The notes beneath the pieces were generated by a model. It was not told the DNA's origin. It saw only the letters and a program-made list of their open reading frames with translations, and did no database searches. From assembly GCA_947502265.1 (NCBI GenBank), contig CANMZB010000001.1, positions 310,001 to 374,000 of the forward strand: DNA of 64,000 nucleotides. Direction: 5' to 3'. Shown here piece after piece: positions 1 to 64,000 of this stretch (positions within the stretch are counted from its first letter, which is position 1; each line of letters begins with the position of its first letter). A program made the translations under genes and the position numbers. This DNA is from an uncultured Sulfitobacter sp. Its GTDB lineage: Bacteria > Pseudomonadota > Alphaproteobacteria > Rhodobacterales > Rhodobacteraceae.

Positions 1-668
1 TTGGGGTCGTCCAACCCTTCGATGCTGATGCTCTCGGAGATCTTGTTTCGGTCGGCGCGGTCCATCAGTTCAAGCCGGTCGCGCAGGATGTCGTAGCAGC
101 CGATAAAATCGCGGCCAACACCGATGGGCCAGCTTGCAGGAGTCACGTCAATCGCCAGATTTTCCTGTATTTCGTCAATTATTTCAAAAACATCGCGGCT
201 TTCGCGGTCCATTTTGTTACAGAAGGTAAGGATCGGCAAATCGCGCATCCGGCAGACTTCGAACAGCTTTTGGGTCTGTGATTCCACGCCCTTTGCGCCG
301 TCGATAACCATGACGGCGGCGTCCACCGCGGTGAGCGTGCGATAGGTGTCTTCGGAGAAGTCCGAGTGACCGGGAGTGTCCACCAGATTAAAGCGGTAAT
401 TCGTGTCTTTGTGCTGAAAGTCGAACGACATGGCAGAGGCCGAGACGGAGATGCCGCGGTCTTTTTCCATCGCCATAAAGTCGGAGCGCGTGCGCCGTGC
501 CTCGCCCTTGGCGCGGACTTGTCCCGCCATCTGGATGGCCCCGCCGAACAGCAGGAATTTTTCGGTCAGCGTGGTCTTGCCCGCGTCGGGGTGGCTGATG
601 ATCGCAAAGGTCCGGCGGCGCGCGATTTCGGGCGGCAGGGCGGGGCGGTTGTTTTGCGTATCGAGCAT
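1..668 (-). CDS. prfC: Peptide chain release factor 3 (partial, N-terminal part)
   Basis: GTPase that recycles release factors RF1 and RF2 from the ribosome after termination. The reverse-strand frame is open from an ATG at 668 to the left window edge (about 222 codons), so the C-terminal half lies outside. Visible translational-GTPase motifs are the P-loop HPDAGKTT (residues 26-33), the switch [10 protein letters not shown] and the specificity motif NKMD. The stretch [18 protein letters not shown] is the switch I region typical of RF3 rather than EF-G or LepA. The start begins MLDTQNNRP and has only a weak purine-rich stretch upstream. The next gene on the same strand is a Hint-domain protein about 120 bases upstream, so prfC probably has its own promoter. 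Confidence 0.95.
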
Positions 669-735
669 ATCGGCTGGGTGTTCCTGAGCGTCTGGGCGGC
701 CCTGCGGTATGCGGGCCTGTGGGGCTGTGCACAAG

Positions 736-766
736 GCGTACACCGGAGCGTACACATACCGTACAT
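736..766. repeat. Short direct repeats upstream of prfC
   Basis: GCGTACAC occurs at 736-743 and again at 748-755, with a third variant CCGTACAT at 759-766. They lie in the roughly 120-base gap upstream of prfC. Regular spacing near one helical turn could mark a protein-binding site, but no known factor is recognised. Confidence 0.3.
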
Positions 767-791
767 ACGCGCGTGTGCAAGGGTGGGGCCG

Positions 792-1802
792 CTACCTGCC
801 CGAGGCTTTGCGCAGCAGATCGGCGGCATCGGGGCGCTTGAGCAGCCGTTCGTGCACGTCAAGACCGGCATGAGGCAGATCGGAGTGGCCGGGGATCACA
901 TCGCCCAGAGCGTCGGACAAATCCTGCGGCAGCACCGGTTTTGTGCGGCTGTCGATCAACATGGATTCGGCGGCGATTCCTTCGGCGTAAATGATCTGGT
1001 GGCTATCAAAGAGCAGCTGGTAATAATCGACAAAGCCGCCTTCGGCCACGCGCACAGAGGTGCCGTTGACCAGGTGGCGTGCCTTGACCAACAACTCGGC
1101 GCGGCCCGCGCCAAGCTCGTCCGTGCGCTGGTAGATGAAAAGACGGTGATCGGGGCTGACGATCAGATCATTGGCGTTGCTCAGGGTGCCGGCAGCGATC
1201 AGGATCGGGGCGAATTCTCCGATGGCGCGGGCGGTGGTGGTGCCGATCCAGCGCAGGGTTTGCACGCCGTCGTCGCGCGTGAGGATACGATCACCGACCA
1301 TCAGATTTTCAACCGCGCGCTGTTCGCCCGAAGCGAGGGTGATGTGGGTGCCGTGGGTGAAGCTGACGCAGGCGACTTGCGCGAATGTGCGGCGCGCGCC
1401 GTCGCGATCGATTCCGACAAGACGGTACTCCACCTTCGACGCAAGTGCGGTGAAGGGCAGCAGGTAAACTTCGGCGACATGACCGGCCTCGTCGACCTCG
1501 ACCAGCAAAAGCGCATCCGAAATCGTGCCGTCCGGCGACATGAACGTCAGCGCGCTGTCGAGGTGCAGCGTGGCGCCGGGTGTGCCGATGGCCGTGTCAT
1601 GGCCCACACAAAAGCTGGCGTCATCGCGCGCAACAAGCGACAGGCGGGCAGGTTCCGATCCAAAGCCGAGTTCGTAAACGTCATCAAGGATCAGTTCGTT
1701 TGCGAAAGAAATCAGATCGCCCATGTTCGCGCCATCTGTTGCGCGAAATTGTGCCGCGACGAAGACCGGAACGCTTTGGGACGAGGGGGGGCCTTGGGTC
1801 AT
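792..1802 (-). CDS. Hint (Hedgehog/intein N-terminal) domain protein
   Basis: A 336-residue protein with a central Hint_2-type module of the kind abundant in Rhodobacterales. The module starts near the Cys in ACVSFTHGTHI and continues through VENLMVGDRILTRDDG and LRWIG, which match the block-A/B pattern of Hint domains (Cys followed by G-T-x-I, then V-x-D-L-x-V-G-D-x-V). In other proteins the Hint fold performs an N-S acyl shift and autocleavage; whether this one cleaves itself is unknown. The ATG at 1802 is preferred because AGAGG lies about 11 bases upstream; an in-frame TTG at 1826 has no ribosome-binding site. The C-terminal part contains SPDHRLF, a conserved piece of these proteins. No genetic partner is evident. 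Confidence 0.8.
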   Translation of the reverse strand: MTQGPPSSQSVPVFVAAQFRATDGANMGDLISFANELILDDVYELGFGSEPARLSLVARDDASFCVGHDTAIGTPGATLHLDSALTFMSPDGTISDALLLVEVDEAGHVAEVYLLPFTALASKVEYRLVGIDRDGARRTFAQVACVSFTHGTHITLASGEQRAVENLMVGDRILTRDDGVQTLRWIGTTTARAIGEFAPILIAAGTLSNANDLIVSPDHRLFIYQRTDELGAGRAELLVKARHLVNGTSVRVAEGGFVDYYQLLFDSHQIIYAEGIAAESMLIDSRTKPVLPQDLSDALGDVIPGHSDLPHAGLDVHERLLKRPDAADLLRKASGR

Positions 1803-1947
1803 GGATCTGGATGCCTCTGCGATCAATGTTAAGAGAAAGGTAACTTAGGATTGTGGCGATGTGCGGTCAATGCGGCGGTCTTTTGCTGGCGTCTTCATTC
1901 GCGCTGGTGTTAGCTGTGTGTGAACACATTAACCGGAGGAAATGACG

Positions 1948-2727
1948 ATGGATTTAGGGATCAAAGGCAAGCGGGCGCTGGTATGTGCCTCGTCGAAGGG
2001 TTTGGGCCTTGGCTGTGCCGAGGCGCTGGCCGCGGCTGGCGTGGATCTGGTGATGAACGCGCGCGGCACCGAGGCGCTGGAAGCGGCAGCGGAGCGGATT
2101 CGCAGTGAATATGGTGTGTCCGTGGTGACGGCTGCGGCGGATATTGCCACGCCCGAGGGACAGGAGGCTGTGCTGAAGGCGGCTGAAGGCGTTGATATTC
2201 TGGTCAATAATGCGGGTGGGCCGCCTCCGGGCATGTGGACCGATTGGGACCGCGAGGATTTCATCAAGGCGTTGGATGCCAACATGCTGGCCCCCATCGC
2301 GATGATAAAAGGGCTGGTGCCCGCGATGATGGAGCGCGGCTGGGGCCGTGTCGTCAACATCACCTCGCAATCCGTGCGCGCGCCCATTGGCGTTCTGGGC
2401 CTGAGCAATTCGGCGCGTACCGGTTTGACCGGCTATGTTGCGGGGACGTCGCGGCAGGTGGCGGGCAAAGGCGTGAACATCAACAATCTGCTGCCCGGCA
2501 TTCATGCGACCGACCGCGCCGATGCGCTGGATGGCGGTGTTGTCAAGGCCAAGGGTATCACGCTGGAGGAAGCGCGCGTCGAGCGCGCGGCGGGGATTCC
2601 GGCGGGGCGTTACGGCACGCGTGACGAGTTCGGGGCGGCCTGTGCCTTTCTGTGTTCGCAACATGCAGGGTTCATTGTGGGGCAGTCGATCCTGCTGGAT
2701 GGTGGCGCGACCAACCTGACGATGTAG
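1948..2727 (+). CDS. Atypical short-chain dehydrogenase/reductase (BKR-like)
   Basis: A 259-residue Rossmann-fold protein of the SDR superfamily. The cofactor loop reads CASSKGLGLG instead of TGxxxGxG, and NNAG is present after strand 4. The expected catalytic YxxxK is replaced: where classical SDRs have Y-S-A-S-K, this protein has S-N-S-A-R (in GLSNSARTGL). This matches the BKR-like subgroup known to lack the canonical catalytic tetrad. The substrate is unknown. GGAGG at 1935-1939 fits the ATG at 1948 and is too close to the ATG at 1942, so 1948 is chosen. The alkylation-repair gene follows after 11 bases and is probably co-transcribed. Confidence 0.85.
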   Translation: MDLGIKGKRALVCASSKGLGLGCAEALAAAGVDLVMNARGTEALEAAAERIRSEYGVSVVTAAADIATPEGQEAVLKAAEGVDILVNNAGGPPPGMWTDWDREDFIKALDANMLAPIAMIKGLVPAMMERGWGRVVNITSQSVRAPIGVLGLSNSARTGLTGYVAGTSRQVAGKGVNINNLLPGIHATDRADALDGGVVKAKGITLEEARVERAAGIPAGRYGTRDEFGAACAFLCSQHAGFIVGQSILLDGGATNLTM

Positions 2728-2738
2728 GGGCGCGTTGA

Positions 2739-3866
2739 GTGGCTGAAAAGTTCTCTCTCAAAGACCATCTGTTCAACCCGCAGACGGTCGGGCAGCTGGC
2801 GGCAGAGTTTGCCGCCGGTGTGCCGGGTTTCGATGCGAACCGTTTTGGCAACGAGGCGCTGGCAGGTTTTCCCGAACGCGAGTTGATGGCGCGGATCGAT
2901 TGGATGGCCGATTGCATTGAAGGCCAGTTGGCGGAGGATTTCCCGACGATGGCCGACCAGTTGCAAGCGGCCCTGCCTGCGCGGCTTGATCCGGCAAAGA
3001 GAGATGATGATTTCGGCCATTTCATTCACGCGGTGCATGGTATTCTGGCCGCCCGTCACGGGATCGGGGCGGACCGCGCCCGCGCGATGGACGTATTGTA
3101 TGAAGCCACGCAACGGTTTTCGATGGAGTTCTACATCCGCGCGTTCCTTAACCGTTGGCCTGACGAGACGCTGGCGCAACTGGCGCTTTGGGCGGAGGAC
3201 AGCAATTATCACGTCCGCAGATTGGTGAGCGAGGGGACACGCCCGCGTCTGCCGTGGGCGCGAAATGTGGGTCTGACGCCGGCACAGACCTTGCCGCTGC
3301 TGGACCGGTTGCATGCAGACCCTGCGCGGTTTGTTACCCGAAGCGTTGCGAACCACCTTAATGATCTAAGCAAAACCGTGCCGGAACAGGTGTTGGAGCA
3401 TCTCGCGCGCTGGCGCGCTGAGGGGCGGCAGGACGCGAAAGAGCTGAACTGGATGAGGCGTCATGCGCTGCGCAGCTTGATCAAACAGGGGCATGCGGGG
3501 GCAATGGCGGCTTTGGGTTACCGCGTCGATGCGCCGGTAGAGGCAGGGATCGTTCTGGCAAGTGCACGGGTGCCGATTGGTGGTGCGCTGGATTTCGATG
3601 TGATCCTGAACAGCGACATGGATACGCCTGTGTTGGTGGATTACCGGATAGGATTTGCCCGCCCCAACGGCAAACCGGCGCAAAAGGTGTTCAAGCTGAA
3701 GGCGGGGAAGGTTGGCGCGGATAAGCCCCTGAAACTGACGAAAACCCATAAGTTCAAGGGCGGTGCAACCACATTTACCCTGCATCCGGGCGCGCATAGC
3801 ATCACCGTTCAGGTCAACGGTCGCGATGTAGCGCAGGCGTGTTTTGACCTGACGGGGGAGACGTAA
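2739..3866 (+). CDS. alkC: AlkC-type DNA alkylation repair glycosylase with C-terminal Ig-like domain
   Basis: A 375-residue protein. Residues 1 to about 255 are helical HEAT-like repeats typical of the AlkC/AlkD glycosylases that excise bulky or positively charged alkylated bases such as 3-methyladenine. The conserved stretch LALWAEDSNYHVRRLVSEG contains the acidic and aromatic residues of the family. Residues from about 265 to 375 are beta-rich (VDYRIGFARPNGKPAQKVFKL and following) and correspond to the Ig-like domain that distinguishes AlkC from AlkD. The start codon is GTG at 2739. It follows the SDR gene closely. The family call is firm; the substrate range is inferred from characterised AlkC. 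Confidence 0.88.
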   Translation: MAEKFSLKDHLFNPQTVGQLAAEFAAGVPGFDANRFGNEALAGFPERELMARIDWMADCIEGQLAEDFPTMADQLQAALPARLDPAKRDDDFGHFIHAVHGILAARHGIGADRARAMDVLYEATQRFSMEFYIRAFLNRWPDETLAQLALWAEDSNYHVRRLVSEGTRPRLPWARNVGLTPAQTLPLLDRLHADPARFVTRSVANHLNDLSKTVPEQVLEHLARWRAEGRQDAKELNWMRRHALRSLIKQGHAGAMAALGYRVDAPVEAGIVLASARVPIGGALDFDVILNSDMDTPVLVDYRIGFARPNGKPAQKVFKLKAGKVGADKPLKLTKTHKFKGGATTFTLHPGAHSITVQVNGRDVAQACFDLTGET

Positions 3867-3956
3867 CGGCGACCGGCGCGGATGTGCGGCAGCGCTTGCA
3901 GGGGCGCGGCGGGGCTGATAGCAGCATTCCGACAGAAATGATCGGATTAGCCGCCC

Positions 3957-5045
3957 ATGGAGCCGCAGACACCGCGCCTTGAAATCCGCAACCTGATGCG
4001 CCGTTTTGACGGCCGCGCGGTGGTGGATGACGTCAGCCTCAAGATCATGCCGGGGCAGGTGACGTGCCTGTTGGGCCCGTCGGGGTGCGGCAAATCCACC
4101 ACGCTGCGGATGATCGCGGGCGTCGAGATGCAAGACAGCGGCACGATCCATGTGGATGGTAAGCTGATCTGTGACACGGTGTTTCGGGTGCCGCCCGAGC
4201 GGCGCGAAATTGGCCTGATGTTTCAGGACTTTGCGTTATTTCCACATCTGAGCGTGGGCGACAATGTGGGCTTTGGTCTGAAATCCGGCACCAAGGCGGA
4301 CAAACGTGCGCGGGTTGAGGAACTGCTTGACCGGGTGGCGCTGAGACAATTCATCGACGGCTATCCGCACCAGTTGTCGGGCGGGGAACAGCAGCGGGTT
4401 GCCCTTGCGCGCGCGCTGGCACCGCGTCCGCGCATTATGTTGATGGACGAGCCGTTCTCGGGGCTTGATAACCGGTTGCGTGATGGCATTCGCGACGAAA
4501 CGCTGAGTCTTCTCAAGGATGAAGACACCGCCGTTTTGCTGGTCACGCACGAGCCGGAAGAGGCGATGCGCATGGCCGACGAGATCGCGTTAATGCGCAA
4601 CGGCAAGATCGTCCAGCAGGGCGCGCCTTATAACGTCTACACGCGGCCCATCGATCGCGCGGCGGTCTCTTTTTTCTCGGACGCCAATGTGGTGCGGGCC
4701 GAGGTGCGCGGGGCGCTGGCGCATACGCCCTTCGGGCAGTTTCTGGCCCCCGGTGTCGCGGATGGCACGCAGGTGGATATCGTGTTCCGCCCGCAGCATG
4801 TGCGCATTGATTTCGACCGTGCGGGCAAGGGGCCGGTGCCAACGGCGGTGGATGGCACGCCCGCGCGCGCCGTGGTTGAACGCGCGCGTTTCATGGGCAA
4901 CGAAAGCCTTGTGGAATTTCGCATGGATCACGACGGGTCGATGTTGCGCGCCACGGTGCCGAACGTGTTTTTGCCGCATACCGGAACCGTGATGTGGTTG
5001 ACGATCCGGCGCGACAAATGTTTTGTTTTCGACGCTGCAAAGTAA
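3957..5045 (+). CDS. Fe(3+)/spermidine-type ABC transporter ATP-binding protein (FbpC-like)
   Basis: A 362-residue nucleotide-binding subunit of a binding-protein-dependent importer. It has Walker A GPSGCGKST (40-48), Q-loop in FQDF, signature LSGGEQQR (140-147), Walker B IMLMDEP (160-166) and H-loop His198. The C-terminal residues from about 230 carry the TOBE/OB regulatory region (IVFRPQHVRI) found in FbpC, PotA and CysA proteins. No permease or periplasmic binding protein gene is adjacent, so it either serves a transporter encoded elsewhere or is shared. The substrate is therefore open; iron(III) is the nearest resemblance. The ribosome-binding site is weak. Confidence 0.85.
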   Translation: MEPQTPRLEIRNLMRRFDGRAVVDDVSLKIMPGQVTCLLGPSGCGKSTTLRMIAGVEMQDSGTIHVDGKLICDTVFRVPPERREIGLMFQDFALFPHLSVGDNVGFGLKSGTKADKRARVEELLDRVALRQFIDGYPHQLSGGEQQRVALARALAPRPRIMLMDEPFSGLDNRLRDGIRDETLSLLKDEDTAVLLVTHEPEEAMRMADEIALMRNGKIVQQGAPYNVYTRPIDRAAVSFFSDANVVRAEVRGALAHTPFGQFLAPGVADGTQVDIVFRPQHVRIDFDRAGKGPVPTAVDGTPARAVVERARFMGNESLVEFRMDHDGSMLRATVPNVFLPHTGTVMWLTIRRDKCFVFDAAK

Positions 5046-5085
5046 AACGTATTGGCCCCTCGGCCCCCTTCGCAAGGACGAATGC

Positions 5086-5436
5086 ATGCAAAAGCTTTTG
5101 GTTGAATTCGGGATGGGAACGTCGCTGCGCCGCGGCGATTATACGCAGGCGGCGACGCGCGCGGTGCAGGATGCGCTGTGGCATAATTCGATCAATCTGG
5201 CCGAGCTGTTCGGTTTTGACAAAGCGGCGATGCAGATCACGCTGGACGTCGGGGTGCAGCACCCTGAGAAGGTGGATGTGGACGCGCTGCGCGCGGTCTT
5301 TCCTTATGGCGAGGTGACTGTGAACGTAGGCTTTGGCGGGCTGGATGTGGCGCGCCCCGATGGTGACGGCCACCCGACCGTAATGGCCAATGTGGCATTG
5401 TCGGTTGGCTTTGACATGGAGAAAGCGGATGACTGA
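5086..5436 (+). CDS. Lin0512-family conserved protein (copy 1)
   Basis: A 116-residue protein of the uncharacterised Lin0512 family, which resembles ring-opening/cyclohydrolase-like folds only in size. It begins MQKLLVEFGMGTSLRRGDYT and is preceded by AAGGACG five bases upstream of the ATG at 5086; a longer frame upstream lacks such a site. The family hallmark is the glycine-rich FGMGTxLxxxDYTxAAxRAVxDAL segment. It overlaps the next gene, its paralogue, by 8 bases, which suggests translational coupling and possibly a hetero-oligomer. The function is unknown. Confidence 0.8.
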   Translation: MQKLLVEFGMGTSLRRGDYTQAATRAVQDALWHNSINLAELFGFDKAAMQITLDVGVQHPEKVDVDALRAVFPYGEVTVNVGFGGLDVARPDGDGHPTVMANVALSVGFDMEKADD

Positions 5437-5797
5437 GCAGCGTTTGATCATCGAGATGGGCATGGGTAACGATCTGCACGGCATGGATTACACTAAGGCC
5501 GCGCGGCGCGCGATCGAGGATGCGTTTCGCCATTCTTCGCTGCCGGTGTTTGGCGTTCTTGAACTGCCGCACGACGCGATGCGGGTGCAGGTGACAGTCG
5601 CAGTGCAGGAGCCGGACCAGCTGGATCTTGAGGCGTTGCGGGCTACGTTGCCGCGCGGGCGGGCCGAGGTGCGCGCCGTTCAGGGCGGTCTGAACGTGGC
5701 GGCAAATGGCGAGACGATTGTGATTGCACAGGCTGCGGTCGAGGCGTTTTTACCGCCCCAACGCGGTTGGCGGCTGAAGGGCGATCAGGGCGCGTAA
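5429..5797 (+). CDS. Lin0512-family conserved protein (copy 2)
   Basis: A 122-residue paralogue of the preceding gene. It starts with MTEQRLIIEMGMG and shares the MGMGxDLHGMDYTKAARRAI signature and the later VAVQEPDQLDLEALRATLP segment (copy 1: VGVQHPEKVDVDALRAVFP). The ATG at 5429 lies inside the end of copy 1, with purine-rich GGAGAAAG upstream. Its 3' end overlaps the convergent WYL regulator gene by 13 bases. Tandem head-to-tail duplication followed by divergence is the simplest origin; the function is unknown. Confidence 0.8.
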   Translation: MTEQRLIIEMGMGNDLHGMDYTKAARRAIEDAFRHSSLPVFGVLELPHDAMRVQVTVAVQEPDQLDLEALRATLPRGRAEVRAVQGGLNVAANGETIVIAQAAVEAFLPPQRGWRLKGDQGA

Positions 5798-6450
5798 TCT
5801 GCCAGCGTTTTGCCCGGCTCGTCGGGGAACAGTTCGGGCAGGGCCTCGGCGGATGCGATCAGATCAAGGCGAAAGACGCGGAACGCGGCGCGCAGCTCGC
5901 ACCATGCGGTGAGCGTCCAGATGCGTCCGAAATACTCCATATGCAACGGGCGGACGGTGCGCGAGGTGACCGCACCGTCGCGCGCCGTGTAGGTGAGCCG
6001 TAGCTTCTGACGGGCCTTGATCGCGGCGCGCAGGGCGGGCAGATGGCCAAAGCCGCGCGCCGCATCGGCAAAGGGTGAGGCGGCGAATTTCCATGCGTCG
6101 GCTTCGCGCAGGGCGGATTGAGGCAGGGCGGCGTCGATCTTGTCTGCCAGACGGGCGGCGGCGGCTTTGAGATCGGGGTCGGCCACTTCGGCGGCGATGG
6201 CGAGACCGAGGTTCAATGCCTCGACCTCGGCGGGGGTCAGGGTCAGGGGCGGCAGGGTCACGACATCCGCAATCTGGTAACCCGCGCCGCGTGTCCCTTT
6301 GAGCGGCACACCGGACGCGGCGAGGCGTTCCATATCGCGGTAGAGTGTGCGCAGGGAGACGCCGGTACGTGTGGCGATGGAGTCGGCGGTGTGGGTTTTT
6401 CCATCACGCAGGATTTGGAGAATGTCATAAAGGCGGTCGGCGCGGGGCAT
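5785..6450 (-). CDS. YafY-type HTH/WYL-domain transcriptional regulator
   Basis: A 221-residue regulator. Residues 1-60 form an HTH_11-type winged helix (ADRLYDILQILRDGKTHTADSIA, then SLRTLYRDMERL as recognition helix). Residues from about 130 form a WYL domain, with LRLTYTARDGA and TVRPLHMEYFGRIWTLTAWCELR. WYL proteins sense ligands, often nucleic-acid-related, and act as repressors or activators. The gene converges on the Lin0512 pair with a 13-base overlap and is followed on the other side by the tat operon in the opposite direction, so its target cannot be read from context. Confidence 0.88.
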   Translation of the reverse strand: MPRADRLYDILQILRDGKTHTADSIATRTGVSLRTLYRDMERLAASGVPLKGTRGAGYQIADVVTLPPLTLTPAEVEALNLGLAIAAEVADPDLKAAAARLADKIDAALPQSALREADAWKFAASPFADAARGFGHLPALRAAIKARQKLRLTYTARDGAVTSRTVRPLHMEYFGRIWTLTAWCELRAAFRVFRLDLIASAEALPELFPDEPGKTLADYAP

Positions 6451-6648
6451 GGGTTGCTCATGTTTGGGATAGATACTGCCATAAACCTGTCAGGATCGGC
6501 GGGCAAGGGGCGAAATTTGTGGCTTGGGGTGGGTTGTAACCGGCGCGCGGTGCGCTTTTGTATTTTGATGGGCGCGCAGGCTTGGTAGGGATCGGGGGAA
6601 TACCGCGCCCGTAAACCGGGCTTATTGTTATTTTTTGGGAGAACGAAG

Positions 6649-6882
6649 ATGCTGAATAATATTGGGTTGCCGGGTCTGCTTTTGATTGCAGTTGTGGTGT
6701 TGGTGCTTTTCGGGCGCGGCAAGATTTCGTCGCTGATGGGGGAAGTCGGCAAGGGCATCACCAGCTTCAAAAAAGGCATCAGCGAAGGCGAAAAGGACCT
6801 GTCGGACGAAGAGACGGGCGAGATCGCATCGACGCCGCAGCCGTCGGTTGAGACCGAAACAGAAACCAAAGACAAGGTGTAA
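6649..6882 (+). CDS. tatA: Sec-independent translocase subunit TatA
   Basis: A 77-residue pore-forming subunit of the twin-arginine translocase, which exports folded proteins across the inner membrane. One N-terminal membrane helix (about residues 5-21) ends in FGRGK and is followed by an amphipathic helix ([18 protein letters not shown]) and an acidic disordered tail. The ATG at 6649 is chosen because GGGAGAACGAAG precedes it. It is the first gene of tatABC; tatB follows after 5 bases. Confidence 0.95.
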
Positions 6883-6887
6883 GCCCG

Positions 6888-7370
6888 ATGTTCGATCTTG
6901 GCTGGACCGAAATGCTGGTGGTGGGGATTGTGGCGTTGATCGTCGTGGGCCCCAAGGATTTACCTGTGCTGTTTCGCAAGGTGGGCCAGTTTGTCGGCAA
7001 GGCCAAGGGGATGGCGCGTGAATTCACTTCGGCGATGAACGATGCGGCGGACCAGTCGGGGATGCGCGAAATCTCGTCGGGCCTGAACAAATCGCTTAAA
7101 GCGGCGACCAATCCTGTTGGGGGCGCGATGGACGGGGTCAAGGACGCGGCGAAATCACTGACCGATCTGGACCCTGCAAGCGAGACCGGCAAGTTGGCCA
7201 CCGAGCGGGCGCAGGATGTGAAGCGCATTCAGGCGGGAACCGCGCGGGCCGCCGCAGAGCGCAAGGCCAAAGAGGCCAAAGAGGCGCTGGAGCGGGCGGA
7301 CGCGATGGAAGCATCGCTGGACGAGACCCCCGCGCCCCAAGATGCGCCTGCAAAGAAAGCTGAGACATGA
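6888..7370 (+). CDS. tatB: Sec-independent translocase subunit TatB
   Basis: A 160-residue subunit that forms the Tat substrate receptor with TatC. It begins [21 protein letters not shown], the single membrane helix, followed by PKDLP and an amphipathic helix. The rest is charged and alanine-rich, with a predicted coiled segment at about residues 118-145 ([19 protein letters not shown]). It overlaps tatC by 4 bases (ATGA), implying translational coupling. Confidence 0.95.
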
Positions 7371-8308
7371 GCGCGAGCGACAACGACATCGACGACAGCG
7401 CCGCCCCGCTGATCGAGCATCTGGCGGAACTGCGCACGCGGCTGATCCGCGCGGTTCTGGCGTTTATTGTGGGAATGATTATCTGCTTCAGTTTCGGCAG
7501 CGCGATCCTTGATTTCCTGTTGGTGCCGATCGAAAACACGATGCGCAATCTGGGCAACCCGAATCCTGTGATGCAGTATACTGCGCCGCAGGAGTATTTC
7601 TTTACCCTCATCCGTATTTCGATGGTGGGCGGGCTTGCCATCAGCTTTCCTGTGATTGCACATGAGCTGTGGCGGTTTGTGGCACCTGGGCTGTACCGCA
7701 ATGAAAAAAGCGCGTTTCTGCCGTTTCTGATTGCCTCGCCGGTGTTGTTTTTCATTGGTGCGTCCTTTGCGCATTATATTGTGGTGCCGCTGGCGATGCA
7801 GTTCTTCCTTGGCTTCTCGGATGCGGCGTCGATTTTGACGGCGCTGGTGGTCGAGGGCGATGCGCGCGAGTCCGGCATCGACATCGTGTTTCAGGGTAAA
7901 GTGAACGAAAGCCTTGATATTACGCTGAAAATGATCGTCGCCTTTGGTTTGTGCTTTCAGTTGCCGGTGCTTTTGACGTTGATGGGCAAGGCCGGATTGG
8001 TGACCGCCGAGGGGCTAGGCAATGTGCGTAAATATGCGATGGTCGGCATCCTGTTGCTGGCTGCTTTGGTCACACCACCGGATGTTGTGACACAGCTGAT
8101 CCTGTTTGTGGTGGTTTACGGGCTGTATGAAGTTTCGATCTTTCTGGTGAGCCGTGTGGACGCCAAGCGCGAGGCGCAGTTGCGTGCCGATGGCTATTAT
8201 GACGACGAGGAAGATTTCGACGCGATGGCCGAAGAGATGGATCACGAAGAGCCGATCGTTGAAGACCTCGATGGTGAAGAATCTGATGTTGAGGACCGCG
8301 ATAAATGA
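7367..8308 (+). CDS. tatC: Sec-independent translocase subunit TatC
   Basis: A 313-residue multispanning receptor for twin-arginine signal peptides. The N-terminal [12 protein letters not shown] motif and about six membrane helices are present, including the region [22 protein letters not shown]. It is longer than the usual 250-270 residues because of an acidic C-terminal tail rich in Asp and Glu from about residue 275. The stop overlaps the start of the following DUF815 ATPase by 4 bases, extending the operon to four genes. Confidence 0.95.
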
Positions 8309-9147
8309 CTTGCGACCCTATGGAACGGATTGCGGCGGCGCTGGAGCGGATGGCTCCGGCGCCGCTGGAGGCCCCTGATTTCGACGCAGCGGGCGCGTTT
8401 GTCTGGCACACCGGACCGGACCGGTTGGAGCCGGTGGCAGAGGTGTCGCGCGTCGACATCGGGCTTTTGGTGGGGATCGAGCGGTCGCGCGAGACGTTGT
8501 TGAAGAATACCGTGCAGTTTGCGGCGGGATTACCGGCGAACAACGCCCTGCTTTGGGGCGCGCGCGGGATGGGGAAATCAAGCCTTGTCAAGGCAGTGCA
8601 TAGCGCTGTTCAGATCGACTTTCCGGACCTTAAAGTTGTGGAATTGCAGCGCGAGGATTTGCCGTCGGTGGGCCGTTTGCTGAACCTCCTGTGCGGGTCT
8701 GACGCACGGTTTATCCTGTTTTGCGACGATCTGAGCTTTGGCCACGATGACGCGCATTACAAGTCACTGAAGGCGGTTCTGGATGGCGGGATCGAGGGGC
8801 GGCCGGACAATGTGGTGCTGTACGCGACCTCCAACCGGCGCCATCTGATGCCACGCGACATGATCGAGAACGAGCGCGGATCGGCGATCAATCCGGCAGA
8901 GGCGGTGGAAGAAAAGGTTTCTCTTTCGGATCGGTTCGGGCTGTGGTTGGGGTTCCACGCTTGCGATCAGGACCAGTATCTGGCGATGATCCGTGGCTAT
9001 TGCGACGCGCATGGTGTCACGATTGACGACGGGACATTGCGCGCGGAAGCTGTTGAGTGGCAGGCCACACGCGGCAGCCGCTCGGGGCGGGTTGCATGGC
9101 AGTATTTCACCGATCTGGCAGGGCGCAAGGGTGTAACCTTGAGCTGA
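8305..9147 (+). CDS. DUF815-family AAA ATPase
   Basis: A 280-residue P-loop ATPase. Walker A is GARGMGKSS (85-93) and the Walker B-like segment is FILFCDDLSF (about 137-145), where CDD replaces the usual hhhhDE. SNRRHL provides the sensor-1 Asn. DUF815 proteins are conserved in bacteria, but their role is not established. The 4-base overlap with tatC shows operon membership, yet a functional link to Tat export is only inference. Confidence 0.88.
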   Translation: MTCDPMERIAAALERMAPAPLEAPDFDAAGAFVWHTGPDRLEPVAEVSRVDIGLLVGIERSRETLLKNTVQFAAGLPANNALLWGARGMGKSSLVKAVHSAVQIDFPDLKVVELQREDLPSVGRLLNLLCGSDARFILFCDDLSFGHDDAHYKSLKAVLDGGIEGRPDNVVLYATSNRRHLMPRDMIENERGSAINPAEAVEEKVSLSDRFGLWLGFHACDQDQYLAMIRGYCDAHGVTIDDGTLRAEAVEWQATRGSRSGRVAWQYFTDLAGRKGVTLS

Positions 9148-9189
9148 TTTTCCGGATTGGTAGGCGGGAAGGGGCGCTGCCCCCTTGGC

Positions 9190-9232
9190 CCCGGGGGCCA
9201 ATTCCCCCGGGATATTTCCGGCCAAAAGAAAT
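9190..9232. terminator. Hairpin terminator with repeated extragenic motif
   Basis: A perfect 8-bp stem CCCGGGGG (9190-9197) / CCCCCGGG (9204-9211) with a 6-base loop lies between the convergent tat operon and the NlpD-like gene. It is followed on the plus strand by ATATTT, so it could terminate either transcript. The 23 bases 9210-9232 (GGATATTT-N2-GGCCAAAAGAAAT) recur inverted at 32882-32904 with 21 matches. Similar intergenic motifs are common in Roseobacter genomes. Confidence 0.6.
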
Positions 9233-9246
9233 GGGCAAGGGCGCGT

Positions 9247-10461
9247 CTAGTTGAGGTAAGGGTTGGGATCGACGCTGTCGAAGCCTTTGCGGACCTCGAA
9301 ATGGACGTAGGCGTCATCGCCGCTGCGCAGTTTTGCGATGCTTTGGCCGCGGCTGACGTTATCGCCTTTTGCAACGGCAACATCGGTTACATTGGCATAG
9401 ACCGTCAGCAGGTTGTTTGCGTGACGTACCACCACGATTGGCACGCCATCACCGCTTTTTGTGATGGCGGCGACGGTGCCGGTATCGGCGGCTTTGACGG
9501 CTGTGCCGGGGGCCGCTTTGATGTTGATGCCCTCGTTCTTGCCCTTGGAATAGTCGCGGATGATTGTGCCGCTTACGGGGCGCACCAGTTTGCCTGCGGA
9601 GGCCGGTTTTGTTGTGGGGCCAACGTCGGCGGCAGGTTTTGGTGCGGGGGCGGCTGTTTTAGTTTCGGCCTCGGCGGCAGGGGCGATTTTTTCGGCGGGC
9701 AGCGGTTGAGCGGCCGATGGCGGTGTGGGGGTGGATGACCCTTCGCCCGGCAGCGTTGTAGCTGTTGCGGCGGGGGAGGGTGTGCGTTTGGGCGGATTTT
9801 GCGAGGCCACCGGAATCAGCAGGAACTGCCCTTCGCGGATCGAGAAATCAGCGCCGAGGCCGTTCCATTCGGCCAGTGTCTGCACCGGCACCGAGTAGAG
9901 CCGTGCCACGGTAAAGGCAGTTTCGCCGCGTTCGACCTTGTGACGCACGGGTTCCTTGCCGGTTTGGGCAGCAGGGGGAGTGGCGAGCGGTTGAGTCGTT
10001 ACGCCGGGGGTGGCGGGAACGCGATCAATTGCGCCGCTTGCCACGGCGGAGATGTCGACCGGTTTGATCCGGCCTGTGCTGATGGCGCCTGTTGCGCTTG
10101 AGGGTTCCGGCACACGGGTGGGCAGGGCAAGGATCTCGTCCGCGCGCAGGGGTACATCTGGAGAAATCCCGTTGAACCGCGCGAGAGCGGCGGGTTCGAC
10201 GCCCACGCGGCGGGCCACATCGGCAAGCGTATCACCGCGCCGCGCGACGGCCACCTGATAGTTGGGGTAGGAGATGACGCCGCGATCATCGGGTTCGGGG
10301 CGCGCGGCAAGCGGAGCCTGTGCGGCATTGGCCGTGGTAAAGCCGCCGCCGATTCCGCGCATGTCGAAATCGAGGGGTTGGCTGCACGCTGCGAGGGTAA
10401 CACAGGCGGCACCTGCAAGCAGCGAGAGGCGCACGGTGCGGCGCGAAGTAGTCAATGTCAT
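9247..10461 (-). CDS. NlpD-like lipoprotein: two LysM domains and a degenerate LytM/M23 domain
   Basis: A 404-residue envelope lipoprotein. A signal peptide ends in the lipobox LAAC (Cys at about residue 25). Two LysM peptidoglycan-binding modules follow (around residues 68-115 and 172-220), then a Pro/Ala-rich linker and a C-terminal M23 domain (about 285-400). The zinc ligands are lost: the usual HxxxD becomes N-E-G-I-N, and HLHFEVR becomes Y-V-H-F-E-V-R. It should therefore not be an active endopeptidase but, like E. coli NlpD or EnvC, an activator of cell-wall amidases at division. The ATG at 10461 has AAGGAC upstream; an in-frame codon 27 bases earlier does not. It is downstream of pcm and surE, as in many proteobacteria. 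Confidence 0.88.
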   Translation of the reverse strand: MTLTTSRRTVRLSLLAGAACVTLAACSQPLDFDMRGIGGGFTTANAAQAPLAARPEPDDRGVISYPNYQVAVARRGDTLADVARRVGVEPAALARFNGISPDVPLRADEILALPTRVPEPSSATGAISTGRIKPVDISAVASGAIDRVPATPGVTTQPLATPPAAQTGKEPVRHKVERGETAFTVARLYSVPVQTLAEWNGLGADFSIREGQFLLIPVASQNPPKRTPSPAATATTLPGEGSSTPTPPSAAQPLPAEKIAPAAEAETKTAAPAPKPAADVGPTTKPASAGKLVRPVSGTIIRDYSKGKNEGINIKAAPGTAVKAADTGTVAAITKSGDGVPIVVVRHANNLLTVYANVTDVAVAKGDNVSRGQSIAKLRSGDDAYVHFEVRKGFDSVDPNPYLN

Positions 10462-10523
10462 CGAAGAAAAGTCCTTATCACTGCCCATCCCGTGTGCCCG
10501 GGATTTTGATGCTATATACCAGA

Positions 10524-11186
10524 TTATGTGTCTTTGCCCAACCCTTCGAGCAGCGGAACGAAGCGTACGGCACGCATTTCGTCATATTCGAGGCCATGGG
10601 CGGTTTTTCGCACGCGGATCAGGTGTTGAACGGCGTCGGACTGGCCCACGGGCAGCACCATGATGCCGCCTTCTTTGAGCTGGGCGAGCAGGGGGCCGGG
10701 GGGGTCTTCGGCGGCGGCGGTGACGAGGATGCGGTCGAACGGGGCCTGTTCGGGCAGACCGAAGCTGCCGTCGCCGATGATTGCGGTGATATTGTTGAGG
10801 GTGAGCGCGTCGAACACAGTGCGCGCTTCATGTACGAGACGGCGGTGACGGTCAATTGTATAGACTCGGCGCGCGAGCTTGCTGAGGATGGCGGCCTGAT
10901 AGCCGGAGCCGGTGCCGATTTCCAACACCTTGTCACGCGGGGTGAGTTCAAGTGCCTGCGTCATCAGCCCCACAACTGATGGTTGGCTGATCGTCTGGCC
11001 ACAGGCGATGGGCAGCGGCATGTCCTCGTAGGCGCGGCCGGCAAAGAGGCCGCGGATGAAGGGGCCGCGATCGACCGCCTCCATTGCTTCAAGCACAGCC
11101 TTGTCGGTGACCCCCTTGGAGCGCAGCGCGTAGAGGAACTGCATCTTGCGTTCCGCATCGCTGACCATGTCGGGGTCGTCGGTCAT
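10524..11186 (-). CDS. pcm: Protein-L-isoaspartate O-methyltransferase
   Basis: A 220-residue SAM-dependent enzyme that methylates isoaspartyl residues in aged proteins so they can be repaired. The family motif around the active site ([16 protein letters not shown]), SAM motif [13 protein letters not shown] and motif II/III segments are present. It overlaps surE by 4 bases (ATGA), so the two are translated together, and the NlpD-like gene follows, giving the conserved surE-pcm-nlpD order. Confidence 0.95.
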
Positions 11187-11968
11187 GTATTCACGTCCGC
11201 CATCAGGTCGAAAACGTCGTGGGCGGTGAGATCGGCGCGCATGGGCGTGACGGAAATGTAGCCGTCGAGGTTCACGGCGGCGTCGCTGCCGGGAGGCGGG
11301 GCGATCTGTTGGTTGCCGCCCCCGATCCAGAGGAACCGCCGCCCGTTCGGAGCATCATGCGGGATGGTCGAGAAATTCACGCCAGGGCGGCGGCCCTGCG
11401 GGGCGAGCCGGATGCCTTTGACATCCGCGCCTGTCACAGGGGGGAAATTCACGTTCCAGAACAGGGTGTAATCTGTGGCCTCCGGTTGTGGTTGGGCAAG
11501 AATACGGCGGACCACATCGGCACCGTGGCGGACGCTGGCGTCAAACGGGTTTTCAAGTTCGCGATTGGCAGGGCCATAAAATTGCGAAAGCGCGATCGAC
11601 GGGTAACCCTGAAGCGCGCCTTCCATCGCGGCGCCGATGGTGCCGGAATACAGCGTGTTCTCGGCGGCATTGTTGCCGCGGTTAACGCCTGAAAGGATCA
11701 GATCGGGTTTGGCGTCTTTCATCGGATCGTAGAGCGCGCAAAGCACGCAATCGGCAGGGCTGCCTTCGGCCATATAGCGGCGCGGGGAGAGTTCGGTGAT
11801 CAGGGTCGGTTTGGTGTAATTGATGCAATGGCCAACGCCGGATTGCTCGAACGCCGGGGCGACGGTCCAGACTTCGCCGTTCGTGCCTGCCAGTTCTTCC
11901 GCGATGGCGCGAAGTACGACAAGGCCGTCGGCATTGATACCGTCGTCATTGGTAATGAGAATACGCAT
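11183..11968 (-). CDS. surE: 5'/3'-nucleotidase SurE
   Basis: A 261-residue metal-dependent nucleoside monophosphate phosphatase, linked to stationary-phase survival. It begins [15 protein letters not shown] with the metal-binding D-D pair, and has SGVNRGNN and [11 protein letters not shown], all family signatures. It is first in surE-pcm-nlpD. In many alphaproteobacteria serS lies between tatC and surE; it is absent here, and the tat operon is on the opposite strand. Confidence 0.95.
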
Positions 11969-12032
11969 GGGGCCGCTCCTTTACTGCCTTGATAGGGGAG
12001 GCAGGCAGGCGCGGCAAGCAAGGCTCCGCCTA

Positions 12033-12680
12033 TTACGCCGATTTTCCGATCTGTGCGATCAGGCGGGCCGCCTCGTCGTGCGGTGCGGCCAGGGCGCTGC
12101 GGTCTTCGCCGGGGTAGAATCGCGCGCGGGTGGCTGTGGGCATGGGGCGGGGCGTCAGGATCTGCACGATGGGGCCGATGCGTGTTGTCTCGGCCTGCCA
12201 GCTGTGCGCGAGGGCAATTTGCGCAGCCTTTGTCGCGCCGTAGCTGCCAAGGAATTTTGCACCCGCCACCGGATCGTCAAAGAACACTGCCTGTCCGGCC
12301 TCGCCCAGAAGCGGGGCGACATATGTGATCAGTGTTGACGTTGCGGAAACGTTGGTGTCCAGAGATTTCTGGAAATCCTTGGCGTCGATGTGCGAGGCAG
12401 GGGTAAGCGGGGCCGCGTGGACCGCCGTGTGCAGCCACAGATCCAGCTTGCCCCAGCGGTCATGGATGCCGCGACACAGCGTGGCCATGGCGGCGGGAAC
12501 GGTGACATCCATCGGGGCCAGCGTGGCGCTGCCGCCTTTCGCCTTGATCCGGTCGTCAAGCTCTTCGAGGGCACCGACGGTGCGGCCCACGGCGATAATG
12601 TGGTGGGTGGAGGCCAGCGCCTCTGCGAGGGCGGAGCCAAGGCCGCGCGAGGCGCCTGTGATCAAAGCAGTTTGTGTCAT
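12033..12680 (-). CDS. Short-chain dehydrogenase/reductase
   Basis: A 215-residue SDR. It has the cofactor motif TGASRGLGSALA near the N-terminus and a YGATK active-site pair. The usual Ser before Tyr appears to be replaced in the FFDDPVAG segment, so activity is less certain than for a canonical SDR. The ATG at 12680 places the Rossmann strand right after the start (MTQTALITGAS); a longer upstream frame would add a non-homologous stretch. The substrate is unknown and the neighbours are unrelated housekeeping genes. Confidence 0.85.
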   Translation of the reverse strand: MTQTALITGASRGLGSALAEALASTHHIIAVGRTVGALEELDDRIKAKGGSATLAPMDVTVPAAMATLCRGIHDRWGKLDLWLHTAVHAAPLTPASHIDAKDFQKSLDTNVSATSTLITYVAPLLGEAGQAVFFDDPVAGAKFLGSYGATKAAQIALAHSWQAETTRIGPIVQILTPRPMPTATRARFYPGEDRSALAAPHDEAARLIAQIGKSA

Positions 12681-12722
12681 AACGGGCGATATGCGGCCAC
12701 GCGGCCCCGGCGTCAAGGGCGC

Positions 12723-12989
12723 TTAACCTTGGGGAAGAGCCAGTACATACTGTGATCCGCGTCGCGTCAGGATCACGCGGTCGGAATCGATTGCTTCGAC
12801 CTTGGCTCCGGCGAAGCTGTCTCCGGTGCTGACTTTGGTGATGTTGCCTTTGGGCAGACGGATCAACGCCTGTAGTGCGCCTTTGGTGCCAAAGACGCCG
12901 ATCAGCGCCGTGCGATCCAGTTTTGCGGATGTCGTCGCCAGTTTTCTGACTTTTTCGGGGGTTGGCGTGCCGTCTGTGGGGGTGGCCAT
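12723..12989 (-). CDS. Small protein with PilP/GspC-like beta domain
   Basis: An 88-residue protein starting MATPTDGTPT, with GGAGG four bases before the ATG at 12989. Residues 25-85 (LIGVFGTKGALQALIRLPKGNITKVSTGDSFAGAKVEAIDSDRVILTRRG) have the alternating pattern of the small beta-barrel found in pilus-assembly PilP and GspC HR domains, where such a module docks secretins. It has no signal peptide or membrane helix and no pilus genes nearby, so the functional link is uncertain. It lies 42 bases upstream of the SDR gene on the same strand. Confidence 0.65.
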   Translation of the reverse strand: MATPTDGTPTPEKVRKLATTSAKLDRTALIGVFGTKGALQALIRLPKGNITKVSTGDSFAGAKVEAIDSDRVILTRRGSQYVLALPQG

Positions 12990-13106
12990 GATGCCTCCTG
13001 AATGTTGCGCGTGTTGGCGTGCAGCTATGGGAGGGCGCGCAGCGGCGAAAGGGGGCGCGATGCGGGTCGGCAAACGCCTGCCACGGGATGCGCGGAAGGG
13101 TGCCTG

Positions 13107-13505
13107 TCAGCGTTTGCGGTGGTAGGTAAAGGTCAGCCGCGCGAGGTGGTCGATGGCCTGTCGGGGCAGGGTATCACCAAGGGTCATCCGCAGGGCGCGG
13201 GTTGTTTCATATTGAAATTCAGAGGGATAAATCTCTTGCATGGTGGCACTCAGATTTGTTTTGCAGTCCACAAACAGCGCAAGGGTGTGCGGCAATTTAT
13301 CCTGCCAGTCGAGCCGGAGCGTGCTGCCCTGACGCGGCCTTGCGGGGCGCCACGACGGTTGACCCCATTTGAGGCTCTCTGCGATCGGGCCTGCATCGGC
13401 TTCTTTCGCGGCGTCGAGAATCAGCGCGCGGATTTCTGCGAATTGTGCGCGGGCCTCAACGGGCCACGCGGCAAGTGTATCTGCAAAGGGATCATCCATA
13501 CGCAT
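13107..13505 (-). CDS. DUF1801 domain protein
   Basis: A 132-residue protein of the DUF1801/YdhG-like family. Typical features are the ARAQFAEIRALILDAA helix, ESLKWGQPSW, and a C-terminal ALRMTLGDTLP helix. The family is of unknown function, sometimes grouped with iron-chaperone-like YdhG. The start may be the first ATG (MRMDDP) or the second one two codons later. It is a single gene between a small protein and purF. Confidence 0.75.
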   Translation of the reverse strand: MRMDDPFADTLAAWPVEARAQFAEIRALILDAAKEADAGPIAESLKWGQPSWRPARPRQGSTLRLDWQDKLPHTLALFVDCKTNLSATMQEIYPSEFQYETTRALRMTLGDTLPRQAIDHLARLTFTYHRKR

Positions 13506-13568
13506 GGGTATAGCACGGTCTGGTGACAGAAAATGTCAGTATGATCACCACGCAACCGGCGCGGCGGG

Positions 13569-15077
13569 TTATTCCGCTGCCGACTTCATCTTGAAGCCTT
13601 CTTTGATCTGGTCGGCGGGTGTTACCGGATATTCACCGGAGAAACAGGCGTCACAGTATTGCGGACAGGCATTCTTGCGCCCGTCTGCTTCGCCGACTGC
13701 GCGGTAAAGACCGTCGAGCGAGATGAATTTTAGGCTGTTGACGCCCAGATACGCGCACATTTCGTCTTCGGACATCGTTGCCGCCAGCAGTTTATCGCGC
13801 TGGGGCGTGTCGACACCGTAAAAACAGGGCCATGCCGTGGGCGGAGAGGCGATGCGGAAGTGGACCTCGGCGGCACCGGCATCAAGAACCATTTCCTTGA
13901 TCTTGCGCGAGGTGGTGCCGCGCACAACTGAATCGTCCACCAGAATAACCCGCTTGCCCTTGATCAGCGCGCGGTTGACGTTGAGCTTGAGGCGGACACC
14001 CATGTTGCGGATCTGCTCTGTCGGTTCGATGAAGGTGCGACCCACGTATTGATTGCGGATGATCCCCATGGCGAAGGGGATGCCGCTTTGCAGGCTGTAC
14101 CCGATGGCGGCTGGTGTGCCGCTGTCGGGGACGGGGCAGATCAGATCGGCCTCAACCGGGCTTTCCTTGGCCAGTTCGCGGCCGATGCTCTCGCGGGTTT
14201 CGTAGACCGAGCGCCCGCCGAGGATGCTGTCGGGGCGGGAGAAATAGACATGTTCGAAAATGCAGAATTTGGATGGCTGCGGGCGGAAGGGGAATTGTGA
14301 TTCCATCCCGTCTTCGGTGATCACGACCATCTCGCCGGGTTTGATCTCGCGTACGAACTCTGCGCCGATGATATCGAGCGCGCATGTTTCCGAGCTGAGC
14401 GCCCAGCCGTCGCCGATTTTACCGAGCACCAGAGGCCGCACACCCAAGGGGTCGCGCACGCCGATCAGCTTTGTACGGGTCATTGCGACGATGGAAAATG
14501 CGCCTTCGACGCGGCGCAGGGCGTCTTCCATCCGCTCGGGGATGTTGGTTTGCAGCGACCGGGCCATCAGGTGGATGATGCATTCGCTGTCAGAGGAGGA
14601 CTGGAAGATCGAGCCACGTTCGATCAATTCGCGGCGCAGCGAGTTGGCATTGGTGATGTTGCCGTTGTGGGCAATTGCAGCGCCCCCCATGGCGAATTCA
14701 CCGAAGAACGGCTGCACATCGCGGATTGCGGTCGGACCTTTGCTCCCCGAGGTGGAGTAGCGCACATGCCCGATGGCCAAGGGGCCGGGCAGTGTTTTCA
14801 TCAGGTTCTCGCGGGTGAAATTGTCGCGCACATAGCCGAAACGGCGGGCCGACTGAAACCCCATTTCGGCATCGTGTGAGACGATGCCGCCTGCTTCCTG
14901 TCCGCGGTGTTGCAGGGCATGCAGGCCAAGCGCGACAAAGTTCGCCGCGTCGGCAACACCGACGACGCCGAAAACGCCGCATTCTTCTTTCAATTTATCG
15001 TCGCTGCCCGCATCCGTCAGATATGATGTATCGAACGGGTTTGCGGGGGGCATGGTCTTGGTCGGGGTGTGGGACAA
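13569..15077 (-). CDS. purF: Amidophosphoribosyltransferase
   Basis: First committed enzyme of purine synthesis, making phosphoribosylamine from PRPP and glutamine. The N-terminal Ntn glutaminase domain has the nucleophile in EECGVFGV (Cys33), so a propeptide of about 32 residues is expected to be removed. The phosphoribosyltransferase domain carries the PRPP loop VILVDDSVVRGTTS. Four cysteines near the C-terminus (NACPQYCDACF) are like those of Fe-S-type PurF enzymes. The start is probably TTG at 15077 with GGAG upstream; ATG at 15053 is an alternative. It is followed by none of the purine genes locally; cvpA is upstream on the same strand, the usual partner. Confidence 0.96.
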   Translation of the reverse strand: MSHTPTKTMPPANPFDTSYLTDAGSDDKLKEECGVFGVVGVADAANFVALGLHALQHRGQEAGGIVSHDAEMGFQSARRFGYVRDNFTRENLMKTLPGPLAIGHVRYSTSGSKGPTAIRDVQPFFGEFAMGGAAIAHNGNITNANSLRRELIERGSIFQSSSDSECIIHLMARSLQTNIPERMEDALRRVEGAFSIVAMTRTKLIGVRDPLGVRPLVLGKIGDGWALSSETCALDIIGAEFVREIKPGEMVVITEDGMESQFPFRPQPSKFCIFEHVYFSRPDSILGGRSVYETRESIGRELAKESPVEADLICPVPDSGTPAAIGYSLQSGIPFAMGIIRNQYVGRTFIEPTEQIRNMGVRLKLNVNRALIKGKRVILVDDSVVRGTTSRKIKEMVLDAGAAEVHFRIASPPTAWPCFYGVDTPQRDKLLAATMSEDEMCAYLGVNSLKFISLDGLYRAVGEADGRKNACPQYCDACFSGEYPVTPADQIKEGFKMKSAAE

Positions 15078-15233
15078 GGGAGCGCTCCGGCAGCCAGCAA
15101 GGTTACAGGCGTATTACGGCAGACCGCACGAAGAGTCACGGCGGTAATGTCGGTATTCGGCTTTAGTTTGCCCCATCACACGATTGTGTGAGCGGGGCGG
15201 GGGGAACAGTGGCTGAAGCGGCGCGTCTGCGCC

Positions 15234-15791
15234 TTATTCAGCAGAACAGCTTGAAACCAGTGCTTCGTATTTGCCGGTGATCCAGCCGAGCGCCTGATCG
15301 GGGTCCGAATTCTGGATGTCGTCGGTAAAGCGGCCAAAAACGCGGGCAGAGCGGCTGTCGTCCACGACGGTAAACTTCTGTCCCGACATCACGGTCGCGT
15401 ATACGAAAAAGGCGATGGCCACCAAAAGAATGCCGCGCGCCACGCCGAAAATGAACCCCAGCGCCTGATCGAAACCGCCCAGAACCGAGCGTTGCACCAG
15501 CGAGGAAAACAGCGGTGTGAACAGCGAGACGACCACCAGTGTGACCGCAAGAACCAGCGTGAAGGCACCGATGACCGACAATTCGCAGCTATCGGCGAGG
15601 AATTCACCCACCACCGGCAGTTCGCGCACCAGCGGCTCGACCTGCGGGGCGAACAGATAGGCCAGAACAGCCGCTGCGATCCAGCCGACAATTGCCATCA
15701 GTTCGCGCACAAAACCACGGCCATAGGCCAACAGTGCCGACATTACGATGACCAGCGCCACCACGCCGTCAATGAGGGTAAAACTGTCCAT
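15234..15791 (-). CDS. cvpA: CvpA family membrane protein
   Basis: A 185-residue inner-membrane protein with about four helices (residues roughly 5-25, 30-50, 68-90, 105-130). The N-terminal segment (DGVVALVIVMSALLAYGRGFVRELMAI) is the family signature. CvpA is needed for colicin V production in E. coli and contributes to envelope stress resistance in several bacteria. Its position upstream of purF on the same strand is conserved across proteobacteria. Confidence 0.92.
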   Translation of the reverse strand: MDSFTLIDGVVALVIVMSALLAYGRGFVRELMAIVGWIAAAVLAYLFAPQVEPLVRELPVVGEFLADSCELSVIGAFTLVLAVTLVVVSLFTPLFSSLVQRSVLGGFDQALGFIFGVARGILLVAIAFFVYATVMSGQKFTVVDDSRSARVFGRFTDDIQNSDPDQALGWITGKYEALVSSCSAE

Positions 15792-15818
15792 GCTCTTCTA
15801 GCCTTTCATCATGGAGCG

Positions 15819-17186
15819 CTATCCCGCTCCAAAAATTTCACCCACAAAACCCGTCAGATCGGCCATGGGCCGCAGGGTGATCCCGTCGACTCCCACTGCT
15901 TTGCCGCCTTTGGGTGCGATTGCGGTGGTAAAACCAAGTTTTTGCGCTTCTTTCAACCTGTTTTCGGTCTGGGTCGCCGGGCGGAGCGCGCCCGAGAGGC
16001 TAAGCTCCCCGAAAACAACGGTTTCCGCGGGCAATGCCGTGTCTTCGCGTGCGCTTAGAAGCGCCGAGGCAACGGCGAGATCGGCGGCGGGTTCCGAAAT
16101 TTTCAGACCGCCCGCCACGTTCAGGTACACATCAAGGCCTGCAAAGGGGATGCCGCAGCGCGCCTCAAGCACAGCGAGGATCATCGCAAGCCGCCCGCCG
16201 TCCCATCCCACGACCGTGCGGCGGGCCTGTGAATGGGGCGAGGGGGCGACAAGCGCCTGAATCTCGACCAGCACGGGGCGCGTCCCTTCGACACCGGCAA
16301 AAACCACCGATCCCGGTGTGGGCTGGCCACGTTCAGACAGGAAAAGAGCTGACGGGTTGGTCACCTCGGCCAGCCCGCGACCGGTCATTTCGAAGACGCC
16401 GATCTCGTCGGCGGGACCAAAGCGGTTCTTGACCGAACGCAGGATGCGGAAGGGGTGGCCGCGCTCTCCCTCGAAGTAAAGCACGGTATCCACCATGTGT
16501 TCGACCACGCGTGGACCGGCGATCTGGCCTTCCTTGGTGACGTGACCCACCAGAACGACGGAGGTGCCGGTGCGTTTCGCAAAGGCGGTCAATTCGTGCG
16601 CGCAGGAGCGGACCTGCGACACAGAGCCGGGGGCGCTTTCGACGTTATCGGCCCACATTGTCTGGATCGAATCAATGATGGCCAGCGCGGGGCGTTCGCG
16701 GTCCAGCGTGGTGAGAATGTCGCGCAGGTTGGTTTCTGCGCCCAGCTTGACGGCGGCGTCGGACAGGCCCAGACGCTGTGCGCGCATGCGCACCTGTGCA
16801 GAAGCTTCTTCGCCCGAGATATAGACAACGCCAAGCCCCTTGTTGGCAAAGGCGGCTGCGGCCTGAAGCAACAGCGTGGATTTACCGATGCCCGGATCGC
16901 CACCCACAAGGATGGCCGAGGCCGCGACAAGGCCACCGCCCAACACGCGGTCCAATTCGCCCAAGCCCGACAAGGTGCGTGGCGGCGGTGCTTCCTGGGT
17001 GGCGAGATCAAGCAGCTTCATCGACGATCCGCGCCGCGCGCCAAGCGATTTGGAGGGCGGGCCTGTGCTGATCCCTTTGTCTTCCTGAATGGAGTTCCAT
17101 TCGCCACAACCATCGCAGCGGCCGGACCATTTGGGAAAGCTTGCACCGCAACTGGTGCAGGTGAATGTGGTGGTTGGTTTTGCCAT
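15819..17186 (-). CDS. radA: DNA repair protein RadA
   Basis: A 455-residue RecA-like, Lon-like ATPase that extends recombination intermediates by branch migration. An N-terminal zinc ribbon has C10, C13, C24 and C27. Walker A is GDPGIGKST (96-104), the RadA-specific KNRFG is at 253-257, and the C-terminal Lon-protease-like domain follows (about 290-455). It lies 27 bases upstream of cvpA on the same strand, so a radA-cvpA-purF unit is likely. Confidence 0.96.
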   Translation of the reverse strand: MAKPTTTFTCTSCGASFPKWSGRCDGCGEWNSIQEDKGISTGPPSKSLGARRGSSMKLLDLATQEAPPPRTLSGLGELDRVLGGGLVAASAILVGGDPGIGKSTLLLQAAAAFANKGLGVVYISGEEASAQVRMRAQRLGLSDAAVKLGAETNLRDILTTLDRERPALAIIDSIQTMWADNVESAPGSVSQVRSCAHELTAFAKRTGTSVVLVGHVTKEGQIAGPRVVEHMVDTVLYFEGERGHPFRILRSVKNRFGPADEIGVFEMTGRGLAEVTNPSALFLSERGQPTPGSVVFAGVEGTRPVLVEIQALVAPSPHSQARRTVVGWDGGRLAMILAVLEARCGIPFAGLDVYLNVAGGLKISEPAADLAVASALLSAREDTALPAETVVFGELSLSGALRPATQTENRLKEAQKLGFTTAIAPKGGKAVGVDGITLRPMADLTGFVGEIFGAG

Positions 17187-17266
17187 GGCGATGTCTTGCC
17201 GCTAACGCGCGGCGGGGTCAAAGGAAATCGGGCTGTGTGACCGTGGGGAAGGTGAAACAGTGACTG

Positions 17267-18067
17267 CTATTCGGCGGCTTTTGGCAATTCGTACACGCCG
17301 TTGTCCAACGCTGTCGGATCAAGCGGTTTGGCCTCGGTTTCGGCGTCGGGGCGCAATGTGGTCTCGCGGCCCAGTTGCGGCAGAATTTCGTTCATCTCCG
17401 CGCTCAGACGCGCAAGCTGGGCTGCGGCAACGCTTTCTTCCAGCTCGACCTCGTGCAGCCAATGCTTCATCTCGGTGGAAATCGCTTTTGCCTGATCGAG
17501 ACGGTCGTTGAAAAGGTTCACTTCTTCCTGACGCTGTTTCAGGAAGGCGCGGGCGCGGTCGATCTTTTCATCAGAATAGACGTCGGCAAGTTCATGGCTG
17601 ATGTGGCTCATTTGTGCGGCGACTTCGAGCAGGGCAGGTTCAAGCGTGCTTAGATCGGGGTGATCGCGCAGATAGGCAAGGCGTTCGCGCACCGCGTCGA
17701 ATTCCGAGCTGAGCTGGAACAGATGGCCACGATCAGCGGCGTGGACCGCGCCATAAGCGCGCGCCACGTCATCCATGGAAATCCGGAATCTGCGGTGCGA
17801 ATTCTCAAGCTGGAGGATGCGGGCATTGGCGGGCAGAAAGAAACAGATGCCGGCAGCCAATACGGTGGCGAAAATCTGGAGGTACATACCGGCGTTTTGC
17901 ACCGGCGCGCCACCATAGCGCAGTGGCAGGTCGATCCATGCCCAATAGCCCAACGCGGCCATGATCGTGGCCGTGGTAAATGCCGCCGCACAGGCCGCGA
18001 AAAACAGCAGCGCAAGTCGCTGCATTACATACTGGATAAGAAAGCCAACGGCCTTTAACTGGTCCAT
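17267..18067 (-). CDS. Conserved membrane protein with coiled-coil region
   Basis: A 266-residue protein I do not recognise by function. Two hydrophobic helices lie near the N-terminus (about residues 17-45 and 60-80). From about 85 to 230 it is highly charged and helical, consistent with a coiled coil (for example AFLKQRQEEVNLFNDRLDQAKA). It ends in a short Pro/Asp-rich tail. Related proteins occur in Rhodobacterales beside radA, sometimes labelled as DNA repair proteins, but nothing in the sequence shows such a role. Confidence 0.7.
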   Translation of the reverse strand: MDQLKAVGFLIQYVMQRLALLFFAACAAAFTTATIMAALGYWAWIDLPLRYGGAPVQNAGMYLQIFATVLAAGICFFLPANARILQLENSHRRFRISMDDVARAYGAVHAADRGHLFQLSSEFDAVRERLAYLRDHPDLSTLEPALLEVAAQMSHISHELADVYSDEKIDRARAFLKQRQEEVNLFNDRLDQAKAISTEMKHWLHEVELEESVAAAQLARLSAEMNEILPQLGRETTLRPDAETEAKPLDPTALDNGVYELPKAAE

Positions 18068-18198
18068 TTATTTTCCCTGACGGGCTACGTTCGGCAAAAA
18101 CACGCCTACCCCTGTCAAACTAGGGTGCGACACAGCATCTGGAAAGGAAATTTAACCAAGACCGGCCTTTCATGGCAGGAGTTGTTTCCAAAAAGCAC

Positions 18199-18681
18199 CT
18201 AATCCGGGGTATGATTCGGGGATTGTCGTGTTTTCCAACTGATCCAGAGGGAGGCGAGGATGCAGAAGGTAAAAAGATACAGGCCCCATGCGATCTCGAT
18301 CCGGCCTACGCCGATTCCCTTGATCACTGTTATATAGAGCGCGATCAGGAATATATCGGCCATCGCCAGCTTGCCGATGATCTCCAGCGCCTTGTTCGCA
18401 CGGTGGCTGAGCAGGCCGAAATGGATCAGCGCCAGACCGGTTGTCTTGAGGTAGGGCGCAAAAAGCGCAAAGACGGTGACGGCGAGCGCCAGAAAGACAT
18501 CCGTATCCCAAAGTGATTGCAGGCCCGAGATGACGGAAATCTCGCTGAGCCCGAAGAGCGGCAAAATGCCTGCGCGCATCAGAGGCGCAAACCACGCGAC
18601 CGGATAGAGAACAAGCAGCGCGAGATTGGCAATGCAAAGCGGCAAGCCCGCATTGCGATTAGTCGCGCCAGATGCGGGCAT
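18199..18681 (-). CDS. PqiA-like (paraquat-inducible protein A family) membrane protein
   Basis: A 160-residue integral membrane protein with about four helices. The segments [16 protein letters not shown] and [12 protein letters not shown], and the [25 protein letters not shown] stretch, match one PqiA domain. PqiA works with MCE protein PqiB in lipid transport across the envelope in E. coli; no pqiB is nearby. The single-domain form is about half the length of E. coli PqiA. Its start lies inside the end of alr with a 23-base overlap, so it is co-transcribed with alr. Confidence 0.8.
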
Positions 18682-19693
18682 AACGATTGCCGAGACCGGT
18701 CAGGATTTCATATCCGATGGTGCCTGCAAACGCGGCGACCGTATCCACGGATTGATGCATCCCGATGAGTTGCAGGGTTGCAGGGTCGGTTTCAAGATCG
18801 GTCACGTCCACGGTGATCAGATCCATCGAGACGCGGCCCACCACGGGTACTTTTTTGTCTTCATGGGTCAGCGTGGCCTTTGGTCCCATCGCGCGGATCA
18901 ACCCGTCGGCGTAGCCTGCGCAGATCGTGGCGATGCGCGAGGGGCGCTGTGCCGTCCAGCTGTTGGCATAGCCGACCGTTTCGCCAACCGGGACGGTGCG
19001 CACCTGAATAACGGGAATGTCCAGCGTCAACACCGGATGCGCGTCCACAAACGGCAAACCGCCATAAAGCCCGACACCCGGACGCACCATGTCGTAATGG
19101 TAATCGCGGCCCAAAAGCGTACCACCCGTCGCCGCAAGAGAGCGGGGCACATCAATGCCCTGCGTCATCTCGTCAAAGGTCTTGCGCTGCTGTGCGTTCA
19201 TCGGGTGATCCGGCGCGTCCGAGCAGGCAAGATGCGACATGATCAGCGTGGGATTTTGCGCGAGCGCGATATCGTGCAGCTCGGACCACTCGGCAGGGTC
19301 CAGCCCGAGACGGTTCATGCCGGTGTTAAGTTGCAGACCAAAGGGGTGGCCGGGAAGCGCCTCCACATGGCGCAACATCTGATCGACCGAGTTGATCATC
19401 GGCACCAGACCGGCCCCCGCGATCTTTTCCGCGTCGCCCGCCATATGGCCCGAGAACACGGAAATGCGCGGTCCGGCCCCCAGCGCGCGGCGCAGGGCGA
19501 TGCCTTCTTCGGCGACGGCAACAAAGAACTGGCGCGCACCCGCTGTGGCAAGGCGATTGCCGACCTTGGCCGCATCGAGGCCATAAGCATCGGCTTTTAC
19601 CACGGCTGCGGTTTCGACCCGCGCCAGTCGTGCCAGCGCGCGCCAGTTGGCGACGATGGCATTGAGGTCGATTGTAAGGGTTGCTGTGCTCAT
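18659..19693 (-). CDS. alr: Alanine racemase
   Basis: A 344-residue PLP enzyme that makes D-alanine for peptidoglycan. The PLP lysine is in [13 protein letters not shown] (about residue 33), and the second catalytic base is the Tyr in [17 protein letters not shown]-like [12 protein letters not shown] and [14 protein letters not shown] are family signatures. The ATG at 19693 ([13 protein letters not shown]) is chosen because the strand that starts the TIM barrel follows directly; the longer upstream frame is non-homologous. It overlaps the PqiA-like gene. Confidence 0.95.
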
Positions 19694-19860
19694 GGGCACG
19701 GTTTTTGCCAATGTGGCGCGCGGCGTCAAGGGCGCGCGGGCCTGTAATCGCAGGCAACGCTTTATTAACCGGACAAAAACATCGGCGATGTTGCGCAAGC
19801 TTTACTTGTTATGATGTCAATGATCCCTAAACTGCGGGGCAACCTGGAGGGGAAAATTTC

Positions 19861-19926
19861 ATGAAAACGACACAGCTCTAGATTGGCACTGTTGCCATCG
19901 CCGCAACGCTGGCCTGCGCGCCCGCG
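19861..19926 (+). other. Signal-peptide region of the following hydrolase, interrupted by an in-frame amber codon
   Basis: An ATG at 19861, preceded by GGAGGGG, opens MKTTQL, then TAG at 19879-19881, then IGTVAIAATLACAPAMA in the same frame running into the hydrolase. Charged start, hydrophobic core and an AMA cleavage site are a textbook Sec signal peptide. The stop falls at codon 7. Either the gene lost its export signal by mutation, or this is a base-call error, or the amber is suppressed. Confidence 0.8.
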
Positions 19927-21186
19927 ATGGCGCAAAACCGGATCGACACGCAGTTGCCTAACGCGCCGGAACTGGCGGCGTATGGCAATATGGCGGTGGG
20001 GGTGCGGCAGTTGGAGATGGTCAACCCCGACCAGATTGACATCCTTGCCATTGATCCCGCTGCCGAAAAGCCGGACGAAATGCCGCGCTATGACCGGCCG
20101 TTAACTGTCGAGCTGTGGTATCCTGCCGCCGAAGGGGCGAGCGGATCACATGATTTCAAGGCGTTCTTGCGCGATGGCACCACCGAAGTCACCCTGAGCG
20201 GGCAAGCCATGCGCGATGCCGAAGCCGCATCCCCAGATGCGCCCTTTCCGCTTGTGTTGATCAGTCACGGCTATCCCGGCAACCGCTTTTTGCTGTCGCA
20301 TCTGGCGGAAAACCTCGCTTCCAAGGGCTATGTGGTGGCGTCGATTGATCATACCGACAGCACCTACCGCACGCAGGCGGCGTTTGGATCGACCCTTGTG
20401 AACCGCTCGCTTGACCAGTTGTTCGTGTTGGAACAGATGGCGCAGATGGCAGCGGAAGGTGGCGATTATGCGGGGCTTTATGATGCATCGAACGCGGGGC
20501 TGATCGGCTATTCCATGGGCGGCTACGGGGCCGTGATCACAGCGGGCGGCGGTGTGACGCAAGCCTCCGTCGGCTATGCGTGGGGCGCGCCGCACGGGAC
20601 GCTGGGAATTCATCTGGCAGGCTCGCAAACGCATGGAGACCTGCCCGATCCACGTATAAAAACTGCGGTGGCGTTTGGGCCGTGGGGCATGAACACCGGT
20701 TTCTGGGACGCCGAAGGGCTGGCGGGAGTGCAAATCCCGATGCTGTTTATCGCAGGGTCGCAGGATGACACATCGCTATATGAAAAAGGGGTGCGCGCGA
20801 TTTGGGAAAATGTCACCGGCGTGCCGGCGGCGCTGCTGACCTATACCAACGGCGGCCACAATTCCGGCGCACCGATGCCTGCGCCGCAGGAGAGTTATTA
20901 CTTTAGCGAGGACAAGGGTTTTAACATTTCGGAGCATTACTCCGACCCCGTATGGGACACCGCGCGGATGAACAACATCGCGCAGCATTTCGTGACCGCA
21001 TGGATGGATGATCACCTGAAAGGCGAGGCTTTGAGGGGGGAATACCTTGATCTGGTTGAAGATTCCAACGCCGGAGTGTGGTCAATGAACGACGATGGCA
21101 CGGCAAAGGAAGACCACAGCTATTGGAAGGGATTTGCCAAAGGCACGGCGAAGGGTCTGATGTATGAGACAAAAACGCCCGATTGA
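19927..21186 (+). CDS. Alpha/beta hydrolase (dienelactone-hydrolase/PAF-acetylhydrolase-like), signal peptide interrupted
   Basis: A hydrolase frame of 419 residues from an internal ATG. Oxyanion-hole HGYPG, nucleophile elbow GYSMGG (about residue 198), a downstream Asp in SQDDTS and a His in GGHNS form a plausible Ser-Asp-His triad. Related proteins are secreted. The natural start is at 19861, but that frame has an amber codon at 19879-19881, so only the internal ATG at 19927 can be used without readthrough; it lies at the predicted signal cleavage site and has no good ribosome-binding site. The gene may be non-functional, weakly expressed in the cytoplasm, or intact if the stop is an artefact. 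The catalytic domain shows no other damage. Confidence 0.75.
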   Translation: MAQNRIDTQLPNAPELAAYGNMAVGVRQLEMVNPDQIDILAIDPAAEKPDEMPRYDRPLTVELWYPAAEGASGSHDFKAFLRDGTTEVTLSGQAMRDAEAASPDAPFPLVLISHGYPGNRFLLSHLAENLASKGYVVASIDHTDSTYRTQAAFGSTLVNRSLDQLFVLEQMAQMAAEGGDYAGLYDASNAGLIGYSMGGYGAVITAGGGVTQASVGYAWGAPHGTLGIHLAGSQTHGDLPDPRIKTAVAFGPWGMNTGFWDAEGLAGVQIPMLFIAGSQDDTSLYEKGVRAIWENVTGVPAALLTYTNGGHNSGAPMPAPQESYYFSEDKGFNISEHYSDPVWDTARMNNIAQHFVTAWMDDHLKGEALRGEYLDLVEDSNAGVWSMNDDGTAKEDHSYWKGFAKGTAKGLMYETKTPD

Positions 21187-21222
21187 AAATATCTGAACAA
21201 TTTGACGGTAAGCGAGGATGAA

Positions 21223-21866
21223 ATGACAACGGATGAATTGCTGAACCGCGCAATCTGGACGTTTGCTGCAGCCTTCGGGCTGTGGCTTATGAAGGAATGC
21301 GTTGAAGGTTGGCGTAGATCGCGGCTTGCGAAAAAACAACAAAACAATTTGGTTCGTGCGTTATATTCGGAGATCGATTTCAACACCCGCGACATGGAGG
21401 AGTTTTTGGCAAGTCGCCAAATGAGGAAAAGCTGCGTGATGCAATGTCAGCTAATCCGAAACTGGTGCCACATATCACGGATGCCCGTCACACCGAAATT
21501 TATCGGAACCGGATAGGCGAATTACACTCCATGAAGGATACGTCACTGTCTGGCATGGTGCATTTTTATGGCATGCTCGAGAAGATAAAGGTCCAGATTG
21601 ATGCCGTGAACTATCCGAGTTACCGGTCGCTTAGCATTGATGGGCGCATGTAAGCTGTGGTGGTGATTGTTCGAACGTCGATCATCGCAAAACGTTTTGG
21701 TTTGGTGGTGCTTGCGGATATGGAAAGAGACTACAAAAAATTGAATTTGAAGCGTTTTGATAGAAAAGATGACGCCGATGCAGAAGCGTTACAGGGTCTC
21801 AAGACCGAAAACAGCCTGACGAAAACGTCTGATGTGCCTTCGAATTGTGATGAGGTGCCCTCTTAA
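21223..21866 (+). pseudogene. Broken gene for a small membrane-anchored protein of unknown function
   Basis: Three frames read as one damaged gene. From ATG 21223 (GAGGA upstream) the protein has an N-terminal membrane helix (RAIWTFAAAFGLWLM) and a basic cytoplasmic segment, reading to EEFLAS. Around 21415-21435 the sensible frame shifts by minus one: NEEKLRDAMSANPKLV continues in the other frame, consistent with a single-base deletion. That frame hits TAA at 21651-21653 and then reopens without change of frame (VVVIVRTSIIAKRFGLVVLADMERDYKKL) to 21866. I do not recognise the family. Two lesions make it a pseudogene unless the assembly is wrong here. Confidence 0.65.
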
Positions 21867-21870
21867 ACTC

Positions 21871-21900
21871 AAAAAAACCCGCTAAGATAAGCGGGCCTTT
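21871..21900 (+). terminator. Rho-independent terminator
   Basis: Stem CCCGCT (21878-21883) / AGCGGG (21890-21895), 6-base loop, preceded by seven As and followed by CCTTT. It directly follows the broken small gene. Confidence 0.7.
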
Positions 21901-22171
21901 CGAATTCAATGTCTGATGTAAATCAAACAATTATGGGGTCTGGACCTGTCATGTTAACCTCATTGGGTCGTGTTGCCGAGCCATCAATATAAGAGTTTCA
22001 ATTGCCAAAGCAATCTATTTCGCGAGATCTATTGTAAACGACCTGTTTTTATTCCTGAGCACGTTAGGTTTTTTTACCCTATGCCCAGATTAAACATATA
22101 GTCAAATTTGGTGAATTTCAAGTAAATCTGCGCTAAGATACAAGATGTTGGGGTAGCGAAGCGGAGAGCCT
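21901..22171. other. AT-rich intergenic stretch without a gene
   Basis: About 270 bases clearly richer in A and T than the surroundings, with runs such as seven Ts near 22069. No open reading frame of credible composition and no tRNA-like fold was seen. It sits between the degraded 19.9-21.9 kb genes and dnaB and may be remnant or recently acquired DNA. Confidence 0.5.
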
Positions 22172-23668
22172 CTAGAACTCGCGGTCGTCGCCGTCCTGTT
22201 GCCATGGTTTCACAAGGTTGCCAAAGCGGGTGAAGCGGCCTTCAAAGCTGAGCTCGACCGTGCCGATGGGGCCGTGTCGCTGCTTGCCGATGACGACTTC
22301 GGCGCGGCCATGCAGGCGCTCCATCTCTTCTTGCCAGATCGCCATTTTGTCGAGTTCATGATCACCGGGCTTTTCGCGCTCTTTGTAATATTCCTCGCGG
22401 AACACGAACATCACCACATCGGCGTCCTGCTCGATCGAGCCGGATTCACGCAGGTCGGAGAGCTGCGGGCGCTTGTCCTCGCGGTTTTCCACCTGACGCG
22501 ACAACTGTGACAGGGCGATAACGGGGATGTCGAGCTCCTTGGCGATGGCCTTGAGGCCCATGGTGATTTCGGAAATCTCGTTCACGCGGTTTTCGTTTTT
22601 GCCGGTGCCGCGCACCAGTTGCAGGTAGTCGATGATCAGCACATCCAGCCCATGCGTCCGCTTGAGGCGGCGCGCGCGGGCGGCGAGTTGGCTGATCGGC
22701 AGGGCGGGCGTGTCGTCGATGTAAAGCGGGCAGGCCTCCAGCGCCTTGGCTGCATCGACGAAGCGGCGGAATTCGGCCTCTGTCATGTCACCCGAGCGGA
22801 TCTGTTGGGACGGGATTTCGGAGGCTTCCGACAGGATGCGCGCGGCAAGCTGTTCGGCGCTCATCTCAAGCGAGTAAAAGCCGACGACGCCGCCGTCGGT
22901 TGCGCCTTCGGTGCCATCGGGCAGCTGCCCGCGTTTGTACGCTTTGGCGACGTTAAAGGCGATGTTGGTGGCAAGCGAGGTCTTGCCCATCGACGGACGC
23001 CCCGCAAGGATCAGAAGGTCGGAGCGGTGCAACCCGCCCAGTTTCTTGTCCATGTCGATGAGACCGGTAGAGACGCCAGACAGGCCACCATCGCGTTGAT
23101 AGGCGGCGTTGGCGACGTTAACAGCATCCGTTACAGCCTTGAGAAAACTTTGAAATCCGCTTTCAACCTGGCCTTGCTCGGCCAGCTTGTAAAGCTGTTG
23201 CTCGGCTTCGACGATCTGCTCGCGCGGCTCGCTTGCGACATCCACGGTCGCTGCTTTGGCGGCAATGTCGCGGCCCAGTGCGATCAGATCGCGGCGCACG
23301 GCCAGATCATAGATCATCTGCGCATAGTCGCGCACCGCAAAGGCCGAAATCGCGGCACCCGCCAGACGCGCCAGATAGGCCGGCCCGCCAAGTTCCTTGA
23401 GGCCCTCGTCATCTTCCATGAACGCCTTGAGCGTCACGGGGGAGGCCAGATTGTTTTTGGCGATTCGCGCGGCGGAGATTTCGTAGATGCGGGCATGCAC
23501 GGGATCGTAGAAATGACGCGGGCCGATGATGGACGCCACGCGGTCATAAATGTCGTTGTTGGTCAGAATCGCGCCCAGAAGCTGCTGCTCGGCCTCGATG
23601 GAATGCGGCATGGTTTCGGGCGCTTGTACTGCGATCCCGTTGGCGTTCATTGACGTAATTTCGTTCAT
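22172..23668 (-). CDS. dnaB: Replicative DNA helicase DnaB
   Basis: A 498-residue hexameric helicase that unwinds DNA at the replication fork. The N-terminal primase-interacting domain (PHSIEAEQQLLGAIL from residue 21) is followed by a RecA-like domain with Walker A GRPSMGKTS (223-231), DYLQL and the DRESGSIEQDADVVMF segment near the C-terminus. The ATG at 23668 gives a normal N-terminus; an upstream in-frame extension is Arg-rich and unrelated. The gene is on the minus strand upstream of nothing obvious; alr lies downstream beyond the degraded island, an order common in the group. Confidence 0.96.
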   Translation of the reverse strand: MNEITSMNANGIAVQAPETMPHSIEAEQQLLGAILTNNDIYDRVASIIGPRHFYDPVHARIYEISAARIAKNNLASPVTLKAFMEDDEGLKELGGPAYLARLAGAAISAFAVRDYAQMIYDLAVRRDLIALGRDIAAKAATVDVASEPREQIVEAEQQLYKLAEQGQVESGFQSFLKAVTDAVNVANAAYQRDGGLSGVSTGLIDMDKKLGGLHRSDLLILAGRPSMGKTSLATNIAFNVAKAYKRGQLPDGTEGATDGGVVGFYSLEMSAEQLAARILSEASEIPSQQIRSGDMTEAEFRRFVDAAKALEACPLYIDDTPALPISQLAARARRLKRTHGLDVLIIDYLQLVRGTGKNENRVNEISEITMGLKAIAKELDIPVIALSQLSRQVENREDKRPQLSDLRESGSIEQDADVVMFVFREEYYKEREKPGDHELDKMAIWQEEMERLHGRAEVVIGKQRHGPIGTVELSFEGRFTRFGNLVKPWQQDGDDREF

Positions 23669-23811
23669 GGCCCGACCCCTTTTTTGCCCCGTCGTCGTCA
23701 TAACGAAGGGGCGGCGCTGCCGCAAATTGTATATTTTTGTGGATAACCGGCATCTGGCGGCGGCGCCCCCACATCTTGCGATGGAAGCGGGGGCTGCGTC
23801 AACCTATAGGG

Positions 23812-24489
23812 TTAGCGGCGGTTTGCTTCTTGCCACTCGCGCGGGGATTTTAGGAATTTCTCGACCTCGTCGAGGGTCGCTGCGGGGAAGGCTTCCTGGG
23901 CCTTCGCCTCGGCGAGAACGTCCCACCATGTGCAAAGGTGATGCAGGGCAACGCCATGATCACCCAATGTCTTTTCCGTTTCGGGGAAGATGTCGTAGTA
24001 GAAGATCACCGCCGTATGCGCGCAGGTCGCGCCGGTTTCCCGAATCGCATCGACAAAAGAGAGTTTCGAGCCGCCATCGGTGGTCAGATCCTCGACCAGC
24101 AGCACGCGCTGGCCTTCGGACATGTCGCCTTCAATGCGAGCATTGCGACCGTAACCTTTGGGCTTTTTGCGCACATAGGTCATCGGCAGGGCCATCCGTT
24201 CGGCGACGAGGGCGGCAAACGGGATGCCCGCCGTCTCGCCACCGGCGATGTTATCGAACGCTTCGAACCCTGCGTTGCGCATCACAGTGGCCGTCAGGAA
24301 ATCCATCAGCGTCGAACGGATGCGCGGATAGGAGATCAGCTTGCGACAATCGATATAGCTGGGCGAGGGCAGACCGGAGGCCAGTGTATAGGGTTCATCG
24401 GTGTTGAAATTGACCGCGCCGATTTCAAGCAGCATCCGGGCGGTAAGGCGGGCCATTTCCGAGGCGTCGGGATAGGATGTGGGGATCAT
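23812..24489 (-). CDS. pyrE: Orotate phosphoribosyltransferase
   Basis: A 225-residue enzyme making OMP from orotate and PRPP in pyrimidine synthesis. The PRPP-binding loop is [15 protein letters not shown] and the flexible catalytic loop is [15 protein letters not shown]. The start [26 protein letters not shown] is a normal family N-terminus. It follows pyrC after 13 bases on the same strand, so the two steps around orotate synthesis are co-expressed. Confidence 0.95.
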
Positions 24490-24502
24490 GGGGCAGGCTC
24501 CT

Positions 24503-25534
24503 TCAGGTGGTCCAGTTAAGCGGCATGGCGGGGTCGAAGACCGTCACCGGCCCGTCGGGTGTGTCGATGTGGGGCGGATATTCCGGCGTTTCACGCACCA
24601 GCGTTATCGTCGCCTCATTGGGGCTCAGGCCATAGAACGCAGGGCCATTGAGCGAGGTGAACGCTTCGAGCTTGTCGAGCGCTGCGTCCTGTTCGAACAC
24701 CTCTGCGAGGATCGAAAGCGTGTTGGCGGCGGTGAAACAACCCGCGCAGCCACATGGCAGCAGCTTGTTCGCGTCGGTGTGTGGCGCAGAGTCGGTGCCG
24801 AGGAAAAACCGCGCATCGCCCGATGTGGCCGCTTTGCGCAGGGCAAGGCGGTGGGTTTCACGCTTGGCCACGGGCAGGCAATAGTAATGCGGTTTAATGC
24901 CGCCTACGAGGATGTGATTGCGGTTGATGACCAGATGGTGGGTTGTGATTGTCGCGCCAAGGGTGCTGTCATGGGCCATCACATAATCCACCGCATCGGA
25001 TGTTGTGATATGCTCCATCACCACGCGAAGGCCGGGATGGTCGCGGCGGATCGGGTCCAGCACGCGGTCGATAAACACCGCCTCGCGGTCAAAGATATCG
25101 ACGGACGGGTCGGTGACTTCGCCGTGTGTGCAAAGCGGCAGCCCGATGTCGGCCATTTTCTCCAGAACCTTTGCGACCTTGGTGAAGTCGCTCACACCGG
25201 ACGCGGAGTTGGTTGTGGCCCCGGCCGGGTACAGTTTGACCGCAGTGATCAGCCCCTCGGCGTGGGCGGCGGCGACATCCGCAGGATCGGTATCTTCGGT
25301 GAGATACAGCGTCATCAGCGGGGTGAACTCATCCCCCGCCGGGATCGCGGCGATGATCCGGTCGCGGTAGGCGCGCGCGTCGGCGGCAGTCACGACAGGC
25401 GGCACCAGATTGGGCATGATGATCGCGCGGGCAAAATCGCGCGATGTATACGGCAACACGGCGCGCAGCATATCGCCATCGCGCAGGTGAAGGTGCCAGT
25501 CGTCAGGACGGCGGATCGTGTGTGTTTGGGTCAT
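24503..25534 (-). CDS. pyrC: Dihydroorotase (class II)
   Basis: A 343-residue zinc amidohydrolase that closes carbamoyl aspartate to dihydroorotate. The metal-binding HLHLRDG motif is at residues 14-20, the carboxylated Lys lies in [15 protein letters not shown], and further His ligands are in CTHGEV and VMEHITT. Asp in GTDSAPH is the catalytic acid. The length is that of the E. coli-type single-domain enzyme. It is upstream of pyrE in one unit. Confidence 0.95.
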
Positions 25535-25567
25535 GGGCGCGGTGCTAGCACGGTGCCCGCCGCCGCG

Positions 25568-26506
25568 CTAGTCGTCTTTGGCGGTGGCTTTCGCTTCGAG
25601 TTCGTTCATGCGGCGGGTAAAGCGCGGCGCGTGCATCCGCGTGGTCACATTGCGCGCCAGCGCCAGCGTCAGCCGGTCGCGCCCGTCGCTGTCGAGGGCC
25701 GCCAGAAGATTGCGCAGATAGGGGGGGTGCATCCGCCGTGCGCGCATCATTCTGGCAAACGCGCGGTCGTCCAATGTGCCGTCCACGATGGCATTCAGCA
25801 GAACGGGCAGTTGGTCCATCTCCAGAAGATCGGTCTGGATCGCGTCGCCCATGTGGCGCAGGCGCAGTTTGCATACGTTGGGCCGCGTAAACAGGGCGGC
25901 GTGCATGGCATCAAGGTTCTGGCGCGGATCATAAACAACAAAGGCTTGGTCGGCGGCGTCCAGCATATCGGGGGCGTAGCCATAGCGCGATGTAAAGTCG
26001 GTGCGCCGCATCTCGACAAAGCGGTCGTCCCATTCGGTGACGCGCGGATCAAGCGTTGCCTGCGGTTGTACGGCCAGCACACGCGCGCCGGGGGCGGCGA
26101 CCGAATAGGCAGCGGCGGCATAGGCGCAAGGGCCAGCGCCATAGAAAACCACCCGTTCGAAGGCGTCGAAAAATCCGTCGTCGATCAGCCGGTCGAAATA
26201 GCCATACACAGCCTTGTCACGGAACCATGTATCGCCATCGGACGCGACGCAAAGCGAGGACCAGCCGTTGTCCCGCATCATCTCCCAGCCCAGCGGTTGC
26301 GCCAGCGATGACAGCGCGGGGATGCCTTGCAACGTCTCGAAGCTGACCAGCAGGGTGTCGGATTTTTCGATAAAGGCCGCGTAATGGCGCTTGCCCAAAC
26401 GCTCGAAACTGCCATCCTCGTCGCAGAGGGATGCCACGGCGGTTAGCCAGTCGGCCTTTTTCATACCAGCAAGCGATGTTTCGAATGTCGGGCCGTCATC
26501 GCTCAT
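25568..26506 (-). CDS. Alpha/beta-hydrolase-like conserved protein, degenerate nucleophile
   Basis: A 312-residue protein. Relatives in Roseobacters are often labelled phosphoadenosine phosphosulfate reductase, but I see no PAPS-reductase motif. Instead VVFYGAGPCAYAAAAYS, followed by LAVQPQATLDPRV, resembles the elbow strand of hydrolase-like proteins that read YGSSMGGYxAL and fSPQxSLDP. The usual Ser is replaced (G-A-G-P-C), so activity would need another residue such as the Cys, or is lost. The conserved LCDEDGSFERLG is near the N-terminus. The gene follows the glycosyltransferase operon on the same strand, and its relation to it is unclear. Confidence 0.65.
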   Translation of the reverse strand: MSDDGPTFETSLAGMKKADWLTAVASLCDEDGSFERLGKRHYAAFIEKSDTLLVSFETLQGIPALSSLAQPLGWEMMRDNGWSSLCVASDGDTWFRDKAVYGYFDRLIDDGFFDAFERVVFYGAGPCAYAAAAYSVAAPGARVLAVQPQATLDPRVTEWDDRFVEMRRTDFTSRYGYAPDMLDAADQAFVVYDPRQNLDAMHAALFTRPNVCKLRLRHMGDAIQTDLLEMDQLPVLLNAIVDGTLDDRAFARMMRARRMHPPYLRNLLAALDSDGRDRLTLALARNVTTRMHAPRFTRRMNELEAKATAKDD

Positions 26507-26607
26507 GGCTGCTACCTCAATGTGTTTTGATTCTGCGTTATCAGGATGCGGTTCGGGGAGAGGGGTACAGGGGAAATGCGGCGAAAATTAGAAGTATTTG
26601 AGCGAAA

Positions 26608-27663
26608 TTAAAGCTGGTGGTCGTTTTCCTGACGGGCCAGATTGGCATGCTGCACCATGAAACGAGCAGCCTCGCGCGGCACCGGCAGGGACGCAGGAGC
26701 CATCAGCAGGCGGCCAAAGAGCGCGCGGAAGGGTTCAAGCCGGAGCAGCGTTTCAAAACGGGCCTGTCGCCATGAAACGGCCTGTGCATGAAGCTTTGAC
26801 AACGTTTTGTCTGCGCGCAGATCGGCCAGCGCGGCGTTGCGCGGGCCTGCAAGGGATTGGATGCTGGTATCGGTGTCGGTGTTGAAGTTCCGTTCGATCC
26901 AGTAGTCGAGGCCAAGCAGGTGATCGCTGTGCACAGCACGTCCGCGATCGGCTTTGAGCACAAAACTTTCCATCGCGCCGAGCGGATAGTGGTTGAGCTG
27001 GACAAGGCCATAATTGTCCTTTCCGAAGTTGGAAAATATGCGCTTTTTCCGGAACTGATCGGGCAGGGGATCGCCGTTGCCGTCAAACCAACGGGCGCGC
27101 TCCAGCTTTTGTGGATCAGGATTGCGGGGGCGGTGCACGCCCGGTTTGCGGTAGGTGCCATCATTGCGGTAGAGCGTCTTGAACATCGCGGCGCGCCATG
27201 GCCAGTGCATCACCGCAGGCGCGCAGCGTTTGAAGGTCTCAAGCACCGGCGCGTCCTGATAACGGACTTGCCCAGCCGCGCCAAAAAGACGCCATGTCAG
27301 GGTGATCGCGGTCGCATTGGGAAGCGCCTTGTGCAGAGCGCCCAGCGTATGATCGCCGCAATGGATATTGACGAATTCGTCGATGTCGAGCGGCAGAATC
27401 CAGTCGGCTTGGTTGACCGAAACGTGTTTGGCGGCGGCTTTGAGGGCTGTGAACTGGATGCCGCCCTTGTCAAAGGGGCCATCATTGCGCACATGGGTGA
27501 GCAGCCCCATTTCGGCCAGCCGGTCGAGCATTGTATCGGTGCCGTCCGCGCAATCGTTTGAGAACACAAGAAAATCGGTGAACCCCACAGCGCGGTGATG
27601 GGCCAGCCATTCGAGCAGGAACGCGCCTTCGTTGCGCACGCACAGGATCGCCAGATGGCGCAT
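26608..27663 (-). CDS. Glycosyltransferase family 2 (Glyco_tranf_2_4 type)
   Basis: A 351-residue predicted glycosyltransferase. The N-terminal Rossmann-like strand MRHLAILCVRNEGAFLLEWL is the sugar-nucleotide entry of this clade, the FSNDCADGT motif follows, and the metal-binding DIDEF is at residues 93-97. C-terminal LNHYPLGAMESF is shared with the other two transferases of the operon. The ATG (27661-27663) overlaps the stop of the upstream fusion gene by one base (TGATG), implying coupled translation; the longer upstream frame is a shadow. No signal peptide or membrane helix is seen, so it acts in the cytoplasm. The acceptor and donor are unknown. Confidence 0.85.
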   Translation of the reverse strand: MRHLAILCVRNEGAFLLEWLAHHRAVGFTDFLVFSNDCADGTDTMLDRLAEMGLLTHVRNDGPFDKGGIQFTALKAAAKHVSVNQADWILPLDIDEFVNIHCGDHTLGALHKALPNATAITLTWRLFGAAGQVRYQDAPVLETFKRCAPAVMHWPWRAAMFKTLYRNDGTYRKPGVHRPRNPDPQKLERARWFDGNGDPLPDQFRKKRIFSNFGKDNYGLVQLNHYPLGAMESFVLKADRGRAVHSDHLLGLDYWIERNFNTDTDTSIQSLAGPRNAALADLRADKTLSKLHAQAVSWRQARFETLLRLEPFRALFGRLLMAPASLPVPREAARFMVQHANLARQENDHQL

Positions 27664-30050
27664 CAGCTTTCCATGTCCAGCGCCAGCGCATACGCCACGC
27701 GCTCTGTCTCGTTCAACTTGACCTTGAGTGCTTCGGTATAGAGGTCCGCGAATTCCGGGTTCTGGTGCAGCTCGTCCGCCTTGGCGCGGTGCCAGCGGAT
27801 GCCGTTTTGATGCCATTCGCACAGCGTTTCATCCTGCATTAACCGATCATATTCAAGGCGCAGGCGCGGGATGTTGCGTTTGATCGTGATGTCGCGGAAA
27901 TCGGACCAATCCATGCGAATCCAGTAGTTGATCCCGATGGAGCGATCCACATGCAGGGCGCGACCACGCTGGCGCTTGATCAGGAAGCTTTCTGTGGAGC
28001 GCAGCGCGTAGTGATTGAGTTGTAACAGGTCATAACCGATGGATTTCTTGGAAGAACGCCAGCCGTTCTCGGCAGCTTCTTTGGTCATGTCGCGGCCCGA
28101 TCCGTTGACCCATTTGACGCGGGATTTGAACGCCGGGTCCAACTTGTTGGGTCGGTGGCAGGAGATTTTTTCGTAGGCACCGATGTTCCTGAACATCGTT
28201 TTAAAACCCCAGACGGTGTGCGGCTTGGGGCAGTATTTTGGCGCGCAGCCGTCGAATTGGTCAATTACGAAATCATCGGCCAGATCGGTCACACCGTTAT
28301 GCCCGAACAGCCGCCATGTCATCGCAACATTCGTCGCGTCCGGCACCGCATCAAGAAAATCCTGCACCGTGCCATTGCCACAGCGCACGTTCATGAATTC
28401 ATCCACGTCGATGTGGATGATCCAGTCTGCGTTTTGGATCACCGGTTCTTTCAAGGCCTGGTTGAGCGCATATTGCTGGGGAGAATTGCCCTTCCAGCCG
28501 TCGTTATTGCGGTGCTCAAGGATGCCCATCGTTTGCAACCGGTCAAGGATTTCGGTGGTGCCATCCTCGCAACCGTTTGTATAGATAAGGAAGTTATCCA
28601 CACCCATCGCGCGGTGATAGGCGACCCATTCGACGATATAGGGCGCTTCGTTCTTCATGCAGCCGACGATTACATTGCCGCTGCTCCCCTTTTGCAACGT
28701 TCGCGGGGGGATCGTGGTATAGGCGGTGGCGCGCGCCTCTTCGTTCACCGAACCCATTCTATTGTGCGGGGCAAAGGAGGATTTGCGCAACTTTTCATAG
28801 TTTTGCACCGCCAGTGGCGGCATGATCGCGCGCGCGGCATCGCTTGGCCCACCGGGGGCGTCATCGTGTTTGCGGTAAGCGATAGCGTGCGGCGCTTTAA
28901 CGGTATTATCGGCCAGTTTATCCAGATCGGCAGCTTTGGTTTGCTGCTCTTGCTGTGTTGCTTGGTCGATCCGCCACATGAAGCCCAGAAGGTATTGCGA
29001 GGCGCGAAAGCCGTAAAGCGGATCGGCCTCGGCCCATGTCCCTTTGGCGCGCGGGGCTTTGAAAGTGTCGGGGTTCAGTGCGGGGTGGTCGTGCAGCAGT
29101 TGCTTCAGGCCCGGCGCGAAATGTTTGGCGATGGGGTGCAGCGTCGCCAGATCCATTGGCGGGCCGTCCACCGCGATTTCCTGCACCAGCGTGCGCCACA
29201 ACTGGCGGGGCAGGATGCGCTTGCGAGCGGCCAGCACCCTGAGGATCAGCGCATTGAGCTGCCGCCCCCGCGCAAGGCTGGCGGCAGGGGGGGGGGCGGG
29301 ATGCGTGACTGCCTGTGCGCGCCCGATGGTTTGTTTGATGTCGAACGCGGCACAAATCTCGTTCGTTACGGTCTCGGCCGCGAACACGTGTGCGTCATAG
29401 CTGCGCAGCGATACGGTGCCTGTGCCAAATCCGGCCTCCCAAAACGCGACCAGCGCGGGCAGGTCGATCCAATGGGCAGGAGCCTGCGTTTCGGCAAAGA
29501 CACCAGCGGCAGGATCAATGGGCGGGGCTGCATCCAGCGCGTTTTGCCACCAGTTGTCGCCGCCCGCCAGATCCAGTTCGGCTTGCAAGGTGATCCCGCG
29601 CCCTTCGAGGATTTGTTCGGCGTAACGACGCGCGAGCATGGCGGCGGGATGATCGACATGGGCGATGATGCGGATATCGTCCGACAGCGGCGCAAGCATC
29701 GCGTGCAGGCGCGCCACCTCGTCCGGGGTGCGCAGGCTTGTGCCCAGTTGCGCACACGACAGGATGAGCGTGTCGGGCCGGTGCTGTGCCACTTCACGCG
29801 CAAGATCATCGGCGACAGTGGCGCGCAAGATCGCCTGTTTTTGGGGCGGGATGTAACCGCGGTTGTAGCGCAGCGGATCGACATGGCCGGGGTCCGTCAC
29901 GGCCATAAAAAGGCGCGTGTGGTTTTTGTTGCCGGGGCTGCGCGCAAACACGATGCCCTTGCCGGTCAACTGCTCGCGCTTGGCCGCGAGAACCGATTGC
30001 AGGCGCGCGGCACCGGTTTCTTCCAGCCCGATGTGCAGGTAAATCCGCAT
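27663..30050 (-). CDS. Fusion protein: degenerate sulfotransferase-like N-terminus and glycosyltransferase 2 C-terminus
   Basis: A 795-residue protein with two parts. Residues 1-240 resemble the sulfotransferase fold seen in Roseobacter surface-polysaccharide genes, but the PAPS loop, normally PKTGTT, reads LEETGAA (residues 9-15), so binding is doubtful. A helical linker (about 255-440) follows. From about 455, GNVIVGCMKNEAPYIVEW, TNGCEDGT and DVDEF (about 547) form a GT2 domain of the same type as its neighbours. The ATG at 30050 overlaps the upstream sulfotransferase stop (TGATG). A run of ten Cs (29287-29296 on the plus strand as G) lies at about codon 252, before the GT domain, and could slip. 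The biochemical role is not known. Confidence 0.78.
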   Translation of the reverse strand: MRIYLHIGLEETGAARLQSVLAAKREQLTGKGIVFARSPGNKNHTRLFMAVTDPGHVDPLRYNRGYIPPQKQAILRATVADDLAREVAQHRPDTLILSCAQLGTSLRTPDEVARLHAMLAPLSDDIRIIAHVDHPAAMLARRYAEQILEGRGITLQAELDLAGGDNWWQNALDAAPPIDPAAGVFAETQAPAHWIDLPALVAFWEAGFGTGTVSLRSYDAHVFAAETVTNEICAAFDIKQTIGRAQAVTHPAPPPAASLARGRQLNALILRVLAARKRILPRQLWRTLVQEIAVDGPPMDLATLHPIAKHFAPGLKQLLHDHPALNPDTFKAPRAKGTWAEADPLYGFRASQYLLGFMWRIDQATQQEQQTKAADLDKLADNTVKAPHAIAYRKHDDAPGGPSDAARAIMPPLAVQNYEKLRKSSFAPHNRMGSVNEEARATAYTTIPPRTLQKGSSGNVIVGCMKNEAPYIVEWVAYHRAMGVDNFLIYTNGCEDGTTEILDRLQTMGILEHRNNDGWKGNSPQQYALNQALKEPVIQNADWIIHIDVDEFMNVRCGNGTVQDFLDAVPDATNVAMTWRLFGHNGVTDLADDFVIDQFDGCAPKYCPKPHTVWGFKTMFRNIGAYEKISCHRPNKLDPAFKSRVKWVNGSGRDMTKEAAENGWRSSKKSIGYDLLQLNHYALRSTESFLIKRQRGRALHVDRSIGINYWIRMDWSDFRDITIKRNIPRLRLEYDRLMQDETLCEWHQNGIRWHRAKADELHQNPEFADLYTEALKVKLNETERVAYALALDMES
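29287..29296 (-). repeat. Homopolymer tract of ten C (coding strand)
   Basis: Ten consecutive G on the plus strand, reading as C10 in the codons for Ala-Pro-Pro-Pro of the fusion gene. A one-base slip would truncate the protein before its glycosyltransferase domain. Such tracts are contingency loci in other bacteria; here it is only a candidate. Confidence 0.6.
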
Positions 30051-30679
30051 CAGTTTACCTTGTTTTGATGGTTTGCGTTGGCGCGGCCCCACCACGTCAG
30101 ATCAACGCCCAGATGCGCGCCCACGGCGCGTTGTGCGTCCGCGTCCGAGACATCAAAAGCCAGAAATGCCGGATCGCCGGCAAACAGCGCATCAAGATGG
30201 GCGTAATGGCCATCGATCCACTGCACCCGCTCTTTGCTGGTTTCGCCGTACCCTTCGGGCAGACCGGGAATGTCGGAGGTGGGCAGCCGCTCGATCCCCA
30301 GATCGGACCATGCCAGCATGGATTGCGACACCTCCCAGCTGTCGCGGCGCGAGGCGAGAAACCGGACATCGGGGTGGTGTTTTCGAATTGCGTCGATCAG
30401 CGCGAAATCCATCTGCGGCCACAGCGATTTGCCTTTGCGCAGGCAGCTCAGTTCGGTCAGAGCTGTGAAATCGTCAAACGCGGCCCCCGGGTCGCCGGTG
30501 AGGAAATAACCGCGATAAAGGACATCAGCCACGAAAGCATCGGCAAGATCGGGGTTGTTGGTCTGGCGCGCGCGGATGCGGTGATCTGCGACGCGGTAAC
30601 CGGCGATTTTTAACGCACGGGCCAGCGTTGTGGTGCCTGTTTTAGGCAGGCCAAGATTGACAACTTTGAGCGTGCTCAC
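30050..30679 (-). CDS. Sulfotransferase-family protein
   Basis: A 209-residue predicted PAPS-dependent sulfotransferase. The 5'-phosphosulfate loop PKTGTTTL is intact (residues 12-19), unlike in the downstream fusion. RRDSWEVSQSML is a likely 3'-phosphate-binding segment. The size fits the short Sulfotransfer_4-like group. It would add sulfate to a sugar or small acceptor made by the neighbouring glycosyltransferases. Its start overlaps the upstream gene by 4 bases (ATGA) and its stop overlaps the fusion start. Confidence 0.8.
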   Translation of the reverse strand: MSTLKVVNLGLPKTGTTTLARALKIAGYRVADHRIRARQTNNPDLADAFVADVLYRGYFLTGDPGAAFDDFTALTELSCLRKGKSLWPQMDFALIDAIRKHHPDVRFLASRRDSWEVSQSMLAWSDLGIERLPTSDIPGLPEGYGETSKERVQWIDGHYAHLDALFAGDPAFLAFDVSDADAQRAVGAHLGVDLTWWGRANANHQNKVN

Positions 30680-31728
30680 GACGGGTTTTCCAGAAGGCCA
30701 AGATCGCGCAGCATGCTTTCCTCCTGCGGGGGAAGCTTGGAGGCACTCAGGAGTTGCGCGCGCATCGCCCGGTATCGGGGAGACTCAAGCAGCGCATCGC
30801 GGCGCGCGACGTGCGCGGCCACGCAAGCCTCATGCAAAGCGCCAACATTCCCCTGTGATTTCAGGGCTGCTATACGCTCTTGTACGGCAGGCAAATAGCG
30901 GTGGATCGAGGTATCCTGCCATGCGGGGTCATTGCGCTCACGCCAATAGGTGTCGTCAAAATCGCGGTTCTCGCGGTTCACATCGCCGCGGTCGTTTTTG
31001 ACCAGATAGCTGTCGAGGCTGCGCAGCGCATAGTGATTAAGCGTGGCATACCCCCGCGCGCCAGCGGCAGGAAAGCGGCGGATACGGCGCGGGTTGGCCG
31101 CCACCAGAAAGCGGTGCGGAACGGGGCGCCCTGAACCGTCGGTCCACGAGGGCCGCGCGTTCTTTTTGACCTTTGGTTTGAAAAACGGGCGATGCGCGCC
31201 ATAATATTGCAAGGGAAAATCGCTGCGCACCAACGACTTCACCTCGATCGCCGCCTCCCCACACCACAGATCGGGGTTCTGGCTGTGCGTGAATTGTTCG
31301 ATCACAGGGCGGTCCACGAATCGCTCGATATCGCCGTTGGCGAAAAACTGGAAGTTCAGGCTGATGGTTTGAGGATTGCCGCAGGCTTCAATGAGGGCGG
31401 CAAAGCTGTGATCACCCACATGAATGTTGGGGAATTCGTCCACATCCGCGATCCAGACCCAATCGGCAGTGCGCACGACATCGCGCTTTTTGGCATCTTT
31501 GAGCGCCTCCATCTGGTAATTGCGCCCCTCTGCAGGGTTGGGCAGATGCATTACAGGGCCCAATTGCGCCAACGCATCCAGAAGCGTATCGGTGCCATCG
31601 TCGCAATCGTTGGAATAAAACAGGAAATCAGTCACGCCGATTTGTTGATGAAAAGCGATCCACTCCAACAGGAATGGCCCTTCATTCTTGACGCAAGTCA
31701 CGGCAGTTATTTTCAATTCATCCGCCAT
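30676..31728 (-). CDS. Glycosyltransferase family 2 (Glyco_tranf_2_4 type)
   Basis: A 350-residue transferase, first gene of the four-gene unit. ITAVTCVKNEGPFLLEWI starts the fold, YSNDCDDGTDTLL follows, and DVDEF lies at residues 95-99. LNHYALRSLDSYLVKNDRG is the C-terminal motif shared with the two other transferases. It has no membrane segment. The start is an ATG with the hydrophobic strand right after it. Whether the operon makes a capsule, exopolysaccharide or lipopolysaccharide decoration cannot be read from the window; no polymerase, flippase or export gene is linked. Confidence 0.85.
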   Translation of the reverse strand: MADELKITAVTCVKNEGPFLLEWIAFHQQIGVTDFLFYSNDCDDGTDTLLDALAQLGPVMHLPNPAEGRNYQMEALKDAKKRDVVRTADWVWIADVDEFPNIHVGDHSFAALIEACGNPQTISLNFQFFANGDIERFVDRPVIEQFTHSQNPDLWCGEAAIEVKSLVRSDFPLQYYGAHRPFFKPKVKKNARPSWTDGSGRPVPHRFLVAANPRRIRRFPAAGARGYATLNHYALRSLDSYLVKNDRGDVNRENRDFDDTYWRERNDPAWQDTSIHRYLPAVQERIAALKSQGNVGALHEACVAAHVARRDALLESPRYRAMRAQLLSASKLPPQEESMLRDLGLLENPS

Positions 31729-31970
31729 AGGCCACGGTCAGGTGCCGTGCATATCCCAAGATTGCTCATGTCCGCCTCATTTACGGGTCCGGGTGCATCT
31801 ATACCCCGTAACCTCTTTTATACTGGTGAACAGGATGCCATCTCCCGCAAATCCCGTCAATCTTTCCAGACGCGCGGCACCGGCTGCGTGACATATCTAC
31901 CAAGGCGGGCCTTGACCCTGCTTGCGTGGGATGGCCTTCTGGCGCGAACCCCTTCGGGAGAGGTAAGACC

Positions 31971-32876
31971 GTGGCAGAGATTCCATCCATCGACGTAGTT
32001 CAGACAATGCTGGCAGAGCAGGGGTATGTTTGCGGGCGGCCCTTGGCAACTGTGGTTTTCCTCAGCCTGCGGTTGGGACGTCCACTGTTTCTTGAGGGGG
32101 AGGCGGGCGTCGGCAAGACCGAGATCGCCAAGGCGCTGGCCGCTTCAATGGGGCGCCGCCTGATCCGGTTGCAGTGCTACGAGGGGCTGGATGCGGCATC
32201 GGCGGTCTATGAGTGGAACTTCCCCGCGCAGATGGTTGCCATTCGCACAGCCGAGGCCGCAGGAGCGGCAGATCGCGCGGCGTTGACGCAAGAGCTGTTC
32301 AGCGATGAGTTCCTGATCGAGCGGCCCCTGCTTCAGGCGTTGCGCCCTGACGAAAACGGCGCGCCCGTTCTGCTCATCGACGAACTGGACCGCACCGATG
32401 CGCCGTTCGAGGCGTTTCTGCTCGAAGCGCTGAGTGACTTCCAGGTCACCATCCCCGAGATGGGCACGATCAAGGCGCCCGAGCCGCCCATCGTGATCCT
32501 CACGTCCAACCGGACGCGTGAAGTGCATGACGCGCTCAAGCGCCGCTGCCTTTATCACTGGGTCGATTACCCCGATTTCGGCCGCGAGATGGAGATTCTC
32601 ACAGCACGCGCGCCGGAAGCCGCCGAATCCCTCAGCCGCGAGGTGGTGGCATTTGTGCAAAAACTGCGCACCGAAGATCTGTTCAAGAAGCCGGGCGTGG
32701 CCGAAACAATCGACTGGGCGAAATGCCTTCTGGCACTGGATGTGCTGACGCTCAGCCCCGAAGTCATCGCCGACACGCTGGGCGCGATCCTGAAATATCA
32801 GGACGACATCTCGAAACTGCAGGGCTCCGAAGCCAAGCGTATACTGGACGAGGCCCGTTCGAGCCTCGACGCGTGA
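31971..32876 (+). CDS. MoxR-family AAA+ ATPase
   Basis: A 301-residue AAA+ ATPase of the MoxR/CoxD group that remodels proteins or inserts metals, usually with a VWA partner. Walker A is GEAGVGKT (43-50), Walker B is VLLIDELD (133-140), and TSNRTREVHDALKRRC includes sensor 1 and the arginine region. The start is GTG at 31971, with GGGAGAGG about seven bases upstream; the longer in-frame extension has none. The VWA gene follows 73 bases downstream. Confidence 0.9.
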   Translation: MAEIPSIDVVQTMLAEQGYVCGRPLATVVFLSLRLGRPLFLEGEAGVGKTEIAKALAASMGRRLIRLQCYEGLDAASAVYEWNFPAQMVAIRTAEAAGAADRAALTQELFSDEFLIERPLLQALRPDENGAPVLLIDELDRTDAPFEAFLLEALSDFQVTIPEMGTIKAPEPPIVILTSNRTREVHDALKRRCLYHWVDYPDFGREMEILTARAPEAAESLSREVVAFVQKLRTEDLFKKPGVAETIDWAKCLLALDVLTLSPEVIADTLGAILKYQDDISKLQGSEAKRILDEARSSLDA

Positions 32877-32881
32877 TCCCT

Positions 32882-32904
32882 ATTTCTTTTGGCCTTAAAT
32901 ATCC
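32882..32904 (-). repeat. Second copy of the GGATATTT-N2-GGCCAAAAGAAAT motif
   Basis: Inverted copy of the motif at 9210-9232 (21 of 23 positions equal). It lies in the gap between the MoxR and VWA genes, without the hairpin seen at the first copy. Confidence 0.55.
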
Positions 32905-32949
32905 AATCCCGTCCCCTCTCCGCGCGCGCCGCCCGATGATGGAGGGCTG

Positions 32950-34236
32950 ATGGCGGAATATATCCCCCTCGAACTCCCCGAAAACCCGCGCCTTGCGGGT
33001 AACATCACATACTTTGCACGCGCGTTACGCCGTGCGGGTCTGCCCATCGGGCCCGGGCGGGTGATTGATGCGATCCGCGCGGTGGAGGCCGTAGGGTTCA
33101 CCGAAAAGCGTGATTTTTACTGGACGCTGCACGCCTGTTTCGTGAACCGGCCCGAACATGCCCGTGTGTTCGCCCAACTCTTCCGGCTTTATTGGCGTGA
33201 TCCGCGCTATCTGGAGCATATGATGGCGGCGATGTTGCCAGCCATTCGCGGTGTGCAAGAGGATCGTTCCGCGCAGGCGGCAGAGAAACGCGCGGCGGAG
33301 GCGCTTTTGGACGGTGCCGAGGCGCCGCCGCGTGAAGAGGAGGCCGAGAGGGACGGGGAAGCGTTGATCGAGGTGGATGCCTCGCTTACCATGTCCGCGT
33401 CAGAACGGCTTAAGTCGCTGGATTTTGAACAGATGAGTTTGGCGGAAATGGCTGAGGCCAAGAGGATGCTGGCCAAGCTGCGTTTGCCGATCAAGCCGCT
33501 GCCATCGCGGCGTAATATGGCCAGTTTTGGACAGGGCCGCGTGGATATGGCGCGTTCGCTGCGCGCGGCGATGCGGCGCGGTGGCGAGATGAATGCGCTG
33601 GCGTTGAAAAAGCCAAAACCGCGTTGGCCCAATCTGGTGGTGCTGTGCGACATTTCCGGCTCGATGAGCCAGTACAGCCGGATCATCCTGCATTTCCTTC
33701 ATGCGGTGGCGAACGAAAAAGGGGCGGGCTGGGCGCAGGTGCATGCTTTTACCTTTGGCACGCAGCTGACCAACATCACGCGCCATCTGGCGACGCGTGA
33801 TGTGGATGCGGCGCTTAAGGCCGCAGGCGCGCAAGCGCAGGATTGGGAAGGCGGTACACGGATCGGGCAAAGCATCGAGGCGTTCAACCGCGACTGGTCG
33901 CGCCGGGTTTTGGGGCAAGGCGCTGTTGTCTTGCTTGTCACGGACGGCCTGGACCGTGGCGATCCGGAGGCATTGGCGCGGCAAATGCAGCGGCTGCATC
34001 TTTCCGCGCGGCGGTTGATCTGGCTTAACCCGTTGCTGCGCTGGGACGGTTTCGCCCCCAAGGCGGCGGGCATCCGTGCGATGCTGCCGCATGTGGACAG
34101 CTTTCGGGCGGGCCATTCGATTGCCTCGCTTGAGGCATTGGCAGAAGCAATTTCCAAGCCCGATGACATGGGAGAAAAGGCGCGGCTGATGTGGCTGGTG
34201 GATGGCGGTCAGCCATCCACCGGTTGTGAAGTTTAG
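32950..34236 (+). CDS. VWA domain protein, CoxE-like partner of MoxR ATPase
   Basis: A 428-residue protein with a helical N-terminal half (about 1-180) and a C-terminal von Willebrand A domain. The MIDAS motif DISGSMS is at 234-240, with EGGTRIG and VTDGLDRGD supplying the further metal-site residues. This is the layout of CoxE and related proteins that work with MoxR-type ATPases, for example in maturing carbon monoxide dehydrogenase. No such enzyme gene is in the window, so the client is unknown. GGAGGG precedes the ATG. It converges with purL, overlapping by 4 bases. Confidence 0.88.
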
Positions 34237-36392
34237 GTGACGGTTGCCGCAAAGGTGCTGCGGTAGATCGCGCCGAGATCCGACAAGGGCGCGCTGGCGT
34301 CGCCGAAAGACAGCGTATCGCCCCCGAAGATCCCGATTTGAACCAGTATCAGCCCCGCGCTGGCCGCAGAAGCAAGCAGCGCGTCGGCATTTTCCGGTGT
34401 TGCTGCAATCAGATAGCGCGCCTGATCCTCACCGAACAGTTGTGCTGTGTCGTCGGCTTTGACGCTCAGGCCCAGTTTCGCATGATCTGCCATTTCGAAA
34501 GCGGCAAGCGCAAGGCCGCCGTCCGACAGATCGGTACAGGCCGCGATTTGCGTATGATTGGCGCGGATGAAATCACCGTGCGCGGCTTCGGCCTTGAGAT
34601 CCACATGCGGCGCGTCGCCCTCAGCGCGTCCGAAGCTTTCGGCAAGCAGGGCGGATTGGCCAAGGTGGCCCTGTGTTTCGCCCAACAAAAGCGCCACATG
34701 GCCTGCGCGCACATCGAACCCGATGATGTCGGCTTGTGATTTCAACAGGCCGACCGCACCGATGGTGGGGGTGGGCAGGATCGCGGCGCCGTCTGTTTCG
34801 TTATAAAGCGACACGTTGCCGGACACGATTGGCATGTTGAGCGCGGACACTGCCTCTCCGATGCCTTTGATGGCACAGACAAGTTGGCCCATGATTTCGG
34901 GCTTTTCGGGGTTGCCGAAGTTGAGGTTGTCGGTGGTGGCAAGAGGGGTCGCACCCACGGCGGTCAGGTTGCGGTAGGCTTCGGCGACTGCCTGTTTGCC
35001 GCCCATGGTCGGGTTCGCCTTGACGTAGCGGGGCGTCACGTCGGACGTGAAGGCGAGCGCCTTGTCGGTGCCGTGCACACGCACGATGCCCGCACCGAAA
35101 CCGGGCGTGCGCATGCTGTCGGCCATGACCATCGTGTCATACTGTTCGTACACCCATGACTTACCTGCGTAATTCGGGCTCGAGAGCAGTGCGGTGAGAC
35201 CTATTATCGGGTCGATCTGTGGCGCGTCCGCAAGGGGGGCAGGCGCGGGCGTTTCCACCCACGGGCGATCGTATTCAGGCGCGGTGCCAGAGAGCGCCTT
35301 GAGCGGCAAGTCGGCTTTGATTTCGCCATTGAGACGGATGAGAAAGCGGTCTTCGGCAATGGTTTCGCCCACGATGGCGAAATCCAGATCCCATTTGTCG
35401 AACACGGCTTTGGCTTGTGCCTCCAGCTCGGGGCGCAGGACCATGAGCATGCGTTCCTGCGATTCGGAGAGCATCATCTCGTAGGCGCTCATGTTGGTTT
35501 CGCGCGTTGGCACTTTTTCAAGGTCGAGGATCACGCCGAGATCGCCCTTGTCGCCCATTTCAACGGCAGAGCAGGTGAGGCCCGCCGCGCCCATATCCTG
35601 AATGGAGATTACAGCGCCTGTCGCCATCAGCTCAAGCGTGGCTTCCATCAGGCGTTTTTCGGTGAACGGATCACCGACCTGTACGGTGGGGCGCTTTTCC
35701 TCGATTGTATCGTCGAATTCGGCCGACGCCATCGTGGCCCCGCCAACGCCGTCGCGGCCGGTTTTCGCGCCGAGATAAACCACAGGCATGCCGATACCGG
35801 AGGCGGCGGAATAGAAAATCTTGTCGGCATCCGCAAGGCCCGCGGCAAAGGCGTTGACCAGACAGTTACCATTATACGCCGGATCAAAGCGCACTTCGCC
35901 CCCCACGCAAGGCACACCAAAGCAGTTGCCATAACCGCCAACACCGGCGACGACGCCGTGTACCAGTTGTTTGGTCTTGTGATGCGCCGGTTCTCCGAAG
36001 CTGAGGGAGTTCATTGACGCGATCGGGCGCGCACCCATGGTGAAGACATCGCGCAGAATGCCGCCAACACCCGTTGCGGCCCCCTGATAGGGTTCGATGT
36101 AGGAGGGGTGGTTGTGCGATTCCATTTTGAAAACAACCGCCTGACCGTCCCCGATATCGACCACGCCCGCGTTTTCACCCGGGCCACAGATAACCTGCGG
36201 GCCTGTGGTGGGCAGGGTGCGCAGCCATTTTTTCGAGGATTTATACGAGCAATGCTCGTTCCACATGGCGGAGAAGATACCAAGCTCGGTGAACGTCGGT
36301 GTTCGCCCGATCAGATCAAGGATGGTCTGATACTCGCTATCGCTCAATCCGTGTGAGGAAATGATCTCTGGTGTGATCGCTGGTTCTGACAT
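34233..36392 (-). CDS. purL: Phosphoribosylformylglycinamidine synthase subunit PurL
   Basis: A 719-residue ATP-dependent synthase converting FGAR to FGAM in purine synthesis. It is the small PurL form that needs separate PurS and Pur[13 protein letters not shown], the [23 protein letters not shown] motif and [13 protein letters not shown] are family signatures. The ATG at 36392 ([10 protein letters not shown]) is chosen; the longer frame upstream is Cys/Arg-rich and unrelated. purS and purQ are not in the window. It converges on the VWA gene with a 4-base overlap. Confidence 0.96.
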
Positions 36393-36510
36393 GTGGCATA
36401 TCCCCGAAACGCTGCAAAACTTGGCCCCTCTCTTACGGCAGGAGTGTGCGGGGGGGAAGGGCGTATCGGAAGACCGGCGGTGTAAGTCGTAATGGATGAT
36501 CGCTGCACGT

Positions 36511-36545
36511 AAAAAAGGCGCCTGCATCATGGGGATGCAGGCGCC
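36511..36545 (-). terminator. Strong Rho-independent terminator
   Basis: Stem GGCGCCTGCATC (36517-36528) / GATGCAGGCGCC (36534-36545), perfect over 12 bp with a 5-base loop. Six As at 36511-36516 give the T-run on the minus strand. It ends the secreted-protein gene at 36583-37053. Confidence 0.9.
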
Positions 36546-36582
36546 GGGAACTCGTTACCGTAAAGTTGTCAGCGTTGCTTGT

Positions 36583-37053
36583 TCACATGATCTGGATGCG
36601 AACACTCCGGCCTTCGCCGCCTTCGGCATTACTTTCCTTGACCATCAGATTCATTTCATCGACCGTTGTGTCGAGAATAACCATGCCGTCCGTCATTGTG
36701 ACGCTGCCGGGCAGAAGAACGATGTTCAGCATATCTGCTTCGAACACTGTGTCGGTTGGAAGTTCAACCGCCAGTTCGGCGTTACCCTGACCGTCAAAGC
36801 CTACGCCGGTAATTGTGCCGATTGAATCATTTGCAGTTGTCATCAACTGAGCACCAACCGACGCCGCCAGCACATCGTACTCTTCTTGTGTGACGGACAT
36901 TCCTGTGGGGTCATATTCGGCGATGCCAATGCCGGCTTCGGTTTGGGAAACCTCGGCGGCGGTCAGGTCTTTGGTCGTCGTTTCTGCATAGGCCATTGGC
37001 GCGGCGATGAGGGCGGTAATTGCGGCGGTTGTCATAATAAACTTGCGTGTCAT
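36583..37053 (-). CDS. Secreted protein with PRC-barrel-like segment
   Basis: A 156-residue protein with a signal peptide (MTRKFIMTTAAITALIAAPMAYA, cleaved after AYA). The mature part has a segment SIGTITGVGFDGQGNAELAVEL resembling a PRC-barrel strand pair, followed by an acidic, beta-rich end. It is probably periplasmic. The function is unknown. It stands alone on the minus strand and is followed by a strong terminator. Confidence 0.75.
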   Translation of the reverse strand: MTRKFIMTTAAITALIAAPMAYAETTTKDLTAAEVSQTEAGIGIAEYDPTGMSVTQEEYDVLAASVGAQLMTTANDSIGTITGVGFDGQGNAELAVELPTDTVFEADMLNIVLLPGSVTMTDGMVILDTTVDEMNLMVKESNAEGGEGRSVRIQIM

Positions 37054-37249
37054 ATCGGTGTCTCCGTGTCGTTATTTGCCAGTCGATGCTGGTGTTACCG
37101 ATACAACAGAACGGCAGGCAGATGGTTCCGAAGTTTCCTTGGGAAAAATGGAGTATGATAGGTTAATACGTTTATATTAAACGATAACAGTGTCGCAGAA
37201 AATAATCTGAGGCTTAAGTCGGATGCGGTGGTTTTGCCGACCATCGGGC

Positions 37250-37276
37250 AAAAAAAGACCGGGCACAAAGGCCCGG
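37250..37276 (-). terminator. Rho-independent terminator of candidate small RNA
   Basis: Stem CCGGGC (37259-37264) / GCCCGG (37271-37276), 6-base loop, with seven As at 37250-37256 giving a T-run on the minus strand. Confidence 0.8.
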
Positions 37277-37333
37277 CCAAGTCCAACAGGGAGGTATAAG
37301 GATCGCCGCCCGAAAGCGCCTAATTCCTTATAC
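37250..37333 (-). ncRNA. Candidate small RNA with anti-Shine-Dalgarno-like linker
   Basis: About 84 bases on the minus strand with the layout of a trans-acting small RNA. Reading 5' to 3': a stem-loop built from GTATAAGGA / TCCTTATAC (37325-37333 and 37294-37302, perfect 9 bp), a single-stranded linker containing CTCCCTGTTGGACTTGG, then a terminator hairpin with a T-run. A promoter-like pair ends about six bases before the 5' end. The CTCCC linker could pair with ribosome-binding sites, as in alphaproteobacterial anti-SD sRNAs. No reading frame of note lies inside. Expression is not shown by the sequence alone. Confidence 0.55.
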
Positions 37334-37338
37334 TGTTC

Positions 37339-37367
37339 AGTTAGGGTGCAGGCCGCACATAATCAAG
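37339..37367 (-). promoter_or_regulatory. Candidate promoter of the small RNA
   Basis: On the minus strand CTTGAT (37362-37367) and CTAACT (37339-37344) are separated by 17 bases, a fair match to alphaproteobacterial housekeeping promoters (CTTGAC, TATAAT-like). The predicted start falls at the first stem-loop. Confidence 0.45.
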
Positions 37368-37481
37368 GCAGTTATTGCATGCCAAAGGGCATGTCTGCCA
37401 TGCAATTTCTGCATGGCTTGCGAGGTGTGTTGCCGTAACGGTAAGGTGTGCGTTGGCGGGGGCTTTCTGGTGCCTGTTATT
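37368..37481. other. Gene-free stretch with CATGC inverted repeats
   Basis: The stretch between the small-RNA promoter and the LysR gene has several CATGC/GCATG copies (for example near 37380-37420) and no credible gene. A 25-codon minus-strand frame is too short and unlike known peptides. Confidence 0.35.
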
Positions 37482-38378
37482 CTAGCGATCGAGAAGCTGC
37501 TTGCGGTAGGTTATGATCTCGTCCTGAACGAAGTCCTTGAACGCTGACACGCGCTTGGATTGGCGCAGTTCTTCGGGATACGCGAGGAAAACCGGCACTT
37601 CGCTTGATTCGATCTCGGGAAGTACCCGCACCAGCTCTGGAAAGTCCTGAACCACATAATCGGGCAACACCCCGATGCCGAGATTATTGATCACGCCCTG
37701 AAGGGCACCGAAATAGTTGTTCACCGTGAGCAGGGATCGGATATCATACATCATAAGCTGCTGGACAAGGTGTAGTCCCGCGCCGACCTGATTGGTATGG
37801 GTATTTTGACAGATCAGCCGATGCTCGGACAGATCGTCAAGGGATTGCGGCGTTCCGTTCGCTTTGAGGTATGTAGGGCTGGCATAGAGGCACATGCGCA
37901 CGGCCATCAGCCGTTTGCGCACCAGATCGGACTGTGAAGGTTCTTTGAACCGGATCGCCACGTCCGCTTCGCGCATCGGCAGATCGAGCACGCGTTCTTC
38001 AAGCATCAGGTCCACTTTGAGGTCGGGATACTGCTCAAATAGCTTGGACAGGCGGGGCGCGAGCCAGAGGGTGCCGAAACCGGTTGTAGTTGTGACGCGC
38101 AGCTCGCCAAAGACTTCTTCCTCGCTGTCGCGGATGCGGGCAGAGGCGGCATCGACCCGTTTGGTCATCGCAGAAGTTGCTTCGAACAACAATTCGCCCT
38201 GTTCGGTCAGAATCAGGCCGCGGGCATGACGGTGGAATAGATTGGTGTTAAGCTGTTCCTCAAGGCCACGCACTTGACGGCTGACTGCCGATTGCGACAA
38301 GTTGAGTTTGTCGCCCGCGTGGGTCAAAGACCCCGCGTCAGCCACGGCATGAAAAATTCTCAGCTTGTCCCAATCCAT
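37482..38378 (-). CDS. LysR-family transcriptional regulator
   Basis: A 298-residue regulator. The N-terminal winged helix reads MDWDKLRIFHAVADAGSLTHAGDKLNLSQSAVSRQVRGLE, and the effector domain starts at about residue 90 (GELRVTTTTGFGTLWLAPRL). It is divergent from the indolepyruvate oxidoreductase gene with a 211-base gap holding repeats, the usual arrangement in which a LysR protein controls its neighbour. The effector is unknown; an aromatic acid or amino acid metabolite is a reasonable guess from context. Confidence 0.93.
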   Translation of the reverse strand: MDWDKLRIFHAVADAGSLTHAGDKLNLSQSAVSRQVRGLEEQLNTNLFHRHARGLILTEQGELLFEATSAMTKRVDAASARIRDSEEEVFGELRVTTTTGFGTLWLAPRLSKLFEQYPDLKVDLMLEERVLDLPMREADVAIRFKEPSQSDLVRKRLMAVRMCLYASPTYLKANGTPQSLDDLSEHRLICQNTHTNQVGAGLHLVQQLMMYDIRSLLTVNNYFGALQGVINNLGIGVLPDYVVQDFPELVRVLPEIESSEVPVFLAYPEELRQSKRVSAFKDFVQDEIITYRKQLLDR

Positions 38379-38465
38379 GGTGCGTCTTTCTTTGGTTGAA
38401 CGTGCTTGTATCGGAACAACGGGGTTAAACCTACCTAAATGCGCGTGTAAACATCGGGAATAAAA

Positions 38466-38518
38466 GCATGTGACTATATTAGGGCATGTGAGTATATACA
38501 GGTCATAAGATGTGACCT
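38466..38518. promoter_or_regulatory. Candidate operator region in the LysR/oxidoreductase gap
   Basis: Two direct repeats GCATGTGA(C/G)TATAT start at 38466 and 38484 (18 bases apart). Next to them AGGTCA (38500-38505) and TGACCT (38513-38518) form a perfect inverted repeat with a 7-base spacer. Either could be the LysR site. Confidence 0.45.
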
Positions 38519-38589
38519 ATTGTGCTTCTAACCATGCAATGTGCGTAGGCACATGAGGTAGACGAGACTGGTATCTTGGGAGGGACACC

Positions 38590-41500
38590 ATGACAACGCA
38601 GAAGATTTCACTTAACGACCGCTTTGATCTCGACAAAAGTCCGGTGCTGTTGAACGGCACGCAGGCGCTGGTGCGGCTTATGATGATGCAGGCCGCACGC
38701 GACCATACGGCGGGTTTGAATACCGCGGGTCTGGTGACGGGCTATCGCGGATCACCTTTGGGCGCGGTCGATTTGCAGATGATGCGCGCACAAAAGCAAT
38801 TGAGCGCGCACAGCATCACCTTTCAGCCCGGTCTGAACGAAGATCTGGCCGCGACTGCGCTTTGGGGGGCGCAACAGGCCGAATTGCGCGGCGATGGCAA
38901 ATATGACGGCGTTTTCGGCCTGTGGTACGGTAAGGGGCCGGGCGTTGACCGGTCGGGCGATGTGATGCGCCACGCCAATATGGCCGGTTCGTCAAAGCAT
39001 GGCGGCGTCATCATGGCGATGGGGGACGACCATACCGGCGAATCCTCGACCGTGCTGCACCAGTCTGAATTCGCGATGGTCGATGCCTATATGCCGGTGG
39101 TCAGCCCCGCAGGGGTGCAGGAGGTGCTGGATTACGGCATCTATGCTTGGGCGTTGTCGCGCTATGCGGGCCTTTGGGTGGGGCTGAAAACGATGAAGGA
39201 CACGGTGGAGGTAACCTCTGTCGTGGACGGCGATCCGTTCCGTATGTCGTTTGTCACGCCGGAATTTCCGATGCCCGAGGATGGATTGAACATCCGGTTG
39301 GTGGATGAACGAATCGCGCAGGAAGCGCGGCTGATTGATCACAAGCGCTATGCCGCAGAGGCGTTTTCGCACGCCAACAAGATGGACAAGCGCGTCTGGG
39401 GCAAGCCAGGAGCTAAGATCGGTTTCGTTGCGGCGGGCAAGAACTGGCTTGATCTGGTGCATGCGATGTCGCTTCTTAATATTGACGCGGCAGAGGCCGA
39501 GCGGTTGGGCATCACAACATATAAGGTGGGTCAGACATGGCCGCTGAATATGAAAGGGTTTCATGATTGGGCCGACGGTCTGGACCTGATCGTGGTTGTC
39601 GAGGAAAAGCGCAAGCTGATCGAGGTGCAGATCAAGGAAGCCCTTTTTGACGGTGATACGCGCCAGCGTGTTTATGGCGGTCGCAAGAACGACGCCGAGT
39701 TCTTTAGTGCGCGCTGGGCGCTTGATCCCGTCGATATTGCGCAAAAGCTGGGCGATGTCCTGTGCGAAGAGGGGCGTGGTACAGACACCATTCGTGCGGG
39801 GCTTGCCCGTCTTGCAGAGGCCAAACGTGCCGATAACGCCGAAGAGATTGCGGGCCGTTTACCGTATTTCTGTTCGGGCTGTCCGCATAACACCTCGACC
39901 AAAGTGCCGGAAGGCAGCCGCGCCTATGCGGGCATCGGGTGTCATTTCATGGCGCAGTGGATGGACCGCGAGACGCTTGGATTTACGCATATGGGCGGTG
40001 AGGGGGCTAACTGGATCGGGGAAGCGCCGTTTTCCAATACGCCGCATGTGTTCCAGAACCTTGGTGATGGCACCTATAACCACTCGGGCATTCAGGCGAT
40101 TCGTGCCGCCGTGGCCGCCAAAACCAACATTACTTACAAGATCCTCTATAACGATGCTGTCGCGATGACAGGCGGTCAGCATAACGAAGGTGATCTGGAC
40201 GCGCCGCGCATCGTCTCCGAGCTGCGCGCGATGGGGATTAAAAACCTTGCCGTTGTGTATGACGAGAAAGAGGACGTGGACCCTAAGGCCTTTGGCGGCG
40301 TCGAAATGCATGAGCGGGCTGAACTGGACACGGTCCAGAAACGCATGGCCAAGACCGAAGGCGTCAGCGCCATTGTCTATATCCAGACCTGTGCCGCCGA
40401 AAAGCGCCGCCGCCGCAAACGCGGGCTGTTTCCCGACCCGGACAAGCGGGTGTTCATCAACACGGATGTTTGCGAAGGTTGTGGCGATTGCGGGGTACAG
40501 TCCAACTGCGTCTCGATTGTGCCGGCTGAAACCGAGCTGGGTCGCAAGCGCGCGATTGATCAATCCTCGTGCAACAAGGATTTCTCCTGCGTTAAAGGGT
40601 TTTGTCCGTCATTTATTACGGTTGAGGGCGCCACGGTACGCAAGGAGGCCACAACCGAGCTGAACCTGCCTGACCTGCCACAGCCAACGCTGCCTGCGAT
40701 TAACGGGACGTTCAACGTGGTGATCACCGGTGTCGGTGGTACGGGGGTTGTGACCATCGGAGCCGTTCTTGCGCAAGCCGCACAAATCGACGGCAAAGGT
40801 GCCGGTATGATGGAGATGGCGGGCCTTGCGCAGAAGGGCGGCGCGGTGAATATCCATTGCCGTCTGGCAGAGCGGCCCGAGGACATCAGCGCGATTCGTG
40901 TGGCGACGGGCGAATGTGACGCGCTTATTGGCGGGGATCTTGTTGTATCGGGCGGAAATACCACGCTGGGGCTGACCAGCACGGGGCGCACGGGCGCGGT
41001 TGTAAACGCGCACCAGATCATCACCGGCGATTTCACCCGCGATACGGAATTCCAGATGCCGTATGACCGGCTGGAACTGGCGCTTCAGGCGCGGCTGAAG
41101 GACAAGGTGACGTTGTTCGATGCCTCCGACCTTGCCAAGGCGACCTTGGGGGATTCGATTTATTCGAACATGATGATCTTTGGCGGGGCGTGGCAGCAGG
41201 GGTTGATTCCGCTGTCGCTAGAGGCGATCCGCCAAGCCATCGACTTGAACGGAGCGGCAGTGGCGCGCAATCTGCGCGCGTTCGAGATCGGGCGCTGGGC
41301 GGTATTGCATCCGTCCGAGGTGCAGGCCGTGATCGCGCCCAAAGTGCTGTCGTTGCCCAAAACGCTAAGCGAGCGGATTGCCTTTCGCAAGACGCACCTG
41401 ACCGCCTATCAGGGCAAGCGGCTGGCGAAACGCTATGGTAAAATGCTTGACGGGATCAGTGACGAGGCTGTGAAAGAGGCGGTTGCCTTGGGCTATCACA

Positions 41501-41988
41501 AGTTGTTGGCGTATAAGGATGAATACGAGGTTGCGCGGCTGTTGATTACCAGTCGTGAAAAGGCGCAGGCCGAATTTGAAGGGGATTTCCGGATGTCCTT
41601 CCACCTTGCCCCGCCGATGTTGGCGAAAACCGGCCCTGACGGGCGGCCGGTGAAGCGTGAATTCGGTCCTTGGCTGGAACGGCCCTTGCGTCTGATGGCG
41701 CGGATGAAGGGGTTGCGCGGCACGCCGATGGATATCTTCGGCTATACCGCCGAGCGGAAAATGGAACGTGGCTTGATCCGGCAATACGAGGCCGACATGG
41801 CCGAAGTGCTGCCCAAGCTCACCGGGCAGACACGCGAGGCGATTGTTGCTCTGGCCGAACTGCCCAAACAAATCCGTGGGTTCGGTCCGGTCAAGCAGGC
41901 GGCAGAGGCCAAGGCCGCCAAGCGGCGCGAAGAGTTGCTGAGTGTGATCCGTGCGGGTGGGACGCAAGCGGCGAAAGCGGCGGAATGA
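38590..41988 (+). CDS. Indolepyruvate ferredoxin oxidoreductase, fused single-chain form
   Basis: A 1132-residue thiamine-diphosphate enzyme that oxidatively decarboxylates aryl-2-oxo acids to acyl-CoA with ferredoxin. It combines an IorA-like alpha part (N-terminus to about 700) and an IorB-like gamma part (from about 705, ITGVGGTGVVTIGAVLAQAA). GYRGSPLG and GLNEDLAATA open the alpha domain, CSGCPHN starts at residue 428, and a cluster site CEGCGDCGVQSNC starts at 628. The C-terminal about 200 residues are additional. It would act in aromatic or branched amino-acid breakdown. The divergent LysR gene is the likely regulator. It is an unusually large gene, complete and without damage. Confidence 0.93.
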   Translation: MTTQKISLNDRFDLDKSPVLLNGTQALVRLMMMQAARDHTAGLNTAGLVTGYRGSPLGAVDLQMMRAQKQLSAHSITFQPGLNEDLAATALWGAQQAELRGDGKYDGVFGLWYGKGPGVDRSGDVMRHANMAGSSKHGGVIMAMGDDHTGESSTVLHQSEFAMVDAYMPVVSPAGVQEVLDYGIYAWALSRYAGLWVGLKTMKDTVEVTSVVDGDPFRMSFVTPEFPMPEDGLNIRLVDERIAQEARLIDHKRYAAEAFSHANKMDKRVWGKPGAKIGFVAAGKNWLDLVHAMSLLNIDAAEAERLGITTYKVGQTWPLNMKGFHDWADGLDLIVVVEEKRKLIEVQIKEALFDGDTRQRVYGGRKNDAEFFSARWALDPVDIAQKLGDVLCEEGRGTDTIRAGLARLAEAKRADNAEEIAGRLPYFCSGCPHNTSTKVPEGSRAYAGIGCHFMAQWMDRETLGFTHMGGEGANWIGEAPFSNTPHVFQNLGDGTYNHSGIQAIRAAVAAKTNITYKILYNDAVAMTGGQHNEGDLDAPRIVSELRAMGIKNLAVVYDEKEDVDPKAFGGVEMHERAELDTVQKRMAKTEGVSAIVYIQTCAAEKRRRRKRGLFPDPDKRVFINTDVCEGCGDCGVQSNCVSIVPAETELGRKRAIDQSSCNKDFSCVKGFCPSFITVEGATVRKEATTELNLPDLPQPTLPAINGTFNVVITGVGGTGVVTIGAVLAQAAQIDGKGAGMMEMAGLAQKGGAVNIHCRLAERPEDISAIRVATGECDALIGGDLVVSGGNTTLGLTSTGRTGAVVNAHQIITGDFTRDTEFQMPYDRLELALQARLKDKVTLFDASDLAKATLGDSIYSNMMIFGGAWQQGLIPLSLEAIRQAIDLNGAAVARNLRAFEIGRWAVLHPSEVQAVIAPKVLSLPKTLSERIAFRKTHLTAYQGKRLAKRYGKMLDGISDEAVKEAVALGYHKLLAYKDEYEVARLLITSREKAQAEFEGDFRMSFHLAPPMLAKTGPDGRPVKREFGPWLERPLRLMARMKGLRGTPMDIFGYTAERKMERGLIRQYEADMAEVLPKLTGQTREAIVALAELPKQIRGFGPVKQAAEAKAAKRREELLSVIRAGGTQAAKAAE

Positions 41989-42189
41989 TTGCTGTATATA
42001 AGTGATTGACAGCCGTTCGTATGGCATCCTTGAACGTCTGATGGCGCGGGTCTTACATGGCCCGCGCGACGGGCGCAAAAGCGACGATGGATTTCCTGCG
42101 CAAAGCCGAGTATGAGCACGCGATAGAACCGCTCGACTCCTTTGAGCGGGATATGAATTCGAGGACCGGCATCGCAGCCGGTAAGGCGC

Positions 42190-42999
42190 ATGGCGGTAGG
42201 CATTTTCGACAGTGGCTTGGGCGGTTTAACGATCTGGAGTGCGGTGCAAGCGCGGCTGCCAGATCAGGATTTCGTCTATTTGGCGGACAGTGCCAATGCC
42301 CCTTACGGCGTGCGTGACGCCGACGCTATCTATGCGCTGACAGTCAATGCCACACAGCGGTTGTTTGATGCGGGCTGCGATTTGGTTGTGCTGGCCTGCA
42401 ACACCGCCTCTGCCGCCGCTTTGCGCCGGATGCAGGAGGGGTGGGTGCCGTCTGACAAACGTGTGCTGGGGGTGTTTGTTCCGTTGATCGAAGCGCTGAC
42501 AGAGCGGCAGTGGGGCGACAATTCGCCACCGCGCGAAGTGGCGGTTAATCACGTTGCTTTGTTTGCCACGCCTGCCACCGTGGCCACGCGCGCCTTTCAG
42601 CGTGAATTGTCGTTTCGCGCCATCGGTATGGACGTCGAGGCGCAGGCCTGTGGCGGCGTTGTGGATGCCATTGAAGAGGGTGATCTGATTTTAGCGCAGG
42701 CGCTGGTGCGCAGCCACGTTGACGCGCTTAAGCGCAAGATGCCGCACCCGCAAACGGCGATCCTGGGTTGTACGCACTATCCGCTGATGCACGAGGCCTT
42801 TCAGGAGGCGTTGGGCGCGGATGTGAAGGTGCTGAGTCAGGCGGATCTGGTGGCCGAGAGCCTTGCCGATTATCTGTGCCGCCATCCCGACAAGACGGGC
42901 GGCGGCACAGCGGCATTCCTGACTACGGGCGACCCCAAACGCGTGAGCGACCGCGCGACCCAGTTTTTGCGACGAGAGATATCGTTTCAGGCGGCTTGA
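42190..42999 (+). CDS. murI: Glutamate racemase
   Basis: A 269-residue cofactor-independent enzyme making D-glutamate for peptidoglycan. The catalytic cysteines are Cys70 (LACNTAS) and Cys194 (GCTHYP), and FDSGLGGL (6-13) holds the conserved Asp-Ser. The start ATG at 42190 is placed by [13 protein letters not shown], a normal N-terminus. It is separated by 45 bases from argC and likely shares its transcript. Confidence 0.94.
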
Positions 43000-43044
43000 G
43001 CCGCGACCGAGACTCTACGCATATCTAGAACGGACTTGAAAGAC

Positions 43045-44073
43045 ATGACCTACAACATCGCAATCCTTGGCGCTTCCGGCTATACAGGTGCCGAATTAGT
43101 CCGGCTGATATCCGGCCATTCGTCGATGCAAATCAAAGCATTGGGCGGCAACTCTAAAGCGGGTCAAAGCATGGCAGAGGTGTTTCCGCATCTGCGCCAT
43201 CTGGACTTGCCCGACCTTATCACGATGGACGAAATTGATTTCTCCGCGATTGATCTTTGCTTTTGTGCCTTGCCGCACAAAACCTCTCAGGAGGTCATTT
43301 CCAAGCTGCCCAAAGACCTCAAGATCGTGGATCTTTCGGCGGATTTCCGGCTGCGCGATCCGGCGGATTATGAAAAGTGGTATGGTAACCCCCATGCGGC
43401 GCTGGAGCAGCAGGCCGAGGCGGTTTACGGGCTGACAGAGTTTTACCGCGACGAAATTCGCAGTGCGCGACTGGTGGCGGGTACCGGCTGTAACGCGGCG
43501 ACAGGGCAGTTTGCGCTGCGCCCGTTGATCGGGGCGGGGGTGATTGATCTGGATGAAATTATCCTTGATCTTAAATGTGCGGTGTCGGGGGCCGGGCGGG
43601 CGCTGAAGGAAAACCTGCTGCACGCGGAATTGTCCGAAGGCTATCACGCCTATAGCGTTGGCGGCACACACCGGCATCTGGGCGAGTTCGATCAGGAGTT
43701 CTCAAAGCTTGCCGGACGACCCGTGAAGGTTCAGTTCACACCGCATCTGATCCCGGCGAACCGTGGCATTCTGGCGACCGTTTACGTTAAAGGTGACGCC
43801 CAAGCTATTCATGATACCTTGAAAAAGGCTTATGAGAATGAGCCGTTCATCGAGGTTCTTCCCCTTGGCGAAGCGCCCAGTACACGGCATGTTCGCGGGT
43901 CCAATTTTTGCCACATCGGCGTGGTTGCCGACCGGATTGACGGGCGCGCGATTGTAATTGCGGCACTGGATAACCTGACAAAAGGGTCGTCGGGTCAGGC
44001 GTTGCAAAATGCCAATCTGATGTTAGATATTGAAGAGACAGAGGGCCTGATGATGGCACCTCTCTTTCCGTGA
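43045..44073 (+). CDS. argC: N-acetyl-gamma-glutamyl-phosphate reductase
   Basis: A 342-residue NADPH enzyme in arginine synthesis. The dinucleotide loop GASGYTGAE is at 9-17, and the catalytic Cys149 is in [22 protein letters not shown] and the NFCHIG segment near the C-terminus are family signatures. The ATG at 43045 is used; an in-frame TTG nine bases earlier is possible. It is followed by ccmE after 7 bases. Confidence 0.95.
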
Positions 44074-44080
44074 GGATCTG

Positions 44081-44524
44081 ATGAAAAGCCTGAAAAAGCA
44101 GCGCCGCATCCAGTTGATTTCTGTAGCCGTCGTGGCGTTGATCGCGGCGACGGGGCTTATTGGCTATGGATTGCGTGACGGGATCAACTTTTTCCGCGCG
44201 CCATCGCAAGTGTTGGCAGAACCTCCCGGCCCGTCCGAGGTTTTCCGAATCGGCGGTCTGGTGGAAGAAGGCACGTTGCGACGCGGCGAGGGCGAAGAGA
44301 TCAGCTTTTCCGTGACGGACGGCGGTGCAAGCGTTCCTGTTGTCTTTGCAGGGGTGTTGCCCGATCTTTTTGAAGAAAATCAGGGGATGGTCGGCACCGG
44401 AAGTTACATAAACGGCACTTTCCAAGCTTCTGAAATTCTTGCAAAACATGACGAGACGTACATGCCGAAAGAAGTTATCGACGCGTTGAAGGATCAAGGC
44501 GTTTACGTAGCTCCCGAAGGCTGA
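44081..44524 (+). CDS. ccmE: Cytochrome c maturation heme chaperone CcmE
   Basis: A 147-residue periplasmic heme chaperone anchored by an N-terminal helix (about 11-30). The heme-binding His123 and the Tyr127 of KHDETY are present, in the family pattern H-x-x-x-Y. The OB-fold beta strands lie between about 50 and 115. It begins the ccm stretch that is interrupted by the endolysin/holin pair before ccmF. Confidence 0.94.
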   Translation: MKSLKKQRRIQLISVAVVALIAATGLIGYGLRDGINFFRAPSQVLAEPPGPSEVFRIGGLVEEGTLRRGEGEEISFSVTDGGASVPVVFAGVLPDLFEENQGMVGTGSYINGTFQASEILAKHDETYMPKEVIDALKDQGVYVAPEG

Positions 44525-44595
44525 CACCGCGCGCTGTGGTGAGCGGGCGTTAACCCGTTTCAGGCTTGCTTACCTCTGATCTGGAGGTAGGTGCT

Positions 44596-45207
44596 ATGCA
44601 AACTGTACGACAAATCGCCCAAGACATCGTCGCCCGTGAAGGGGGCTTTGTGAATGATCCCGATGATCCGGGCGGGGCCACGAATTTTGGCGTTACGATC
44701 CATACCATGCGACGGCTGGGTCTGGATCTGGATGCTGACGGGGCGATTACGGCGCAGGATGTGCGTCAACTGAGCCGCGCGCAAGCCATTGATATCTTTC
44801 TCGAACATTACTTCGAGCGCCCGTTGGTCGCCAAATTGCCGCGCGCGTTGCAGGCCAGCGTATTTGATATGTATGTCAACGCGGGCAGCAACGCCGTGAA
44901 GATACTCCAGCGGCTGTTGAGGCAGATGGGCTTCGAGGTGATTGTTGATGGCGCATTGGGGCCGCAGAGCTTTGCTGCGGTGCGGGCGGCGTATGAGGCG
45001 GCACCCGATCATCTGGTTAACGCCTACGGCATCGCCCGGAGAAACTATTATTTCCGGCTTGCCGACGGGCGCATTGCCAGCCGCAAATACGCCCGCACAT
45101 TAGCAGGCGGCAAAGGCGGCTGGATCAAACGGGCGGAGGAATTTATCGCGCCCGAATATCATATGAGCACAGCACAATTCGAGCAAAGGACTGCACAATG
45201 GGGTTGA
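44596..45207 (+). CDS. GTA-type endolysin (GH108 N-acetylmuramidase with peptidoglycan-binding domain)
   Basis: A 203-residue lysozyme-like enzyme. The catalytic Glu15 lies in REGGFVNDPDDPGGATNFGVT, the GH108 signature, and a C-terminal helical part (about 95-175) is the PG-binding_3 module. It has no signal peptide, so it depends on a holin, which is the next gene with a 10-base overlap. GGAGG precedes the ATG at 44596. It matches the endolysin of the gene transfer agent lysis pair known from Rhodobacter capsulatus (rcc00555/rcc00556), which in Roseobacters sits outside the structural GTA cluster. No phage structural gene is adjacent. Confidence 0.88.
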   Translation: MQTVRQIAQDIVAREGGFVNDPDDPGGATNFGVTIHTMRRLGLDLDADGAITAQDVRQLSRAQAIDIFLEHYFERPLVAKLPRALQASVFDMYVNAGSNAVKILQRLLRQMGFEVIVDGALGPQSFAAVRAAYEAAPDHLVNAYGIARRNYYFRLADGRIASRKYARTLAGGKGGWIKRAEEFIAPEYHMSTAQFEQRTAQWG

Positions 45208-45770
45208 TAGAGCGGATATTGGGCATGGCATTCGGGAATGGCCGCAATGTTGTGCGCGACACTGTAGAGATTTTTCGCGAGAATACCGAAGCCGGAGCCG
45301 AGCGCGGTGCCACGGTGCAGCGCGAGGCGATGGGCCAGTACGGCGCGGAATTCGGCAGACCTGCGGAGGGCGGTTTCGACCGCTTTATGGACGGGTTGAA
45401 CCGTCTGCCGCGCCCTGCGCTTGCGCTTGGGACGCTGGGGCTGTTTGTCTCGGCGATGGTGGCCCCTTTGTGGTTCGCGCAAAGGATGCAAGGCATCGCC
45501 CTTGTCCCGGAGCCGTTATGGTGGCTGTTGGGGGTGATCGTGTCATTCTATTTTGGCGCGCGCCATCAGGTAAAGGCCCAGCAGTTCCAGCGCAGCATCG
45601 TGGATACGGCACAGCATGTGCCGCAAGTCATTGAGAATATGAAAGAGATCGGCAAGCTGCGCGCGACATCTCCGGGTGTTGCCGATCCCGGACCTGATGT
45701 GCGGCTGAGTGCGCAGGCCCTGCGGGCCGAAGCAAATCCGGCGCTTGAGGCGTGGCGTGCGGTACGGTGA
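45198..45770 (+). CDS. GTA-type holin (3-TM family)
   Basis: A 190-residue membrane protein of the GTA_holin_3TM type. Two clear hydrophobic segments (about residues 73-93 and 102-122) follow an amphipathic, glycine-rich N-terminus; a third weak segment may make up the named three. A cytoplasmic helical tail follows. It would form the pores that let the preceding endolysin reach the wall. It overlaps that gene by 10 bases. Expression is presumably tied to GTA production in a subset of cells. Confidence 0.82.
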   Translation: MGLIERILGMAFGNGRNVVRDTVEIFRENTEAGAERGATVQREAMGQYGAEFGRPAEGGFDRFMDGLNRLPRPALALGTLGLFVSAMVAPLWFAQRMQGIALVPEPLWWLLGVIVSFYFGARHQVKAQQFQRSIVDTAQHVPQVIENMKEIGKLRATSPGVADPGPDVRLSAQALRAEANPALEAWRAVR

Positions 45771-45838
45771 GAGGACTGCGGCTGTTTGACCATGCGAATC
45801 CGATTGGAACGTGCCGGTAATAAGAGTATATTTCCGCC

Positions 45839-47806
45839 ATGATTACAGAGCTCGGACATTTCGCCCTTTTGCTCGCCTTTGGCGTGGCCCTGATTCAAAT
45901 GGTGGTGCCTATGGTGGGCGCTGCCAAGGGGTGGCCGGGCTGGATGGCTGTAGCCGAACCGGCGGCGGGGATTCAATTGGTTCTTGTCGGGGCTGCTTTT
46001 GGCGCGTTGATGTGGGCGTTCATCACGTCTGACTTCAGCCTTGCGGTGGTGGTCTCCAATAGCCACTCGATGAAGCCGATGCTGTATAAAATCAGCGGAA
46101 CATGGGGCAATCACGAAGGTTCCATGCTTTTGTGGGTGTTCATTGTGGCGCTCTTTGGTGCGATGGCTGCGTGGTTTGGCGGGCAATTGCCGGCCTCCTT
46201 GCGCGCACGGGTGCTGAGCGTTCAGGCCGCGATTGCTGTCGCTTTCCTTGCGTTTATCCTGCTTACGTCAAATCCGTTTGCGCGCCTTGCGGTGCCGCCG
46301 TTTGATGGTCAGGATCTCAACCCGCTGCTGCAAGACCCCGGTTTGGCGTTCCATCCGCCGTTTCTGTATCTGGGATATGTCGGCCTAAGCATGGCGTTCA
46401 GTTTTGCAGTCGCGGCCCTGATCGAAGGGCGCGTGGATGCGGCGTGGGGCCGGTGGGTGCGCCCGTGGACCCTTGCCGCGTGGATTTTCCTGACCATCGG
46501 TATCGCGCTCGGCTCTTGGTGGGCCTATTACGAACTGGGCTGGGGCGGTTTCTGGTTCTGGGATCCGGTTGAAAACGCAAGCTTTATGCCTTGGCTGCTG
46601 GCCGCAGCGCTTTTGCATTCTGCCATTGTCGTAGAAAAGCGCGAGAGCCTGAAAAGCTGGACAATTCTTCTGGCGATCCTCGCTTTCGGCTTCTCGTTGA
46701 TCGGTACGTTTATTGTGCGCTCCGGGCTGCTGACATCGGTTCACGCCTTTGCAAATGATCCGGAGCGGGGCGTTTTCATCCTGCTGATCATGGCGGTTTT
46801 CATGGGTGGGGCGCTGGTGCTGTTTGCTTTGCGCGCGGGCGCTTTGGAGGCCAAGGGCGTGTTCAGCATTGCAAGTCGCGAAAGCGCGCTGGTGCTGAAC
46901 AACCTGCTGCTGGCTGTTGCGTGTTTCGTGGTGTTTGTCGGGACGATGTGGCCCTTGCTGGCCGAGATGTTCTTTGATCGTAAACTCAGCGTCGGGCCAC
47001 CGTTCTTTAACGCAGCCTTCACACCTTTCATGATAGCGCTCGGTATCGTTCTTCCGGTGGGCTCGGCCTTGCCCTGGAAGCGTGCCAATCTGGCGCGCGC
47101 GCTGTGGCCGTTGCGCTATGCTTTTGCCCTGTCTCTGGCCATTGGCGGGCTTGTCTGGGCGATGCAAACGGGCCGTAGCCTGATCGGGCCTGTCGGGATG
47201 TTCCTTGCCGCATGGATATTGATGGGCACGGTTGTCGATCTGATGCAACGCACGGGGCGCGGGCCAAACCGGCTGCGCCGTCTGGTACGGTTGCCGCGCG
47301 CCGATTGGGGCAAGGCCACGGCACATTCGGGCCTTGGTGTCACCATGATGGGCATTGCGGGGCTGACTGCATGGACAGTTGAGGACATTCAGGTGGCGCA
47401 GATCGACGTTCCGTTCGAAGTGGCGGGGTACGAGATGACCCTGCGGAGCGTGACACAGGGGAACGGGCCGAATTACGTTGTCACTACCGGCGAAATCGAC
47501 GTGTCGAAAGAAGGGAAATTCATCGCAACGCTTGCGCCTGAGAAACGGTTTTATCCAGTCGCGCAAATGCCAACGACCGAAGCCGCTATCCACCAGAACC
47601 TTGCCCGCGATCTATACCTTGTCATCGGCGATGAACAGACGAACGGGGGCTGGGCGATCCGTACCTATATCAAGGTGATGACCAACTGGATATGGATCGG
47701 TTGCGGGTTGATGTCCCTTGGCGGGCTTCTGAGCCTGAGCGATCGTCGTTTCCGCGTTGCCGGGGGGGCGCGCAAGCCACGTCAACAACCGGTGCCGGCA
47801 GAATGA
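45839..47806 (+). CDS. ccmF: Cytochrome c heme lyase subunit CcmF
   Basis: A 655-residue polytopic membrane protein that transfers heme from CcmE to apocytochrome c. The WWD domain reads ELGWGGFWFWDPVENASFMPWL (around residue 238), and conserved histidines occur near HSMKP, FHPPFLY and VHAFA. About fifteen membrane helices are expected. It overlaps ccmH by 4 bases. The endolysin/holin pair lies upstream, between ccmE and this gene. Confidence 0.96.
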   Translation: MITELGHFALLLAFGVALIQMVVPMVGAAKGWPGWMAVAEPAAGIQLVLVGAAFGALMWAFITSDFSLAVVVSNSHSMKPMLYKISGTWGNHEGSMLLWVFIVALFGAMAAWFGGQLPASLRARVLSVQAAIAVAFLAFILLTSNPFARLAVPPFDGQDLNPLLQDPGLAFHPPFLYLGYVGLSMAFSFAVAALIEGRVDAAWGRWVRPWTLAAWIFLTIGIALGSWWAYYELGWGGFWFWDPVENASFMPWLLAAALLHSAIVVEKRESLKSWTILLAILAFGFSLIGTFIVRSGLLTSVHAFANDPERGVFILLIMAVFMGGALVLFALRAGALEAKGVFSIASRESALVLNNLLLAVACFVVFVGTMWPLLAEMFFDRKLSVGPPFFNAAFTPFMIALGIVLPVGSALPWKRANLARALWPLRYAFALSLAIGGLVWAMQTGRSLIGPVGMFLAAWILMGTVVDLMQRTGRGPNRLRRLVRLPRADWGKATAHSGLGVTMMGIAGLTAWTVEDIQVAQIDVPFEVAGYEMTLRSVTQGNGPNYVVTTGEIDVSKEGKFIATLAPEKRFYPVAQMPTTEAAIHQNLARDLYLVIGDEQTNGGWAIRTYIKVMTNWIWIGCGLMSLGGLLSLSDRRFRVAGGARKPRQQPVPAE

Positions 47807-48255
47807 AACGGCTTTTCCTGATCCTGATGCTGCTGGCCAGCCCTTTGACCGCGGTTCAGCCCGACGAAATTCTGGATGATCCGGTGCTGGAATCGCGCGC
47901 GCGGGAATTGTCCAAAGGCCTGCGCTGTCTTGTGTGCCGCAACGAGAGCATCGACGAGAGCAATGCGTCGCTGGCCCGTGACCTGCGCATCTTGTTGCGC
48001 GACCGTTTGGTGGCGGGTGACACAGACGAGGAAGCCGTCGGATTTATCGTGTCCCGCTATGGCGAATATGTTTTGCTGAACCCGCCAATCGGCGGTGCCA
48101 ACTGGATTCTGTGGGGCGCAGGCCCGTTTATGCTGTTACTGGCGGGCGGCTTGGGGGCGGTGTATCTGCGCGGGCGCAGCCGCGCCGCGGCACCGCAGGA
48201 TGCAGGTTTGAGCGACGATGAGGCTGCGCGCCTTCGCGAGATCCTGAACAAGTAA
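47803..48255 (+). CDS. ccmH: Cytochrome c maturation protein CcmH (CycL)
   Basis: A 150-residue periplasmic thiol reductase that keeps the CxxCH of apocytochrome c reduced. It has a signal sequence, the LRCLVCRNESI motif (Cys42, Cys45), and one C-terminal membrane helix (about 105-125). The ATG lies in the ATGA overlap with ccmF. ccmG and ccmI are not in the window. Confidence 0.94.
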   Translation: MKRLFLILMLLASPLTAVQPDEILDDPVLESRARELSKGLRCLVCRNESIDESNASLARDLRILLRDRLVAGDTDEEAVGFIVSRYGEYVLLNPPIGGANWILWGAGPFMLLLAGGLGAVYLRGRSRAAAPQDAGLSDDEAARLREILNK

Positions 48256-48331
48256 CGCGCCGTAGTTCTGGCGACGACAGACGGGTATGTTAAGCTCCCT
48301 TAAAATCGAATTTCGAGGGGGGCCGCGCGCC

Positions 48332-49108
48332 ATGGAATATCAGACAATCACGTACGAACTGAATGACGGTCTTGCCATTGTCACGATGAACCGGGCGGAC
48401 AAGTACAATGCGATGACAGCGCAGATGCGCGCCGAAATCGAACACGCTTTTGTTCAGGCCGCGGGTGAAGCGCGGGTGGTTGTGATCACGGGGGCGGGCA
48501 AAGCGTTTTGTGCCGGTCAGGATCTGGCCGATGGCGGTTCCGCCGCCAAGCTGGATCTTGAACGGACGCTGCGCGATGAATACGCGCCGATGCTGCGGGC
48601 TATCGTAAATTGCCCCGTCCCGACCATCGCTGCGGTGAATGGCGCGGCAGCGGGGGCAGGGGCGAACCTTGCGCTTGCGACCGACGTGGTTTTTGCCACC
48701 GAGAGCGCCTATTTCCTTCAGGCATTTACCCGGATCGGCCTGATCCCCGATGCTGGCGGTACCTATATGCTGCCGCGCCAGATGGGCATGGCCAAAGCGA
48801 TGGGGGCCGCCCTTTTTGCCGACAAAATCAGTGCGCGTCAGGCGGATGACTGGGGTATGATCTGGGAAGCGGTCGAGGACCACAGATTCGACGCGCATTG
48901 GCGTGAAAAGGCGGCTCATCTGGCCGCAGGGCCAACGGCGGCCTACACGGCGGTCAAGGATGTGATCCGCGCAGGTTGGGACAACAGCTTTGAGGAGCAG
49001 CTCACCCTTGAGGCCCAAGAGCAAGGAAAATGCGGCAAATCGCGTGATTTCAAAGAAGGTGTTCTGGCCTTCATGCAAAAACGCCCCGCGACATTCGAGG
49101 GGCGTTGA
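48332..49108 (+). CDS. PaaG-like enoyl-CoA hydratase/isomerase
   Basis: A 258-residue crotonase-fold enzyme. GKAFCAGQDL builds the oxyanion hole with NGAAAGAGAN. Of the two acids of classical hydratases, the first is replaced by Asn (AGAGAN), and the second is Asp140 (IGLIPDAGGTY), which is the pattern of PaaG, the 1,2-epoxyphenylacetyl-CoA isomerase. The name is therefore probable, but no other paa genes are here. The start ATG at 48332 is chosen; the upstream frame is poor. The gene lies just downstream of the ccm genes on the same strand. Confidence 0.85.
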   Translation: MEYQTITYELNDGLAIVTMNRADKYNAMTAQMRAEIEHAFVQAAGEARVVVITGAGKAFCAGQDLADGGSAAKLDLERTLRDEYAPMLRAIVNCPVPTIAAVNGAAAGAGANLALATDVVFATESAYFLQAFTRIGLIPDAGGTYMLPRQMGMAKAMGAALFADKISARQADDWGMIWEAVEDHRFDAHWREKAAHLAAGPTAAYTAVKDVIRAGWDNSFEEQLTLEAQEQGKCGKSRDFKEGVLAFMQKRPATFEGR

Positions 49109-49144
49109 TCGGGGCGGATTCTCAGCTTTTTCGAAAGCGCATGG

Positions 49145-49450
49145 CTAATCGTGGACGCTTCGTTCGACCAGTACCACGTCGGAAACACATGGCACTTTGC
49201 CCGATGCTTTCGCGATAACGGCAACGGCGATTCCGTTTGCCAAAACGGTGTGGACTGTTCCGGAAACCTGTTTGATCGTAATTTCCGGCGGTTGTTCACC
49301 TTCGTCGTAGACAACTGCGATGTGATCAAATCCTGCGTCAGTATCGGGAATAAGGGCACCTTGCGGGCCTTTTTCGTACCGTGCGGTTAGTGGCATCAGG
49401 CTTTTGGCCTGGGACCACTCATAACGGGAGTTTCGGGGGGGGGGCGTCAT
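49145..49450 (-). CDS. Small protein of unknown function, start within a C10 tract
   Basis: A 101-residue protein, not recognised. It starts ATG at 49450 with AGGAG upstream. Codons 3-6 are a run of ten Cs (49435-49444), giving Pro-Pro-Pro-Arg; another run of seven Cs lies in the spacer between the ribosome-binding site and the start. The rest (YEKGPQGALIPDTDAGFDHIAVVYDEGEQPPEITIK) looks like a small beta protein. An internal ATG at codon 19 (49396) would bypass the tract. The gene is alone between the PaaG-like gene and a second small gene. Confidence 0.6.
   Translation of the reverse strand: MTPPPRNSRYEWSQAKSLMPLTARYEKGPQGALIPDTDAGFDHIAVVYDEGEQPPEITIKQVSGTVHTVLANGIAVAVIAKASGKVPCVSDVVLVERSVHD
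49435..49444 (-). repeat. Homopolymer tract of ten C at a gene start
   Basis: Ten consecutive G on the plus strand, reading as C10 right after codon 2 of the small gene. One of only two such 10-base tracts noticed in the window. Slippage would shift the frame at codon 3. Confidence 0.6.
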
Positions 49451-49513
49451 TTTGGGGGGGCTCCTGTGTGCGCAGTATTCCCGCAGGGAAGTTTCTTACT
49501 CTGCGGGGGCTGA

Positions 49514-49720
49514 TCAGACTTGGGTGGCAACACTTGCTGGTTTGAACATGCTTTCCACAATGCACTGCGGGGTCAGGGTGATGTCTTCGAGCGATCCGCC
49601 ATCGCGCAGCGCGGCCATCTCGTTAAGATTGAGCGACAGGCCACCAAACACAGCGTCATCGTCGCTGAAATCGAACCCGAGATGGGCTATCGGCAGCGCA
49701 AGTCCATGTGACATCATCAT
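49514..49720 (-). CDS. Small protein of unknown function
   Basis: A 68-residue protein beginning MMMSHGLALPIAHLGFDFSDDDAVFGGLSLNLNEMAALRDGG. AGGGA lies upstream of the ATG triplets, and the amino-acid make-up (aspartate-rich, no repeats, codon use like that of its neighbours) is that of a real gene. It is short enough to be missed by annotation. No family is recognised. It lies 63 bases upstream of the C10 gene on the same strand and may form an operon with it. Confidence 0.55.
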   Translation of the reverse strand: MMMSHGLALPIAHLGFDFSDDDAVFGGLSLNLNEMAALRDGGSLEDITLTPQCIVESMFKPASVATQV

Positions 49721-50094
49721 AGCAAATTCCCTGTGCGTGCGTTGTTAACGTCGAGTAGCACAGTCTTTTTGCAGCCGGTCAAGAGGCTGACAATGATTGT
49801 GGAGCTGAGCGAAACAATGACATATTCCCGCCCTTTTTGGATACTCTCTGCCCGAAATAAGGCGAAAACGACGTAAACAATCACGTTGGTACAGGATGAT
49901 TATATTGACCATCTCCGGGCCACCTAAGCGGTCATTTGGTGATTCTCCACGTTATGGTTTTGCCAACAGAGTTTGCTTAGATGCTGACACACAAGCAGAC
50001 GAGTTGGATAATGGGACGGGGCAGTTGCTTTTCAATTGTGGCGGGAGATGCCCTGCTTTCGCCACATTCTGCGGAATGCACCGGCCCGGAATGC
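49721..50094. other. Gene-free stretch
   Basis: About 370 bases between a small gene and the gltA terminator. The composition is a little more A/T-rich than the flanks. No credible gene or RNA fold is seen; a 149-codon plus-strand frame starting here at 49896 is an antisense shadow of gltA in its later part. Confidence 0.5.
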
Positions 50095-50123
50095 AAAACG
50101 CCCGGGAGATTTCCCCCCGGGCG
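50095..50123 (-). terminator. Terminator of gltA
   Basis: Stem CGCCCGGG (50099-50106) / CCCGGGCG (50116-50123), 9-base loop, four As on the plus strand giving a T-run on the minus strand. It lies 30 bases after the gltA stop. Confidence 0.75.
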
Positions 50124-50153
50124 AAAAGCTATTTTTCAGATACCTTGCGGATC

Positions 50154-51449
50154 TTAACGTTTCTCGATGTCCACATACGAGCGCTCTGTCTCGCCGAGAT
50201 ACAGTTGGCGGGGACGACCGATCTTGAGCTGCGGGTCGTTGAGCTGTTCTTTCCATTGCGAAATCCAGCCGACGGTCCGCGCCAGCGCAAAAATCGGTGT
50301 GAACATCGACGTGGGGAAACCCATCGCCTCAAGGATGATCCCTGAATAGAAGTCCACATTCGGGAACAGCTTCTTGTCGGCGAAATACGGATCTTCCAGC
50401 GCCTGTTTTTCCAGCTCTTTAGCGACTTGCAGGACCGGGTTGTTTTCGATGCCCAGCAGTTCGAGCACCTCGTCGGCCGATTGCTTCATCACGGTCGCGC
50501 GCGGATCGAAGTTTTTGTAAACGCGGTGGCCAAAGCCCATCAGGCGGAACGGATCGTCCTTGTCCTTGGCACGGGCGATGAACTCGGGGATGCGGTCCGG
50601 TGTCCCGATCTCTTTGAGCATTTCGAGGCAGGCCTGGTTTGCACCTCCATGCGCAGGCCCCCAAAGGCAAGCGATGCCGGCGGCAATGCAGGCAAACGGG
50701 TTTGCACCCGAGGAGGACGCGAGGCGCACGGTGGAGGTGGACGCGTTTTGCTCGTGGTCGGCGTGAAGCGTAAAGATGCGGTCCATCGCACGGCTGAGAA
50801 CCGGATTGACGACATAATCCTCGGCAGGGACGGCAAAGCACATGCGCAGGAAGTTCGATGCGTAGTCCAGATCGTTGCGTGGATAGACGAACGGTTGACC
50901 GATGGTGTATTTATACGCCATCGCCGCGATCGTCGGCATCTTCGCGATCAGACGGATCGAGGCCACTTCGCGCTGGAATTCGTCGTTAATGTCGGTGGAA
51001 TCATGATAGAATGCGGACATCGCACCCACAACACCGACCATAACGGCCATCGGATGCGCATCGCGACGGAAGCCGCGGAAGAAGTGGATCATCTGTTCGT
51101 GGATCATGGTGTGATTGGTCACCAGCGCCTCGAATTTTTCGAGCTCCGTGGGCGAGGGCAGGTTGCCGTACAGCAGCAGATAAGACACTTCGAGATAATG
51201 GGATTTTTCTGCCAACTCGCCGATCGGGTAGCCACGGTGGAGCAATATGCCCTTGTCGCCATCAATGAAGGTGATCGTGCTGTCGCAGGACGCGGTAGAG
51301 GTAAAGCCGGGATCATAGGTGAACACCCCTGCCTGGCCGTAAAGCTTGCGAATGTCGATAACGTCGGGTCCGGTGGTGGGGGCGAACATCGGAAGATCGA
51401 CGGTCTTGTCACCAATGGTCAGCTTTGCGGTTCTGGTCTCTTCGGCCAT
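50154..51449 (-). CDS. gltA: Citrate synthase
   Basis: A 431-residue enzyme that condenses acetyl-CoA and oxaloacetate. [13 protein letters not shown] and [14 protein letters not shown] carry the catalytic histidines, and the catalytic Asp lies in the FPNVDFYSG segment. The length fits the type II, NADH-sensitive, hexameric class. The ATG at 51449 has AAGGGA eight bases upstream; the longer upstream frame is unrelated. gltX lies upstream on the same strand. Confidence 0.96.
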
Positions 51450-51584
51450 ACATGGTTCCCTTCTAGGTTGGCTTGGAGCGGTTGTCCCCGCCCTTGGCGC
51501 GCCCCGTTTTGTCAAAAGCACGGATTGGGGACGTGCGTGTCTTCTTTTGTCTATCGTACCCTCAATGACAGATCTATGTCTGTC

Positions 51585-52985
51585 TCAGGCAGCGGCTTCC
51601 GTGAGGCGGGCAAGGGTCTCTTCACGGCCCAATACCAGCATCATATCGAAAACCGAAGGTGTTACAGCGCGCCCTGCAAGGGCTGCGCGCAGTGGCCCGG
51701 CCAGTTTTCCGAATTTGGTGTCCTTCTCAGCGGCAAATCCGTTCAGCACCTTTTCGAGCGTTTCTCGCTTCCAGCTAGCATCTTGCAGGTGCGGCGTCAA
51801 TTCTCCCAGCATACCACGGGATACCGAATCCAGTGATTTTGCTGCTTTCGCGTCCATCTCTATTGGACGGGAAGTTAAAATAAAGTGACCTTTATCAAGG
51901 AGTTCTGGAAATGTTTTGGCGCGCTCCTTAAGGCAATACATGGCGCGCTCCAACCCGTCCGCCTGTGCCGGTGTCAGGGCCGGTTCATTTGCGGCCGCCA
52001 GATAGCCTTCTATTTCGTGCCGCAGTGCGGCATCATCGGTGGTCGCGATATGCTGGCCGCAGATGTTTTCAAGCTTCTTGAGATCGAATTGCGCGGGGCT
52101 TTTGCGGATGCCGTCGATGTCGAACCATTCCTTTGCTTGCGCATCGCTAAAGAACTCGTCGTCTCCGTGGCTCCAGCCAAGTCGTGCGAGATAATTGCGC
52201 ATGCCCGCCGCCGGATAGCCCATCACCTGATATTCCTGTGCCCCCAGCGCGCCGTGCCGTTTGCTGAGCTTTTTGCCGTCAGGCCCGTGGATCAGCGGAA
52301 TATGGGCCCAAACGGGAACGTCCCACCCCATGCCATGATAGATCATCATCTGGCGGGCGGCGTTGTTCAGGTGGTCGTCGCCTCGAATCACATGGGTGAC
52401 GCCCATATCGTGATCGTCGACCACCACGGCCAACATATAGACGGGCGAGCCGTCAGAGCGCAGCAGGATCATGTCGTCCAACTGTGCATTGTCGATGGTC
52501 ACGTCGCCCTGAACGCTATCACGGATCACAGTTTGGCCGCTGTCGGGAGCCTTGATCCGGATCACGAAAGGCGCGTCGGGGTGCGTCGCAGAATCCGCGT
52601 CACGCCAGGGCGAACGGTATAATGTGCTGCGCCCTGCGGCGCGGGCTTCTTCGCGCGCGGCGTCGATCTCTTCGGGCGTAGCAAAACACTTGAATGCGGC
52701 TCCTCTTTCCATAAGCAGGCGGGCAACTTCCACATGGCGCGGGGCTTGATCGTGCTGGCTTACAGCTTCGCCGTCATGGTCGAGACCCAGCCATTCAAGC
52801 CCCTGTAAAATTGCTGCTGTCGCCTCGGGGGTATAACGGACACGATCCGTATCCTCGATGCGCAGCAAAAACTTGCCACCGCGCCCGCGTGCATAAAGCC
52901 AGTTGAAAAGTGCCGTCCGCGCCCCGCCAATGTGCAGAAAACCGGTCGGCGAGGGCGCGAAACGCGTAACAACTTCAGAGCACAT
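51585..52985 (-). CDS. gltX: Glutamyl-tRNA synthetase
   Basis: A 466-residue class I tRNA synthetase. HIGG is at 18-21 and the KMSK-type motif is GKKLSKRHG. The anticodon-binding helical domain follows. AAGGATC stands six bases before the ATG at 52985 ([15 protein letters not shown]). Alphaproteobacteria often have two gltX genes, one of which also serves tRNA-Gln; which of the two this is cannot be told here. Confidence 0.95.
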
Positions 52986-53112
52986 ATCAAGATCCTTTCG
53001 GGCGGTCAGCAAGACGTGGCGAGGTTAACACTCAGGTCATGTTTACCATTTGGTAACCCATCGCAGCGTAATTTCAGGCCTGTTTATCCAGTGCAGCGAA
53101 CGGGGGCAAGCG

Positions 53113-55179
53113 ATGGTAATCGCGCGCGGTTTCACCACAATGATGCGCGCCCAGCGGGGCGCGTTATTTGGCTGGGTGCCGGTTTGTCTGGCGATTGGCA
53201 TCGGCAGCTATTTCCAGCTGAATTGGGAGCCGTCTTTGATGATGCTGGCGCGTGTCGCTGTATTGGCTCTGATCGCGGCAGGGCTGGCGCGCGCGCTGCC
53301 CGAAAGCGGGCGGCCATTTGCGGTGGCGACCATGCTGATTTGTGTTGGCGCGCTCCTTGCGGGTTTCCGGGCGCATCATGTCGCAGCACCTGTGCTGAAA
53401 TTCCGCTACTATGGCGGAATCGAAGGGCGGATCATCGCGATTGATCGCAGCCAGTCGGATGCGTTGCGTCTCACGCTTGATCGTGTGGTGCTGGAGCGTG
53501 TTCCGCCGGACCGGACGCCAACGCGGGTGCGCCTCTCGCTGCACGGGGATCGCGCGTTTGACATCACCCCCGCACCCGGCCTGCGGGTGATGGTGACGGG
53601 GCATCTGTCGCCACCTTCAGGACCGGTCGAGCCGGGCGGCTTCGACTTCCAGCGTCACGCATGGTTTGTCCGCCTTGGTGCTGTCGGGTACGCCCGCGCG
53701 CCGCTTATGGGGGTGTCGGAGGCTGTGGAAGGCCACGCCGGACTGGCCGTGCTCAGGCTGCGCATGGCGGCGTCACAGCGGATTCAGGATGTGCTGCCCG
53801 GCGACAGGGGCGGTTTTGCCGCAGCCATTACCACGGGTGATCGCTCTGCCATTTCACAAGGGGCGCTGGATGCTCTGCGCGCAAGCAATCTCGCGCATCT
53901 TCTTGCCATTTCGGGCCTGCACATGGGGTTGATGTCGGGGGTGGTTTTTGCCGTGTTGAGGATTGCGATTGCATTGGTGCCGCCGCTTGCCCTGCGCGTG
54001 CCTGCGCGCAGCATTGCTGCGGCGGGCGCGTTGATCGTGGCGGCGGGTTATCTTGCGTTGTCTGGCGGTAATGTCGCTACGCAGCGGGCGTTTGTGATGG
54101 TGGCGGTGGCGCTGTGCGCGCTGATGATCGGGCGGCGCGCGATCAGCCTGCGGGCGGTTGCGATTGCCGCGACCATCGTTCTGGTGCTGAGGCCCGAGGC
54201 GTTGATGGGGCCGGGATTCCAGATGTCTTTTGCCGCGACAACTGCCCTCGTGGCCGTGTTCGGTGTGCTGCGCGAGCGCGAAATCCCCTTGGGGGCGAAA
54301 TGGTTGCGGCCCGTGCTTAGCGTCGTGATTTCCTCGGCTGTTGCGGGGTTTGCCACAGCCCCAATTGCCGCCGCGCATTTCAACGCCATCGCGCAGTACG
54401 GTTTGCTTGCCAATCTCCTGTCGGTGCCGCTGATGGGAGTTTTGGTGATTCCGGCGGCTGTTGCGGCGGCGGTTCTTGCGCCGATCGGGCTAGAGGCTGT
54501 GGGTCTCTGGGTGATGGGGCTTGGCGTGCGCTGGATTTTGGGCGTGGCACATTTTGTCGCAGAACTGCCGCAGGCGCGCAGCTATGTCGTGGGGCCTGAT
54601 CCTGTGGTGCTGCCGTTGCTGGCTTTGGGCTTTCTCACGGTCCTTCTCTGGCAAGGGCGCGCGCGCTGGACCGGTTTTGCGGCGATGGTGGCGGCTTTTT
54701 TTCTTTGGGGTCAGACACATCGCCCGGATATTTTGATCGCGGACAGCGCGGCGCTGGTGGGGGTAATGACGCCAGATGGCCGTGCGCTGAGCAAGGATCG
54801 TGCGGGGGGATTCATCGCGCGCAACTGGCTTGAAAATGATGGCGATGGAAAGCCACAGATCGCAGCGGCTGCGCGCTGGAGCGGAGTCACCGATATTATT
54901 CATTTGTCAGGCAAGCGCGCAGTGGCGGCGTTCAAAGGATGTGTCAAAGGGCAGATTGTGGTCACGACTGTCGCGCTCGGGCGCGAGTTGCCATGTGTAG
55001 TGCATGATCCTGACACGCTGCGCCACACTGGTGCGCTGGCCTACCGGATCGGGCCGGAGGGGGCTTTCCTTCTGGACACTGCCCGCTCCGAATCAGGAGA
55101 CCGGTTGTGGACCCATTGGCCACCCGAGGACGCGCAGCCTCGTTATGTTGCGCGTCTCAACGACAAAGCGGATCAGTAA
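53113..55179 (+). CDS. comEC: DNA uptake channel protein ComEC/Rec2
   Basis: A 688-residue inner-membrane protein that imports single-stranded DNA. The competence domain has [19 protein letters not shown] and about ten helices. The N-terminal DUF4131 region is present. The C-terminal part (from about 535) lacks the HxHxDH zinc motif of full ComEC proteins and may be a degenerate metallo-beta-lactamase domain. ATG at 53113 is preferred over a TTG at 53050. ComEC is needed by recipient cells for gene transfer agent DNA in R. capsulatus, which fits the endolysin/holin pair nearby. It converges on lexA with a 7-base overlap. Confidence 0.92.
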
Positions 55180-55865
55180 GAGCGGATCAACCCGACAAGC
55201 CGACCTTGCACCTTGACCTGGTCGGCGGGGAACACGCGGGTTTCATAGGCGGGATTTGCCGCTTCGAGCGCGATTGAACTGCCACGCCGCTTGAAACGTT
55301 TCAGGGTCGCTTCCTGATCGTCCACCAAAGCCACAACAATATCGCCGTCGTCGGCCACAACCGTTTCGCGGATTACCACGACGTCGCCGTCGTTGATCCC
55401 CGCCTCGATCATCGAATCGCCTTTGACTTCAAGCGCGTAATGCGCCCCGGCCCCCGCCAGCATTGCGTTGGGCACAGTGACCCCGTGCGAGCGCTGGTTG
55501 ATCGCTTCGATAGGGACACCGGCGGCGATTTTACCCATTACCGGCAGTTCGGTAGCTTCGATCGTTCTGAGCGGCAGTGCGCCTGCGGGGGGGGCTGTGT
55601 CAGGCCGATCGCCATCAATAACCTTCGGGGTGAAGCCGTTTCCGCCCATGCTGTCGGGCAGTTTGACCACCTCGATGGCGCGCGCGCGATGCGCCAGACG
55701 GCGGATGAACCCCCGCTCTTCGAGCGCAGTAATCAGCCGGTGAATTCCTGACTTGGACCGCAGGTCAAGGGCCACCTTCATTTCGTCGAAGCTGGGCGGC
55801 ACACCGTCGCGCTGCACCCGTTTGTGAATGAATGCCAGCAGATCGAGTTGCTTTTTGGTCAGCAT
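55173..55865 (-). CDS. lexA: SOS repressor LexA
   Basis: A 230-residue repressor. The N-terminal winged helix includes [19 protein letters not shown] (38-56). The self-cleavage site is Ala115-Gly116 (KIAAGVP), and the catalytic pair is Ser151 (GDSM) and Lys189. A linker contains an 8-C run. A box GTTC-N7-GTTC lies 33-47 bases upstream of the ATG at 55865, as expected for autoregulation. Confidence 0.95.
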
Positions 55866-55897
55866 AGCACGTCCTTTATCCCGATTTATCATGTTTT

Positions 55898-55912
55898 GTT
55901 CTAGGGATGTTC
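55898..55912. promoter_or_regulatory. LexA (SOS) box
   Basis: GTTCTAGGGATGTTC fits the alphaproteobacterial direct-repeat SOS box GTTC-N7-GTTC exactly. It lies upstream of lexA and before the moeA stop on the other side, so LexA binding there would repress lexA. Confidence 0.85.
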
Positions 55913-55929
55913 TGGGTTTGTGTCAACGC

Positions 55930-57102
55930 TCAGAGGTCGATTACCTCGACCAGTGTGCCTTTTGGGTGCGCCGGATCATTCTTGGGACGCGCAAGCAGCA
56001 CATCCGCAGTTGCCAGCACACTTAACAACGCGCTGTCTTGCCGGTTTTCAGGGATGACTGCACCGTTTTCAAGGCGCGCGCGCATGTAGTGTTCGCGCGG
56101 ACCATTGACCGCAATGTCGATGCCTAGCGGCACAGTGCGGCGCGGCGCGGCGTGCTGGCCCAGCCCGAGCATCGCGCGGATCATCGGGGCCACGAAAACC
56201 GTACCGCAAACCATGGCAGAAACGGGATTGCCGGGAAGCCCGATCATCGGGGTGCCATTCAGCGTTCCCGCCATCAGGGGCTTTCCGGGCCGCATCGCAA
56301 CCTTGTAGAACGCCTGCTGCATCCCCATCTCGGCGGCGACAGGGGCCACCAGATCATGATCCCCCACAGACGCGCCGCCAATGGTTACGATCAGATCGGC
56401 ATCCATCGCCAGTTCGAAGCTGCGCCGCAAGGACGCGGCATTGTCACGCGCGACCGGCATCAGGCGGGCTTGGCCACCTACGGCTTCCAGCTGTGCTGCC
56501 AGCCCGTAAGTGTTGGACGCGATGATCTGGTCCGGTCCGGGCGTTTCACCCGGCTGCACCAACTCGTCCCCCGTCGCGAGGAACGCCACCACCGGTTTGC
56601 GAAAAACCGGCACCTGCGCGATGTTCATCGCCGCAAGCAGGGCGATGTCCGCAGGCCGCAGGCGCAGCGGGGCGTCAATACTTTGACCTTCGGTAAAATC
56701 GCCACCCGCAGGGCGTATGTTGTCCTTGTCGCCAATCTTGTGGCCCAGGGTAATCAGATCGCCACGCCGCGTCACGTCTTCCTGGATAACAACGAAATCC
56801 GCGCCTTCCGGTATCGGAGCGCCGGTAAAGATGCGCGCCGCCTGTCCGGCTTTTATGCGTCCGTCAAAACGGTGACCTGCTGCGGCCTCGCCAACAACCT
56901 TGAACATGGCGTCGGGTTCGACCTCGGCGCGGCGCAGGGCATAGCCATCCATGGAGGAGGCGGCAAAGGGCGGTTGGGTGCGTGCCGCGCTGACGTTGCG
57001 CGCCAGAACCCGCCCCGCAGCGGCCCGAAGTGGCACCAATTCGACGCCCGTCTCGCGGGTAAGGGCAAAAAGCTGTTCCAGCGCCTGCGCGACAGAGATC
57101 AT
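55930..57102 (-). CDS. moeA: Molybdopterin molybdotransferase MoeA
   Basis: A 390-residue enzyme that inserts molybdate into adenylylated molybdopterin. The MPT-binding region has the motifs [20 protein letters not shown] and [10 protein letters not shown]. It overlaps moaC by 4 bases. The pair belongs to the long minus-strand operon that begins with trpG. Confidence 0.95.
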
Positions 57103-57575
57103 GGCGCTTCGTAACGGCCTGATTTACCGCCGTCTTTCAGCACCACGCGGGTGCCGCCGATCTCCATGGATTTGTCCACGGCCTTGCTCATGTCATAGAC
57201 GGTAAGGGCCGCGACCGAAGCGGCGGTCAGGGCCTCCATCTCGACGCCGGTCTGGCCGGTCGTTTTGACGGTGGCGGTGATGCGGATGCCGGGCAGGTCG
57301 GCGTCAGGAATAAGCTCGACGGCGACCTTGGTGATCGGAAGCGGATGGCACAGCGGGATCAAATCGGCGGTGCGCTTGGCGGCCATGATCCCGGCAAGCC
57401 GCGCAACGCCCGTAACATCACCTTTCTTTGCGCGGCCCTCGACAATGATATCAAAGGTTTCCCGCTGCATCTTGATGTAGCTTTCGGCAACGGCAACCCG
57501 TGACGTGACCGCCTTGTCCGAGACATCGACCATATGGGCGTGGCCATCGGCGTCAAAATGCGTCAGCGCCATCAC
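57099..57575 (-). CDS. moaC: Cyclic pyranopterin monophosphate synthase MoaC
   Basis: A 158-residue enzyme in molybdenum cofactor synthesis, acting after Moa[30 protein letters not shown] and [16 protein letters not shown] carry the conserved acids and lysine of the active site. It overlaps trpC and moeA by 4 bases each. Confidence 0.95.
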
Positions 57576-58384
57576 ATGCCACCGGGGCGCAGGGGGTCTG
57601 CCATCAACTTGCGTGTCGCGGTTTCCACATCCGGTTGCCGCATCAGGCTTTCTCCGATCAGGAAGCAGCGCGCGCCATATCGCGCCATATCGGCCAGATC
57701 TTGCGCGCTGTTCAGCCCGCTTTCACAGACCATCAGCCGCTCTCCCGGGATTTGCTTTGACAGCTTGCGGGTGACATCCAGTGATGTCTCGAACGTGTTC
57801 AGGTTGCGGTTGTTGATGCCGATAAGGCGGGAGTCGAGCAACAGGGCGCGCTCAAGCTCGGCCTCGTTATGGGTCTCGATCAGCGCGTCCATGCCAAATT
57901 CTGTGGCGGCGCTTTCCAGCTCGGAGGCCTGCGCATCGCTGACAGAGGCCATGATGATCAAAATGCAGTCCGCGCCAAGGCTGCGCGCTTCTGCCACCTG
58001 ATAGGTGTCATACATGAAGTCCTTGCGCAGCACCGGCAGATCGCAAGCGTCGCGGGCGTCAACAAGGTACTGTTTCGATCCTTGGAAACTGGGCGTGTCG
58101 GTGAGGACCGACAGACAGGTTGCACCGCCCTGCGCATAGGCCGTGGCAAGGGCCGCTGGTTCGAAATCGGGACGGATCAGCCCTTTGGACGGGCTGGCCT
58201 TCTTGATTTCCGCGATCAGGCCGTAGCTTTCGCGCGATGCCTGATAGAGCGCCTTGGCGAAGGGGCGCACAGGGCTGGCGCTGGCTGCGTCGGCTTCAAC
58301 CTCCGCAATCGATTTGGCGGCCTTGTCGGCTGCAATTTCTTCAAGCTTGTAAGCTTTGATTTTATCTAGGATTGTTTGGGTCAT
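57572..58384 (-). CDS. trpC: Indole-3-glycerol phosphate synthase
   Basis: A 270-residue TIM-barrel enzyme of tryptophan synthesis. [26 protein letters not shown] and GINNRNL are family motifs. It is monofunctional, not fused to TrpF. It overlaps ung and moaC by 4 bases each. Confidence 0.95.
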
Positions 58385-59046
58385 AGGGCCTCCGGATCCC
58401 CCCAGTTTATGGACCCGAGCCCATTGCTATGCAACCATGCATTGGTCTTGCTGAATGGCTGTGAGCCCAGAAACCCGCGGTGCGCTGAAAGCGGCGAGGG
58501 GTGGGGGGCCTCCAGCCGGAGATTCTGCGCGTGATCAACGCGGTGTGCGGCCTTTTGTGCCGGACCGCCCCACAACAGGTAAGCACGCGGACGTTGTGCC
58601 AGTCGTGCAAGCACCTGATCGGTCAGCTGTTGCCACCCCAGTGCGGCATGTCCCTTTGGCGTGCCTTGCGGGACCGTAAGGATGGTGTTGAGCAGCAAAA
58701 CCCCCTGATCGGCCCAGTCATCCAGTTGCGTCTGGCGACGGGTCACGCCAAGATCGCTTTTTAACTCTTTGAAAATATTACCAAGACTGTCGAGCCTGCC
58801 ACCAAAATCCGCCGTGATGGAAAACGCGAGGCCATGCGCTTTTCCGGGCGTGTGGTAGGGGTCCTGACCCAGAATGACAACGCGCACGGCATCGGGCTGC
58901 ACCCGTTCCAGCGCGTGAAATACAAGGGGGGACGGCGGCAGGACAGGCCGCGTCTCGGCGGTCAGCCGGTTTTCGATAGCGGGCAGGGTGTCTTTAAAAA
59001 ATGGCAGATCCCCCCAGCCGCCCAGCCTGCTCAGATCAAAGCGCAT
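58381..59046 (-). CDS. ung: Uracil-DNA glycosylase
   Basis: A 221-residue family 1 enzyme that removes uracil from DNA. The catalytic Asp is in [16 protein letters not shown], and [11 protein letters not shown] is the minor-groove loop. Its start overlaps the trpD stop by one base (TGATG) and its stop overlaps trpC by 4 bases, so it is translated as an integral member of the tryptophan operon. Confidence 0.95.
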
Positions 59047-60065
59047 CAGCTTGCGTTTGTGATGCGCACAAGGGCGTTGATCTTCTCGTGCGCAGCGCCG
59101 GAATCGATGCTTTCGCGTGCCATTTCCGCTCCGGTCTTGAGGTCGGGCGCCGCATCCGCGATCACCAATGCGGCGGCCGAATTCAGCAACACGGCATCGC
59201 GGTACGCAGAAGGCGCACCGTCGAGCAGCGCCTTGAACGCCACCGCGTTTTCTCCGGGCGTGCCGCCCACGATGTCCTCGAACGGGTGAACAGGCAGGCC
59301 CGCGTCTTCGGGATGGATTTCAATGTCGTTGATGGTGCCATCGTCGCGCAGGGCGCTTGCCCAGCTGACACCGGTGATTGTCAATTCGTCGGTGCCGTCA
59401 GAGCCGTGAACAAGCCACGCAACCTCGGACCCGAGCGTTTTGAGCGTTTCGGCCATTGGCCGGACCAGATCGCGCCGGTAGGTACCCGTCAACTGGCGTT
59501 TGACACCGGCGGGATTGGTCAGTGGCCCCAGAATGTTGAATATCGTGCGGGTACCCAATTCGGATCGGGTGGGCATCACATGGGCAATCGCAGGATGGTG
59601 CATCGGGGCCATCATGAAACCAATACCGGCCTCGTTCAGCGCCTTTTCCACCACCTTGGGACCAACCATGGTTTTCAGGCCCATCTGCCCCAGCGCGTCC
59701 GCCGCGCCCGATTTCGAGCTGAGATTGCGGTTCCCGTGCTTGGCGACAACAACGCCCGCGCCCGCGACAACAAACGCAGTGGCGGTCGAAATGTTGAGCG
59801 TGCCCTTGCCGTCACCCCCGGTGCCAACGATGTCCATCGCACCATCGGGGGCTGTGACCTTGTGACATTTGGCGCGCATCACGGCGGCGGCGGCGGCGTA
59901 TTCGTCCACCGTTTCGCCGCGCGTGCGCAGCGCCATCAAGAAGCCGCCGATCTGGCTCGGTGTAGCTTCGCCTTCAAACAGGATTTGAAAGGCCACTTCG
60001 GCCTGCGCGCGGGTCAGCGGCCCGTTGGCGGCCGCATCGATCAGGGGTTTAAGACGCTCGCTCAT
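59046..60065 (-). CDS. trpD: Anthranilate phosphoribosyltransferase
   Basis: A 339-residue enzyme joining PRPP to anthranilate. [15 protein letters not shown] binds PRPP, and [17 protein letters not shown] is the second family motif. It overlaps trpG by 4 bases and ung by one base. Confidence 0.96.
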
Positions 60066-60643
60066 GCAGAAACTTTCACCTCTTTGAGGAAGTTTTCGAG
60101 CAGCGCGTGACCCTGCTCGGACCGGATGGATTCGGGGTGGAACTGGACGCCGTGCAGCGGTAGATCACGGTGTTGCAGACCCATGATGGTGCCATCCTCA
60201 AGCTCTGCGGTGATCTCAAGGCTGTCGGGCAGGCTTGCGCGCTCAACGATCAGCGAATGATAGCGGGTTGCAGAAAACGGATTGGGCAGGCCTTTGAACA
60301 GGCCTTTATCGGTGTGGTGCATCAGGCCTAATTTGCCATGCACAATGTCGTTGGCGCGCACGACTTTGCCGCCAAACGCCTCGCCCAGTGTCTGATGCCC
60401 CAGACACACGCCCAAAAGCGGCACACGCGCTTGCGCGGCGGCGGCGGTCAGTTCAAGGCAGATACCCGCCTGTGCAGGGGCGCAGGGACCGGGCGACAAA
60501 ACGATACCGGCGGGGCGCTTGGCCATCGCCTCTGCCACGCTTAATGTATCGTTGCGACAAATCTCGACCTGCGCCCCCAGCGCCCCGAAATAGTGTACCA
60601 GATTATAGGTGAAGCTGTCATAGTTATCTATCAGCAGGAGCAT
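60062..60643 (-). CDS. trpG: Anthranilate synthase component II (glutaminase)
   Basis: A 193-residue amidotransferase supplying ammonia to TrpE. The nucleophile Cys80 is in [10 protein letters not shown], and FHPES contains the catalytic His and Glu. It is the first gene of the trpG-trpD-ung-trpC-moaC-moeA unit. trpE lies apart, beyond a gene on the other strand, so the two subunits are not co-transcribed in one simple unit. Confidence 0.96.
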
Positions 60644-60827
60644 GTCAGGAAACTTCTTATTAGGGCTAGAGAAGCGCCAGCCAGACGCGGTATAGGTGAT
60701 GCGCGTAGATGTTCAGGCTTGAGACGTGACGTCAAGGGGCAGGGGCTTTGGCGCAGGTCACAACCGGGGTGTAAAATCCGGGGCGCTTAGGGTATTGGGC
60801 ACGAAACAGGACAAGGTGACATCGGCT

Positions 60828-62336
60828 ATGGCGCGGGGCGTGTTAAGCGGGATCGGATTGGGCGCGGTTTTCAGCATCGGTATGGCGGGTGTTATTTCGG
60901 TGCTTGTGCCTATTGAATCAACGCGCGCGCCTGAAACGGGCGAAGCAGGCAATGTGGCGCCTTCGACTGCCCCCGCAACGCAGGCACCTGTGACGGCGGG
61001 CGGCTCGCAAGACACCCGACAGCAGCCGCAAATCACCATGCGCCCCCCCACGGACGAGCCTGCTCCGGCCGAACCTGCCGCCTCCGCACAAGCGCCCGAG
61101 GTCTCGGCCCAAGCGCCTGAGGGCGCGGATGGCACCACGCCGGATCACAGCCCCGCAAGCCTGCCTGCTACCGAGCCCGACAGCCGTGCGCCCGCCCCTG
61201 TGCAGCCGGCGGAAGCCACGGTTGTGGATGATCTGCCGGAGCCGCCCGCGCCCTTGCCACAGCCCGAAACGGGACCGGCAGGCACGCTGACCGCGCCGCG
61301 CCCGCTGCCCGACAGCGTGGTTGCGATGCTTGAGGCAGACGCGCCTGTCTTGCCAAACCCACAGGCGTTGGCCCCGATGATTCCCGATGATGCGCCCGAG
61401 GTGCAAGTGTCACCGCAGGCCATTGCGAATCCTGCTGCCGCGCCGATACCGACACCGCAGGATGCGCCTGATACAATCGAAACCGCCCCGACCGAGCGCC
61501 CGCGCGTGCTGCCTGCACCCGACGGCAAGGGGGCGGTGAACACCAACCGGCCGCGTATTGGCACGCCCGCCAACACGCTGACCGACCGGAGTGCCGCGGA
61601 CGCGCCGTTAGAAACAGACACGTCCGATGTAGCAACCGATCCGTCGATGCAACAGCCGATCCGGCGCTACGGCGAAGCGTTCGGCAACCCGGACGGCAAG
61701 CCGCTGATGAGCATTCTGCTGATTGATGCCGGTGCCGATCTGGATGCCGGCGGGATCGGGCTTCCTGCGTTGGGAAGTTTTCCCTATCCGCTCAGCTTTG
61801 CGGTCGATGCCTCCTTGCCGGATGCCCGCGCGCGGATGGAACGCTACCGCGCCGAGGGCTTCGAGGTGCTGGCAATGGTAAACCTGCCGCAAGGCGCGCG
61901 GCCCTCTGATGCCGAAGTGTCCCTTGCCGCAGCGCTTGACGATCTGCCGCAGGTTGTCGGGTTGCTTGATGGGACGGGCGAAGGGCTGCAAGGGTCGCGC
62001 GAGGTGGCCGATCAGGTCACAGAGATCCTGAAAAGCGCAGGCCTCGGGCTTGTCGCGCAAAGCAAAGGGTTGGATTCGATGCCCAAACTTGCAGTGAAAA
62101 AGGGCGTGCCCGCCGCGCCAGTTTTCCGCGATTTCGATAGCAAGAACCAGGACGCCCGCGTCATCCGCCGCTTTTTGGATCAGGCCGCGTTCAAAGCGGG
62201 GCAGGAGGGCAGCGTGATTATGCAAGGTCGCTTGCGGTCTGAAACCATCGAAGCGCTGCTGGTCTGGGGCTTGGCGGATCGCGCCAGCACCGTCGCGCTC
62301 GCGCCGATCTCGGCCACGCTGTTGGCGCAGCAGTAG
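60828..62336 (+). CDS. Divergent polysaccharide deacetylase family protein
   Basis: A 502-residue membrane or periplasmic protein. An N-terminal helix (GVLSGIGLGAVFSIGMAGVISVLV) precedes a long Pro/Ala-rich, acidic low-complexity region (about 45-285). The C-terminal about 200 residues (from SILLIDAGADLDAGGIGLPALGSFPYPLSFAVDASLPDA) are a divergent NodB-fold deacetylase domain lacking a clear full metal site. The ATG at 60828 is favoured; upstream in-frame GTG codons at 60816 and 60726 extend it without homology. It is divergent from trpG with a gap of about 180 bases and convergent with trpE. Confidence 0.8.
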   Translation: MARGVLSGIGLGAVFSIGMAGVISVLVPIESTRAPETGEAGNVAPSTAPATQAPVTAGGSQDTRQQPQITMRPPTDEPAPAEPAASAQAPEVSAQAPEGADGTTPDHSPASLPATEPDSRAPAPVQPAEATVVDDLPEPPAPLPQPETGPAGTLTAPRPLPDSVVAMLEADAPVLPNPQALAPMIPDDAPEVQVSPQAIANPAAAPIPTPQDAPDTIETAPTERPRVLPAPDGKGAVNTNRPRIGTPANTLTDRSAADAPLETDTSDVATDPSMQQPIRRYGEAFGNPDGKPLMSILLIDAGADLDAGGIGLPALGSFPYPLSFAVDASLPDARARMERYRAEGFEVLAMVNLPQGARPSDAEVSLAAALDDLPQVVGLLDGTGEGLQGSREVADQVTEILKSAGLGLVAQSKGLDSMPKLAVKKGVPAAPVFRDFDSKNQDARVIRRFLDQAAFKAGQEGSVIMQGRLRSETIEALLVWGLADRASTVALAPISATLLAQQ

Positions 62337-62613
62337 GCGCGTTTACGCAACGTGGCGGGGCCGCATCGGTGCCGAAGGTCACGCAGGCCTGTTTCTGAGC
62401 AGGCGCATCGGGGATCAACAGATCAGGTGCGTGATTGGCAAGATGCCCGCCTTTGGATGCGGGGTCGATTGTGGCGCGCTCTGACTGGGCGCATGAGGTG
62501 TTTGAGCGGAGACCTTAACTATAGGGAAGCGACGGACTGAAAGCTTCGCCCCCGAAGTGACCGGATCTATGATGCAATGCTGGCGGTAAACCCCGCTTGA
62601 CCGGTTAAACAGC
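62337..62613. other. Gene-free gap between convergent genes
   Basis: About 280 bases between the deacetylase and trpE stops. No terminator with a strong T-run and no credible small gene is seen. Confidence 0.4.
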
Positions 62614-64000
62614 TTAACTGTTGTTGCTGCCCCCAAAGCGCGCGGCATCTTCCGCCGCGCGGCGGATAGCGCCGGCTTTATGCACAGTTTCCATATATTC
62701 AGACTCGGGGTCGCTGTCATAGACAACGCCGCCACCCGCCTGAATATAAAGGGTTTCATCCTTGATCACAGCGGTACGCAGGGCAATGCACATGTCCATA
62801 TCGCCACCCGCTGAGAAATAACCGACGCCGCCGCCGTACAGCCCGCGCTTTTCCGGTTCCAACTCGTCGATGATCTGCATCGCGCGCACTTTGGGCGCGC
62901 CCGAAACGGTGCCTGCGGGCATCCCTGCGAAAAACGCATCAAGCGAATCTTTGCCTTCAGCCAATTCGCCGACCACATTCGAAACAATGTGCATGACGTG
63001 GGAATACCGCTCGACGATGAATTCTTCGGTCGGGCGCACGGTGCCGATTTTGGCGACGCGGCCCACATCATTGCGCCCCAGATCGAACAGCATCAGATGC
63101 TCGGCCAGCTCTTTTTCATCCGCCATCAGATCGGCCTCAAGCGCGCGGTCTTCTTCGGGGGTCGCACCGCGCGGGCGTGTGCCGGCGATGGGGCGAATGG
63201 TCACTTCCTGACCGAACACGCGCACCAGAATTTCGGGGCTGGCCCCGACGACATGGAAACCGCCGAAATTGAAATAGAACATGAAAGGCGACGGGTTTGT
63301 GCGCCGCAAGGAACGATAAAGCGCAAAGGGGGGTTGTTTGAATTGTTGCGCCCAGCGTTGGCTGGGAACGACCTGAAATATGTCACCCGCCGTGATGTAT
63401 TCCTTGGCCTTGAGAACCGCGTCCTTATACTCTTCGCGGGTGAAATTGCTCACCGGCTCGGGAATTTCGGTGGCATCGCCCAGATCGCGGCTGCTGCCTG
63501 CGGGGCTGCGCTCAAGGTCGCGCACGGCGTCCATCACCCGTTCGGCGGCCTGCGCATATGCGGCGCGCGCGGACTGTCCGTCGCTGACCCACGCGGGAGA
63601 GACGACCGTTACCTCGCCTTTGACCCCGTCCAGAACGGCAATCACCGACGGGCGCAGCATCACGGCATCGGGCAGGCCCAACGGGTCGGGGTTGATGTTG
63701 GGTAAATGCTCGACCAGACGAATCATATCATATCCGAGATAGCCGAAAAGCCCCGCTGCTGATTGCGGCAGCCCTTCAGGCAAATCAATGCGGCTTTGCG
63801 CAATGAGGGCGCGCAGCGCGTCAAGCGGGTTACCCTCCATCAGCGTGTAGGCATCGGGATCATAGCGCGCGGCGCGGTTGACCTCGGAGGTGGTGCCGCG
63901 ACAGCGCCAGATCAGATCGGGCTTCATCCCGATGATCGAATAGCGCCCGCGCACCTCGCCGCCCGTCACGGATTCGAGCATGAAGGCGTTTTCCGCAGCG
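62614..64000 (-). CDS. trpE: Anthranilate synthase component I (partial at the 5' end)
   Basis: The C-terminal 460 or so codons of TrpE, which makes anthranilate from chorismate. The frame is open through the right window edge, where AAENAFMLESVTGGEVRGRYSIIG matches the N-terminal tryptophan-binding region. Chorismate-site motifs are IAGTRPRGATPEED, MLFDLGRNDVGRV and GTVSGAPKVRAM, and AGGGVVYDSDPESEY is near the end. The natural start and any leader peptide lie outside the window. Confidence 0.95.
   Translation of the reverse strand, partial: AAENAFMLESVTGGEVRGRYSIIGMKPDLIWRCRGTTSEVNRAARYDPDAYTLMEGNPLDALRALIAQSRIDLPEGLPQSAAGLFGYLGYDMIRLVEHLPNINPDPLGLPDAVMLRPSVIAVLDGVKGEVTVVSPAWVSDGQSARAAYAQAAERVMDAVRDLERSPAGSSRDLGDATEIPEPVSNFTREEYKDAVLKAKEYITAGDIFQVVPSQRWAQQFKQPPFALYRSLRRTNPSPFMFYFNFGGFHVVGASPEILVRVFGQEVTIRPIAGTRPRGATPEEDRALEADLMADEKELAEHLMLFDLGRNDVGRVAKIGTVRPTEEFIVERYSHVMHIVSNVVGELAEGKDSLDAFFAGMPAGTVSGAPKVRAMQIIDELEPEKRGLYGGGVGYFSAGGDMDMCIALRTAVIKDETLYIQAGGGVVYDSDPESEYMETVHKAGAIRRAAEDAARFGGSNNS

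Follow-up and report, generated by a model that had tools for sequence, protein, structure and literature searches.

The endolysin and holin genes lying between ccmE and ccmF in an uncultured Sulfitobacter sp. appear to be controlled separately and twice over, by a CtrA-box-like promoter and, in read-through messages, by an RNA hairpin that would mask the ribosome site. We think it probable that this lysis cassette is insulated on both sides, with promoter and Shine-Dalgarno (SD) hairpin silencing RNA that reads through from upstream, while RNA made from the lysis promoter itself is translated; the start of that RNA and its translation are predicted.

The DNA analysed (the window) is a stretch of 64,000 nucleotides, contig C1 310001-374000 of a genome of 4.55 Mb in 109 contigs. 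On its plus strand argC, ccmE, endolysin, holin, ccmF and ccmH follow one another in a single row:

43036-44073, plus strand: argC, a housekeeping gene with Pfam semialdehyde dehydrogenase domains; the read-through stretch begins here
44081-44524, plus strand: ccmE (Pfam CcmE, 102.3 bits)
44596-45207, plus strand: GH108 endolysin, rcc00555-type (Pfam Glyco_hydro_108, 88.2 bits, and PG_binding_3, 82.3 bits; PHROG 315 endolysin)
45198-45770, plus strand: GTA_holin_3TM holin, rcc00556-type, by family match only (Pfam GTA_holin_3TM, 93 bits against a cut-off of 24.8)
45839-47806, plus strand: ccmF (Pfam CcmF_C and Cytochrom_C_asm)
47692-48255, plus strand: ccmH (Pfam CcmH over residues 43-185; the true start is probably downstream of the ORF start)

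The preliminary description had placed an overlapping GH108 endolysin and gene transfer agent (GTA) holin on one strand between ccmE and ccmF, and Pfam, PHROG and the coordinates confirm it. Both the gene identities and the operon setting are demonstrated at the level of sequence. The stop of the endolysin and the start of the holin overlap by 10 nt, and 71 nt separate the ccmE stop from the endolysin ATG. We place the endolysin start at ATG 44596, which is conserved among relatives; the mechanical ORF opens earlier, at the in-frame TTG 44566. The endolysin is the single GH108 match of the genome. The absence of phage structural genes nearby, also claimed at the outset, holds for the 25 other window proteins scanned with Pfam (20 of them at E values up to 1e-8; one of the 25 has no family match), smaller ORFs being outside the scan; with no phage structural family among these neighbours, a prophage remnant was rejected. 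The data support an RcGTA-type lysis pair within the argC-ccm locus, lytic function itself not being shown here. ComEC-type genes have been linked to GTA uptake or control. A competence-protein gene of this type (53050-55179, plus strand) and lexA (55173-55892, minus strand) lie 7-10 kb downstream of the lysis cassette, possibly by chance. LexA has been linked to GTA control (PMC9638019; this and all other articles cited were available in part only). Elsewhere in the window (26608-31728, minus strand) there is a glycosyltransferase cluster, with Glyco_tranf_2_4 domains in three of four successive ORFs, the ORF at 30050-30679 being outside the scan.

Does this genome carry a GTA for which the pair could work? 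Absence of a GTA cluster would have refuted the GTA reading, and an RcGTA-like head-tail cluster is present on contig C7 (134475-148348, minus strand), comprising terminase, portal, prohead protease, capsid, tail tube, DUF2460, a Gp84-like hub and GTA_TIM/Rcc01698_C; ten of its proteins were scanned and eight gave a family match. A DUF6456 gene, the label given to gafA (PMC9765227), is found at C8:6707-7117. That GTA lysis genes can lie outside the structural cluster, as the preliminary description noted for Rhodobacter capsulatus, is known from the literature, and the genome studied here has the same separation. GTA_TIM matches occur twice on C7, at 136185-137078 within the head-tail cluster and at 7434-8330. 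The latter belongs to a second, unannotated cluster (G000 C7:5703-14493, L150) with an 805-aa ORF, about 129 kb from the GTA cluster, with which it shares three homologues (GTA_TIM and two further tail-gene homologues); we tentatively read it as a phage relative that has tail genes of the RcGTA type, rather than as a second GTA.

Is the ccm setting a peculiarity of this genome? The preliminary description had presented it as something seen here; it is real in the sequence, but it is usual in the family, and R. capsulatus is no exception. The holin family is present in 142 of 149 genomes of the order Rhodobacterales. Among 146 loci fetched, 30 of them only 3.3 kb long, endolysin and holin stand together on the same strand in 143, the other three being weak secondary holin matches. 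A search for six genes around each placed ccmE before the endolysin in 124/143, ccmF after the holin in 111/143, and both in 99/143. Of 125 loci (window counted), 93 have no more than 120 nt separating ccmE from the endolysin. Overlaps of 1, 4, 7 or 10 nt between the end of the endolysin gene and the beginning of the holin gene are found in 125 of 143. Among named loci, the order argC-ccmE-endolysin-holin recurs in other genera and in R. capsulatus DSM 1710 and SP108 (L174, L207), where rcc00555/rcc00556 of RcGTA represent the same two families in the same order; these two loci were retrieved with a degenerate argC pattern taken from a forward primer, and an exact-match scan with the primer core for strain SB1003 gave nothing. 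The two arrangements differ downstream: ccmF directly follows the holin in the window, whereas it was not found within 2.8-3.0 kb downstream of the holin in R. capsulatus. We found neither the ccm setting of the lysis genes nor the hairpin in the open literature searched.

Some loci lack the cassette. In a Rhodobacteraceae MAG (L159) and a Fluviibacterium (L170), both named loci, argC-ccmE-ccmF is free of lysis genes and the ccmE-ccmF spacing is 24 and 16 nt, an uninterrupted arrangement that could be either ancestral or restored. The co-occurrence of GTA_TIM and holin is loose: among the 80 of 149 genomes tested for this, three lack a GTA_TIM match despite having the holin, and all seven holin-less genomes retain a GTA_TIM match (partial in G110), one of the seven having a GH108 match. 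Loci were obtained from six of these seven, G013 being left out for want of a CcmE match. In G042 (L260) shortened, divergent pieces of endolysin and holin remain between ccmE and ccmF; in G085 (L263) the holin alone is missing; in G145 (L259) both genes are gone and a ccmF promoter like that of other loci is kept. These three are apparent stages of cassette loss, and the remaining three of the six loci gave no match. G081, G141 and G013 have a full-length GTA_TIM domain match without a holin or GH108 match. Outside the order the holin family is patchy, with matches in 58 of 240 genomes of the class, three of those 58 being Rhodobacteraceae. A tblastn search with the window proteins did not find argC, ccmE, ccmF or ccmH in 27 non-family class loci (30 fetched, each at most 3.4 kb), a search that distant homologues or longer distances could escape.

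The preliminary description had reasoned that read-through from upstream could reach lethal lysis genes, so that they need separate control. What could provide it? Exactly there, between ccmE and the endolysin, lies a conserved candidate safeguard, predicted from the following elements:

44550-44555, plus strand: TTAACC, second half of a CtrA-box-like element whose first half is not recognisable in the window
44561-44570, plus strand: -10-like region (CAGGCT at 44561-44566; at the usual spacing CTTGCT at 44565-44570, without the A)
44568-44577, plus strand: 5' arm of the hairpin (GCTTACCTCT), by RNA folding
44583-44592, plus strand: 3' arm of the hairpin, containing the Shine-Dalgarno GGAGG (44583-44587), by RNA folding

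The CtrA box is TTAA-N7-TTAACC, and by this consensus the TTAACC before the endolysin is presumably a CtrA half-site. Reducing 144 endolysin upstream regions at 85% identity left 134, to which 22 named loci were added, giving 156 non-redundant loci. TTAAC occurs between -70 and -40 of the endolysin ATG in 105 of the 134 (100 shuffles: mean 2.4, maximum 6). When the regions are aligned on TTAA (122/134), a -10-like element xAxxxT emerges 15 nt downstream (A in 64%, T in 80%). Across the 156 loci TTAA is present in 143 and lacking within range in 13; 115 of the 143 have xAxxxT at +13 to +17 relative to where TTAA begins (200 shuffles: mean 26.9, maximum 37), which demonstrates a conserved promoter-like motif. 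There is only a faint trace of a degenerate TTAA 11 nt before the conserved one, at least three of four bases matching in 21 of 143 loci, with 16 and 10 at the neighbouring distances and 1-6 elsewhere. In the window, as in one relative of the same genus (L059), the CAGGCT hexamer is shifted 4 nt towards the box compared with the usual place, and transcription is predicted, no more than that, to start at about 44573-44577. Judged by its motif alone, the window contains a putative lysis promoter with a CtrA half-site; there are no binding data. The assignment is supported by published work on R. capsulatus, in which binding of GafA to the promoter of the lysis cassette has been described along with a need for both GafA and CtrA (PMC6363796), CtrA half-sites have been reported in that promoter (PMC9638019), and the lysis genes are assigned to the co-expression module of the GTA (PMC4158056). 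The DSM 1710 locus has TTAACC, CACCCT at +15 and a hairpin over the SD (z -2.22, 7 of 200 shuffles); its lysis mRNA is predicted to start some 18 nt upstream of the ATG.

Taken alone, the hairpin of the window is only moderately unusual, with z -1.62 (13 of 200 dinucleotide shuffles as stable) and z -2.08 against mononucleotide shuffles. An intrinsic terminator of ccmE was rejected as an identity for it, the terminator scan of 43900-46000 listing none between ccmE and the endolysin. The comparison across loci demonstrates SD folding beyond both shuffles and controls. At many endolysin starts folding predicts a stem in which the -10 region (5' arm) pairs with the Shine-Dalgarno (3' arm). The median fold z for -45 to +6 of the endolysin start is -2.23 (n=134), against -0.25 for ccmF (106), -0.19 for ccmE (117), +0.32 for the holin (123), +0.38 for argC (71) and +0.58 for ccmH (13); the SD zone has a pairing probability above 0.7 at 60% of endolysin starts versus 7-20% in the five control start sets. 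After clustering at 80% endolysin identity, 85 of 103 ccmE-linked clusters have a median z below -1 (mononucleotide shuffles). Strong hairpins over the endolysin ribosome site are also seen in second endolysin-holin copies behind GemA (Mu-like prophage) in L143 (G038) and L146 (G072).

How does the hairpin relate to the promoter? Loci with a more distant promoter also have a 5' arm further from the ATG, the start predicted from TTAA alone correlating with the end of the 5' arm derived from folding alone (Spearman 0.63, n=141). The two are at most 3 nt apart in 92 of 141 loci, compared with a mean of 50.9 and a maximum of 75 in 2000 permutations, so that the position of the predicted hairpin demonstrably tracks the promoter. 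The predicted start falls strictly between the arms of the MFE stem in 75 of 141 loci; 42 of the 141 have under 80% of their 5' arm upstream of it. In the window, by folding, an RNA starting at 44577 lacks this hairpin, and a start at 44573 would leave five bases of the 5' arm. The predicted cost of opening the SD is 9.3 kcal/mol in read-through RNA versus 4.0 in promoter RNA in the window, and the in silico medians over 143 loci are 9.8 versus 3.3 kcal/mol. The difference reaches at least 4 kcal/mol in 99 of the 143; in control starts cut at -23 it does so in 8/106, 11/117, 8/123 and 5/71, with a median change of 0.1-0.6. The arms vary widely in sequence between species yet remain complementary. 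In a swap test the own 5' part ranked among the best 5% in 55 of 156 loci (controls 11/106, 4/117, 4/123 and 3/71, or 3-10%), own arms pairing at a mean of -15.5 and other species' arms at a mean of -11.3 kcal/mol; on these sequences the arms demonstrably fit their own partner better than a relative's. Covariation in a five-sequence alignment of close relatives lacked significance, its score being equalled or exceeded by 56 of 500 shuffles. Single changes in 22 close pairs break pairing 52 times and keep it 29 times, double changes keep it in 5 of 13, the chance level, and RNAalifold on two genera found almost nothing. These results weigh against the proposed hairpin without deciding the matter, because the stems slide in register between species.

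On the other side of the cassette, ccmF seems to have its own promoter:

45804-45832, plus strand: ccmF promoter (TTGGAA-17-TATATT), ending six bases ahead of the ATG; the mRNA is probably leaderless

Over 103 loci, ATTGG-like and TATA-like columns end about 6 bases before the ccmF ATG, and there are no Shine-Dalgarno-like columns; the promoter score reaches at least 9 of 12 in 25 of 106 loci versus 3 after shuffling. A promoter flush with the ATG together with the missing Shine-Dalgarno suggests, from sequence, a leaderless ccmF mRNA where the lysis cassette separates ccmF from ccmE. In L159 and L170, which have no lysis genes, ccmF follows ccmE after 16-24 nt and has a purine-rich ribosome site instead. 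With a promoter of its own, ccmF need not rely on transcription through a silent cassette.

From these elements the following switch can be proposed. RNA entering from argC-ccmE would carry both arms, fold, bury the Shine-Dalgarno and be poorly translated; the holin would be silenced with it through translational coupling to the endolysin, since its start overlaps the endolysin stop. RNA from the lysis promoter would begin at or near the end of the 5' arm, could not form the hairpin and would be translated. Lysis would then be restricted to cells running the late programme of the GTA (CtrA, GafA), and downstream ccmF would keep its own promoter. The start site, the use of CtrA and GafA in this species, the translational effect and the holin coupling are inferences. 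There is a known precedent for such a design. Gene e of phage T4 (lysozyme), as well as soc, I-TevI, segB and mobE, has its SD sequestered in long upstream transcripts, as predicted here; late promoters just upstream of gene e give RNA without the 5' part, and the structure is reported to cut lysozyme synthesis 100-fold (PMC3014915). T4 homing endonucleases use a like SD-hairpin switch with a dedicated late promoter (PMC2988022). By prediction the anatomy matches that of the T4 gene e switch in the buried SD and may match it in a promoter whose RNA lacks the 5' arm, an analogy for which we claim no homology and which has no experimental demonstration. In contrast to T4, the element here is a domesticated bacterial one, its promoter is CtrA-box-like and not a T4 late promoter, and it would guard against read-through from a host operon.

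How does hairpin strength vary with what lies upstream? The hairpin weakens (z rises) with the distance to ccmE (Spearman 0.43, p ~1e-7): the median z is -2.68 for gaps of at most 130 nt (n=116), -1.59 for larger gaps (n=22) and -0.94 where no ccmE was placed (n=18). The last group includes L184 despite a ccmE about 0.6 kb upstream; its z is -2.7, and dropping it would sharpen the contrast. Between ccmE and the promoter, 22 of 138 ccmE-linked loci have an intrinsic terminator (20 shuffles: mean 1.7, maximum 4), and in these the hairpin is weaker (z -1.45 vs -2.71, p 0.014, without phylogenetic correction). We sorted the 17 loci without ccmE by their Pfam-identified neighbours into seven with an upstream gene on the opposite strand, six with a co-directional one, two Mu-like prophage copies and two uncalled. 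Among the seven, L020, a short locus, was assigned from its genus-mates, and L065 and L091 have their identified neighbour at distances of 539 and 444 nt. The median z is 0.1 for the seven opposite-strand loci versus -1.7 for the six with another co-directional gene (one-sided p 0.026), and the hairpin is weak or absent in six of the seven. There are exceptions: L034 has an opposite-strand neighbour yet a z of -1.6, and L106 a co-directional one yet no hairpin (z 0.9). This comparison also lacks phylogenetic correction, and the seven loci come from few lineages. Together, the nine opposite-strand and uncalled loci represent five lineages (80% endolysin identity), and in every one of these the median hairpin falls short of the ccmE-linked median in strength.

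On balance we lean towards a family-wide RNA fail-safe of the T4-lysozyme type, which would sense the origin of a transcript and whose folding would be selected against accidental killing of the host; on the same reading, it is the weakening, loss or replacement of the guard by a terminator where read-through cannot occur that points to selection on the folding. Could the hairpin be real and transcription start further upstream, making it a general brake on all lysis mRNA, relieved by temperature, a small RNA or a protein? The evidence from folding is silent on where transcription starts, and in the 42 of 141 loci mentioned above RNA from the predicted start would still include over a fifth of the 5' arm, which leaves room for this option. 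We consider it unlikely, because the position of the 5' arm follows that of the predicted start, because this arm overlaps the -10-like element, a stretch absent from any RNA made from that promoter, and because a general brake does not predict the weaker hairpins seen where read-through is blocked or unlikely.

A slightly less likely explanation still is that nothing has been selected, the pyrimidine-rich -10 (CAGCCTT) being complementary by composition to the purine-rich Shine-Dalgarno. Arms swapped in from other species do still pair, at the mean of -11.3 kcal/mol, and base-level covariation gives no significant signal, as such a by-product would have it; it is countered by the stronger pairing of own arms, with its excess over controls in the best 5%, and by the dependence of hairpin strength on gap, terminator and neighbour. 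An inverted repeat might also be a DNA operator rather than an RNA element, for instance for GafA, which is dimeric and binds promoter DNA containing -10, -35 and start (PMC9638019). We give this very little credence: the 3' arm coincides with the SD, and arm sequences that differ widely between species and stay complementary are unlike a sequence-specific operator. An operator-only reading was rejected on account of this variability.

What would the proposed fail-safe mean for the biology of these bacteria? Lysis is the lethal step of a GTA, and its control decides the cost of GTA production; in R. capsulatus the lysis genes are reported to be required for GTA release and to lyse the cell (PMC3423380, PMC6209664). 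The corresponding lysis genes of Dinoroseobacter shibae are Dshi_1756/1757 (PMC6473078). Dedicated control of lysis is likewise found in the related Caulobacter GTA, where LypABC is responsible, though by different proteins: according to the available part of that report, its authors found no holin-endolysin homologues (PMC13236601). The codon bias of ccmE has been reported to follow that of GTA genes, and the neighbouring lysis genes go unmentioned in the part of that article available (PMC9765227); the neighbourhood described here is a reason to revisit this bias. The new part is the control region of the lysis pair, promoter and hairpin together. If the proposal is true, it would explain how lethal genes persist within a transcribed housekeeping operon across a bacterial family, and an element domesticated by its host would have retained a phage-style sensor of transcript origin.
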